NCBI RefSeq assembly: GCF_949628265.1
Contig: NC_088788.1
Span: forward strand, 34,458,335 to 34,522,334
DNA length: 64,000 nt
Origin: Cloeon dipterum
Lineage: Eukaryota; Arthropoda; Insecta; Ephemeroptera; Baetidae
Reading direction: 5' to 3'
How positions within the stretch are numbered: position 1 is the stretch's first letter; every line of letters starts with the position of its first letter. The notes below the pieces were generated by a model. The model was given only the letters and a program-made list of their open reading frames with translations. It did not search any database and was not told the origin of the DNA. The translations under genes were made by a program, and so were the position numbers. This document shows positions 1 through 64,000 of the stretch, piece after piece.

Positions 1-662
1 CACAAAAATGAATTTTTACTGGCACCTAAGCGGTACCAATCGAATCGTTTATGGAATTGACGAAAAAATTCCTTTTTCTTCTTCTATTAATTAAACTACA
101 CGCTTTGACAAGTAGCGAACTCAGTGAATTCATTCCATTTTCAACGATATGCGAGAACACCAGATGAAAAAATTAGTTGGATGATGGGTAAATAATTTAA
201 TTTCGGAGGTGAATTTATTTTCAGGAAATATTCGCCCGATTTAGAATGCTTTCTTTGAAAATTAGATGGGGTTTGGAGCTGATTTAGATGAGTTTTGAGG
301 CATAATTTTATACGATTTTATCTAAATATATGAAGATAATTGACATTTTTAATGACGAAACATTTCCAAATGCGAAACTTTAAAAATTATAATACACTAT
401 AAAATAATTTTTTTCTAAACTATAGTAACAATTAAAGAATACAAAGGGCAATTTTCTTGTTCGTTTGGAATTGATTTAACATTTCATATTTTTCTTGCAT
501 TCCCAGCAAAAATTGCATGACTCGTATTCATTTGATAGTCCCGAATCGAAAAAAACAGGAAAAATAAAAAAGCTCGTCTATATTTCTCAGCCATAAAAAT
601 CAATTTTAGAAGCCAATTTTTGTTTAATCACAACCATGATGATTTCTGATAACATAACTCTT
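1..662. other. AT-rich noncoding DNA, probable PP1 intron
   Basis: No coding potential, RNA gene or clear repeat is visible. The stretch lies downstream of exon 2 of the minus-strand phosphatase gene, so it is most likely part of that gene's long second intron. This is inference, because the next exon is not in the window. Confidence 0.4.
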
Positions 663-2803
663 CCCGCATAAAAAAATATAACCCAGGAATATCCGGAATA
701 ATCTTAGATTAATCAAAATTTACCCGAAAAAATTAATCCAAAAAAATGATCCAGGATGAATACTGTATTAATCGAGATTAATCTATGAAGGTTTAAGATC
801 AATCTAGAGATTAATCTAAAAATATATCCTCAGATTATTCTTTGGATCATTCTGAGATTAATCCAAAAAAATAATTTTTGGAATTTTCTTAGAATGAATC
901 TAGATTAACCTTAAAATGTTTTAAAGTTAATCTAGAGATTAAATTACAAGAATATCCCTAGAATAATCCCAAAGGGGAAATTTGAATATAGTTAATAGAA
1001 TATCCCCAGATTATTCTATGGATCATTCTGAGATGAATTCTCAATATTTTTTTAATGTTCCTAGAATATTCTTTAAAAAACCCCTAAAAGAGAAGAACTT
1101 AGATATTTTTCTTACAATTAAAAACATAAAAATAAGTATGAAACATAATTTAATCAAGAAAATGAACTGCCATACTGTTAAATATTTTGAAATCGTTATC
1201 ACAAAAATTATTTTTTCTCGCAAATATTTTTTAATTAATGCGATGGATTCAATTTTTATATTAAAACCTAACAAATTTTTCATTATCTTAACACAAAATT
1301 ATGATGCCTTTATTTTTCAAAGTATCTGCCCAGATTAAAAAGGGTAAACATCATAAATGCGATTGAATAAATTAATTTCTTAACACAAGGAGTCTTAATT
1401 AATGCTACCGACAAACGGGCCAATTTGAATAAAAAATCAGAAGGACAAAAAAGGGTTAAAAGGGCGATTTTAGTGTGCGCGTGGTAGCGGCGGCTGCACA
1501 TGCATGCACGCACTTGCATGGAATGCCTGCTGCCTGCCTCTGTTGTGGAGCGGGGGAGGGGCGACGGGCGGTGGCAGCAGCAAGAGACTTACAAAATCCT
1601 GCTTCGCTCTCTTTGTCTAACGCGTCAACGGTCAACCGCCGTTCAAATCGAAGTTATTAACGGACGCAGGACGCCGGACGCCGCCAATAAGGGACATCAC
1701 GGACGTCCCGCGGACTCGGACGGATGGCCTGGGATCTTACGGTTAACAGGGTAAGTCTCATTTTATAGATTAGCGTCCAAAGAAATAAGAACAGATCGCG
1801 CAACTTTCAAATCCAACGGATTTATGGTAAAATTACACTTTTCGCCGCTACTTGTACGGTTTTCGCCACCAATATTTTGATATGGGATCCTCTCCAGTCC
1901 CAAATGTTCTTAATTAGAACCCTATAAATAAGTTTGGGTGGCGGAAACTGTAAATCGGTGATGAAAAATATAATTTTTCCATGTAAATCGCGGTCGCTTT
2001 TTTTGTACGCTTACGAGAATTTGTATTACACATTCTGATTCAATTGGCTTCGCATGGAAAATGGAAAAATATTTTGCATGAACTTTACATACTTCTACCT
2101 TCCATTTTCCAAGCAAAGCTGATTGAAAAAAGCTTTTATTTTTTTTTCTACGAGTCGCTCCCTTTTTTTAGCTTCAAGCCGTCCGCAGATGTTTTGCACG
2201 ACGGGAAAAGATACAATCGTTTAAGTTCTGCAGTTTGGGCTTCAAGATTGGCGGTGCTGGCATCGAATGAGAGAAAATTTTGTACCTGATATGATGAAAA
2301 ACCAATAAATTTTAAAAATTTAACTAAATAAGTTTGTAATTATTTAAGTAATTCCCAATTAAATCGCAGTTATAACATATTTTGAAATATTCTAGGAACA
2401 ATCTGAAGTAATTTTAAAAATAACTTAGGGATAATATTTGTCACACTTAATATTGACCTTAAAATAATATTAGATTAACCAAAGAATGTTCCAGGATGAT
2501 CAAAAAAGAATAATCCTATGTAAAGATTTGATACGCTAAATATGAATCCCAGATCAATCCAAAGATTAATCCATAAGTATATTCTGAGAATGTTCTAGGA
2601 TCATTCTTTAGAGCTTTTTGAAACAAACCCCGGCAGAATAATCCTGGAACATTCTAAGGATATTCTCTTAAATTAATCTACAGATTAATCCAGTATCACG
2701 AAAAACCGTATCATAAGTTCATATATAATTAATTTTTTAGATTAATCCTGGGCGAAATCGGTATATTCTTAGAACATTCTCAGGTGATATTTTTTTATGC
2801 GGG
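663..2803. mobile_element. 2.1 kb element with inverted termini and degenerate subterminal repeats
   Basis: The left end (663-679) and the reverse complement of the right end (2787-2803) share the identical 17 bp CCCGCATAAAAAAATAT. Similarity continues for about another 13 bp. Inside each end lies roughly 400 bp (to about 1070, and from about 2380) of degenerate, repeated units related to AGATTAATCT and GAATATTCTAGG. The middle holds a GC-rich island (1470-1720) and ordinary AT-rich DNA. No transposase reading frame is seen. This architecture fits a non-autonomous DNA transposon with subterminal repeats or a foldback element. The target-site duplication could not be resolved (flanks CTCTT and TTATT). 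The ends are seen directly; the class is inferred. Confidence 0.6.
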
Positions 2804-4389
2804 TTATTTTACGAGGTGAGTCTATAATTGTGTCATATTTTTTATTCAGAAAATTCCCTTGAATTTAGATTTTGGCCAGGCCTCGTTTTTATAGCCACGA
2901 AAAGAATAAAAAATATAAATCAATAACCGTTTTTTTTTAAATTTCACACAAATTGAATATGTTTTGAAATCAAAATGAGAAAAGAATTGTGTTTACCAAA
3001 GGAGCAGTTTTTTGTCATTAACAAGTTCAAGAGCCCAAATCAAACCTCTCAGAGATTTTTTACTTTTGCATAGTGTTTATTTAGTGGACTACTTGCGCGA
3101 GCGGAAACTTTTCTTTGTACGAAAATAAAAAAATAAACACAGGCTAAATACATTTTTTAGAAGCAGAACTTTCGGAAGTAGTTATCTTGTGATATATTGT
3201 TTTTAAACTTTCTGGTGTAGGCTTTTTATAGCACTTTCGTTGCTCTATTTTTAAGCAGCAGAAATTTTATTGCTTCCGCACACGGTTTCCTGCAAAAACA
3301 TACATATGCAACACGCTCGTCAGTTGCGACGAGCAATTTGCCTACCAATGCTTCCCGTTTTCTTGACTTGATTATGTAATCAACCAACCGCAGAATTGAT
3401 CAAAAAATGTACTTAACCAACTTTTAAGTGAAAAGCAGAGCGAATGCCGCATTTATGTAATAGCCCTCTCACATTATTCCAACGTCCGCTTCACACACAC
3501 ACACCCAAAAAGATAACTCGGCTGTGTGTTATTATTTACATAGGAATTAAATAAAACGGCTGCTGTGCGCTGCGTGGCATGGAATGGCAGGGCGGTTGCC
3601 ATAATACGCCGGCAACAACAACAACATTGTAATAATGAGCGCTGAAATAATGTGCCCACCATGAAGCACACGGAATGTTTCCCCAGCCGCTCGCTGCCAT
3701 GATAGGGTGTGTGTGTTGTGACTATTTTGAGTAATGCTGCTGGCGCGTGCTTTATTATTCAAATTGTTTTGAGCAAAAAACGGCCCGTTAGACAAGTCGG
3801 GCTGCGCATAAAATGCGCGTCGGGCGTGCACACACTGCCGCAGCAAACTGAATTGATGGGTGTCTTTTCCGAAGGGACGCTTGCGAAATTGGCCCCCGCC
3901 CGGGGAAATGGCGTTTTCCAGGCCAACTCACACAAGACGAATGCACGCATTTCGCGCTGTGAGCTGCGAGGGCCATCCTCGGGTTGAGGAGTTTTCTGCG
4001 AAGAGTTTCCGTGCATTTGCTCTTATTGAAATGTCGCTGCCTGCGTGATGGGAAAGAGTCACGTGAAACGCAATAATGAAGACCTCACGTGTGTCATGTG
4101 TGCATCAACATATTTCATGAGTGGAAACTTTTATGCCCAACGGGACAACAAAACTAGTGGAATATGGGAGTTTTTGTGTGCTATCACCAAATGTTTCCAA
4201 TTGTATTATTTAAATTGTTTTTATGGAGATGGGGAAGCATTTCATATTATGAGTTGTAGAGTGAAATATATAAAGTCATAGTTCCCAAGTCTTTTTTATG
4301 AATTTAGTTTATTTTTAGATTAAAAATAAGATTGATTTTTCGGCTGGATGTTATCACAGGAGATTTGACGTGGTCTGATATTTTTTAAT
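2804..4389. other. noncoding DNA with a GC-richer island
   Basis: AT-rich to about 3470, then a GC-richer island (3470-4060) with a short CA run near 3494. Open frames in the island overlap on both strands and resemble no family I know. Probably intronic to the phosphatase gene. Confidence 0.35.
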
Positions 4390-4996
4390 GTTTTTTAGAT
4401 CACCATTTTGATTTTACTAAGTTATGAATGTGCTCTGGAGGTTTCAAACACCCAAGTTTGACGGGAAAATGTGAAGCCGTTTTTCCGGGAAATTAGGGTT
4501 GAATCTGGGAAAATGAGCCTCTCAGAGCATACAAAATTGAGAATATCCAGAGTTCTAATGAAGCATTAAAATCAAACTTTGTGCTGAAAGAAGCTCATTT
4601 AAACAGTCTGCAACTTTTAGATTTTAACCTAAAATTTTTATAATTTTTAAGATTTGAATAATTTTTGAGTTTTTAATTCTTACCGAGGCTAAAATGTTGT
4701 CCTTGAGTGTATTTAACATGCCTAAAAATTTTTAGGACGGTAACACTTTTAGTTTTTGAGATACGGAGGGTCAAATGTTAACATAGGGTATTTTTGCGTT
4801 CAGGTGAATTTTGAAAAAAAATACATGTTTGACTGATTTTTAGATCGATAACATTAAATTCCCATTCATGGCCACTTTAACTATGCGTGACGGTTTTATT
4901 TGCAAGATCTGCACACCGTTGGAACGGCCAAGTCGAGGTCTCTTCAGAATATATGCAATTTGAACCTTTGAAAGCAGTTAGGGCACTCAGGTAACG
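4390..4996 (+). repeat. dispersed repeat family A, copy 1
   Basis: A diverged member of a repeat family found five times in this window. It shares, in order, the stretch before GCGTTCAGGTGAATT (4797-4811), the GTGACGG block near 4888, the CACACCGTTGGAACGG block (4914-4929), a CTTCAGAATAT block and a GGCACTCAGG end near 4982-4991. The other copies lie near 21.4, 48.7, 55.4 and 57.2 kb. No coding frame. Confidence 0.6.
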
Positions 4997-7065
4997 CCCT
5001 GATATGCCCAAAATATGTTTTAATTGGTTTAGATGCTAACTTTTAAATAGTATGATTCTCAAAGATATACATATGTCGCTATTATTTATCTCCAGAGCTT
5101 GAGCAATATTGTCATTTGGTAAGTTCCCAAGTCTAAAAGTTATTTCATTTTGTTGGATTAAACCCATTTAATTGAGAAATTTCTCCCGCATTGCAGATTA
5201 ATATTTAAAATTCAAATAAGAATATGGTGTGCCTATGTATTATTGCTTCAATCGTTCTTGCTATCTTTTGATGTGCCGCAGTTATTTCCATATTTCACCA
5301 TAAATTACAGCGTTAATAGTGCGCTATTCTTGGCCTCTTTCGAGCGTTCATTCACCACGAGCCTTCACATCTCCGCAGGAAGGCAAAACGCGTCCCAGAA
5401 ATAGGTCGTGCGCGGATGCTGAGAATTAACAAAGCATGCAAATTTCCTGCGTTAATTACAATCGCAGGGGCCATTTCCAGCACTGACCCAAATTCCGTAA
5501 TGGCGTTCGCTTTTGCACACATTAACGCATCACACGCGGCTGAGGCTAAAATCCCTCAGTCGCATGCACACACGTACACGAATGTTGTGCGCCGTAAAAA
5601 TATTTAATTAAACCACGCTCGCGTTCTCGCTTGCTCCCTCCGCACCCGTGAAAGCACACAGAAAAGTTAACGAGCGGGTCGTTGCCGAGCGTAGACTTTA
5701 ATATCAATTTCGTTGGCTCTCGGGAGGTGCGAGGTGAGAGCTCCTAAATTGGGGATGTGATCAACAGTAATTGAGAACATCTTTTGCGTTTAATTCAATT
5801 TAAATTTTTAATTATATTCCTCTACTCTAAGCGAAAATCAGTCCAAGGCGGGTTTTTTAATACTTTTGACGTGCGGATTTCATAAAAATAATTGAAATTA
5901 TTGCACAGAAATATCTCAAAAACGAAACATATTACCGTCACGGTAAATTTTGAAGTTAATTTATTTGGCATTAAAAATGCTTTTACATTTCAAATTTTGA
6001 TTGAAAAATGACATTGTGAATGACGCCAAATACAAAGTGATAATTTTGGGTATTCCACAGACTGATTCAGATTGGTTTTTGCAATGTTAGAGGACCTTAA
6101 ATATGATTCAAATATGGTTCAAATGACATGATCATTCGACGATTCCATCGTCATGGAATAATTTATTCGAGCGTTTAAACAAACAATGTTTTAGACGAAA
6201 ATTAGAAATATACGCACACAGGAAAATAATTGAAATAGATGAAATTCAAAAATAGCTTAAATATGCTTGGAATGATTGACGACAAAATTTTTTTCCATAT
6301 ATTGTATTGACTCATTTCTGTCCGAATTTTAACTGTGTATCAATTTACACGACTAGAATTCTTCTTTCAGTCATACATTATGACATCATCATCTTTGGGA
6401 AAAGTCGTGAGGAGAAGCAGATGTTTTCTATTTTTCACAGCCCCTAGCGCAAAGTGCATGGGCCGACATGTGTGTGTGTGGCCGTTTAGGCGGACGACGA
6501 GCGAGGGTCGCCGAATTGGCCCTGCTGGCGAGTGAGAGAGACGCGCCACAATGGCCCTTTAAATGGCACACATGCGACCCGTCCGCTCGGGGAGTGGCGG
6601 ACTCTAATGCGACACTCGCTTTGGGCACGACCCTTGGGACTGGAAATGAGGCAGGTCCGGCACAAAAACATCTCAATGCGGCCGACGCGCTTTATTCACA
6701 TTTCACGCCGGACACCCCTTTGATAAATGGCTCGCAGGAAGCTGCTGACAAGCGGTATTGTTTACCCTTCCTTTGCTGCACTTCATGAGCTATAATTTTA
6801 TATTTTATTGGTGTCATCCCTTTCGGATTAAGCGATTGATTGCAGGGTGTGAGTATTGAATTAAAGATTTCATTTGCAGTTAAAAATGTCGCAAAAATAA
6901 GTCGCAAAACAAAATTTATTAAAAAATTATCTCTTTTATTATTATTGTCTTATTCAGGTTCAAACAAGGTGCCGAAATAAAAATATTTTAAGTTTAAAAA
7001 ACGGAAAGTTTGCAAGGTTTTATATGTTTAATATTTGAAAAGTGCGACCACTCGAGGTTGTTATC
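4997..7065. other. noncoding DNA with two GC-rich islands
   Basis: AT-rich background with GC-rich islands at about 5340-5720 and 6420-6730. Both islands have several overlapping open frames in opposite directions but no recognisable domain and no convincing splice structure. Candidate regulatory DNA inside a phosphatase intron; nothing more specific can be supported. Confidence 0.3.
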
Positions 7066-7356
7066 ATGTTGAATATAATTAAAACCAGGCTTCATCCTCG
7101 TTGTCAATTAAAGAGAAATTCGTCTTCTTTATTTCTCGACCTCAAGTGCCTCATGAATAGGTGGGTGTTTTTTAAGAATTGTATGGAATTTATATGATTT
7201 TAGATGTGACATTATTGCATTGTTTGTATTTGATTGTAATTGTAACTCATGATTAGGACGTACTTGATGACGTCGAAACTGGTCGAGAAATAAAGAAGAC
7301 GAATTTCTCTTTAATTGACAACGAGGATGAAGCCTGGTTTTAATTATATTCAACAT
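7066..7356. mobile_element. 291 bp element with perfect 76 bp inverted arms (MITE or foldback)
   Basis: Positions 7066-7141 are the exact reverse complement of 7281-7356 over all 76 bases. A 139 bp unique spacer separates the arms. The arms begin ATGTTGAATATAATT and end at a CTCGACC/GGTCGAG junction. No coding capacity. Perfect arm identity in otherwise decayed intronic DNA suggests recent insertion or arm homogenisation. The transcript would fold into a long hairpin on either strand. Target-site duplication is not clear. Confidence 0.7.
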
Positions 7357-10300
7357 TTTATATTTTTGTGCTTCACTGCGCAACGGAATTTAGTGTTTAT
7401 CACCCTGAAATCTCTTCAGTGCATCATGGGACGTGAAGATGAGTAAAATAGTAGGCGGTTTTTGTAAATTTGATGGTTGGAAGATATTAAGATTGGGAGA
7501 AAAACGTGTTTTTTCTCTTGGAGGCTGGCATAGTCATTAAAACAGTGTGACAACTTTAATATCAGATATTCCATAAGAGTTCACATTTAAAAAAACTGAA
7601 TACCTCACTGGACTTATTTTCACGTCCCGTTATGAGCTTAATAAGTTCTTATAGGGTGGTCCGTTGAGTAGTGAGGTGCAAACAACAACAAAAATGTAAT
7701 ATTTTATGTTTTTAGGAAGAAATAAAGGGGTTGAAGGGGTGGAACCCTTAGAATACTTTGGCTATCTAGGATAGGTTGAGACTAATCTCTTGGTGTGAGG
7801 TTTTTTTAATATCTGACCATTATAGAAGCTGATATTTGGGTGTGTAAACATTTTTTGAAAACCCACGAATACGCAGAAATTTAATTTTTTTCTTTTTAGT
7901 AAAAGATTTATGCAAAACACCATTCTAGATTTCGACTTATCTAGCCTAATATATTTGGCCCTACAAGATGGTAATTTCAATATTAAAAATTTAAATATAT
8001 TCACTTCCATTTCGTAAATTCAATTTTAGTGTCCTTTACCATTTTGAGGGGAACAGGAAAGTTATTACTCTTGACGAGTCGAGTTCAATGGTGTCAAATA
8101 TTTTGTTCTACGATCATTTCGAACTGATTTGGAGAAATCTCTAAATTCAAGTGCCAGTAAAACCCGAAAACCCGTGGAAAAGTCGGGGGTTCTCAGTGAC
8201 AAAGTGCTTATTTTCGGTAAGAAATTTCATCAAAATCCTCGCCATGTTTAATCTGAAAATATTTGTTGCATTTAAAGTCTCAGGAAACCTCTCTTTAAGT
8301 TCAAATGTATTAATTGTTGCACCATCAATCATGACAACCCTGCCCTTAAAGAGTTTGCAAAATTAATTTGAGCGAATCTTTAAGAAACAACATGTTCGTG
8401 ATATCATCAATTTTCATTTTCATCGCTAACAAGGGCTTACAAAGCAGAGAGTCAAAAATAACCGTATAATTGCCCTCCAGACTTGCACGCGTTCAAAGCA
8501 AACGCTGGCACACGTCACATCACACGCCAAAAGCTTTTAATTGCATGTTGCATACAGCGAACTGATGCGCACGAAACATTAACAATCGGCGGGCGTTTTT
8601 GCGCAATTTATTTTGGCTAGTGACGCGCGAGATAGATTTTTATTTTCGTACATTTAGGCTCTGGAAATAGCAGCCGCAGCAGCAGCCAAGGTGCGGGGTG
8701 GCTTTTGGGAGGGAGAATGTGATTGTGGGTGTGAGAGGGTGGTTACCAGCGCTCCCCGCGGCCGATCGAAATTTTCATGCACCCCGCAGCCTGCTGCAGG
8801 CCCAACAAACCCGCGCAACCCGCTGTTTGACCGACTCCCTCGCTCAATTCGCGCGTCTTCATTGGGAATTTAAATTTTTGTTTCGAGAATAGTGCTATGC
8901 AGAGATCAATACCCAGAGAAAAGAGGTCAACAAACGGATCTCTTTCTTTCTTCGGACTTGAGACAAAAGTAGATATGAATAAGTGCTTGAAATATGAAGG
9001 GTGCGAGATATTCGAAACATTAAAGACGTTGCGGTCTTGCGGCGACCTTTTGCAGAGCAGAGCGATTCAATTTGTCATAAAACAAACCGGTCGTAAACCT
9101 TTTTTCTCAGCTTTTTGGCTCGAGCTCAAGAATAATAACAACTTTTTATTGTGTGTAACTGCTTAATTCCAGAAGTACGCGCGGCTTCTCGAAAACTCAG
9201 ACAGGCCATGAGCATTTGCTCAATGGCCAGAACCCAGAACTGCGTGGTCTGTTCACACACAACACCCATTCAATTCTCACATTCTATCTGCGCGTTCAGC
9301 CAAAAGTCTGGCTGAGATAGGGATTTGCTTCATCGATTTCACAAATCATTGGGCATGCAGCAATAAAAAGGAGCTTGTTTGCTCAGCCACATTAGCATTT
9401 GAGGGCCTGCCTTGAGTTTACATACAGCACGCGCACACACCCAATCCATCAGTCGGAGCTCTCTCACTCGCAAATATTTTGCTACGCGTGGGCAAGGTTG
9501 CAAGAGCGAAAACACTTTGATTTTATTGACGTGAAAATGGTTCAAACGACTTAAAAGGGTGATAAAATAAAAAGTGGTGGCGTCGTGGCTTTGAAAAATC
9601 GATTTCAGACACAAATTTATATAGTAAAAGTAGATAAAATTGGTGCCAAAAATAAAAAAATTGAGAACATTTTGCAATGTGGACTACAGCAAGAAGTTAA
9701 TTTGTGGAGTGAGGAAACAATGAATTATGAGGAAAATTCCCTAAATTGTAAAATAAATCGTAATTTCAGAGAAGGAGACAATGCTAGATTATCATGATGC
9801 ATTACTTTATTTTGGAGCCGATTTTCTCGTAAATTTAAATGGCAACCTGGGAAGTATTTGGCTTTTTCCCAATTATCAGAGAAAAGGTAAAAAGGATCTT
9901 TTATTCCTTATCTGCAAAGCTATAAAACGTTAAAACGGTTCAACCTTCTATAGATGACCACAATCACGGTGGTAAGATTTCCTATCAAGCAGGTCGTATG
10001 AAAACCGCAAATAATAGCTTTTCAGGAGAGTACACTACCATTTGCACTACAGGCTAAATAGAGCGTCACACGGCGAAATGAGGCCACAGAGCGTTGGTTG
10101 TTCCGCGATCTGAATAATTAATCTAAATAGGAAGGATGGAAATTTCAGACTGATTTCCCAGATGACTTTCGCGTGTGTGTTTGTGTATTATTTGGTGCAT
10201 CGCATGAAAACGCACTTTGTAATAAGGTTACCAGCGGGAAACACTATACACCTCAAATATTATCCCCAAAGCACAAAATAAAAAAGAATCACTAGCTCCG

Positions 10301-12478
10301 ATTGCTTTTACACGGGAGAATTTTCCTCATGTTATGCATAACCTTTCGACTATACTTAAAAAATCGAAAAATTCCGGTAGATGAGAAAGTGCGCCAAAAG
10401 TAAAAATTGTTATAAGTGTACATTTAATCTAAAACTTGAACTGAAAATGCCAATCATTTCGTGAATAAATTTAAAAGCATGGAAAAAAGCTCTTTATTAC
10501 TAAATTTTTTAGAGTTTACCGACATTAACTTTAATAAATTTGTACAATTTTTATAAACACGTGTATGTGTGTCACTTTCCTTTGTATTTCAAACTTATAC
10601 TGCGTGTTAAACTTTGCAAAATTTTACATAAAGAAGTTTTGTATCCTGTTGGAACTTTAAATATAAACTTCATTTAAGATTCAAGACTCGCTATACACAC
10701 CGCGCCCGTACTTGGCCTCTGAACTCTCGCATTGTAAATATACGCGGCGCCGGAGCAACAATAGGCGACGAGTACGGAAAGGATTCAATTCACTCCGTTT
10801 ATTTAGATGGCCGTGGGTGCTGGCTGCACTGTCAAAATTCGCGTACAAAAAGATGTGCGAAAACGGCCGGCAGACATGCAAATGAATTGTTATTGATGAC
10901 GTCACTGCTGGATGGGAAAATCGGTCGGCATTATATGGAAAGGCAAGCAAGCACGCTTTTGATTTGCGGTGTTTAGAGAAGCCAAAGCGTCTGCAGCACG
11001 CAACCACTCACTCGTCCTGCTGTGGCTCGACACGAATTTAGTGACGTCATTTCTTCCCTCTGTCACTGATTTGAATATTCACGCGAGCGTTCAACTAACC
11101 TCTGATGCGTCACTACGTGTGTTGGTTATTCAGCTCAATAATTGATCTTGTATTTTTCGGCGGCTAAAAGAGTCTCATTGCCCGTCGGAATAATTCCACG
11201 AAAAGTCGTGCAATAAACGTATCTTAACTTATGCTTGTGCTATATTGGAGTGCTTTCGGATGCGCAATATCGTGTATGCCTGCGCTTAAAAGAACTGTGA
11301 CACGCCACATTTCTTAAGCTGATTGCATATTACATTGTTAGCAGAGTTTAGTAAATTGAAGTGACCCCTTGACGACGATTGCGGTTTGCTTTTACACAAT
11401 TTGATTGCTGTACAGATTTATTTGTATCTATGGCTCAGTAAAAAACATACGACTTGAACTATAAGATGATCGAATTTTCTATGCCTTGTCGATACAGGGA
11501 AATATTTGGAAAGTATTTTAATTGTTTGCTATACAATAAGGGTTGCTAGTTTTGTTCTAAAATGTGCATAATCAAAAGATGTCCTCCAAAATTCACAAGT
11601 GCTTATTGATTATGTTTTCTTGGCACATGTTGATTTGTGGTCGCATTCGCCAATTTGAAAAATATTAAAAACCATTCCTACTCAATTTTTTATTGTCAAA
11701 AATTGTCTTCAAATTGCAATGTCGTTGGAAAGTAAAATTTCAATTTAAAGTGAAATCGTTTTGTTGATTAGCTAAATATATTTCAAGTTTTTGTTTCACG
11801 GGTTTTTAATCAAAACTAGGTTTATGTAGCCGGATTTTATTGATACATTCGGAAAGAAGAATTGTTTTAACTATTTTAAGTAGCAGAAACCCTGCGAGAA
11901 AAATGGACTGGCTGGGGAGAGTACGCCTTGAGTACAATTTACAATTTTCATCCTTGAAAATATTAATTTAATGACCGAGAATTTGTTTTGAAGAATGAGT
12001 AAAGAGGTCTGTCTAGATCCATCAAAATTGGCTTTTGAACTCGTCTTAAAACGTCCGAAATTCCCACCCGTGCAATTAAACACAATTTATAATTTAACTA
12101 GAAACGAAATCCTTAAATTGCAACCTTATTAGGGCACAATTTTCGAAAATTCTGACAATCACTCTCTGTGATGTTTGGTTTTGCCTCTTATTTTTCCGAC
12201 ATAAATCTAAATTCAAAAAACATTATTGTTTATTGCTGGAATACAGAGCGTGGAACCTTGCTTGCCTACATGCACGCCATAAAAGGAAATAAACATTGTT
12301 GAATGGCATCGCTGATAAATGAAGCTATTCAGTCAGGGGCAAAATAATCTCACGGCAGTCGCTTTCGTGAATTGTTCCAATGAAATGGCGAAGGTCGCGC
12401 TATTATTTCCATTATTTCAGTTCGTTGGCAGCATGCGAGCATCTCTGGTGGGAAAAAACAATTGGAATTCATTCATAC
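7357..12478. other. noncoding DNA, probable PP1 intron 2
   Basis: About 5 kb without a recognisable gene. GC-richer islands occur near 8500-8880, 9180-9520 and 10690-11140. Open frames there are short, overlap on both strands and have no family resemblance. I searched the reverse complement for the next PP1 exon (the GNHE metal-site motif) and did not find it. Confidence 0.4.
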
Positions 12479-15400
12479 CTGTCGACGTAGTCGCCGAGGA
12501 AGAGGTAGTTGGAGTTGGGAGGGTAGCCGAGCTTGTCGAAATGGCGCAGCAGGTCGATGTACTGCCCGTGGATGTCGCCGACGATGTGGACGGGGGCCTC
12601 GAGCTCCAGAAGCACCGGCTGTTCCATGGTCACCTCGCGACACGCGGCGATCAGCTGCCGGATGGTGCTCTCGCTCAGACGCGCCGACAGCTGCGGACAC
12701 CGAGACACAAATTGGGTCAAACTCGGGCGGCACTAACTTTGCCCTAATCGCACTCTGTTGGTTGGTTGTTCAAAACTTTGCTCTCTGTTCCGGGAGAAAG
12801 TTGCTGGCCTTTAACGGCTTATCCCACATGCTGGCTTACAACAAGCGAAAGTCGTCAATTTTATTATCTTTCTTGGTTTGAAGAGAGCCAACTTTTGATC
12901 TATTAAAGTAATATGGTTCCTCATAATTTGTGATAGGGTCGCCGTAAATGGCCCGAACGCACTCTAACGGAATTTCCCCGAAGAAATGGCCCTGAAAGCA
13001 ATTTGCCCGATTTCTATCTACTTTTTCCTGGATGAAATCGATCAAACAGATTGAGAAAAATACCTGATCTGGCAATTTTCGATCTCGTTTGATCAACTTC
13101 CCGTCAAGTTGGTCCGGGCCAAATAAATTCGGGCTTCTGTGTGATCACATATTAAAGGATCTCTACTTGTAGATACATTTTTCATACTTCTAATTCCACT
13201 TTTATAGAAGAAAATATTATCATATTAAATTTATAGCTGAAAACTGTCATAAAGCGAAAACGTCTGAAATGGGTGTGAAATCCTGAAGTGTTATATACCA
13301 ATAAAACTGCTAAAAACTACTTTTTCTGGTTCAATGGGCACTTAAATTTTGATTTAAGCAACTAGAAGAAAATTAATTATAAAATTATTTATTTATTGGG
13401 ACCGCCTTCTATATGTTATAAACCAATGCGAGTGGAAAAACAATCAATCAATACAAATAATACTGAACAATGAGTCCGTTTTATGCGGGGTTCACCAATT
13501 TTGCAATGCGCAAAGATTAATTTTTTTTCGCACAAAAAAGCTGGAAAAACCACCAGTTTTGGAATTTCCGCATTTTCCCGATTTGAACCCCGAAAAAGTT
13601 ACATTTCGCGTCAAAAAGAGTAAGAAATTGTGGAAAATTACGATGAGTTTTAACATTTCCGGCCTTTTGGAGAAACCAGTGGTTTTTATACTGATTTTGT
13701 ACGTATCCAAATTTGTAGTCATCCATCGTGGGAATTTTTGATCTTCAATAAAAATGTATGCTTTTCGGAAAAATGCGCAATATTGCAGAAAAAGCCCGCA
13801 AATAGCCAGTTTTTTTTGCAATGCAGTTATCGACAAAAATGCGGGTTTTTGCGAAACCTGGTTCTATGTGTTAATTAATTTTCCTCAATTCATATTTAAT
13901 TTAAAAATAATTGATGTGGATTTAAAATGGCAAAGCTTAAAAAATCATATTAAAATAAATTAGAAGAGTTTCACCACGCAAAGTTAACAGGAAAAGTTTT
14001 TGTGCAACCAGTTCTAGCAGAAACTGGCAATCAGGTGAAGCTAATTTAAAACTTTCAAGTTCCCTGGTACCAAGGGCAAATTAACGACCTCTCTGAAGGT
14101 CGCACAGCTTGAACATAATATTAAACAAAAACAATTACAGCATGAGGTGTGGTATACGTGGGACTGAAAACACATGGTGCGCAGCACAAGGACAACACAC
14201 ATGAATTATTGCAACTAATCATGATGCACATCGCAGCATAACGCTCATCGCGCTCGCATTAGCATGCATTAAAGCACGAGTTGGGGCGCAAATAATGCTG
14301 GCAGGGCAGCTATAGGCAAGGGCAAAATCCAATTAGAGTTTTGCGCAGCGTGAAACCCAGCGTGATTGCATGTCTTTTAATTAGTTGGATTTAAACGGTC
14401 GTGTGTCCGAAAAGCGGTGGGCTGCGCATTAACACGCGAGTTTCGCGGGAAGAGAGGAAGGCAGGAAAACTGGCTCTTGACTCGGTTCGCGTTCGCACTG
14501 CCGAGAAGGGGGCTCGATCTGATCTCGAGGGGCAAACAGTCAGTCAAGTCAGTCGATCGGGCAGCGAGTGGAGAGAAAGAATGAAAACACTGCACTTCAC
14601 AACGACTGATAAGGCGCGCGCGAGAGAATAAAGAGGAGCAAGGATAGAGAAGGCTCGTTCGGAGTAGGTCATTGGAAATGAAAATTTCTTTCTCGTCTGG
14701 CCAGCAGGAAGCCGGCCCCAAGGACGACGGAGTGGAACTTCTATAGATTTTCTCTGTCAAACCGTGTCTGATTTATCAGATATTACCCCCGACCCTTGTC
14801 CTCTCGCTGATGACTAGGAGTGAGAAAGGCTGTTTGCAGCTGCGTTCCGCGAATACCTTTTCTGCTCTCGTTCGACGCAATCACTAAATTCTCTTTTTCG
14901 GCTTCTCTGAGCTCAACAAATTATCTAGATCAGGCGAAAAACTGCATGTTAAAGCGACAAACCGCTTTGAAAATTTTTAGTAATTTAACTCTAATTGACA
15001 GCCCGTTTGATCGAATTTTAAGACATTCTTACCAATTTCAAAGCAATGGGAGATATTTGAGTATTTCTGAGATGTCAGAGATCGCAAAAAGGTGGTAAAT
15101 TTCAGTGAATCAACGGGTAATAGCTGGTTTTTGCACCTTTCCCGTGGCTTTCTGGCGTTTAAATCAAAGACCTCAGTACGGGAGGCGAAAAGATTGGGCC
15201 CAAGCTACTCTGCCAGCCTTTTGTTATCCGCTCGGTGGTGTTATTGGGACCCCCGATGAGCTCATAGCCCACGGGATGTGCTGAGCAGAGGTTAAAAATG
15301 TAAAAAAATAAAACTAATTGGCTGCTCTATCTCGCACAGCTTCTCATAACTCACTATAACGTCGTAAAATTAAACTCATTTCCCTTGGTGAATATAGCGC

Positions 15401-17389
15401 TGGAGTAAAACAAACTCACCACAGACTAAAACTTTGCATCGAAGCAGTTTCCTTGTAACTTGTAATGAAAAATTAAACTGCGCACTAATTAAAAATGTAT
15501 TATCCATTTGCTCTTTGTCGCTGGAAAGCATGTACAACTTGCAACAAAACATAGTTGGAAATTTCCTTTTTGCTGCAAAACAATATGAAAGAGACTAGCA
15601 AAGTAGCAAGTAGCCTCCTTATAACAAAGACTCTGCCTCAAAGCGAGGCTCATCTCGTTAAAAAAAAGTCGTTAGGTCGGAGCAATAAACCGCAAGAGAG
15701 CCATTTAAATTTTAGGACATTTGGTCGAAATGCCGTTACAAACGTACGCGATCTAATTGCAAAGTGTAATAAAACTGGCGAATAAAGAAGGCGGGCGCCT
15801 TGCAAGAAAATCCGTCCTTGCGGTGTCAGCGGCCTGTTCGCTTGCTACAAGTGCGCAAGGCGACGGCATTAATAAATTGCTGTCTTCCTCCCCGAAGGTT
15901 TGGTGAAAAAACTACATCATTCTTTCGGCCAGATGAGAGCCGAGGCTTTTTCAGCACAAATTTCTTCGCAGCGCAGCCAGGCTGTTTTCCAGAGGGACCT
16001 TCACAAACTCTGAGTGTGTTCCATTCGCGTAATCACGGGAGTCACGCATCATTTCGGAGCGAGTGCGTTCGTAAGAGGAAAATACGCGTACGAATTGAAG
16101 TAATGATTGAGTTCCTTTGATGACGTCATGATTTTGCATGAATCCATGAGAATGCTAGTTATTTTCAAGAAGCTAAAATGCAGACGAGAGTCTATTGGTA
16201 TTCAGATCGCTGACAGTTTGATAAATATTGGAAATCCCACATACAGAATGGTTTGGCAGACAGTTTTTTTCAGGATTTAACGATGGATGGAATTAAAAGG
16301 TCAAAATATTTTCAAAAGTCTCCCAAAGCAGAAATAAGATGTTTACTTACTATCTCTTATGGTCGAAGTGCAAAACAACGAATTGAATGACATAAATGTA
16401 TTATTATTTTATTTTATTATTCAATTCAATTCATTTTATCTGTCTCTTAGCATGGTAATACATTCAGGTGAGGATTATCTTATTTAACTATTTAACGTGT
16501 TTTCGGTTAGCAAACAAATTTAAAAGATAATTCAACTGTCAGAGACTCACTATAGGGTGGTTTTAGGTTGTATTGGTTCTAAAATTGTACTGGAAACCGA
16601 TCTATGACATTGACCTTCGAGGGCGCCAGAAAAGTTGTTTGCCGAGTTCAACGGTGTCCGAAAACCAGCAAAAATGTGAAATTCGGAGGTTTTCCCACGG
16701 CACTTCCAAAAGGCTGAAAATTGCACCAAAAATCCTCAAAATCGCCGGACCCCTAAGGCAAACGCTCTTATAATTTCGGAGACTTTCAGATAATACCGCA
16801 ATTTAAGTTCTGAAAATAAGGGGAGAATTTTTATTTTCTTTCCTTTTCGTTAAACTCGTTAAACAGAGTCTGATTGTGAGAGCCCCTGCAGTTATAAGAA
16901 TTATGCTTTTTGCTCGGCAATAATGTTCGGCGTGTTGCATACATAACTCGATTGCTCACGCGGATTTCTGTGAATGACAGCTATATTATGTAAGCTGCAT
17001 TATTTGCAACTTGCAAAATTAGTAATAATAGTACAGTAATGTCCTTATAGTGGCGATTGAGCAACGAAATCGTACAACGGTAGATTATTTTCTGCTTTGC
17101 GACAAAAAAGTGAGGCTGTGTCGTGTTATTTGGCTGAAATTACGTGAGAAAATAAATCAAGCGATATATTTAGAATGTCAGTGAAAATTAATTCAAGCCA
17201 AATTATAGCGTTGATATAAAGCCCTCTACATAACAGCAATTTTATTTTACTTTTTAAATATGCATCCAGAAAAAAGCACAGATTAAAACATATTCGTACC
17301 TCTTTAGTCGACGACGGATTTTTCTCATACTTCTTCTTAGCGTTGAGAAGTTGATCTATAACCTTGTCGACCTCCAATTTGCTCTTCAT
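12479..17389 (-). CDS. divergent PP1-type Ser/Thr protein phosphatase, 5' part (two exons)
   Basis: Partial gene. Exon 1 (17300-17389) starts at the ATG and encodes 30 residues resembling the PP1 N-terminal helix; it ends AAAGAG before GTACGA. Exon 2 (12479-12690) follows a CCGCAG acceptor in the same phase and encodes residues 31-100. It carries the metallophosphatase motifs GDIHGQ (metal ligands D69 and H71) and GDYVDR (D97). It ends in phase 2 before GTATGA, splitting the Arg codon. The spacing to GDIHG is close to that of PP1, and the LLELEAP and [12 protein letters not shown] blocks are PP1-like. However, [13 protein letters not shown] and [12 protein letters not shown] differ from canonical PP1, so this is a diverged paralogue of the type seen in several insects. 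The GNHE, RxxH and C-terminal exons are not in the window and must lie to the left, after an intron of at least 12.4 kb. Exon 2 is much GC-richer than its surroundings. Family assignment is strong; the exact paralogue is unknown. Confidence 0.82.
12691..17299 (-). other. 4.6 kb intron 1 of the PP1-type gene
   Basis: Bounded by a GTACGA donor at 17299 and a CCGCAG acceptor ending at 12691, read on the minus strand. It holds GC-richer islands near 14150-14750 and 15880-16130, and an AT-rich stretch near 13470-13880 with a short inverted pair built on AAAACCAC/GTGGTTTT. No nested gene is recognised. Confidence 0.6.
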
Positions 17390-17660
17390 TACTCTCGGCG
17401 ATGAATTACAGTCGGCTACAACTCCTGATTTTGCTGCAGCTGGTCCGCGGCGTGTTTCGCCGGTGGAGGGAGCAGGCCGAGTGAGTGAGGACGGGAGGCC
17501 GAAAGCGACGACGTAGTGGTAGTGGTGGCGGGCGGGCGGGTGGATTCGCTTGGCCGCCCCGCCGCCTGCACGACACTCCCTCTCGCTCTAGTCCCCTTAT
17601 TAGGAGGGCTGGCTAGGAGAGAGTAAGACGGTGGGTGCATCAAATATTTAATACATTGTA
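17390..17660 (-). promoter_or_regulatory. GC-rich 5' leader/promoter of the PP1-type gene
   Basis: A GC-rich island lies immediately upstream of the phosphatase ATG. It carries runs of GGCGGGCGGGCGGG (17527-17540) and CCACTACCACTACG on the minus strand. The frame of the phosphatase stays open upstream without another ATG, so I take this as 5' leader and core promoter rather than coding. No TATA box was identified. Confidence 0.45.
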
Positions 17661-19783
17661 CTATATGGGGCAGGCAAGAAAACTTGCTTTGAAGATCCGC
17701 GCTCCTTTCAATTTCCGTCTTGGCATTCTACCGACACTGGGTTTTTTCATACTTAATGGAGCACTATGCGGCTTTGAGTTGTTTGTATGCAGAGAAACCC
17801 TTTTTCTCCACTAATGCAATTGTTCTGACAACACATATTTTTTTGTTTAAAGCAGGCTTTGCATTGCATAAATCTTTTTAAAATGTTTAAATTAAAAAAT
17901 TAAAAAAAACGACGAAAAGTTATTTTCACATAATATTTTGATGATAAAGACGCTTTGATTTAAATAATATAGAGCTAAAAATAAAATTTTGAGTATGTCC
18001 TGGAATTTTTCGAAAATTTTAAATGCAGGACATCTTGGTCAGGATGAAATTTTTGCCACTCTCTATAGTAAGATTTACGCTTAGCAACCCTCTTTAAGGA
18101 TTTATCTTTGAAGGCCAAAGATCAAGGTCAAAATTTTAAACTATAAATGTACAAAAAAGCTCGAACAACAGCAAAAGCATGATAGTATACTTCTTACTAC
18201 TGCAGCCTAGATAGCTTTCATATCGTTATGAAATTTTCAGGGGATATGTATGAGGACGTATTAATTAAAGTGTCAACGCTAATTTTACCCCTACGATTTT
18301 TCCACTCCCTAAAATGTGAATTTCCGATATTTCGGCTTCTTGGGAAACGTGATTATAGTTCATTCGAGTCAAAAAGACCTAATTTTCATCAAGGGTTGTT
18401 CCAATTCCGGCCACACCACCTCAAAACAACCCCTACACAACCTCAAAACCCAAGTAAATTCGAAACCAGGCAGAGATTCAACTTGCTCACGTCAATTTCT
18501 TGTGTGTCTGGGTTGTAAACACAAAGCTGATTAAATCCCTGACTGCAGTAACCCCCTCACCCCCTTTAACTCCTGTGTTCATAATTGTAAATATTAAAAT
18601 GTCCATATTTTCGTAATATAAGAAACAATAAAATTGGAAAACTTTGAAGTAACTTGTTTAGAGATTTTATAAAAGTTTCTAAGCGCTCAATGAAAACATT
18701 ATTGTTTAACACATTCTTTTATTTTGATGCAGCTATATCTAATTGTTTTATACTCTGGTCATTATTCCGTTCATTTCCACCCATGTGTTTACGTATTATA
18801 GCAGATAGCCGATAATAATCACACGATAGTCAAAAGGCCTTGTAGTTAAAAGGTAAACAAGCGTGAAACACGCATACTTACCAAAGCTGCAACCTATCAA
18901 GCAAGTGATCTGCGTGTTGGGAACGCTTAAATTCCATTGCACGCCTGGGAAATGAGTTTTTGAGCCCGCAGTTTGTCTACAGTTAAGGTTAAGGTGGATC
19001 CTCAAAATCCTACTCAATTTTTAATCGATTTTGTTCTGTCATGTGAATTTTAAAATTTACCATCGCATTCCTTTTTATAAAATTGATGGTCAGACAGAGA
19101 GCATAATAAGTATATTTAGCCCGCCGAATTTTTTTAAGTATTCTTGGTAACCAAAAAAAGGCATCAAACTTAAAAAATCAGAAATGAATGTTCATCAAGA
19201 ATTGTGTAATTCACAGAATTTTATTATATGCTAAAGCGATGCTTAAAATTTAAGTTCACAGATAAAACATTTTGTTCCATTTGATCATCAGATAAATATT
19301 TACGTCCAACCCGTCACGTCATTCTTACCATGGAAATGCCCAACAGGTTCCTGACCAAGCAGAAGCAACACCAATTTGTGGCACTATCGGATTACCAGAA
19401 AACCCATATTTATTCTCAGAAAACGCGAAAGTGGGAAAAAAACTAGAGTCAAAAATGTCAAGTTCATGCCAAATAATAAACTGTATTTTAAAAAGTAACT
19501 AAGAGTATCATCAATCAAGATGCTGGAGAGAAAAAGTATTACCAGACAATCATCCAACCGAGGTCAATGTATCGCAAAAAATTGCAACCGATTTATAACA
19601 GAAGTAGTATTTTGATGCGGTTTGATGAAAAATTTGTAGTCATTTACTTATGGTCCTGTGGCGGCGTTGCTTTTTTTTAACATATCACCAAAACGAAGTT
19701 GAACAACACTCGAGAGTCACATCGTCGAGGCACACAACAATAAGCAAACAACAAAGAGTGTGTTGCGGTCACTGACTCCTCAC
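17661..19783. other. noncoding DNA between PP1-type gene and GMP synthetase
   Basis: AT-rich DNA. An open frame at 18228-18518 (plus) has no family resemblance and low-complexity composition. Part of the right end must be the 3' UTR of gmps. An AATAAA on the minus strand at 19409-19414 is a candidate poly(A) signal for it, about 370 bp past the stop codon. Confidence 0.4.
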
Positions 19784-22700
19784 TCACTCCCATTCCGTGG
19801 TGCCGGGTGGCTTTGAGGTTAGGTCGTAGAGCACACGCGAAATGCCAGGTACAGCCAGTACGTCGTTGGCCATTCTCATCACCACCTGAACATCGATTTC
19901 AGAGTTAAAAAAAAGTAAAAAAATGGGTGGGGGAAGCACTGATCAGATGGAGGAAAAATTTTTCCAGAAAAATTCTTAGTTACCTCTTCAGGAATTTCCT
20001 TTCCAGGAGTGGCCGGCATACCAGTCATAAAGTCTTGAGTCAAAAATGGTCGCAGTACAATAGAGTGTTGGCAAGACGGGATTCGTCCAATCGAGTCTCG
20101 GTCAAAGTGGATGGGGATTAGCACCACTGGCATTTGACTCACTCGGCTGTAGAAGTCTGAGCTTATCAGCACCTGTCAATGATAAAAAAAATCGATTTTT
20201 CATTGAGTCTAAGCTTAGAATTAGAAATTACCTGGTTGGCAATATGGTCTGCTTGTCTGATGGTGCTAATGATGCTTGTTGTGAGATAGGTGGGGGTCAC
20301 ATCTTGCACGGGGTCTCGCACCATCTTGCCGAAAATGTAGCAGACACGGTTGATGTTGTGACAGATCCTAGGGATAATTCTGGCGAGGAACATGAGGTCC
20401 TCCCAAACAGGGGGACCGTCACACGAAATTCCCACTACGTAACTATAGCTGCGACTATCACCCTGCAAACAGAACAATTTTATTTGAGACGATGCTGAGT
20501 GAGAAAGTGCTTGGGGTCGATGTGACTGTTTAATTTTGAACCAACTTAAAATGAAGTAGCTTTACCTGAACGCCGACACTTCGGATAGGCAAAAGGATAG
20601 CTGCCAGCTGTAGCTTGCTCGAGATGAGAAGCAGTTGCTTCCTCTCTTCCTCAGTCGTCGCATTTTCGATTCTGTTTAGAAGAGCGTGTTTCTGCAATCG
20701 GATTGAGTCACATTTGGAAAATGAAAGCCACGCAAAGTCGCACCTTCTGCAGCATCTGGTTGTATTCGACAATAATTTTGACAACAACTTGTGACTCTGA
20801 AAAGTCTTTTTCAATGTACGGTTCCTCGGCACACAGGACACGCATGGCCAAGCCCGGCCCTGGGAAGGGGTGCCGCATGACCATGTCGTTGGGCAGTCCG
20901 AGGTCGCGACCCAAATTTCGCACCTCGTCTTTGTGAAAGTCTTTGAGCGGCTCGACAACACGGCCAGCACTTCTCAGCTGCCGCACGAGTTCAGTGTCGT
21001 TGTGGTGGGTCTTGATCACGTCGGCTTTCGAGCTGGCCAGAATGGACGCCGACTCGATGAGGTCAGGTCTCAGGGTGCCTTGCCCGAGGAATACGTCTTC
21101 CGGACGCAGATTCAACTCCTGGATAATTTCGTTGGCAAGCTGTCGGCACAAGAGTTAGTTTTTGAGATACAGAGTCTCTTAGGTTTCTAGAGGTCCCATC
21201 CGTGAGATTTAAGGCGGAAGCTGGCAGTACCGGATTAGCCGAATTTTTTTCCCTGGCGGCTGGCTATTTTCACCGGCGGCTGACAATATTTTAAACGGGA
21301 AGTTTGATAGTGCTTGATGACCCGAGGGGCAGCAAGATATTTTTTCTCGTGCACTTTTAATTTAAGACCTTTTTCCCTGATGGCTGGCGCAGCGCAGCGC
21401 GGCTGGCTGAGACCTCTTGTTTTTGCGTTCACGTGAATAGTGAAAAAAAAATCAAAATTGCACGATCAGCGAAATATGCCCTCCTGAGGTCAGACTAGAC
21501 CAGCAGAATTTAATTCCCAAGCGTGGGCACTTAAACGACTTCTGACGGGCTCTGTATTGGTTCAATCTGCAAGATCTACACGCTGCTAGAACGGCCAAAT
21601 CAAGATCTTTCAGAATATGTTCAATTGGACCCTTTTGAAACCATCTTAAGAGTGAATTTGGGTGAAACTCACATGGACAAACATATCTCCAATGATTTTT
21701 CTCTTCTCTTCCGGAGAGATAGTGGCATTTAGCGTTTTAGTAACGTGTGCCCTTGAGGTAGGATCCCTTTTATCTGCTGGAATGACTGTTGAACCATACG
21801 CAAACTTCTGAGCTGCGTTTACGGCTGGAAAGGAAGCAAACATTAAGAATGGGCGACTTTTAAAAAATAAGATACCCACTTCTCAATTTTAGACCCAGGT
21901 TGCTGAGCGACTCTTCCACCTTTTGGCTCTCCTGCTTCCTCATGAAGCCGTTGTCTATGTGCACAGCGATAACTTGATCGTCTCTCAGAGCTTTGTGCAA
22001 CAGTGCCGCACACACCGTCGAGTCAACTCCGCCACTACATAACAACTGTCACCAAGCAGCCACTGTTACGCATCTCGTCAAAAGTTTCTTTTCGCGAGCT
22101 TACCAAAACTTTGTGGTTTCCAACGGTGTCTTTTACGTACTTGATGCATTGCTCCTCTCTGCTCTGCAGGGTGAAGTTGCCAGTCAGACCGGCAATGTCC
22201 ATGAGGAAATTCTTCATCATGGCCTGGCCGTTCGGGGTCAAGTCCACCTAGTGGCACACACACAGAATTAGGGCCACCTCTCCAAGACAGAGCACTCAAA
22301 CATGCCTCTGGATGGAACTGGACACCATACAGTCTCATCTTGTCGTTGCAAATCCCTGCTACTATGGATCCAGACATGGAAATCACTCTGAAGTGTTCCG
22401 CCACCTTGTCAATGCTGTCTCCGTGAGTTAGCAACACTTGCTGTTCCTTTTGGAGGCCCCTGCAGTGAAGTGTTATGTTTAAATTTGACAAAATAGGAAA
22501 TAAGAGGCGAAAATGAGACGTACTTGAAGAGCAGGCACTTTTCGTCCACGTCAATGCTGAACTGACCATCTTCTCTGACCTCTTTGCGCACCACTTGGCC
22601 GCCAAACTCTTTGTTAAGCATCTGCATGCCATAGCAAATTCCTGCAAGCAAAGGCATGTTTAGAAATTTAATAGGGATACTGCGGGCAGGGTTTACCTAA

Positions 22701-24309
22701 GACGGGCACTCCTATCCTGAAGATGTCAGCATCGTACCTAGGCGCATCCTCGGCATAGACCGAGTTCGGCCCACCAGAAATGATGACGGCCCTGAAATGA
22801 ATGAGGGTTTTTATTATTTGTTTACAGTCAGTTCTAATTCAAAAGGTTTAATGGGTGCAGGAATGTTTGATAGAATGTAGCCTTGAACTTATTCTTTATT
22901 GTCAAGGGTGTTCTCTATCAATTTTTCTGTAGGAGGTTTGTATCAACCATCAGTCAAGTCTATTGTCATGACAGCTTTCTTGACCTCCATGTAAGGTGTA
23001 AGTAGATCTAAATATCAAATTGAATTCAACGAACTTTGAAACAATAAAGATTGTCGACACCCTTCAGAATTGGACGAAATTTGCCATTGGTATTAAGACC
23101 AAAGGGAGCGAGATACGATGTGATAAGTCCAGAATTTAGATTCTCGTGGTGGAAAACACATGGAACGATATTAAGAACGCTCAGTTCTGACTAATTTAAT
23201 ATTTAACACGAAAATTCCATCCCCCAGGGAGCAGGGGATGGGTCTTAGCCCCAAACATCACCTCGAAGAAACAAAATTAATTATTTATTTGGGCAAAGCC
23301 GGTCGATATCTACACAAAAAATTACTTTATTTAAAAAAAATCATTTTCAGGGTGCACAAAGCCACGTTTTATCACTTTGACTCGTACTTTCAAAAAAAAA
23401 AAAGGTGTTAAAAGCATTGATACAAAGTGTATAGGCCACAATTTGTCTATCTGGGATTTTTGAAATTTTATTTAGTGGGGTATGCCAGAGTTTTTAAACA
23501 TTTGACTTGATTTTTGTGACTTTGACTTGCTGCCTTAGTCAAATTAAGGACGTTTTTCTCACTAATTTTTTGACCTAACTAGCTCAAACCAGGAAATAAT
23601 TATCAGGCAAACCGCAATTTTTGGCTTTGACCTGATGTTTTAGGGTACTAGGGTTTCGCCTACAGCAAATTTCATGCCAACAGGGTTTCGACACTGTTAA
23701 TTTGATACCAATAATAATTAAAATAAATTTTAGGAAGTTCGTTTAAAGAGAAATCGGGCACAGATACTTTTTCTTGAACCTAACTGCTCAGCACTTCCCG
23801 TGGGCTCCAATAACACAGGCTGGGCCCAACTTGGCCACCTTTACGCCACCCAGCACCTAGATCTTTGATTTAAATCCAAGACATTTGTTCCTAAAACCAC
23901 TGTAAAGGTGGGAAAACCAGCCCGTTGTGGTATCTGAGAATTTCTATACAGTAACACTAAACTAACAACCTTTTGCCATCTCTGACATAGGGCAGCCAGT
24001 AATGAATCGCACGAATGCTAAAAAAATCTCACACTGTGTCGAAACTGCTCATGCTTAACAATGCGAGCCATTGCGTTTCGACCCCGGGCGAGCGAGAAAT
24101 TTGCTTTGCTATACTCACTTGTATCCCTTCTCCTTGATGGTGAAGGCGGGAGTGTCGAGCGGCAGCAACTCGCTCTCGACCTGCAGCTCGCGCACCTTCC
24201 TGTCGATGACCTTGCCGTACTGCGCCCCCGCGTCCAGAATGGCCACCCTCTCGCTGACCCCGCTGGCCAGGGCTCCATTGGTTCGCGTTTCGGGACTCGT
24301 GTTGTGCAT
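19784..24309 (-). CDS. gmps: GMP synthase (glutamine-hydrolysing)
   Basis: Converts XMP, ATP and glutamine to GMP in the cytosol, the last step of de novo guanine nucleotide synthesis. Coding exons in order: 24119-24309, 22697-22791, 22524-22641, 22306-22459, 22104-22247, 21880-22045, 21673-21824, 20744-21139, 20566-20691, 20232-20462, 19984-20172, 19784-19885. All phases join to give 687 aa (human about 693). The class I glutamine amidotransferase domain (about 20-215) has [10 protein letters not shown], the nucleophile Cys in GICYGMQ (C98) and FHPE (H184, E186). The ATP pyrophosphatase P-loop SGGVDST is at 238-244, followed by the IDNGFMRK block. [19 protein letters not shown] and HPFPGPGLA follow, and the C-terminal dimerisation/XMP domain ends in the family-typical TTEWE. 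The start ATG at 24309 lies just after a likely 5' UTR splice acceptor. Intron 1 is 1.3 kb; the intron after exon 7 carries a dispersed repeat; the intron after exon 4 appears to use a GC donor. Confidence 0.96.
21420..21660 (+). repeat. dispersed repeat family A, copy 2 (in a gmps intron)
   Basis: A shortened copy inside the gmps intron between exons 7 and 8. It begins at the block GCGTTCACGTGAATAGTG and contains TGACGGGCTCTGTATTGG, a CTAGAACGGCCAAATC block and TTTCAGAATATG, in the order seen in copies 1 and 3. It is antisense relative to the gene. No coding frame. Confidence 0.6.
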
Positions 24310-26926
24310 GCTTGGAAAACAGCACTGCTGAAACAGCGAAGTGAGAACAGCGGCCAACATGAGTGCAATATTAATGTTATTGCAATGTGAAATGGGTGGA
24401 AATTTTCCGAATGGCACAACAAACAAACAAAGTCCTACGGAATGAGGGATGAGATGACGGCGGTGTCAAGAAGCGACTAACTTGTGAGTACACAGGCCGC
24501 AAGCAGAGGCGCGACGAGATCGAATAATTGTACTTATTCAGATCGAGAGCCACTTACCCAGGCCATTAATTAGCCAGCAGCAGTCTATTGGCAGCCAAAA
24601 CAGAGCAGAATGTATTTCCACTTCACTTTGGCCACACTGAAATTTCGACGCGAGCCAAGAGTAATGACAAAGCAAAGAAGCCTTGACTCAACAGGACCGA
24701 AATAAATTTTCGCATTCTCAGCTGAGCGCAGTAAACATTTCAGAACAACAACTTGAGCAGTTGCACTTGGCCCTTGAAATTTATTTTCGATTTCATTCAT
24801 GTTTTTCCTTCGACGTGAGGACATTATCGTGATGACACCGACATTCCGAAGATAATGAAACAATAATTATCACGCTCGATTAGGATAAAGACACCGCATG
24901 AATAAATTACTGTTCTTTTAAGGTCAAGTTTTAATCTTCAGCTTGAGTGAGACAAGACAGGACAAACACCTTTCATCGTTTAAAGTGGTTTCAGATCATT
25001 CATTTGAAATCAAGCTCTACTTTGCGGCGCGGCCTGTCCCTGCTCTACCCTCGGTGTCATTTTTATAAGCGAGTTAGCCGCTTATGCTTGGCACGCTCGA
25101 GTTATTTAGATCAAACGTCTCACATTTCAAATCAAGTATGTAGACAGGCGGTGTTGCAACTGGAACGCAGCGCAGAATATTGAGGAATGCATAAATTTAA
25201 TATTATTTTGGGAAAAAGTGTGTTTTGGGAGTGGGCGGACCGCGCTCGCTGCTCACCGCAATCTGCACGTGGTTGTTCCATCAGAGGGATGCCAAGCCCC
25301 TTTCCTGCAAATAGACTGGTTCGATCGAAAACTCAACTAAATCTCGCAGAAATCAGATTGAAATTTAAGAAAGAAAAAATTATTAGTCAAGGTGTGGTGG
25401 CACAACTCAGATACCTTATCGAGGTCAATTTTCGTCGCCCCCAAGGGCTGTCCGAAACTGTCTAGCTGACGTCCACTCGAACAATTAAGTTTTATTTCCA
25501 TTGGATCGTAATGGCCGAACCGCAAGGTTCACAGCACGCAACTTATGAAGGAATAAAATTGCCGAAAACACGAAACGAAAGGGTTTGTTTTGATGCCGCA
25601 CGGCGTGCCCACCACATACAAAATACGCAGCTCATTGGCCCAGATCACGAATCGCAGTAATCGCACTACGACTGTAAATTCGACACTAATCCGGCATCGC
25701 GCTCGTTGATACCGCTAAACAAAAGCACTGCTGCAGAGAGAATGAAAAATCAGGGAGTTCACCCACCTGTTTCCAAATCACCGACGATTATTCAGGGCGT
25801 CGATAGGAAAACTCAAGTGACCACTCGGCAATTTTCCACTAAACTTTGAGCACGGCACTGTGACAACTGCTGTTGCTTTCCATCGCTACGTGGCGCGCAA
25901 GTACAAAACAGACGACGACTAACCGCGCTCTAGCTTGCAAAGTTTGAAAATTATTCAATCCTATCACTATCAATCTCTATTATGATTTGAAATTAAACGT
26001 GTGACTGTGGTATTTTTTTTATCGTTTTGACCCTTCAGGTGAGAATTACTTTCTAGCTTCCTGCTAGGTTGGTACCTAGTAAAATAAAAAGCCGAAAGAA
26101 CTTATTGGCTGTCAAATATTGGGATTTTAAAATATATTATTTTTAGTTTTCAAATGCTCTGGAAATAAGGAAAAGGCAAAAATTTTACCCACGTTGTTGT
26201 TTAATTTTTCTGACATAATGTTCTACAAAGTTTGCATAATATGCTCATCAAGTGGCTGACGCACTTGCTCGTTACTAAAAATTATGATTTATTTCGCCAG
26301 AAGATATATATTGTATTAAGCTCTTATTTTGCACACACTATCGTAAAGACTCTGTGACGAGAGGAATCGAAATCAAGCAAAATCCTGCGACATACTGTTT
26401 AACATCTCGAGAAATTTGGCAAATTCCGAAATTTAACGAAGAATGTTATTTAATCCTCGTTTGACTATCGTATTTTATTAATCTTCTGAAAAATTTTAAT
26501 TGATGCGATACAATTTTCAAAATATTGGGTTAGTCAAAATTTGATCTCTACAATATGCAATTATAAATAAGGACATTTTGCTTAAGTTAAAATTCAAATT
26601 TTCAAATTTACTCCAAAATTTCCAGCGTTTGACCACATTCTCTTGGCAGGATTTCAATTCTACTCGTCAAGACCTATCCAACAGCGCATAAAACCTTTTA
26701 GGGAAACTTTTTGTTGTGAAATAAAAAAGGATTTAAAATAAGGAGACAATGCTCGCCATTTGAAAAGCATTCTTAATTCTGCAACCATTTTTCTCAAAAA
26801 TGTCAGTGCTACTTATTGTGAATCCTAAGATATGAGTTAACGCATTAGCAACATAGGGATTTTCCAGGCCTATTATTTAATTAAAAAATATTCTCTCAAG
26901 GAAAATAGGTCTTTGTAAATTTTAAA
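24310..26926. promoter_or_regulatory. upstream region of gmps and 3' flank of POLR1B
   Basis: No protein gene is seen here. A splice acceptor on the minus strand about 15 bp before the gmps ATG (near 24325) implies at least one noncoding 5' exon. A GC-richer stretch around 25560-25930, with a possible GTGGGT donor on the minus strand near 25766, is the best candidate for that exon and the promoter. The right part (from about 25950) is AT-rich and includes one copy of repeat family B. Confidence 0.4.
26590..26790 (+). repeat. dispersed repeat family B, copy 1
   Basis: About 200 bp that match 58496-58690 in the same orientation. Shared blocks in order are AATTTNCAGC, CTTGGCAGG, TTTCAATT, GGGAAACTT/GGGGAACTT, TTGTTGTGAAATAAAA and CACCATTTGAAAAGCA-like sequence. 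Noncoding, function unknown. Confidence 0.5.
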
Positions 26927-26932
26927 TTTATT
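26927..26932 (-). terminator. poly(A) signal of POLR1B
   Basis: AATAAA on the minus strand about 34 bp beyond the POLR1B stop codon. It is well placed and would give a short 3' UTR. Confidence 0.6.
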
Positions 26933-26965
26933 GAAAATCAAACAAAAATTAGTCAAACAAATTAT

Positions 26966-29900
26966 TTATCTAGTAAGTCCAAATTTGAGGCCAATGTTGA
27001 CAGAGGCAAGTTGTGCTGCCAAGTAGCGCAGAGAATGTGGCAGCTCGACGTTGCGGATATCACTCTCGGGCCCGCACACCATGCACTGCAGAGACTCGGG
27101 CACTCCTTCCTTGCTCGGCAGCAAGCAGACGCTGAGGATGCTGCCGCACTGCACGCAACAAGTGGTCTGACTGCGGTCCGAGCAATGGTACAGACGGTCC
27201 TGCAGCAGGAAGGCGGCGCCGTGCGAGATGATCGAGTCGCGTTCCATCTCTCCGAAACGGACACCACCTCCTCTCCGACGGCCCTTGACCGGTTGCCGCA
27301 TCACGGGGTCGACAGCACCCACTGAACGCACCTGCCACTTGTCAGACACCATGTGCCGCAGTCGCTGGTAGTAACATACTCCAAAGAAGATGGAAGCCTG
27401 CATCTCCTGCCCAGTTACTCCACTGTACATTCGTTCTGTGCCGTAATAGCTGTATCCAGCTGAAAAATTATTAATACAAGTTGTAATGTTTTCATTCAAA
27501 TAATACAAATTTAAGTAGAGTTTTACAGAAAATTTGTTTATCTAAATATTGGGCATGATTATCAAGCAGCGACCATCAATTTTGTCTCTTCTAGTAAAAA
27601 CACGATTTATATCACACTTAAGGGAATTTTACCAAACTTTGCAAAAAAACTGGATAAAATTTGACGAGAGGGACCGACATAAAGCGAAAAAATGACAAAA
27701 ACAGTTTAATTTTTCAAGAAAAAAATTAATTGAACAATGCGCCATGAGAAAAATTAAATTCGCTTACGCATTAAACGCCAAGCCTTAAAGAGGAAATACA
27801 ATTTTTGAATTATTGGACAGATTTGAGAGCAAAAATTTTAATTGAAGTCTTGTAAATTACAGTTATTTAAATTCGTGAAAATTCAAATCAGGGTTCTATT
27901 TTGAAAAACCGCAAATAGGCGGACGCGCCTCACCGAAGGGCGTCGATTGGTACCATAAGTGGTGCCGTCCGGCCCATAGGGCCACCAAAAACCAAAGTTT
28001 GAAATGTCACGTCAAATATCGCGTTATTTTTTTTTTACTTCATACCTTCGACAAGCATCTTGCCAAAATAATCAATAGCCGTATCCTCCTCTGAAAATCG
28101 GAAAGGTGTTGCATCATGAACCCTTCCATGCACAGCAGCTGACTTTCCAGCCATCAGCTCAATCATCATAGCTGCAAGCGAAAATTTGTGTCACACAGTT
28201 TCCTTCAACTAAAAAATAATAAGGCCGTACCAATTGTCATTCGAGATGGGAAACCGTGGGGGTTGAAAACAATGTCTGGCGTGAGACCTGACTCGGTGAA
28301 GGGAAGATCCTCCGTGGGCCACTTCCTACTGCAGATGCCCTTTTGACCTGCCCTGCTGGCGAATTTATCGCCGACAGTTGGGTTACGCTATTAAGAAGAA
28401 CATTGTAACAAAAGTGTGGTTGGTTAATTTTGGTATGCATACAGGCACTCTAAGAGTGATGCACACTCGAGATGTTGGAGGAACTCGTGTTGAAGTTTGA
28501 GGAGTTCCACACAGGCGGACATTGTCGACCAAGACGTCTTCTTTACTGTGGTGGCGGTGAACTCTGAAGGCACCAGTAGCAGAATCATATGTGCTACAGA
28601 TTACCAATTAGTTTTAATTTTGGTCCATTATGGAATGAAACTTACCAAGCAATAGGGTCACCTTCCTGAAGGTGGCAGCCGACAAAAGGAAGACCATCAG
28701 AGTCGAGAAATTCGCACAAATCTTTGTTGCTAGGATCGATTGCGAACACATTGTTCTAGAAAGGAAATTAGTTTTGGTAAATAACAAAGAAAGCTCAAAA
28801 CATACAGGTGGGCAGTCGATGAACTCTGATTTATAGATGGTGCCATGTCCTAGGCCTCGCTCGTAGGAGGATTTGTTGATGATCATTGCGTCTTCCATGT
28901 CATAACCCTGAATGATAAGTCAATTAATGTATTGCTCAGTGCTGACAAACATTAACTCACCGTGTAAGAAATTACGGCTACGATGGCATTCAAACCCATA
29001 GCGTTGTTGTCCAGATTCACAGCGTCATAGTGAGCGGTGCGGAAAAGGGGTGCCGACGGTGTCAACAGCCTGTACAATTTGGTTTCCGACTGTAGGTGCC
29101 ACGTGTGCGTTGGATTGCCCATGGATTGCTTACCCATCTGCAAAACAATAAAATTTACAGTCAATATTATGCAAGAAGTAGCTAAAAGCTGTTCTCCCAA
29201 AAATTCGCCCCTACTATATAGGTCATTTTGAAGCCTAAAGTCTGCAACCAAAATTTCAGACAAACCTGCGGACCCCTGACGATTCAGTAATTATTAGTGC
29301 TTTGAATTTTGAAATGACTGACCTGACACTGGTACATGTTTCGGGGACTCTGGTTGCAGTCAGGCATTGGGATCAAATTGGCGAGAGTGCTGAGGAAGGC
29401 TGTGGGTGAAAGTTCAAGGTGCGTAGCTTTGCTGTCCATCACCTCCGTGGGCCTGACGGCCACCTGCAGCCGCACCTGCTCCAGGGAGCCCAACAACTCA
29501 ACGCGGCGAGTCGGGATGTGCAGCACTTTGCGCACAAATCGGGCAGCATTGGAAAAGATGTACAAGCCAGGATATTGCCCGCGAACGCCCTCTTCCTCCT
29601 CGATGAAACAGATCTCGAGACCCTGGCCCAATCTGGCCCCTGCAATCTTGAGCAGGCGCAATGTATTCACCATCTTGGCAGCTTTCTCGCGCTTCACAAC
29701 GCCAACAACGCGGCCGTCAACATGTACAAAGTAATGCTTGTTGGCGACAGGATGTCTTTCAATCGCGTCCAAGCCTAGGGAAGAGAGGATTTCAGGCAGC
29801 TCGTGGATCTCCTCAGGACGGGTAGAGATGCGACAATATTTGGACAAGTGGTTCAGCAATCCGCAAGGAGTTCCGTCAGGAGTGTGAACAGGACAGATGA

Positions 29901-32261
29901 AACCTGAACAGGAAACACGTTGCATGTAGTAAAATCTAAGACACTATTTTATATAGAAATAAATCCAAAATAATGAGAGAGAACTGACCCCAAGCATCTG
30001 GAAGCAACTGTCGTGCGTCTGTCGTTCTCATCTCTTGGAAGAAGGAGCCTCTGTGAATGGCCCGAAAATGAGACATGTACCTCATTCGGTTAATATTTTC
30101 AGCAACAATTGTGAGCCCTTTAAGAGATAATTAGATATTAAATCTGTGTAACTCTATCAACTCGTTGTGTACCTTTATCCTGCATGAGTCCCAATCCCGA
30201 GTTGGATGTGATGTTCCCTGTGGCCAAAAAATTCGAAAGCGCATTTTCAAATGTACCACATCTTCTGATGCACTGGTCAAGTTCATCTAGAAAAAATCAT
30301 TACAAAAAAACGACTAGATTACAAGGGACAACATACCGGTGGTGAACGCGTACAGTGAACCTTTAATTTTAGACCTTTTTGTGATGTTTGACTTAAGAGA
30401 AATCAACCACCTCTCTAGTTTGTCAGCCAAGACTTGCATGTACAAATGCCCGCCTAGGAGGGCTTCCTGCATCATCACTGTGTCCACTGATTCAGCTTTG
30501 ATGCGGTTTTGCACAAAAGCGTACAGCTTGCGCACCATTTCACAGACGCACTCAAACTTGTCCTCGTACTTGTCAACGTGGATGCAAATGCATTGCCTAG
30601 GGTGAACAGAACATTAAACAAGTAAAAAAAGAAGCCAGAGAGTACTAACTCTATGATGTAGCGGCCAATTTCCACGTCAGTGTACCACGTAGGGAGCCGT
30701 CTCAGCTTTTCTCGGAAATTTTGACCTAAGAACGCCAATGCTTCCTCCTTTGTGTGCACATTTTCACTGTGGGCCTCGCGTAAATTTGTCCTTATACAAC
30801 TATAATGAGTTGAAGTCTATTAATAATCTGAGAAAAAATATTTAAATTGGCATTATACCCCTGATAGTATTGATCCCCTTCAGCTCCATGAAGCAGATTG
30901 CTGTAAATTTCAACATCGGTGCGCTCTGTGGTAGCTCTCATGATGATGCTGACAGGAGCAAAGAAGAGTGTTTTCTCATGCGAAAACATGAATTTGCACG
31001 AGCCATCCAGGATGAAATGAGCCACGTTGTTCTGAGAAAGATTTTAGTGCTCTGTTTTTTGGCGATCGAATGAGGAATCATACCACTGATCTCAGATCCT
31101 CAGACACTGAACGCATCAACACACCCTGATCTGAAAATAAAGGGCCTCTGTTGCGCCAGGTACCACGCTTCAAGGCAATGGGGAAATTGCGCCTTGTACT
31201 GATAAGCATTCGAACAAGGCGCTCATGGCCTTTGACAATGAAGTAGCCTCCCCAGCAGTCCTCCTCTTCGCCTACTTTCACCAACTCACGGGGACTCATA
31301 TCACTTAGATGACAAGCTTGAGACTGAAAGTTTGAAATGGGTTTATTCAACGCATTATAATTATATCAGAATTTAGTGTTCAAAGCCGCCAACATATTAC
31401 CGATTTCAAGGCACTTCCGCTGCGATTTAGGATTCAATCCTGCTAGTGTAAATTCAGCCCTCAACATGGTTTCTTTAGATGTGTTGCAAACGAAAATCAG
31501 TCAAACCAATCGATAGAATCGTCAAAAAAAAAGGTTTTTCACGTTTCTATGGCAATTAGCTGGACTGATTTTTGTTTCAAATACATAAAAAGAAAATAAT
31601 TTTAAGAGCAGAAAGCACACCAGCAGGATTGAGTCTTAAATCGCAGCGGAAGTGCATTAAAATGCAAAGTAACCGCTGGCGCAAACAACACTAAAAGGCT
31701 TTGGCAAGTGGCGAATTTAATATAATTTATTTCAATTTACCTTGAGCATGACAGGAACTTCCCCAAGATTTAGTTGAACTGACTGTCGTGGCTCTCCATC
31801 CAGCAAACAATGCAGTTTAGCTGTCAGCAACCCTTTGTAGGTTTCGCCTCTTTGCCGGCATTCGCTGGGTAGGATTTTTGTGCTCTTGATGGGCAACACC
31901 GAGTTGTAAATGGCAGGTCGGCTGATATTAAGGTCCTAAAGGGCGGCGGAACATTGGCATTAATAAAAGCAATTTACATAACCCTAAAAATCTGAGTGAA
32001 CAATCTGATATAGATGAAAATTAAAAATAAAAAGATTATTACTGTAACAGTGAATGAAAGGCGTCCATGTCCATTGGGCAGCTCCATCTGCTGAGGCTTC
32101 AGGTGTTTAACAATTAAACCCAGGCCTTCACTCAGCATCCAGTTAAAAGAGTCAACATGAGGAGTGCCAAGGGCCTCCAAAACTGGATTGGCTTCCTCCG
32201 GAGGTGGCCCAAACGTCGCTGAAGTTAGATGCCGGAGAGTTGGCTCCACGTGATCTTCCAT
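26966..32261 (-). CDS. POLR1B: DNA-directed RNA polymerase I subunit RPA2
   Basis: Second-largest Pol I subunit, forming half of the catalytic cleft that transcribes 47S-type rRNA in the nucleolus. Sixteen coding exons: 32049-32261, 31741-31935, 31084-31323, 30859-31031, 30650-30790, 30337-30596, 30173-30286, 29989-30117, 29323-29903, 28961-29137, 28806-28907, 28646-28755, 28443-28593, 28231-28387, 28046-28171, 26966-27459. Phases all join to 1120 aa (human about 1135). Recognisable blocks include [17 protein letters not shown] after residue 490, [18 protein letters not shown] (742-759), [12 protein letters not shown] (868-879), [28 protein letters not shown] and RFGEMERD. The C-terminal zinc site has CxxC pairs at 1058/1061 and 1082/1085. 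The largest intron is 27460-28045. The start ATG gives an N-terminus of family length. It shares a head-to-head promoter with the C1orf131-like gene. No lost motif or frameshift was seen. Confidence 0.96.
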
Positions 32262-33079
32262 TGTGCGTCTTTAACTAATCCTAAAAATGCGAAAGAGTCA
32301 ATTAGTCAAAGAATCAATGTTTTCTTGAGCTCAAACCTCAAACAAAATATTAAACAACAAGAGAGCACAAGCACATGGTCAGCAAAACACCATTCTTTTC
32401 GAATGGAAATGGGAAGGGAACCAACCAAATTAAATATAATTCTTGTTAGTAATTGGTATAAATCATCAATCTTGATTCTTTTAGTTTTCTTGTAAATTTA
32501 GTAAAGCTCACTAGCTTGATTTCATTTAAATAACTACACAAAATCCGTGAAAATTAGTATTTAGTTGTTCCTTTTCTTGATACATAGTTATGGTGGTAGC
32601 CCTGCATAAACAAAACTTTTCAGCTGCATGCCGCATGACACACTGCACCGGCTGCACCGCATGTTTTTTCTCCGACAAAGCTGATTGGAACTGGGTCCTG
32701 GGTCCAGATCAGTCCAGATTCAACTGTCGATTTCTAATCTTTTGTTTATTAGACCTCATATTTATCTTAATAATTCAAAAGGCAAGGAAAAAATTTGTTG
32801 TATGGAAAAGTTACAGTTCTCGCCAAGTTATAGTTTTCGCCTTTATAGGGACAACAGATTTGATGCGTGTATACGGTAAAGTCGGCGAGAACTGTAGCTT
32901 TTCCATATCTTCATAGATTTAGATGTAACTTTTGCATAACGTGTTATTTTAATGTTCAGGGAAAAATTAATTCCGTACCTATTTAAGTCGTGTGTTAATT
33001 AAGAGAAAAGTGCCCAATAATTTTGAAATTTAACGACTGATTGGCCATTAAAATTGCATTTTACATCAAAATTTTCAGA
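32262..33079. promoter_or_regulatory. shared divergent promoter of POLR1B and the C1orf131-like gene
   Basis: The 0.8 kb between the two start codons is the only space for both promoters. It contains three copies of a 17 bp motif AAGYTAYAGTTYTCGCC: direct tandem copies at 32808-32824 and 32825-32841, and an inverted copy at 32884-32900. The outer two form a 24 bp inverted repeat (32801-32824 with 32884-32907, one mismatch). A TTTTCAG splice acceptor directly precedes the plus-strand ATG, so the C1orf131-like gene probably has a noncoding first exon here. Confidence 0.6.
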
Positions 33080-33807
33080 ATGACGTCTAGAGTGGTAACA
33101 AAAGCAGCAGCACTGCGTTTGAATGAAGTACCTCCAGTGGAGGTGGTTGTGTTCAACGACCGGCGACCTAAAGGAACGAAGGAAACCGAAGACGGGGCAC
33201 TCACTGAGGAATCACTAAATTCGCTCAAGGGAGCAAGTAGCGACTTCAATCTCAAAAAAGCCAGATTTGAGGTAACAAAACTAGCGATGTCGTCTTTGAA
33301 ATCTACTTCGAAAATGAAGGCCAAGGAGGCCCTGGCTATTAGTCTAGGGGCGCGGCCTGGGAAACGGAGAGGCGTTAACTACAGGTAAAAGACGAGAAGT
33401 ATTTTCCTAACAGCAGAATTAATTCCATTGTGTAGGGATTTGAAGACGCAAAGAGAAGCTGAAAAAGAAGCTGAGGAGCATGACGAGAAAATGAGATCCC
33501 TAGGAAAGATACTAAAAAAAACTGGTCGAAAAACAGCCACTGGGAGAACTATGGGCAGTGCAGCAACTCCTAACAAGAGTCAGAAAGGAACGCCAAAGGC
33601 TCCGACCAAGCTGAAGTCAGGCATTTTGGGCAAATATGGAAAAGTAGACAAGGTAAGGCGAACTAAAACGTTAGCGTTTATGAAAAACTGTAATTTAATT
33701 TCCAGGCAAAACTCAACAAGTATCTCAAGACTCAAACAGCTGCCTCTTTAAGCACAGGGAAACCCGGGAAACCTAAAAATAAGAAATTCCAAAAATCAAA
33801 AAGATAG
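33080..33807 (+). CDS. C1orf131 family protein (DUF4602)
   Basis: Three coding exons: 33080-33384, 33436-33652 and 33706-33807, giving 207 aa. The ATG at 33080 follows a TTTTCAG acceptor, so I use it rather than an upstream ATG at 33041 that would lie in the intron. Family features are a VEVVVFND strand near residue 22, ARFEVTKL, and the AISLGARPGKRRGVNYR segment. That segment matches the DUF4602 pattern of an AI-LGA-P-K core followed by a VNY block. After it come a charged helix and a very basic Lys/Gly/Thr-rich tail. The human member is a small-subunit processome/nucleolar protein, so a role in pre-rRNA processing is likely; this comes from family knowledge, not from the sequence. The divergent pairing with a Pol I subunit fits that role. 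No membrane segment or signal peptide. Confidence 0.78.
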
Positions 33808-33837
33808 CTCCGCTCTCTTTGTTTGTAGTGAGTAACG

Positions 33838-33843
33838 AAATAA
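33838..33843 (+). terminator. poly(A) signal of the C1orf131-like gene
   Basis: AATAAA 31 bp after the stop codon, on the coding strand. Confidence 0.6.
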
Positions 33844-35054
33844 AATATTTTGGACACATATCGTACACAACTATTAATGTCAAATTTTTACCTTTGATAA
33901 AGGGGTGTTCAACCAGGGGAATCATTCAAAATCATTTATTAGTCTGCTATGTAAATTTTCCAACTGTAAAATTTTAAAACGGCATAATTTGCTCTATTAA
34001 TTCATTAAATTGCAGTGGTGTCTATGAGTTGAACTAATTTAAATTCATAGAATTAATTTGATAATTGCTGTATATAGTTCACTTTTTCTAAATTCAAAGT
34101 GAAAATTTAATTTTAACAGTACTCCTATAATTGCGTCAAATATTCTGCGCTATTTTTTAAAACTGAAAATCTTGTGATATCTTTCCGTTTATTATTGACA
34201 CGATCCAATTAGTATAATATAGATAAAAAATTAATAAATAAGTTAGTTTGAAGTAAGCACAATTAAAAAAACCATCCTGAGTTGGAGTGAGCTGAAGGTG
34301 GAAATAATTTAATTTATATTTATACAGTCAGAAATTGACATTTACAAAAGTTAAAATATTTCTGCAAAAGAAAAAAGGAAATGAATAAAATTTAAATGTA
34401 GTTTTAGTAGAAATTATTAATTAAAAAAATATCAAAATATTTATGACAAAAGAAACTAAATTCCTCGAAATTTGACGAGACATTGAACAGATCAATAATG
34501 GCGAAAATTACTACGCCTAGGGCTGCTAAATAGCCCAAGAAAAAAGCTGGAGGTTTCCCCCACCACTCACACAAGCCCAGGTATTTTTGGGCCAAAAAAC
34601 TTGAGATCTGAGATATCTAGACCTCCCATGTACAATTTTCAAAAACAAACCGGGAGAAAATCCCAAAAACCCAAATTTATCAAGTTAAAAATCCGGAATA
34701 TGGCAGCCTTTATTCAGTTTAATAAATTTAATAATGGTGTCAGCACGTCTTGTTCATTTTATTAAAAAAATTCATGTCATCAAATGCTCCAAACCCTTCG
34801 AAAAAAGGGATTTAATAGCGTTGGGCTGAACGAAACAGAGCAATCTGTCTATATATATTATTTTATACGTTCTTGAAAAATTAGCGAACGCGTTTGGCGG
34901 GCAGGTGGGCGTTGCTGCTTCGGCGCAGGCGCATTTCCACGCTTTCCTGCGCTTGGCGCTGGGGTTCTGTTGTTGTTGTGTTGTTTGACATTCAGACGCC
35001 GGCTCAACCCGGCGAATTTTTCATCTTGAATCATCAGATCAACCAGCGTCCAAA
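33844..35054. promoter_or_regulatory. intergenic DNA and SNRPB promoter/5' leader
   Basis: AT-rich to about 34860 with no gene seen. From there to 35054 it is GC-richer and probably holds the SNRPB core promoter and 5' UTR. A 75-codon open frame on the opposite strand (34858-35085) overlaps this leader and is taken as a shadow. Confidence 0.4.
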
Positions 35055-36767
35055 ATGGTAATCTATCTATTGATTTTAATAGCAAAATTATTAATATAAC
35101 CTATTTTCTTAATCATTTGACTAGACGATCGGTAAAAACAACAAAATGCTGGCGCATATAAACTACCGAGTCCGGGTGATCCTCCAGGACTCGCGCACAT
35201 TTATCGGCACCTTCAAAGCGTTCGACAAGCATATGAACCTGATTCTTGGAGACTGCGAAGAATTCCGCAGAGTCAAGTCCAAGGTGGCCCGTGGCGTTGA
35301 CAAAGAGGAGAAGCGGGTACTCGGCTTTGTGCTGCTGCGCGGCGAGAACATCGTTTCCCTCACCGTTGAAGGGCCGCCACCACCAGAGGAGGGCCTTCCC
35401 AGGGTCCCCATCCCAGGTGCCGCGCCTGGCCCAGGAATGGGACGTGCTGCTGGACGTGGAGTTCCAGTCGGCGCAGCAACTGTTCCTGCAGGTGGGGAAA
35501 AACAATAATACTATTTCTGCTGTACTAAAATTACTTAAGACTTGTGATCCCAATAAGCGAAAGATATGTATGTGTAGTTCCGAAGCATTAGAACTGCTAT
35601 TAAGGTCCCTAAGTCTTCCATGAGCATTGAAATTAAAATTTGTGTACTTCAATTGATCGATTTAAGAGGTTTTTGTAGTTATTGAAGGAAAATTGTACTC
35701 AAAAAACCTCTGATTTGTAATTTCTGATTTATTATTGACCGAATCATTTGTGAAAAAATAATATAGTTGTTTTTGTCTTGGCTCGTCTCTTCAGGCAATA
35801 TTTCTAATAATTTATGCTCCTATTAGGTCTGCAAGGTCCGGTTCGAGGAGTTGGTGGACCATCACCCCAAGTTATGGCGCCAGGTGGTGGACGAGGCGCA
35901 ATGCCACCAATGGGTGGACCACCCAGGCCTCCAATGAGCAGAATGCCTCCAGGACCACCTCCAGGCATGATGGGCCCGCCTCCAGGAATGATGGGTAATT
36001 TCAATTGATTTATTTAATAATAATTGAAGTAAGAACAGAGCGTTGTCTCCGTTAAATTATTGGACCGAAACTTCTTGCATTAAGTCATTTTCTTAAAGCT
36101 CCGCATTTATATTAATTCACTCGACGTAGAATATAGTTAAGGTAGGCTTTATAGAAATTTAAATAACAATTTTTGACTATTTGAAATTCCTTCTAAAATA
36201 ATAATAATAATACATTTATTTGAACTTTGGGCATGTACACAAAACGATAAAAAATCTATAATTTACCCAGGGTGCCGTTGATTTTTTTTTAATTTGGCTC
36301 AAAAGGTTGCATGCTAATAATTTGTCTCCTCACTGTAAAATCACGATTTATTTCACAAATTCGGGAATTTTTCCTAAATATTAGCTCACTATTTGACAGA
36401 TTGCATTGGGAATCATCAAATTCAAACAAAAAATCGTTTAATTTAATGATTAATTGGGAAAAATATTATATATAACTGTTCCCTGGTACTGATTTCATTA
36501 TTGCACATTGTGGAGAGAAACTACTACATGCTATGGTTCGCAATGCAATATTATCTTAAATTTTTGCCTGTAAATATCTACTGAAATTCAATGAAACAAA
36601 TTTAATGCTGACTCGCATTTCAGGAATGCCTCCAGGCGTGATGGGAAGAGGAATTCCTCCTCCTGGAATGAGAGGCCCTCCTCCGCCAGGTATAAAGACA
36701 TTTTGTAAAAGTACTTTATAGAAACTAATGATTGATTTTGATTTCAGGACCACCAAGGCCATTCTAA
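35055..36767 (+). CDS. SNRPB: small nuclear ribonucleoprotein-associated protein B (SmB)
   Basis: Core Sm protein of spliceosomal U snRNPs; seven Sm proteins form a ring on the snRNA Sm site. Coding exons: 35055-35057, 35125-35491, 35827-35994, 36624-36689 and 36748-36767, giving 207 aa. The first coding exon is the ATG alone; a 67 bp intron follows. Residues about 15-49 are the Sm1 motif ([21 protein letters not shown]) and 66-84 the Sm2 motif ([16 protein letters not shown]). The tail is Pro/Gly/Met-rich with an AAGRG site, the kind of Arg methylated in SmB and bound by SMN. It has [13 protein letters not shown]-like repeats and ends PPRPF, spread over three small exons. The tail is shorter than in vertebrates (human about 240 aa) but similar in style to other insects. 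Start and all splice sites are supported by phase. Confidence 0.95.
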
Positions 36768-36898
36768 GCATTATTCTCAGTTTGGATGATTGGATGAGTG
36801 CAAGTGCAAGTTGGAGTTCAACTCTGCTTGCAACCGATGAAATCCAGCAAGATTGCTGTGCTGTACATACTTTTTTACTATAGCTATTAAACGCGTGG

Positions 36899-36904
36899 AA
36901 ATAA
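36899..36904 (+). terminator. poly(A) signal of SNRPB
   Basis: AATAAA about 130 bp past the SNRPB stop codon. Confidence 0.6.
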
Positions 36905-39769
36905 ATGGTTAGTCGCGTATGAATGTGGAAAGGAGATTCTTATTTAATCGTATGTAATGCACATTGAGCACAAGAATGCTAGTGGCGTTGAAAGAAATTA
37001 AATTCTTCAGTTGCTTGCGGGATAGGTGGAGTGGATTTTTGAAATATAATAACAGTAAATTGTTTTATCATGCTTCTGAGGAGACAACAGTACTTGTTAG
37101 AATCAAATTATATTCAAGACATGAGGATGAAGTCAGTTTTTTTGCACCAAAGTAAAAATCTATTTCAAAACGCACATATTAGAGCAATACACAAAGTAGC
37201 GTGACTGATGTGCAACCATAGCTGTCTTAAGTAAACCAATAGTGCACAGGCTTAAATAAAAAATTATATTTTACCATTTAATAACTCATTAATGAAAAAA
37301 TAATTGCTATATCTTAATTTAATTTCTGAGAGACCTGAGGTACTAATTATAATTATAAATTTCACCTCAGGATATCTTCAACATCACTCATCAATGAAAA
37401 ATGTTATTTTGGATTTGCGCTTGGCAATGTCACAAACTGAGGTTCGAGTTAAGTCTTATTAAAATTGTGGGTTATAGTAGGGAGGGCATCAGGAGTTGCG
37501 ATGGGATGTTGCCACCCCAAGACGTAAATTGTAACTCACATGAGATCATAATCACGTCTCATCATTTGCCCTTCGGTCAGTAGTTTTCCTACGTATAACC
37601 AAAGCTTAGATAATGTTGAAAATAGACCAGTGCTGGAATCTGAAAGACTTTCTCATCGCATAGATTTATTTCGATTGTTGCTTGTTTCACTCTCTCACAA
37701 CCTTTGACAAAGAAAAGAACTGTAACATTTTAAAAGCTAATGATTTAAGATTTTAATATTTGAGTTTTTGATATTAAAGACAGTTAAATATTAGTTTAAA
37801 TTAAAATTGATATGAAGTTTGTGGTACTTATTGAGCGCCATCTGTTGCTGTAAAGAAGAACTTACAAATAATAGTGCTATTATGTTTAGGTTGGTATTGA
37901 CAATGAGTCACATGGTATTGGGCACCTGCAACCTTCACGTGTATATTTACCTCCAGATCGAAAATCTTTTTAATTTTAAGGATTTTTAATGCCTAATAAA
38001 TGTTTTATTTCGACTTTTTAAAATATTACATCTTTTTTAGGCCACAAATTTAATTTTAGATAATATGGTGATTTTACTTTAATATTTATTTTAAATAATA
38101 AAGGAGAAGAAAACGTTAGATGGGGTAAAATAATTTAGAATATATAAAAAACTGAAAAATGTTGATATCTTAAATTGTTCGGTGCACAACAAAATTCCCT
38201 TTCGCAAATATCTCTATTAGAAAGCGAATAATAGTTGCGAATTGCGATAAAACGATCAATTGCGAAGAATGTATTACAAAATAATTGAAAGTAGCACGTA
38301 GTACACATAAAAGCAGCGTCGGTTTGGCGAATGATAGATCAACGCAGCGAGTTTTGCGACCTGCCAGTCTGCAAGGTCGGTGTATTGGTGGTAGGGGGGC
38401 CCCTCTTCTCGCTCTTTCCAACCGATGTAATTGGCACAGCGCACACTTTTCGCAACTGACCCGCGGAAGGCGCGCACAGTTGCCTAGGCTACCTAGTCGC
38501 TAGGAAAAAAGAAATGCGCTACGCAAATTATATCTGCTCGAGCAAACAGAGCGTATTAGGGTCGCGACTACTTTCGCTTTTGCAAACGCAAGCAGGACAG
38601 CGCGAGCGCGCCGCTTTGCACTTTGCACGGCGCGCTGTCATCCTCTTTTCGCGACCCACCGCACTGTCTTTCTATATTGAGGAGGCTGCGCCGACGCCGA
38701 AAGGATTGAAAATTAAATGCAATGAGTTCGGTAAATAATGTTTTGAACTTTAATTCTTGTGTTCTGTTGCGGTACATTCGTCCTATTTACACGTTTATTA
38801 TAGAGACACACTTTCTTCCGTGTCTCTTTTTGCCGCTTTACCGGTCTTTGTGGCTAACAAATTTTTAGTACTTTTGACAAAACAGCACAAGTGTTCACAA
38901 GTGTTTATGGGAACAAACAATAGATAATAATCTTTCTCACTGCATCTATCAACACGAATCGATCTTGGGGCAAAAGGTAATTAAAAAGAGACAATAACCG
39001 TTTCTAAGAGCTGCTTTCAGAGCTTTTAGAAAAATTCCTATTATTCTCTCGACGCACATACATTTTGCTCGTCTGGTGATTTATGTTTTCCGTACATTTG
39101 CGATTGTCGCGTTTTCGTTTTTAATAGGTGTTTGGAAAGGGCTCTGAGCTTTCAGTTTTGAGCTCGCAACAATCGAGAGATGCGGCTGCGAATCGAAACC
39201 CGCGCTTTTTTGCTTATAATCAGTCCGTTTAGGAACCAAAACGTTGGATTTCTTTCCCTGAAGTCAAGTCATCGAAAATATGGAGAATAAACGCAGTCTT
39301 GTTTGCCAGCAGTTAATTCAGATACACACGTTTCGATTCGCTTAGTGCCGCTCAATGCAGTCTTAAATTAGTACATATACACTTATTTAGGTTTGCCCCG
39401 TAAAATTCTTTTAGAAATTAAAAAATCCACCACAGTCAAAAGTCACACAAAAATCTCATTTTTACAGCATCGTTTGGAAACTCCTTAGAGGGTTTGCTCA
39501 AAAACTAGAAGAGGCGACTAAAGAAAAATATTATTATCAGATTATTCTATATAATAATATTAATACATAATGCTCACTTAATATATCATAACGTTGGTTT
39601 TTCAAACACTAAATTCACGAGAGTTAGACTCCTGGAAATCAATCACTTTCTAACAATAAATTAAGTAAAACATGAAAGAACGAAACAAGTGACAATATCA
39701 AAACCAATCAAAACGGTGTGATTACTTTTTCCGCAGCGGCTCGCTTCACCTCTCAGGATCCGCTTCAAG
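36905..39769. other. noncoding DNA between SNRPB and Kr-h1
   Basis: AT-rich apart from a GC-rich island at 38270-38730 whose open frames overlap on both strands and look non-genic. There is a CCTGAGGT/ACCTCAGG hairpin at about 37333-37371. A stem-loop at 38802-38827 (AGAGACAC, 10 nt loop, GTGTCTCT) is followed by four T. AGCGCCATCT at 37834-37843 resembles the Drosophila CTCF site. The right part must include the Kr-h1 3' UTR; no canonical poly(A) signal close to its stop was found. Confidence 0.35.
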
Positions 39770-39989
39770 TATAAATATATCGCTGTTCTCATTTTGAATG
39801 ATATTCAGCAAGACTTCTTGTGAGTTAAGACTTTCGTATTTTTTCCTTCCATTCTTCGTTACATCCACGATATAGAGTTACTTTACCATAACGCTTAAAA
39901 GGTAATTTTACTTCACGAGGAAATTCTTGAATGCATCCCGCAAGCAGCGCAGAGATGTCGTCTTCAGAGCACCGAGGCGGCGCCCAAGG
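39770..39989 (+). promoter_or_regulatory. possible TATA promoter and first exon, plus strand
   Basis: TATAAATA at 39770-39777 is followed about 30 bp later by an ATTCAGC start-like motif. Possible donors follow at 39902 (AAAAG/GTAATT) and 39989 (CCCAAG/GTATGT). An ATG at 39931 keeps an open frame to the second donor (19 codons starting MHPASSAEM). Any transcript would run antisense into Kr-h1. I see no downstream coding exon, so this could be a noncoding RNA or chance. Confidence 0.2.
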
Positions 39990-40122
39990 TATGTATATAA
40001 TTTCCTATATGCATGTGTAAACTGTTGTCAGACAACGCGGCGCGAAAATGCTGCTCCTTCCTCTCAGGGGTCCTGCGGCGGCGGCGGCGTCGACGCCGAT
40101 AGCTTTGGAATGGCGAGGTAGT

Positions 40123-43055
40123 TCAGTGGGCGTGACGCTGTGCGAATCGGATGACAGACGAGCTGCGCACCGGCGTGGTCGACTCCTGCATGTAGCGCTG
40201 CAGAATCATCTTGGAGCGTTTGCGCGGGGCCGCGGCGCCGTCATCCGCGCCGGGGTCCGGCGAGGATGCCGGCGACGGTGACTCGGGGTTCGAGTTGGGC
40301 GGCGTGGGCGGCACGGACGCGCCCCGCTTGCGCCGCTCGAGCAGGAGGTAGTTGGGTGGCATGGCGCCACCCGAGAGGTAGTCTGTCTGCGCGGCCGGCA
40401 GCATGGACCGCGGGTCGGGGCATAGCCGCACGGTCGGCTCGATCGGCGTCGCCGCCTCCTCGTCCACGTGCAGCGGTGGTGTCGCCGACGACGATCGTGA
40501 GTCGTCCTCGTCGTCGTGGCGCCGACCGGTGGAAACGTTGCCGCCCTCGCGGAGGTCGATCGCCGTCAGCAGCGCCGGGTCAATCGATACGCGCTCAGCG
40601 CGCGGCGCCGCCGGCTGACCAAACGGAGACTCGTCGAGCGGCGACGGCGCCGACACCATCGCTTGCGCTCCCGCCTGCATCGCTTCCGCGTTGCTACCAG
40701 AGTGAGTCTTGATGTGCGCTTCCATCGCCTTTTTCGAGCTGAATGTCATGTGACACAATGTGCATTTGTACACCTGCGAACACAAGCAGAAAAATTTAGG
40801 TTAGTCCATAATGAATTTACTAAAACACAAAATCAAATTTAAATTGATAGTTTGAATTTATAACCAGCATAAATTGGCTTTTTCACTACATTAACGCTTT
40901 TTTTTAAATTGAATTAATTTAATTCAAAAGTCTAAAAAATAATTTAATTAATGCAAGTTGAATTAATTCCTCAATTAAGAATCGAAACAGTTAATGACAG
41001 TTGATATTTTAATAAGCAAAAATAAGGGGTTCAAGTGGCAAAAATAAACATTTTTTATTTTCAAAACTTAAAAAAAAAATTGACAACCCTAATTTTTTAA
41101 ATGTTTTAATGGTTTTTGATTCGCTGCCAAAGAATCCTGACTAAAAAACCACCCCGCAACTACCAACCGACACTTTAAAAATAAATATTCACCTTTTGGC
41201 CAAAGTGGGCGACCTGGTGGAGCTTGAGGACGTGGTTGTAGCCAAAAGCCTTGCCGCAGATGTCACACGCGTACGGTTTTTCCCCTGTGTGCGTGCGGGA
41301 GTGCACCTTGAGCTGCTTGGAGCAGGTGAAGCCCTTGTGGCAGACCTGGCAAACGTAGGGCTTTTCTCCTGTGTGCGTGCGCGTGTGGATGACCAGTTGA
41401 CCTGACTGAATGAAAGTCTTGCCGCACACGTTGCACCGGTGCGGTCGCTCGCCAGTGTGGATGCGCATGTGTCGGTGCAGTTTCCCTGAGTGTTCGAAAG
41501 CACGCGCGCAAACGTCGCATTTGTACGGTCGCTCCTGAGGACAGAAAGAGAGACAACAAGTGAGATTTCTGCAGGGAAAATGTCACCTGGACAACCAACC
41601 TTTGTGTGAATGCGACGGTGCACGCTGAGGTTTTCCTTGACAGAGAAGGACTTGTGGCAGTACTCGCACTCGTACGGCTTTTCGCCCGTGTGCGTGCGGA
41701 AGTGGCGCGTGAGACGCGCTGGCACCGCAAACGTCTTGCCGCAGATGGTGCAAGGGTAGGGGTCTTCACCGGCGGTGGCGCCGTTGCTGCTCGGCGCTGT
41801 CGACGTGCTGACCTCGCCAGGCGGTTGGACTGAAGCTGTGGCAGGTGGCAGCACGACCGTCGATGCTGTGGGCGCTGCGTGCGAACGCATGTGATTCTGG
41901 TACGTGTTCTTCTGCGCAAAACTCTTGTGGCACAACGCACACTGGTATTGCGCCGATGCGAACACCTCTAGGTCGGGACTGCAGACAACGCTGTTGACGC
42001 TGGATTGCGCGGGCGCCGCCTCTGGCTTGGCGCCGCTGCTGTTACTTGTGCTGCCCTCTGCTGCGTGTAGATACCCTACCATCTCCGACACCTTACTCCA
42101 AAGGGACTCTGCGGGAGACAAAAATTGGCTTGATTAATCAAAGAGTCGCATTTTTTTCTTTAATTGAACTTCGAGGGAAGAGGAATGAAGGAAAGGAAAT
42201 GGAAGAAACCGACAAGATAAAGAATTGATTGCAGTAAGCTCGCCCAAGAAAACAGAACTACTACTGCTCGTTTAAGTTCCGGAGGAACAGGAATATTCGT
42301 GAACCCGATCATACAAGTCACTACAATAATTGCACTTCTAGCAGAAATATAGCAGCGAAATTCATAAAGTAGAGCTCTACAGGCAGACAATGAAGAACAT
42401 TTTTTTCATTTTTGACTCGAAGAGTAATTTGCTTGTGAAATTTAGCGACAGTTTATCTCTAAAATGTGCAATAATGAAATCGGGGCCGAGGTTAGATTTT
42501 CGATTTTTCCCAATTTTTCGCCAAATTAATGCCCGATTTCGATCTCTCTCCGATAGAATGCGAATTTGCAAGAAAAGTTCCCAAAAGTGTGAAAAAAATC
42601 GTGATTTCACAGAAAGGACACAATTTAAGCTCACAAACCTTCGAGCAGATTTTCTCAAAAAGTTAAAAGGCAACCTGAGAAAGTTTTAGCGTTTTTCTCA
42701 TTTTTAGAACGCAGTATTTACAAGTAAAGGTAAAAAGGTTTTTTCACAAATTTTATGTTCAGCTTTATTTAAAAAAATACATGTACCGAGAAAATTGTTC
42801 ATAAATTTAATTCGGAGGTGCTCTAATTTTTCCTTTGATTTTTTTCAATCAAATCTGGTCTAAATTACTTTGACTCTAATTGATAAATGTCCTATTTTTA
42901 GATAAATGACCGAATTGCATTTAATTTTCCTCATATTTAAGAGATAAAAATTGATCTGCAATCCTACCATCGAGCCAGAGAAGCTTCTTCACTTGCTCCG
43001 GGTTGCGCGGCGGCTGCGGCGGCCCTTTGGACCACGAAGGAGAGGGTTGCGCCAT
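40123..43055 (-). CDS. Kr-h1: Krüppel homolog 1, juvenile-hormone response transcription factor
   Basis: Nuclear C2H2 zinc-finger factor induced by juvenile hormone through Met/Taiman; it represses metamorphosis. Coding exons: 42968-43055, 41600-42108, 41193-41534 and 40123-40773, giving 529 aa. Exon 1 (MAQPSPSWSK to KKLLWLD) joins in phase 1 to SLWSKVSEMVGYLHA. An in-frame ATG at 42121 lies upstream of the CCCGCAG acceptor and is intronic. Eight fingers lie at about 84-106, 147-169, 175-197, 203-225, 231-253, 259-281, 287-309 and 315-337. Finger 4 (CDVCARAFEHSGKLHRH), finger 6 (KGFTCSKQLKVH) and finger 7 (KAFGYNHVLKLH) are diagnostic. The tail has the family's conserved RKRSKMIL and VRSSSVIRFA motifs, the second near the C-terminus. 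A splice acceptor 4 bp before the ATG implies noncoding first exons upstream, as in other insects with alternative Kr-h1 promoters. The coding DNA is strongly GC-rich. Confidence 0.95.
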
Positions 43056-43059
43056 TGGC

Positions 43060-44242
43060 CTGCGAGCCGCGGAGTAAGAGAGAGATAGAGGTCCTAACGC
43101 ACCGAAATACGGAATGCAACTGCAGCGGGCGCTAGCGGGCCGAGTGCATTTAACTCCCGAATTTGGCGCAGCCGACTGCGTCCGGAGAAAGTCGAGGACC
43201 CCTCCAGTTGCGCCAGGTCAGTGCCTCGACCCTCCTGATGGCCGCGCGTGGCACGGCGCAAGCGTCCCGCGGCGGCCCCCTCGCATCGACCCCCGGCTGC
43301 CGAGGCGAGCAAGCCGGCGCCTCAGCCGGGGATTCTAAGCGGAGCGGCGAATTAATACGTTAATACCGCATTGTTCGAGCGCGCCGCGTTAGGAGCCTCC
43401 ACGTGGAGCACTGAATCGGTCTTTACCCGCGGCCTCGCTCGCTCGCCCGCTGCCTGCGCGCTTCGCTGCCGCCGCCGCCGACGACCTAACCCATTCCTTC
43501 CGCCCCCCGAAACACACACACTATGACACCATCCCCGACTCGTTGCGCTGGCTGGCGGGCTTGCACGGCAGACACCACCCCCCTCGATTTGGAAACCCCG
43601 AAAAACAAAGTGCGCGATTTACATGACCTCCCTCACTGACGTAACCTTGACTCAGGAGCTACGAAAATTATTTCGTCGGAAATGCAAGTTAATAATAAAT
43701 AATGCGTTCCTCGACTTCCATCACTGGGGTGCACGCGATTTATTTATTCCTGCCGTGGGAAAGGAAGGTTTTAAGGCTTTTTCGGTTGCGCCTGCAAAAG
43801 TCACGCGCGCAACTTTCGAGAGCGAGAGGCAGGAAATGCGCGAATTGTTGGCAAAGGTGACCCCGATTGCAGACGCAGGTTCGAATCTAGGCTAGGTCAG
43901 TTTCTCCCGCTGGCTGCACAAAAGAGAAACTGCACGTTGCAAGAAACACGAGTGCTCGAGTGCAACCTACTTGCAGAAACCGTTTCTGCATCGTGCAATA
44001 ATTTTCTCTCTTTCGCGCTAGCTCGCGCGCTCGTGCCCTTCACTCGCGGAATTATTTTCGCAATAAATTTTTCTAGTGATCTTTGAGACAAAGCAAACGG
44101 TTGTTCGTCAAAACAGTGACAGAATTAGCACGCGAAAAGGCGGTGCGCGCGGTGAGCGAATTATGTATTATTTTCGGAACTCGAGGAGAGATAAGGAGGA
44201 AGTGTGGCTATGTACATATAATGTAATGCGAATTTCGGCTTA
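43060..44242 (-). promoter_or_regulatory. putative 5' UTR intron of Kr-h1
   Basis: The minus-strand acceptor CTCGCAG ends at 43060 after a pyrimidine tract (CTCTATCTCTCTC), 4 bp before the coding ATG. The best upstream partner I see is CAG/GTAAGC, with its exon ending at 44242. That would make a 1.18 kb first intron. The proposed upstream exon would contain a short ATG frame of six codons ending in TGA. The pairing is inferred from splice consensus only. Confidence 0.4.
43391..43405 (+). promoter_or_regulatory. JH response element-like E-box 1
   Basis: AGGAGCCTCCACGTG, the E-box being CACGTG at 43400-43405 within the perfect palindrome CTCCACGTGGAG (43397-43408). The CCTCCACGTG core resembles, from memory, the Met/Taiman-bound element upstream of Kr-h1 in silkworm and flour beetle. 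It lies about 340 bp upstream of the Kr-h1 ATG. Confidence 0.55.
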
Positions 44243-44830
44243 CCTGGTCAGCGTTGGCTGCCGTTCATTGTGCTATGATTGTTGAATTGGACTTGCTCCT
44301 CTCAGGTCTTCGTTCAACGAAGGGTGCGAGAAAAGTGGCGAAAACGTAGAACGTCTAGACAATCAAAAGCAGAGCTTGACCAACCCTACGTTGTCGCGCA
44401 GAGTGCCTCAGAAAAGCAGCCTCAACTCTGTGTTTACGCGCTCCCCTCCCCACCTGCCCCTCCAGCCTTCGCGGAATAAAATCTCGCTATCTGCCTCTCG
44501 CTCTAAAAGTACGTCCCTCTCGCTTTAAACACCCAATGGATTGATAGCAGAATTACCACACCAGGTTGCCAACCTAACAAAAGGAGCGTACGCCGCTTCC
44601 AAGTCCCCGCCCCGAGATCCATTGACGAAAATACCCGTCGGATCGGGATTTTCACCACTCGAATCTTTTTCCAGGTGTTTCTAGACGAAAATTCCGGCGA
44701 ATTTGTACAAATTTCCGAAATTCTGGAGCCCCTGGAGGTTGGCTTCGTACTACGTCATCGCTAGCTGAACGACCTACAGTTTACTAACGTAGGAGGGGGG
44801 AACGCGAGGGCAACGGGCTTGGAAAAGAGG

Positions 44831-44845
44831 CACGTGGAGGCTCCT
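44831..44845 (-). promoter_or_regulatory. JH response element-like E-box 2 (inverted copy)
   Basis: On the minus strand this reads AGGAGCCTCCACGTG, the same 15 bases as the site at 43391-43405 but in the opposite orientation and 1.4 kb further upstream of Kr-h1. The E-box CACGTG is at 44831-44836. Confidence 0.55.
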
Positions 44846-45664
44846 AGCCGGGGATTCTCGTCTTTGTTTGGTGCGAATGCCGCGCGTGTAGCCAATAATT
44901 TCACACTACGCGCAGATAGGTCGTCGTGCGGCCGCGGCATCCAATCTGCGGGCGGAATTAACACACGAGAGACGAGAGAAGAGGCCACACGCGCCGAGCC
45001 GAGCCAACCTGCCAAGGTCCACAAACGAGATCGCGATGGAGCAGCCTGTTTTGCTCCGCGGCGCGCAGACCATCTTTCCAAAAATGCTTTTAATCGCTCG
45101 CGCCTGCCTCAAAATTGCGCACTCGGCGGCGCGGCTGCGGCGGATTGCGAAAGCGGAAAGCGTGGCCGATTCCATGAACTCGAGCCCTCCACGCGCTCGT
45201 CATGTTTGGCCGCTGCCACCGCGGCGGCAAGCAGAGGCCAGTGTCAGGAGGAACCACGATCGATATCGAGAATATGCGCATTAGATCCGAATTCACCTAC
45301 CTCAACTCGATATCTATTATTATTATTTTGCTGCAGCGCGACCAAAAACATTTCGTCTAATCTCGGCTCAGCTTCTATTTGTTTCGTATTTTCGCAACAA
45401 TTTTTATATGGGTTCGCCGGCGCTGCCGCGCAATTCGCAAAGGCAAACGCAAAGGAGGAATGATATGGGGAATCTTTAGCCTTGGAATTTTTGCTGGGCG
45501 GGCGGGCGGGCAAGCGGCAGGCCGGGCGGGCGGGCGGGGTGCACGGAGGTTTGACTTTTCGCGAATTCGGGCGCTGGGGGGAGGAAGAGAGACACAAGTT
45601 GCTGGTGTTGCAGAGCTATTTGACCGCTAACCAGAGTTTCGCTCGCTCGCTCTCTCGCTCTACT

Positions 45665-45676
45665 CTACACGTGGAG
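45665..45676 (-). promoter_or_regulatory. third CTCCACGTG E-box
   Basis: The minus strand reads CTCCACGTG around the E-box at 45668-45673, a weaker match to the two 15 bp sites. A further CACGTG without this flank is at 45883-45888. Confidence 0.4.
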
Positions 45677-46180
45677 CAGCAATATAGCCTTGTGCAAAAT
45701 GCGAGGCTCTTGCCCCCTCGCTAGCTCGCACGCGCGCACTCTCGCTCGCTCGCTCGCTATATAGCCTGGCTGTTTGCTGAATTTTCGCCGCCGCGCGCCT
45801 CCCGCTCCTCCTCTCCTCTCCAGCCCAGCATTAAAATTAGCAAGAAGCAGCGCAAAAAGTGTTAGGCTAGGTATTTGTCACACACGTGCACTCGCGGCTC
45901 GGCAATAACAAAGCTCTCTCGCTTTAACCGCCGCCGCCGCCGCTGCCGCGACTATTTTCGCTGCCTAGATCAGCTCTATTCGCATTCGCGCCCCGACTCT
46001 TTTAAGTGATTCGCGTTTCGGTGCGGCCTCTGCAACATTGTAAGCCTTAATGGATGTTGTAAATATAAATTTAAGCAGGCAGCAGGCGTTGTTGACGTTA
46101 CTTTCGGCAGTTGCTTGAGTGTTGCCGATTTTACCTCCAGGGTCACACACGAGCCACACTTTTTTCACCATCTCGCCTCA

Positions 46181-48699
46181 TCGCAAATAGATTCTATTTC
46201 AACAAAATCGTTTCCGCGTTTGCAAAAACCTGATTCGATCCCGGAAAAGAACCCAAAACGCCTCGCAAATTTCCGCACTTTTCCGAAATTACTATAAATT
46301 CAGTCAAAATGAAACTTAATTTAATAAAATCGCAGAATTTGTGCAATTCTGATAAATTTGATTTTTTCCATTAAAATTCGCAGATTTAATTGAGTGTGGA
46401 TGTTATGTAATGTGAAGTAATAAAGTTCCCCTATTACACGAAATTATGTAATGTTTACAGAGTTTGGATATTTTCGTCTAATTTCACAATGAAGAATTTT
46501 TCTGTATAAATTGGAACTACACGCAGCAACAAAGCGGATAATTGCTGTTTTTGCACATTTGAAAAATTGGCAAACCCTTTAAAACTTTTTCCCCGACTGT
46601 GGATTCATCTAGATTTGTTTAGAAAAATAAGGTTTTCAAGGTTTATAAGGTTTTCGCTACCTTTGAGTATACTTAAACTCAAACAAGAATCATACTGATG
46701 ATTACAGTTTTGGCAGGTTATTCGGTCTTAAATCTGCGACTTTCACGGTACTTTCGTGCTGGAATGAAACCAGATTCTTTAAATACTCCACGAATACTTG
46801 AAGCCAAAGGAGTGTGCCTTTTGCTTGAAGCTGCGGGTATTTTGAAACCTCCTGCGCACTTTGCGGGATTGTTATATAAAACATATTGGGAAGTTTTTAG
46901 AGCTATTTAGGCTTTATTATTAGAAGTTGTGTGCCATTATTAGCAATATAAAATTTGTTAGATTAATTTTTAAATTTTCGAAAGAGGGATACTTCTTACA
47001 CCAGATTTTAGTGCACTCCCCTGTTGTTGTGCATTCTGCACTTAAAATAATTTCATTTAATGTGCTGAAAACAAAATTAGTCAAGCCAACCGCCGCACAA
47101 ACGTCAATGAAGATTATTCATTTAAAAAAATAATTGGATTTCACGTTCTCTTAACCATCATAATTGCAAAAACTGCAACGTTAGACTCGTATTCACCTCC
47201 CCTGACCAGCTGTAGGGTTTTGAACCCCCTACTACAAGTTTAACTTCTAAATATTTCGCTTAAAGTCTTAAAAATATAAAAATTCACTCAAAATATCCAT
47301 CCCATTCCTTATTTCAAAATAAAAAAAATTCTATTTAAATTAGTAAAAAACGACATTTTGAATTTTTCAAGTGAGTTTCAACATAACAATTTAAAGGTGG
47401 AGGGTAAGCACCCCTAAACCCTTCAGCTTGTCAGGAGAGGTCAAGACAAGACGGTGGGTAGTTTTTGCCATTCTGATTGATAGCACCCGAGATATGGAGT
47501 TGACGAAATTTGCAAAACACGAAAAAGTGGAAAAAATGCTTTTTTTCTAGGTTTGAAGTGGAAGTTCTCGAAAACAAAAAATAACACCACTCTGAAACAT
47601 GCAATTTCAAAATTCCAAAATTTAAATTAGAAACCAAAAGGCCTTAGGATATCAAATTTGGAGTTAGTTTGATCAAACTCGGCTAGAGGAATCCAAAGGC
47701 ACGCCTTAATTTGTAGATTGCAACACGGGGAAGATGAGATCCTGAGTTCTGAGATCTCAAAGTTTTTGCAAAATTGAGACATGTAAAAATAAATAGCATT
47801 TGAGTTTTTCCAATTATTCTGCGACTGCTCTGACCAAGCTTTTCCGAGATTTTTCAGCACGAAATACTCTTGCAGCGTCCGTGTCCGCGTTCACGGAGGC
47901 AATGTGTTATTATTAAATTTGCTGTAACAACAAAAGACGCTACTCTTCTGCGAGCAAGCGGGTGAGCGAGCGAGCGAGCGTTTGTTTCGGAGTACACGTG
48001 CGGCCGGTTAGAGCTATTGCTAGGATGGGACGCGCTTGGCCGCGGTGCCCTTGAGCGAGTCACATAACCTTCTGCGCTGGCAATCGTTGGCCTTGGCTTC
48101 TACTTTTCTGCCGCTTTTCGCGATAACAGCTCAACACCGAAGCTGTAGTGCAGTCGTCCCCGCCTTCGCCGCGTCCGCCGCCTCCTCGCCTCTGCCTCTC
48201 TACGCGTCTAGCGTTGGCCTAGGCTGCATTCGCCAATCTTGAGCACCGCCGACCGACGCCGCCGCCGCCGTCGCGGCTCTGCTAACAAAAAAAACTGAAA
48301 CCTAGGCGCCCATCTCGCGAATTAATCTATCGAAGGGAGTCGGCCGGGCCTTTGCCTGCGCATTCGCGTTCGCATACCCACCAACATCGTTTGTTTTTTT
48401 TTATCGAACACGTGCCACACTTTCAAGCAGTTTGTTTTGTTTATATTGGCTGGCAGGAAATTATGCAGGGTCGTTATCACAGGTTTTTTTAAATTTTAAT
48501 TCTATTTTTGAAAAGTTTCCTTTACTATTTCCTGTTTAAATATTATCAGTTTCTATTTTCACGATTGCAAATCACTATTATATTAAAATAGTGTTTTACA
48601 CAGTAAGTAGTAAAACCAACCACCTGAATGAAAAAATGTGTTACAAACATAGCAAATCCAGGTAAAGGTGAGTGTTTCCACGAGAGGTTTGATACCATT
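46181..48699. other. noncoding DNA upstream of Kr-h1
   Basis: AT-rich except for a GC-rich island at about 47880-48380 with GAGC repeats (near 47965), a GCC run (48254) and E-boxes CACGTG near 47996 and 48409. No coding exon is recognised. The island could be an alternative promoter or enhancer. Confidence 0.3.
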
Positions 48700-49335
48700 T
48701 TAAAATTTTCACCTCTTTGAAGAGCACCATTTTAATTCTTTTCGAAATAACCTATTTTGCCGTTTTCCCGGAATACCAGGGTGAAATCTGAGAATATTTT
48801 ATTCGCTAAACAACGTTTGCATTCGCATAAAAATAAAAATTTCCAAATTCGAGTAATTTTTGAGTTCATTGCGAACACTTAAAAAAGGCCTCTTTAATTT
48901 TCAACGTTAAGTATGCGGCAAAATTTTGCCCCAAGTGTATGTACCGTGTCTAGAAATTTTCAGGATGGGGAAATCTTTAGTTTTCGACATACATAATAGG
49001 GTCTAAGATTGAGAAAAAGTTATTTTTGAGTTCAGGGGAATAGCCATAAAATCAAAATAAGTTGATTTTTACCCTTTGAACATGCTGGGAGGCACAGTCC
49101 GGAGGTCAGATAAGATTACCAGAACAGGTAAGAAAACGAACCCTGGCGTCAGGGTAGCCTTCCAGAGATCGATATTGTTAATTCTCATTTGTAGCCACTT
49201 AAACGACGCCTGACGGGCTCTGTATTGGTTCGATCTGCGGAATCTACACACCGTTGGAACTGCCTGGTTGAGATCTTTCAGAATATGTGTAATTTAACCT
49301 TTTGGAAGGCATCAAGGTGCTCAGGAAACAACCCA
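48700..49335 (+). repeat. dispersed repeat family A, copy 3
   Basis: The longest plus-strand copy. It contains the AGAGATCGATATTG block (about 49165), TGACGGGCTCTGTATTGG (49211-49228), CACACCGTTGGAAC, TTTCAGAATATG and a GGTGCTCAGGAAAC end. These blocks are collinear with copies 1 and 2 and, inverted, with copies 4 and 5. Confidence 0.6.
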
Positions 49336-50911
49336 AATCTCGTTCCTAAGCTGAAAAGGGCATTTTAATTTTTTCAACTGGAATTTTTGTCCTTTTTCAT
49401 CAGCGATTAAAACTTGTGTTTTGAAAAGCATAAAACTGTGGGTTTCAGCTCAATATCATCAATGAAATTTGTAAAAGAAATTTATTTAACTATCAGATTT
49501 AAATAATATTTTCTTCACGGATGGATTAGGATTCGAAATTATTTAAATGTTAATGCACCACGTGTTCGATTCGAAAAGAGTGAACACAAAATAAAATAAC
49601 TAATTTTGATAAGGCGCCTCTTGATACTGTCGAAATCACACAGACGATTGATTATGCACGAATATCGTGCTCTAAATCAGCTCCTCAACACTCGACTGAC
49701 TATTTTGCTGCGTTGCAACGCGAGTGAGAGAGGCCAATGACGCCACGAGTTATTGTCAACAAAATTTTCCCACCGAGCAAAAAGATAACAAAAAAACAAC
49801 GCCCAACGCCCGCTTCCAACGCCAGAGTGCGGCTCCGACCACAACATTTTAAGTCGTTCAATTTCAATAAGAATCATTACTTTACCTAATTGTGTCGTTT
49901 TTGTGATTAAAGATTGAAATAATTATAAAGTTTTACATATTAGCTTGAAACACAAGAGAATTTTGTATTATTATTTATTATTAACAAATAAAATTCCTAT
50001 GAGAATTATACGACTGTTATTGAGTAAATTGGATCGAGACCGTGGAGACCAAAATGAGTACACACTCCCAATGCTCTTGCAGCGACAAATTTAAATAGGA
50101 ATTGGATCGTTGTTTTTCCTCCAATTTCTTCTTTTGAGTGTATTACATAACGTTAACTAGTTTTACTCTAAATTTAACGTTCTCAAATCTTGGTTTTTGT
50201 TTATTTGCTTCCATTATCTATATTACATGCATTTTCCTTGGTGAATGAAACATAGATTATCGTCCACTGGTTATCAATATTGAACTTTGATATCGGTTTC
50301 AAAATCTGACAAGTGGAACCTGGTGTCCATTAATTCTCCACGACCGTTCAATGGCTTCTGTTCGTTTGACCTTATCAAATCAGCCTCTTTAATAGGACAA
50401 CGGTTTTCGGACGTGCCCCCTTGACAATATTTGTATAACAGAAATGTTTTCCAAAATGAAATGGTGCGATCCACCTTTTCTTGAATTGCCAAACGTTAAC
50501 CAAGAGCAGGAGGAATTCGCTCATATTTTTTTTGCTGGTGGGATATGGGATGCGACAAAATATCGAACGCATGAGGGCTTGGTGCGTTACGGGACGGGAG
50601 CAGTGGCAAAAGGAGCCATATAGAGTGCGTTGGAAAGCCTTTTTCTTGGCTCCGGGCGGCAGGCACCACACGTGTCGGAGGCGTTTCCACGTGCGGCGGT
50701 CGTCGACCCAGGCACAGCTCTGACCTATTTATCCCGGTTTCACTTTCCCTTCCTTTGCTTTCTGTTGGTGGAAATTCCCAGGCTTCCGAAACACGTGTGG
50801 CAGCGAGAAACGCGAAAGGATTTTGGAGGCCAAGCAACACTCCAACATACACTCGCCTCGGCGCAGGGAATAAAACATCTCGCATTTTCCTGCTCCGACC
50901 TTTTTTTAGGA

Positions 50912-50943
<32 letters not shown>

Positions 50944-53900
50944 GGCTTTATGCGCGGCAATTGTACATATATCTGCTATTACACAGACAAAAAATCCAGT
51001 TTGCGCTCATCGGCCAAGCCCATTTCTACACCACATCTGCTCCTTACGCTTTGTCGTTTCTGAGCAAAAAATAATAAGTGCTCGCTCTCACAAAGCGAAC
51101 AGAAAAGGCAACTTGCTTTGTATAAGAAATCGGCATGATCGATTTTTATTTGTCTTTGCCAGGCGATCCGACTTTCAAAATATTTTTTAATAAATACAAC
51201 AAAAAACAAAAACATCCTGCGTATATCTTTCTTTCCGTAATTATATTTTTTTTATTATTTCCAAAATGCCCTGCAAACCTCAAAAACAGCGAGGTTGAGG
51301 TTGAGAAACCTGAAATGGCTGCCGCGCCTTAGCATTTTGGTTTGCGCAAAGCGAAATGGCTGCGTGGAAAAGGTGCATGCGAAAGGGAATTGAGCATAGG
51401 CCGCTCTCCGCACCGCTCCAACCCAACAGGGGACAAGGCGAATTTGCTGCGCGCGCGCTCCTGGTGCGGTGCGGTGTGTGCGAGGCTGCTGCTGCTCAAA
51501 TAGAGATTGTGCGTGCGTGCCGACCTGCTTGAGGGTCGCCGACCCCGCGCACCCGACACGTGTCAACCGAAAATCGCGCTCCGAACAACCGCGAGCGAGC
51601 TCCACGCGCACAAATTCTGGGCTCGTTTCTGGCGAACTGGGAAAGGGTTGGATGCGCTATGCGGAACGGAGCTCAGTGAACCGCTTTCACATTGTGGTCT
51701 TAATATTTCAAGATTCAGCCATCATAGGCTGTTTTGCTTCATTTAGGACTTAAAGATTTAAACTAGGTTATAGCTTTGCATTTATTTTACTCATTGAGAC
51801 GTTCAGAAAAATGGGAATTTGAATTTCTGCACAATCTCGCAGAGTATATCTCAGCCAGCATTTTTTTCTCTGAGATGGTCAAAATATTTAAACAAACGCA
51901 AAGCTATAATCAAAACACATATGAAACGTCTATCGAATGTTTGTGAGTATTCAACAAAAAATCTTGAACAAAGCCAAGCGTTAAGATGCAATGTACCAAA
52001 TTTAGCCCGTTTTATTTGGAAACCACGTGGGAGTTTGCATTTTTGCAATTTTTTAGGCTGTCCTGACAAAAACTCTTTGGTACTAGCAAATTTCTGACGA
52101 AACTGCAGCTGGAAGATTTCAAAATGAAGCCTACTTTGAGGAGGATTCTATAGTAAATTAACAAAACGTGCGTTCAAGTGATTTCTTGCAGTAAAAGCTA
52201 GAGAAAACCCAATCATCATTGTTTATTTAGACATGATCAGACGTCAAACTTGAACGTTTTGTTTATATTGCCAATAATTGTCTTGGTCTTCCTTATATAT
52301 TCGTGTACGCTCTAAATAAAGTCAGAGATAATTGCAGTTGTTGCCAAACACGATTAGGTTGCGAAAGTCGCGAAGCTGGAAGCATCAGAATCCGAGTGTG
52401 CAACTGCAGGGCCAGCATGCAACACAGGCAGCGTTGTCCTAAACGCGAAAACATTTCTCCTTTCGCTCCGGTTGCAACAATCGAGACGGAATCAGGCAAA
52501 CTCTGGGTTTCGTTCGTTTGAGTTGCGGCGAAAACTCTCTCGAAAAAGTGCATCAACGCGAACTGCAGAATGCATGCTAATGCTAACCTCTCCTTCTCAC
52601 GAGCAGGCAGGGGAGCAGTATAAAAAAACCAGAAAGAGAGCTAGCGATGAGAACTTTCTTTTGATATTGTGTACTACGCAGTGCAATCGAGGTCGTTGCC
52701 CTGCGTGTCGACACGTGTCCTCCGCGGATCGATTTTCGCTTCTTCTCCATGACTCACGCAAACATACACCCCAGCCCCAAAACAACCCCATGCTTCTTCG
52801 TCTTTCCCTTCTAATTCCCTCGAGTTCAGAAGGAATCTTGACGCTTTCCCTCTTCTTTTTCCGACGAGATGCACAAACTTGATATGAGTGTTCAGCGTTA
52901 TCCTGACAGAAAGAAACTACGCAAGCAGGAATAATTTCTTTTGGTTAATTTGGAAATTGCAAAATAAGGTTTACTGTTCAAAAACACTGGAAAACTTCTC
53001 TAGAGTTCAATTTAGGTGCTGTTCAAGGCAATCTCGGACGGTGACCTATAATAATAATGAGCACCATAAAAATGTTCTCACTTTCCTTTTGATTTACTTG
53101 ACGTTGTAGAGCCTTTTAAATGTCAAAATAGTGTTCTTTAATCCAAAATAAAGGATTCTTCATAGTACAAATCCTCCACCACACAAATTCTACTACGGAT
53201 CCAGGCTGCTGAAAGAGGATTTTTTCGTTCCAAAAACTCTTTTTCACTGCCTGACAAAGTAGGTCTTTGAAAATCCGTGTGCCAATCGGCTTTTGATTAA
53301 ACAATGCATGCGTCGGTCGTCGTGATGGTTATTTTTTTTTTATATAAGTGCTCCCCTAATATTTGATCATAGCTAAAACTGGCTCATTTCCATTCGAAAC
53401 TTGCTGTTGCTAGGCATGAGGGGGGCTCTAGGGGGTCAAGAGAAGCCGCGGTGTCGCTGAAAGCAAGGGGCCCCTCCTCAACCAGCTTCGCTGGCACCCC
53501 ACGTGTGTGCCGCGCGCAGGCCTTCCCCACAGTGTTCCTCGCTATTCGCCCCTCTCTGCTCCGAACCCGTGGTGTCGTCGACCGCAAACTCACTTTCTCC
53601 GAATAACCCGATCAAAACAGGAGCCCCCTGTGCCCCCTGGGGGGCGCGTGACGCCGAAAGACCCTGCGATTCGACGGGTGCGGCTCGGAACCGTGGCTCA
53701 GGGTGGTCGCCGGAGCCCGCGCGTTGCTCCGAAGGGTGGGAAAGGGTTGTGACGTCACTTGGTTGGTGAAAGCAGCAAGTTTGCAGGCACGTGTCGCTGC
53801 AAAGGAGGTCGTTGAACGCACTCGTTCGCTGCCGACCTCGGCCATTCGTTTCACGAACCCCGCACACATATACTGCGCCGCAAAACACAAGACATCGGGG

Positions 53901-55429
53901 GTTTGCTTGCATAAGTACTCTTCGCTCGGCGTGCACGATAAATGGCTTTGCCCCCAAATTGCTTTCTCCCTTCTGAAAAGAAATTTCCTCATCCCCATCG
54001 AAATAATGCTTCATGCCCTCTTTCATAGAACAGCATAAAAGGATCTAGATTTTGAAAGCATTATTCCCCATCATTTTCCTTTCTTTCATTACGAACGAAG
54101 CTACGTTGCATCTATCTATTTGCGCTATTACTCACATTTGGTGAATTTGCTTGAAGATAAGATTAATTGAAAACAGAGAAAAATTGATAAAACAAGGAGT
54201 TTTTATCGGATCCGTCTGAAAGCATAGCTGCAATTTCAAATTAAATCAATGCGGTTGATAAAATATATAATTTATTTGAAATAATTACTTACATTGTTTT
54301 TTTGCCTTTTTATCACGATTTAACTTTTAGGAATTGGCTGACGTTGAAATGTTTTAATTAATCTATGATTCTTTTTTTCAACCGTCAAAACCAAATATCT
54401 TTTGCTGTTATGAGTTTAAAATCCTTTGAGTCGATAAATGGAAGGTGAGAAAATTTATGCCATCCAAACATAAGTGGCGAATTGTATTAAGGTTTACTTA
54501 CACAACTAGTACAGTGGAAAAAATCAAAATCATTAAATTGACCAGCTATTTCATAATACACATATATGTAAAGAATAAAAACCTTTATTACATCAAAGGA
54601 TTTAGACATTTATGTAATAACATCACAAGATTATAATTTGTTTGTCTTTGGAATTACTTCCAAGGAATTTAATTTCTCTTTTTGTGATTCATCAAGCATA
54701 TAGAATTTTTTCCTTGGTTCGTTCCGCCGCGTGTGGAAGAGAGTTGAGTTGACGAAAAAGTGCATCGGTCCCGGCCAGCTCTATTCTCTTTCTCAAGGCG
54801 AATTAGTGCCTCGGATGCGTTTGCGTTCGTTGACTTTTCGTTCGCTTTCTCGGGTTCATCGGACGAAGGCGCAGAATTTCCTCGGGATTGACCACACCGC
54901 CAATGCAACCGAGCCAGAGCGATGCGCTGCTGTATTTTGGGCGATTCTCTGATGCGTTGACCCCATAAAAGTATCCTTTGGCCGCGCCTCTGGCAGCTGA
55001 CACTGCGCTGCGCCTAAATTTGACTAGAGTGCAGCCAGAATAGAATACTGGCATTTGAGAAGTTCAATTTTATCACTTTTATCAGGCAGTGCGGTTGTTC
55101 TTTTCTTTTACTAATGGTTTAGTGTGCGTTCTATCGACGAAACAAAAAATTGTAATAAAATGGCGGAAATTGAGGCAGCATTTTGGAACTGTTAAAAAGA
55201 TTTGATGGAAAGAGTAATTAATTTGTTTTTCCTCGTCCTCACTCACGCAGGTCGAGTGATAAATAATCGTTATCATGCAAAAATAAATTAATGAAGAATG
55301 GAAACAAGGAAAGGTGAGAAAATTTGTCTGAAAAGCAATAGATTTTCCCAGACATTTCCCAGTTTTTCAATCGAATCAGGAATTTCCAATTTAAAAATGA
55401 TCGTGTGGACGAAAAATAGTGCTTTTTCT
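49336..55429. other. 6 kb of noncoding DNA with GC-rich islands
   Basis: GC-rich islands at about 49680-49830, 50580-50900, 51300-51690, 52330-52860, 53400-53960 and 54710-55050 alternate with AT-rich DNA. Several carry CACGTG (near 50659, 50684, 50792, 51557, 52711 and 53499). Open frames inside are overlapping and unrecognisable. The islands may be distal regulatory DNA or unrecognised noncoding exons; the sequence alone cannot tell. Confidence 0.3.
50914..50941. repeat. TG dinucleotide microsatellite
   Basis: Fourteen perfect TG units. Likely polymorphic; no function inferred. Confidence 0.9.
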
Positions 55430-56110
55430 CAGGGCCCGTGCTCAGGAAACCCCGAAACGTCCTGATAGTTTCCAAAGAATCCATTTGCACATATTCTGAA
55501 AGCTCATCTCGCCTTGTCCGTTCCAACGAAGTGCAGGTATTACAGATCTAATCAATACAGGGCCCGTCAGGTGTCATTAATGTGTCTACTAACATACGAA
55601 CTAACAATTGTATCGATCTCTCAAGGGCTACCGTGAAGCCAGGGTTCGATTTCTCAACTGTTATGATGGTTTTTTATGACCACAGGGGTGATCCTAGCAT
55701 GTTCCGACGGTAAAATTAACCGATAGTGCAATTTTGATTTTCTTGTTGTTTACATGATCTAAAAAACAACTGTTTTTCAACCTTTATGACCCACTCTATA
55801 TCCTATATCTCAAAAAATAAAATTTCAAAGCATGTTACATACACTTTAACAACATTTTATCCCAGGAATCTTAGTAAAAAATTAAAAAAACCGTTTTTGA
55901 GATTGAAAAAGAAACTAAAAATATTTACTTGAATTTGATGAATTAAAAACACGTAAATTTAGAAGTTGTTGAACGTCTAAAGAGACATCTTTTGGCACAA
56001 AAGCTCTTGTAAGCTCAAAGAGGCTGATTTTCCCGGATTGCATTGATTTTCGGGGAAAATAGTCTCACATTTTCTCGTCATACTTGGATATTTTGACACC
56101 TCTATTAACC
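55430..56110 (-). repeat. dispersed repeat family A, copy 4 (inverted)
   Basis: Reverse-orientation copy of about 680 bp. On the minus strand it reads the TGACGGGCCCTGTATTG block, the AGAGATCGATA block and the TTTCCTGAGCAC end, in the order of copy 3. It also includes a TTTCCCGGAAAA-like outer part near 56030-56060 that matches copy 1. Confidence 0.6.
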
Positions 56111-57159
56111 AAGTGAATAAATCAACCTTTGCGGCTCGTCTTTTTCTGACAGTAAAAATTATTTTTAGAAAAAAAGTTTTTCGTGATTTTGTAGCCGTTT
56201 GCTATTTGCAACTATAGATTTTATTTCTTGTATTGTATAATTAACGCACCCTAAAAGTAATCGTGTAAATATTTAACTTGTTTGGAACAAGATTAAACGG
56301 AATGAAAGAAAACAGAAACGATTATTTTGGTCTCGCAAGTACCGAAATTCTAATTTAGTTCCATATACGCAACTCTCCAAAAGTCAAGTAAAAACGCAAA
56401 AATAAAAACTCGCAGCCAGAGTATTTGACCACTTTTCGAGAGTGCTTTTGACGTTCTTGAATATTAATTTCAACGCATCTTTATCCCCTTAAGCTGTTTA
56501 CACAGCACATTTTAATATGAATAATTTCCCCGAATCATTTGTGTGTTGCGCCTATTCAAAATTTTCACGTGAGCACAAATCTCACGCAGCTGAACCAGTT
56601 TTTTTTAAATAAACTCTTTTATGCGCGTGCATTTCGGTGCAGCTGCAGATGGATGCGTGCATGTGTCATTATCAATTCTAGCCGATGGGCGTCGCCGGCT
56701 AGCTCGCTCCTCCGTTAAAAAACACTGCAGCGCAGCAACAAACTGAGTGTTTGGCCGACCTGAATTTTGGCGGTGATGCAACCGCACGCAGCTCTAATAG
56801 CAAACGAGCGGCGTGAGGGCAACGACCTGCAGTCGCAGTGCATTCGGGGCCCCCGCGCGTGAACATGCGTTGCCGAAAAGCGAGCGAGCGAGCGAACGCA
56901 GCTTTTTAGAGTTGCCGCGTGCTGCATGCATGCCCACAGCCGGCTCGTTGGCTCTGCTCGGCTCTGCTCGAAAATCCAAGGGGACCCGCGTTGTGCTGAC
57001 AGCCAGGCGAAACTAATTTGCGCAACACGAATCCGATTACTGACTCCGCAACATTTTGTTTACGAAAAGTTCGATGACGAGTTTCTATGATTTCCAAACA
57101 ATGCGTGGCAATGGTTTTTGGCCTTCAACTCCTTTCTTTGACATTTTGGTGGATTTGTC
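56111..57159. other. noncoding DNA with GC-rich island
   Basis: AT-rich, then a GC-rich island at about 56620-57010 with a GCGA tetranucleotide run near 56880 and a repeated GGCTCTGCTC (about 56950). No recognisable gene. Confidence 0.3.
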
Positions 57160-57620
57160 ATATATATTGCCAATTGAGGTTTGTCCCCATTCATGAGAGT
57201 TTAGGCATTTCGGAGAGTTGCCTGAGCACCCTGATTGCTTCCAAAGGCTCAAATTGAACATATTATATTGAAAGCTCTTGACATTGCCGTTGCAACGGTG
57301 TGCAGTTATTACACTTCGAACCAATACAGAGCCCGTCAGGCGTCGTTGAAGTAGCCGCATGAATGGGAACTTAATAACATCGATCTCTCAAGGGCTAACC
57401 TGACGCCTTTGCCTGTTTTGGTGGTCTTTTCTGGCCACAGCATGTTCCGAGGATTAAAAAATATGGTTTTCGTTTGAAAGTCGTGTAGTCACTCTAAAGA
57501 GGCATCTTTTAGCACAAAATTTGATGTTCTAGCTATTAGAACTCGAGACTCGAGGTACTCTCATTTTTGTGAACGCCAAGAGGCCCGTTTATTCAGATTT
57601 CCCCCTTTTTTAACTCTTTA
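57160..57620 (-). repeat. dispersed repeat family A, copy 5 (inverted)
   Basis: On the minus strand it carries CGACGCCTGACGGGCTCTG, the closest match to copy 3, plus the AGAGATCGATG block and a GGTGCTCAGGCAAC end. It lies about 1.1 kb from copy 4 in the same orientation. Confidence 0.6.
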
Positions 57621-59951
57621 CCACCCTAAAAACAAACCATAAAATCATAGCACGGTGCTCGGACAGTAATTAAAAAAATCATAATCTTTTATTTTGTTAG
57701 CTATTTTACACTGCTTGTTCAACTATTAAATTAAATTAAATTAAATTTAAATAAATCTAAAGCTGTAACAATATCTGTTGAAATTTGCTTTTATGCTAAT
57801 TAAAAGGAAATAATCACGAGCATGCGTTGATTTATATCTGATTGTGGGCGAGCGCGTGGGAAAATTCACTCTCGCACTCAGATTTAATAAGTAGTATAAT
57901 ATCTGTTCGGAATTTGAAATCCCTACTCTCGCTTCTCTCTGGTTCGCGCACCTTTCCAACATTCGTTATTGGGCGGCTGAATCATGGGACTAAAGCTCAA
58001 CACAAGTCTTCACTGTGCAGAAGTAACGGCGGTCTTTTTATAAACTAGGGTTTTCGTTCGCCAAGTTCTCGTAGCAGTTTATATTTTTTTTGTCTTTGCA
58101 CCTCTGGGGGAAGCTCAAGAGAGAGATACAAACTGATAAGGGATAATTGTTTTGTTTCTTTGGAGATATGGTGTGAGGGTAATAAAAAATTTAACTTTTA
58201 AGATAAAACGTTTACGCTCCCCGGTTATTGGACTCATAAATATATGCTTTGAAATATACTTTACCACGATGACAATATTCTTCTAGAGGTTTGATATGAT
58301 TATAATTTCCCCTGTAGGTTTATTTTTTTTACAATTTAACCAAAATTCCAATGATAGGAAAATTCTGCTAATAGCTTGGACGACCTAAGACGTAGGAAAA
58401 TTAAAAAAAAATTGCTAAGGAGTTCTTTGTTTTAAGATTTTTTGTTAATTGTGTAAAAATCAGAAGAGGGCTTGTTGCTACAGTTAATGCAGTTACAATT
58501 CAAAATTTGCAAATTTTCTCAAAAATTTACAGCACGCCCATATTTCCTTGGCAGGTTTCAATTTTTCCAACGGTGTATCCCTCTTTTGGGGAACTTCCTT
58601 GTTGTGAAATAAAACAAGATTTCAAGAAGGGAGAGAATCCTCACCATTTGAAAAGCAAGTTAACTTTGCAGACACCTTTCTAAAACTTCCAGGTTTTGGT
58701 TTAAAGTATTTCTCGGAGTTTTGCCGTACCCTTATGTTGGAATTGAACTGATAGGAAGCATTTTTAAGTGCAATTATTTTGTTAGTTTTAAAACAGCAAT
58801 AAAATCGATTTTTGCATCAAAAAATTGACAATATTGCAATTCACGACAATTTGTATGTGGTGGAATGGAACAATCTAATATAATTTTTTAGCATTCCGTT
58901 TTTTATAATAGCAGGATGGGCGGCAACAATAAAAATTCAATCATTTTCTGCAGTTTTCTCACCGTATATAGCTTCATTATTTCTAGTTTTATCAAGCAGA
59001 GGAGGTTGAATTCTGCAAGCTATAATTTTTACAGTTTTCCTTCTACATTTCAATAATAGCATAATACTCTCATGTTGCTATTTTTACATCTATCTTTCGC
59101 CTTGCTAGATTAAAAAAACGATCAGAAGGCAGGTGAAGCAGAGGCAACGACGCCAAGAGGGATTATTAAGTATCGTGTGCGCTCGAACAATTTCCATTCC
59201 ATCGCTTGCTTGTGTGACCTCGGTGGTTGCAGGGAAAAGTCGACGACCCATAGAAAAAGAGGCGATATCCAAGCAACTTTCTCCTTTTCCTGTTGCTGCT
59301 CGCAATGGCCATCAACCTTTCTTTTCTTCTTCTATCTACTTCCCTGCGTTCGTCACGGCAACGACACAGAGAAGAGCGCACGCATACAAAGAAGAGCCAA
59401 GGCCGCGCGCGCGCGGCTCCAATTATCACTCATTTCCTCGTGTGTAACAACAGCTGCACACAGCTTTCTCCATTTCCAGCGCGTGTCATTAGCACAGGCT
59501 AATTGAGCGGGGTTGTTTTTGCCACGGACGTGCGTGTGTTTGCGCGAAAAGGGTTGCTTTGTTGCACGGGTCGCGAGAGAGGTGGTCAGTGATTCCGTCA
59601 ACAACACATGCACCGACGCCGCTGCGAATGACACGCCAAATTCGCAGGCGAGCCGACCGCCTGCCGAGGTAGGCAACACGCTGGCGCCTCCCGACCGACG
59701 GCGCTGCCTAATTCAAGAATCTGCAGGCGCTTGTTTGCCCTGCGATAATAATAATATCTGCTGCGGATAATTGATGATTTTTCTTCCACTATTTATTATT
59801 ATTAAACACCGTTTGTGCTTGATGCATGCAAAGAAATTATCGAGCTATTTTTATCTTTGAAGCGAACACAAGCTGCACTGCATCCTTGAAATCTAGGTAT
59901 ATAATATGCTAGAGATTTTCTTTAGTGTTTTTCTGAAGAAAAAAAGTCGTG
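57621..59951. other. noncoding DNA with one repeat B copy and a GC-rich island
   Basis: Mostly AT-rich. A GC-richer island at about 59110-59760 has overlapping open frames on both strands without family resemblance. No coding gene is supported. Confidence 0.3.
58496..58690 (+). repeat. dispersed repeat family B, copy 2
   Basis: Same-orientation partner of 26590-26790, sharing the CTTGGCAGG, TTGTTGTGAAATAAAA and CACCATTTGAAAAGCA blocks in the same order and spacing. Noncoding. Confidence 0.5.
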
Positions 59952-60300
59952 TCTGTGAGAAAATCTGGCAGGATGTTTGATTGATTTGGATTATTATTAT
60001 TATTTAAAACAGACCAGCTAAAGAGTGAAGCCCTTCGGCATTGTGAATATTTAATAAACAATGCCCGCTTTTTATGTCACATTAAATAATTTAAATGTTT
60101 GATTTAATGGTTTTTATTTCGGTTGGCCCATTTGTTCCTTAAATATGTCCGGGTTGTGGAGATAAATTAAAGTAATACCATATATTTTGATTGTTTTCCA
60201 CTTCTCAAAAATGATCATTATCACAAAATAACATTAAAAACGGCAAAAACATTGCTATTTTTATAATTTAAGAAAGGGAAGATTGCATTTGTAAACCTTG
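59952..60300 (+). repeat. 350 bp repeat C, left copy
   Basis: Begins TCTGTGAGAAAATCTGGCAG and matches 63652-64000 along its whole visible length in the same orientation. Shared blocks include GAAGCCCT, CGCTTTTTATGTCACAT, AAATAATTTAAATGTTTG and TCGGTTGGCCCATTTGTTCC. Small indels separate the copies. Noncoding. The pair brackets the TREX-like gene. Confidence 0.75.
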
Positions 60301-61751
60301 TGATAAGAAGAAAGAGGTTCGTCCTAAGAAGAAGTTTTTTTGGTCAAATTTTTAATATTCTGTATCATTTTGGTAATTTTTCGTTCTTCTAAGGTTTATA
60401 ATAAATACAAAGATTTTTTTAAAGTCTAAGAATAAAATCCACAAAAAAACGATTACCCTCTCTACTACTCCAATCCTATTAAAAACGAGTTTCAGTGAGC
60501 AGATAGAAGTCTCGGATACCGCGTGAAAGTCCATCTAGCGGCTAGGCGGAGAACGATAATGTCGTTCAGTTGGTACGACTGATTGTTGTTTATGTCATAG
60601 ACTATCGCAATCCTCTCTTCATTGACTCTTTGTAAACATTATGTTGTTTGATACAACGTAATATTGGGGTTTTAAATTTTAATTTAAAAGACTCCCTGTG
60701 TTTCTATGTTTGTTCAAAGTGTCCGAAATGCATTGAAATGCTCAGTAAGTGGAAAATGTAAGTAATTTATTTTTATAAAAGCTTATGTAATTTCAGAAAT
60801 TAACAAAGTACATAAGCCTCAGCGATTATCCCTTTTCAAATTTGAAGTGAACAGATATTATAAATGTTTATTCTACCGTCAAAGTAATAATTTAATTGCT
60901 GGTATTTCAAGCTCAGATGAAGATAACGTATTAGTGTCATTCTTGTTAAAATTTATTTACATTTTATTTAATTGGGACACAACTAAAAATTATGAATTTC
61001 AACTTACACTGTATTCCACGGAAAACGAGTTAAACATTAAGATGATGCTCTACTTGATGTGCTTTTAATTGGCTTTCAGTTAATCCTTTAATTGCGGTCC
61101 TTCAATATTTTTATCCGAGTTTTACTTTTAGATTACAACAAGCGAAACTTAAATCATCCCATACTAAATGCGGCTTTCAGTTTCGCTTCTTAACGTGCCA
61201 GGTAAAAATACTTTTTTATACATCCGAATGGATTTTATTAGGTTTTGTCCTTTGTCCTCCTAAGCAGATTCCTAAAGTGTGTGCGAACATAATGTTGTTT
61301 TCTCACTCTCGCAAAATTAAACGAAGTATACATTAAATTATTTAAAAAATAGACACACGTACAGACGATATTTTTTTTTAATTTCATGCTTCAAATAACT
61401 CAATAGTATATTTTTGCATTGAACGTGTACAATTTTGAATTTGGTGATGTTAAAATAAACCACCAGTCATGATTTTTCTATCTATTATTGTTTTCGATTT
61501 ACGGGCTAGATTAGATGTAAAAAAATGTCTTACAAGCTCCGCTTGAAATTGCAACACATACGTATTATTATTACACTTATTTAAAAATTCGACTATTTCC
61601 CAATTGAAGTGTCGGAATAAACAGTCCCCAACACAATTCATTTTACGGCCACCATAATAAGCCAGTGTTTAAACTGCCCAAGAAAGCGTAGGTTATTGCG
61701 CTTCAAAATCAGTTATCTGTTATCTAAAGCTAAAATTGTGTTGTGCCTGCA
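60301..61751 (+). other. upstream region of the TREX-like gene with possible small exons
   Basis: Low-confidence exon-like pieces lie on the plus strand. The first is an ATG at about 60706 opening MFVQSVRNALKC, then a GTAAGT donor. A possible second exon after CCTCAG at about 60822 is in phase and stays open to about 61068 (contains RYYKCLFYRQ). A possible third lies between a TTTTAG at about 61132 and CCAG/GTAAAA at about 61200. The first peptide would suit a mitochondrial presequence, but I recognise no family and the joins are uncertain. The rest is AT-rich, ending in a CCTGCAG acceptor at 61751. Confidence 0.25.
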
Positions 61752-61764
61752 GCTAGGAGCAATA

Positions 61765-63122
61765 ATGGACACATCGCACATTGAACAGCAAGGCGAGGGC
61801 GTGCGCACCCTCGCCTTCTTCGACCTGGAGACGACCGGCCTGCCGCACGAGCAGCCCAGGGTGCGTGTCACCGAGCTGTCCGTCGTCGCGGTCACGGTCG
61901 CCGACCTGAGAGCTGCGTCGCCGCGTTTGCCGCGCATTCTGCACAAGCTTACTATGTGCATGAATCCCTGTTCGCCTGTCCACCCAATCGCCAGCCAGGT
62001 GTCTGGCCTGGACAACTTCATGCTTGAAGGCCACCCGACTTTCAAGACTGCAACTTGTGATACCCTGGAATCCTTCCTCCAAAGGTTGCCGCCACCTGTC
62101 TGTCTGGTAGCGCATAACGGCCACCGATTCGACTTTCCGCTTTTGGCCAAAGAATTTCTCTACGCTAAAAGGGTGAGATTTTGGAGTTAATTTAAAAAAA
62201 AAACTGCAAACCAAATCATCTAAAATTGACCGTCGAAAATTAAGTAAATCAGCTAAGAATCCACTTCAAAACGCTTTGGTCAGATGTTGAAACGTGATTT
62301 CAACTAGAAAAAAATAATAAACGAATAAAAATACCTCTCTTCTAGTTTGTGAGGACGCGGGAGGGTAATGGATAAAATAAAGAAATTAAACACTTGACTT
62401 TTTGTTTAACTTTTTTACTGCAAAAAACTAGTGAAAGAATTTGTATACCATTATTTCACAAGAAAAACACCCTCCTAAATAGATTAAAATAATCTTTTTA
62501 ATGCATCGAATCCAAAAATATTTCAACAAATTTATATTTTTATTCTATAAACTGTATACCGTATTAACCCATTTAAATTCATTCCAGGAAATTCCAAATA
62601 ACATTTTGTGCGCTGACACTCTGCCCTGCTTTCGTGAATTGCTAAGTCCAGAAAAAGTTGCCAAGCAAGTAATTCCCAGGCGCCGGCTAAACTTTGGTGC
62701 AACCAAGCAAACAAGCTCCGTAAGTCAATTTGAATGTTCCTTCACTGTCATGTCACAGAATAAAATTATTTTTCCAGCAAAACTCTTATGAATTCGACTC
62801 GCCGGAACTGGAGGCCGAAATGGTCGCCGTTGCAGAGGCAGTAGAGCGAGAGTACATGCTCAAGTCCCAGCAAACCCCTGTAACGCCACCAGTGACCCCT
62901 ACACAACTGGCGAGAATCCAGGAAAGCACTCCTGAACGCAAAAAACCCAAATCTTTTCGTCTGGGCGACCTGGTGCAGCAGTTAGCGCCCGAATTCAGGG
63001 TGGACGCCCTTCACTCAGCCGAGGGAGACGTAATGGCCCTGCTGCACTGCGCCTCTGCCCTTGTTGACCAGTTTGTTCCCTGGATTAACAAACATGCGAA
63101 AATTTTTCCTGTGCAAAGTTAA
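61765..63122 (+). CDS. TREX-type DEDDh 3'-5' DNA exonuclease
   Basis: Three coding exons: 61765-62172, 62588-62719 and 62778-63122, giving 294 aa. An upstream in-frame ATG (61696) lies before a CCTGCAG acceptor, so I start at 61765. The DEDDh motifs are complete. ExoI is FFDLETTGL (D20, E22), ExoII is AHNGHRFDFP (D123) and ExoIII is HSAEGD (H259, D264). The ADTLPCF block in exon 2 and HSAEGDVMALL then PWINKHAKIF at the end are typical of three-prime repair exonucleases. Such enzymes remove 3' nucleotides from single-stranded or mispaired DNA ends. The protein lacks the hydrophobic C-terminal anchor of mammalian TREX1, so nuclear/cytosolic TREX2-like behaviour is possible. A Pro/Thr-rich, basic insert (about 211-240) separates exon 2 sequence from ExoIII. 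The gene is bracketed by direct copies of repeat C. Confidence 0.9.
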
Positions 63123-63402
63123 TTTGTACCCCAAAATTATATTTTTTCTGTATTATACATATTTTTAGTGTATGCCATGTGAAATATACAATTTGAACTT
63201 TTTAAAACATTTTTAATTAATTACATTTTTTGCACATGTATATCATTAACTGAGAATTAAAGAGCGCGAGGTGCTCATTGATGTTTTTCGTTTCTCAATT
63301 ACATACTGAGAGAGTCATTTACTTTTGCAAAAGACAATATTATATAATTTTGCGAAACATTTTATAAAGTAAGCTAATTCCGAGAAGAAGTATTCAGTGC
63401 AT

Positions 63403-63408
63403 AATAAA
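63403..63408 (+). terminator. candidate poly(A) signal of the TREX-like gene
   Basis: AATAAA about 280 bp after the stop. An ATTAAA variant occurs earlier near 63256, and further AATAAA copies near 63516, so the site in use is uncertain. Confidence 0.35.
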
Positions 63409-63651
63409 TAGAGGTCTCAGCCAGCAGCGTATATGTTTTATATTCAATTCAATTAGATCATTTTATAATTAATTTAATTAATAGATATTATGTCTGTTGT
63501 ACACCTTTTGGTGTTTAATAAATATTTCATTCATAATTAATTTAATATTTCATTAAAAAGTTTTGAACACGACAATATGATAAAAGTGATATTAAGTAGG
63601 ATTAGTGGGGGGAGTACAAAATTGTGATACCCTTGAACGGAAAAAATACCA

Positions 63652-64000
63652 TCTGTGAGAAAATCTGGCAGGATTCTTGATTGATTTTGATAATTATTAA
63701 CAAAAACAGAACACCGCAAAAGGGCGAAGCCCTCAAGCATTCGGAATATTTAGTTAACATTTTCCGCTTTTTATGTCACATGAAATAATTTAAATGTTTG
63801 ATTTAATGGTTTACCTCGGTTGGCCCATTTGTTCCTGAGGAATGTTATTGTGTGATGGAGATAAATTATAATATTATTAATAATACCATATTTAGTTTGT
63901 TTCCCACTATTCAAAAATGATATCGTAATATAACAACATTTAAAATGAAAAACATTATTATTTTATAAATTTAGAAACAGAAGATTGCATTGGTCAACTT
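63652..64000 (+). repeat. 350 bp repeat C, right copy (cut by window end)
   Basis: Direct copy of 59952-60300 starting TCTGTGAGAAAATCTGGCAG. Similarity still runs at the last base of the window, so the unit is longer than what is visible. Confidence 0.75.

Follow-up and report, generated by a model that had tools for sequence, protein, structure and literature searches.

Two identical words lie on opposite strands beside a zinc-finger gene of Cloeon dipterum. Do they give juvenile hormone (JH) a direct hold on this gene? We analysed a window of 64,000 nucleotides, which is the whole stretch of DNA considered here. The gene is Kr-h1, the main anti-metamorphosis gene of insects and a direct relay of the JH signal. 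The two 16-base words are probably a duplicated Kr-h1 JH response element (kJHRE), with Met-Taiman binding and direct JH induction. If so, an exact kJHRE core in the two positions known from the flour beetle would indicate that the DNA word of the receptor and its layout are both kept at Kr-h1.

The identity of the gene was established from its spliced product of 529 amino acids. It presents eight C2H2 fingers, the motif PRKR at position 496 and RSSSVIRFA at 516. Insect Kr-h1 proteins are described by eight C2H2 fingers and the C-terminal motifs PRKR and RXXSVIXXA (PMC9092015), so that the finger number and both conserved motifs agree. Crustacean Kr-h1 is reported with seven fingers (PMC12897451). 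Pfam finds C2H2 fingers in all three long exons, those of the last exon being below the curated cut-offs. A PDB search with four of the Kr-h1 fingers returned generic zinc fingers. Likewise, a pattern scan of viral contigs gave 5 matches and no Kr-h1 relative, and Rfam at gathering thresholds gave 0 matches. Judged by its product, the minus-strand gene at 40123..43059 is Kr-h1, the name that a preliminary description of the window had given it.

The position of the words depends on a non-coding first exon, which we predicted from splice scores. The best minus-strand donor in 43060-64000 is that at 44244 (score 7.7). It is followed by one at 44454 with 6.4, and the three internal Kr-h1 donors score from 1.8 to 4.0. 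The acceptor of the start-codon exon is at 43059 and scores 5.0, compared with 4.9 to 9.9 for the other three acceptors. From this donor and this acceptor, intron 1 is predicted to be 43060-44243 and would therefore hold site 1. Nevertheless, a rival acceptor-like site at 43749 scores 8.2. If it is used, site 1 would lie in a 5' UTR exon instead of the intron. A short upstream reading frame of six codons and a stop is present just before the predicted donor, at 44248-44268 of the minus strand.

Table. Features of the Kr-h1 locus (positions in the window).
Feature	Position	Strand	Description
Kr-h1 coding exons	43059-42968 (ATG 43055), 42108-41600, 41534-41193, 40773-40123	-	spliced product of 529 aa
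Predicted splice donor of non-coding exon 1	44244	-	CCAG/GTAAGC, score 7.7
Site 1	43390..43405	+	16-mer TAGGAGCCTCCACGTG; E-box 43400-43405; palindrome CTCCACGTGGAG 43397-43408; in predicted intron 1
Site 2	44831..44846	-	same 16-mer TAGGAGCCTCCACGTG; minus strand = GCCTCCACGTGCC; ~590 bp upstream of predicted exon-1 donor
Site 3	45668..45676	-	CTCCACGTG; ~1.4 kb upstream of predicted exon-1 donor
Companion AGCCGGGGATTCT	43324..43336	+	53 bases from site 1
Companion AGCCGGGGATTCT	44846..44858	+	abuts site 2, one base shared
Distal E-box cluster	50669..53793		8 CACGTG, 4 of them [AG]CACGTGTCG
Distal [AG]CACGTGTCG sites	50668, 51554, 52709, 53787	+, -, -, +	in distal E-box cluster

The preliminary description had reported a 15-mer, AGGAGCCTCCACGTG, at 43391-43405 on the plus strand and at 44831-44845 on the minus strand. 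Both copies are exact, at these coordinates and on these strands, and a search of the window allowing up to 2 mismatches gave no other. The identity between them extends to 16 bases (sites 1 and 2 of the table). Read on its minus strand, site 2 is GAGCCTCCACGTGCCTCTTTT. A third site had been placed at 45665-45676; its CTCCACGTG is indeed there, and the actual span is shorter (site 3). One additional CTCCACGTG in the window, at 32244-32252 on the plus strand, is 11 kb away. The pair had also been called oppositely oriented. This is correct for the outer flank and not for the core. Because site 1 holds a 12-base palindrome, its core is identical in both directions and has no orientation. Finally, one site had been expected upstream and the other probably in the first intron. 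The splice-score prediction agrees, with site 2 upstream and site 1 in the intron.

How far do these words resemble known JH response elements? In Tribolium castaneum, the k-JHRE probe is TCGCCTCCACGTGCCGTTTCA. Purified Met-Tai, whether of beetle or of mosquito, binds this probe, and a mutant of the E-box was bound poorly or not at all (PMC8683598). This probe and site 2 have 13 contiguous bases in common, GCCTCCACGTGCC. The core of the element, CACGTG within GCCTCCACGTG(CC), is thus present in 13 of 13 bases at site 2, in 11 at site 1 and in 9 (CTCCACGTG) at site 3. In the whole genome, GCCTCCACGTG is followed by CC in only 2 of its 43 copies. One of these is site 2; sites 1 and 3 lack the CC. 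The likeness to the Met/Taiman E-box element of flour beetle Kr-h1, which had been pointed out in the preliminary description, is therefore exact in the core at site 2. Outside the core, the Tribolium probe differs. It matches site 2 in 15 of 21 bases and sites 1 and 3 in 12 of 21. The identity over the 21-base probe was tried as support and rejected: site 2 scores 15, the E-box at 32247 also 15, and the top score among 82 E-box readings from the background is likewise 15, so that site 2 is not separable from the background.

The layout gives a second point of comparison. According to the descriptions in PMC4214675 and PMC4114754, Tribolium Kr-h1 has its element in two places, the promoter and the first intron. 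Splice scores predict the same layout here, with the rival acceptor at 43749 as a reservation. In Bombyx mori, the kJHRE is an E-box element of the Kr-h1 promoter (PMC4214675, PMC8487040). It is reported to be identical with that of Tribolium (PMC4214675), a likeness by description. The JH-responsive Ldh gene of Drosophila is described with an E-box pair in its promoter and first intron (PMC11651902). A literature text search for CCTCCACGTG gave no title on juvenile hormone among the matches listed. Overall, the pair has the appearance of a hormone switch of a type already known, in a new species.

We made two kinds of counts, of repeats in general and of the words themselves. For the first, low-complexity words were removed beforehand. 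The window contains 46 exact repeats of at least 15 bases: 26 inverted, 2 of which are self-palindromes, and 20 direct. The means of 30 local shuffles are 7.2 inverted and 4.9 direct. Within 1.5 kb, there are 6 inverted pairs of at least 15 bases, counting that of sites 1 and 2 (0.4 in shuffles), and 4 direct exact repeats. The genome background was sampled in 18 random stretches of 10 kb (180 kb). It holds 9 inverted 15-mer pairs within 1.5 kb, found in 8 of the 18 stretches. These pairs are frequent in the window and in the background, so such a pair per se is ordinary in this genome. The preliminary description had considered an exact 15 bp match within 1.5 kb very unlikely. The counts refute this, and we rejected the rarity of the inverted pair as an argument.

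The genome-wide rarity of the word is a better argument on chance than that generic one. AGGAGCCTCCACGTG has 2 copies in 190,111,064 bases, both at the Kr-h1 locus, and its reversed control has 0. The shorter GCCTCCACGTG occurs 43 times compared with 63 for its reversed control, and is therefore not a favoured word. In fact, GCCTCCACGTG, CTCCACGTG (961 genome copies) and CACGTG are each rarer in the genome than their own reversed controls. Among the 43 copies of GCCTCCACGTG, only the pair at Kr-h1 is close together; the next closest pair in the genome is ~160 kb apart. Assuming an even genome, the genome count gives a Poisson P ~2.6e-7 for two GCCTCCACGTG in 3.2 kb. On the same assumption, three distinct CTCCACGTG in 2.3 kb have P ~2.5e-7 if the place is named beforehand, and ~0.06 clusters of three CTCCACGTG are expected anywhere. 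The real background of CACGTG is uneven, with maxima of 4 per 3.2 kb and 6 per 10 kb (18 samples), and further tight groups appear among the matches listed. The real chance of a cluster therefore exceeds the stated Poisson figures. In local shuffles of 43001-46100, CTCCACGTG reached a maximum of 1 (200 shuffles), versus 4 counted.

The E-boxes are not limited to the three sites. The window presents 25 CACGTG compared with 7.8 in shuffles, and 15 of them fall in the 10.4 kb of 43400-53793, where the 38,116 copies in the genome would predict 2.1. We compared the 16 CG-centred palindromic hexamers in 43001-54000. CACGTG is the most enriched (15 versus 2.5 in the background) and AACGTT comes next (7 versus 1.9). 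Beside these E-boxes, the C-box CACGCG/CGCGTG, which resembles an E-box, counts 8 in 43001-46100 versus 2.9 in shuffles, a number attained by 2 of 200.

A distal group of E-boxes is located in the long interval that separates Kr-h1 from an exonuclease-like ORF at 61.6 kb. Its 8 CACGTG compare with no more than 4 per 3.2 kb in the 18 background stretches, and no more than 4 in 200 shuffles of 50001-54000. Four of them have the form [AG]CACGTGTCG, which counts 606 in the genome versus 890 reversed. From these 606 copies, 0.01 would be expected in 3.1 kb instead of 4, for a word that was picked after viewing the sites. The four sites are loosely like the Aedes Met-FISC consensus MFBS1, GCCGCACGTGTCGTTGG, as quoted in PMC8683598. 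The best matches to this consensus in the window are 13/17 and 12/17, and one match of 13, at 47995, is outside the distal cluster. Of the 82 background E-box readings, 3 attain 12/17. We propose 50669-53793 as a candidate distal enhancer, which would be a second JH enhancer.

This wide enrichment bears on who reads the E-boxes. Other bHLH factors, such as Hairy, Myc/Max or Clock/Cycle, might be their main readers, and the JH reading would then be a coincidence of the CACGTG core. Myc/Max and Clock/Cycle are bHLH factors that read CACGTG, a core common to many factors of this class. In Aedes, Hairy binds CACGTG and uses it (PMC6818763). The enrichment also extends far past the kJHRE-like sites. 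However, the GCCTC flank, found twice beside Kr-h1, is that of the JH element described for the same gene (PMC8683598), and the 15-mer is nearly unique in the genome. We regard a main role of other bHLH factors as unlikely. A duplicated kJHRE is well supported by the sequence.

A companion word accompanies each copy of the 16-mer. This 13-mer, AGCCGGGGATTCT, is found three times in the genome, twice at Kr-h1, and its reversed control has 2 copies. The third copy is on contig C2, in a 3 kb locus free of CACGTG. At Kr-h1, the 13-mer and the 16-mer do not keep the same relative direction at the two copies: the companion is direct and the 16-mer is inverted. It follows that the two modules are not one simple duplication. 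The Tribolium probe, as given in PMC8683598, has no counterpart of the companion.

These arrangements weigh on a second alternative, in which the 16-mer pair would have no regulatory meaning and would have been left behind by a mobile element or by an inverted duplication at the locus. As counted above, the genome is rich in inverted 15-mer pairs within 1.5 kb. A second inverted match, CCG-rich and of 23 bases at 91%, also links both neighbourhoods. Nevertheless, this match is off the diagonal of the 16-mer, the companion is direct where the 16-mer is inverted, and the word is the described element of Kr-h1 itself. This origin seems very improbable to us. With the 16-mer and the 13-mer in changed order, the words look more like binding sites than like a simple duplication. 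We also rejected an origin of the 16-mer from a transposable element or dispersed repeat, since a word with two copies only in the genome is not a dispersed element.

Plain chance, an E-box-rich promoter happening to hold two copies, could draw on the 46 exact repeats of the window and the ~0.06 three-CTCCACGTG clusters expected per genome, but it is hardly credible against the value of P ~2.6e-7 for two GCCTCCACGTG in 3.2 kb at a named gene and the shuffles of 43001-46100, where CTCCACGTG never exceeded 1 and 4 were counted.

The duplicated kJHRE would act as follows. JH would bind Met, which would then pair with Taiman/SRC. The Met-Taiman pair would bind CACGTG with its GCCTC flank in intron 1 as well as upstream of exon 1, and perhaps site 3 too. 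Bound in this way, it would directly raise the transcription of Kr-h1. The copies on either side of exon 1 may act together on one promoter.

The genome encodes candidates for both partners, which were searched for with probe sequences. A Met-like bHLH exon is present at C5:17026202 (59% identity); further downstream on that strand lies a PAS_11 exon (C5:17031521). Likewise, an SRC/Taiman bHLH exon at C1:38017418 (70% identity) is followed on the same strand by a PAS_11 exon at C1:38020020. The assignment of the C5:17026202 exon to Met is a lead, drawn from a probe match and not from a tree.

A broader arrangement can be put forward, tentatively and with some doubt. Each side of exon 1 would carry a module of kJHRE and companion. 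At 6 to 9 kb further upstream, eight E-boxes of Met-Tai type would form a distal JH enhancer. The 15 E-boxes over 10 kb would then produce a graded or cooperative response and not a single switch, and the companion 13-mer would mark a partner factor of Met-Tai. The sites give precise targets for reporters and editing. The companion word, like the distal cluster, is a testable lead on how the level of the hormone is read.

Other features were observed in the window. In the predicted intron 1 of Kr-h1, TGACCTGGCGCAAC at 43207-43220 of the minus strand exactly fits TGACCTNNNNYAAC, the consensus that PMC9092015 gives for Kr-h1 binding sites. This consensus matches 654 times in the genome versus 779 reversed, and ~0.01 matches are expected in 3.1 kb and ~0.2 in the window, for a motif sought post hoc. 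Control of Kr-h1 by its own product through TGACCTGGCGCAAC is possible, and the match hints at it weakly. Elsewhere, the segments 21542-21620, 49202-49290, 55488-55630 and 57325-57400 have exact 15-mers in common, in both directions, which suggests a short dispersed repeat family. Finally, a direct repeat joins 59952-60140 and 63652-63837, ~3.7 kb apart, with four exact matches of at least 15 bases nearly in register.
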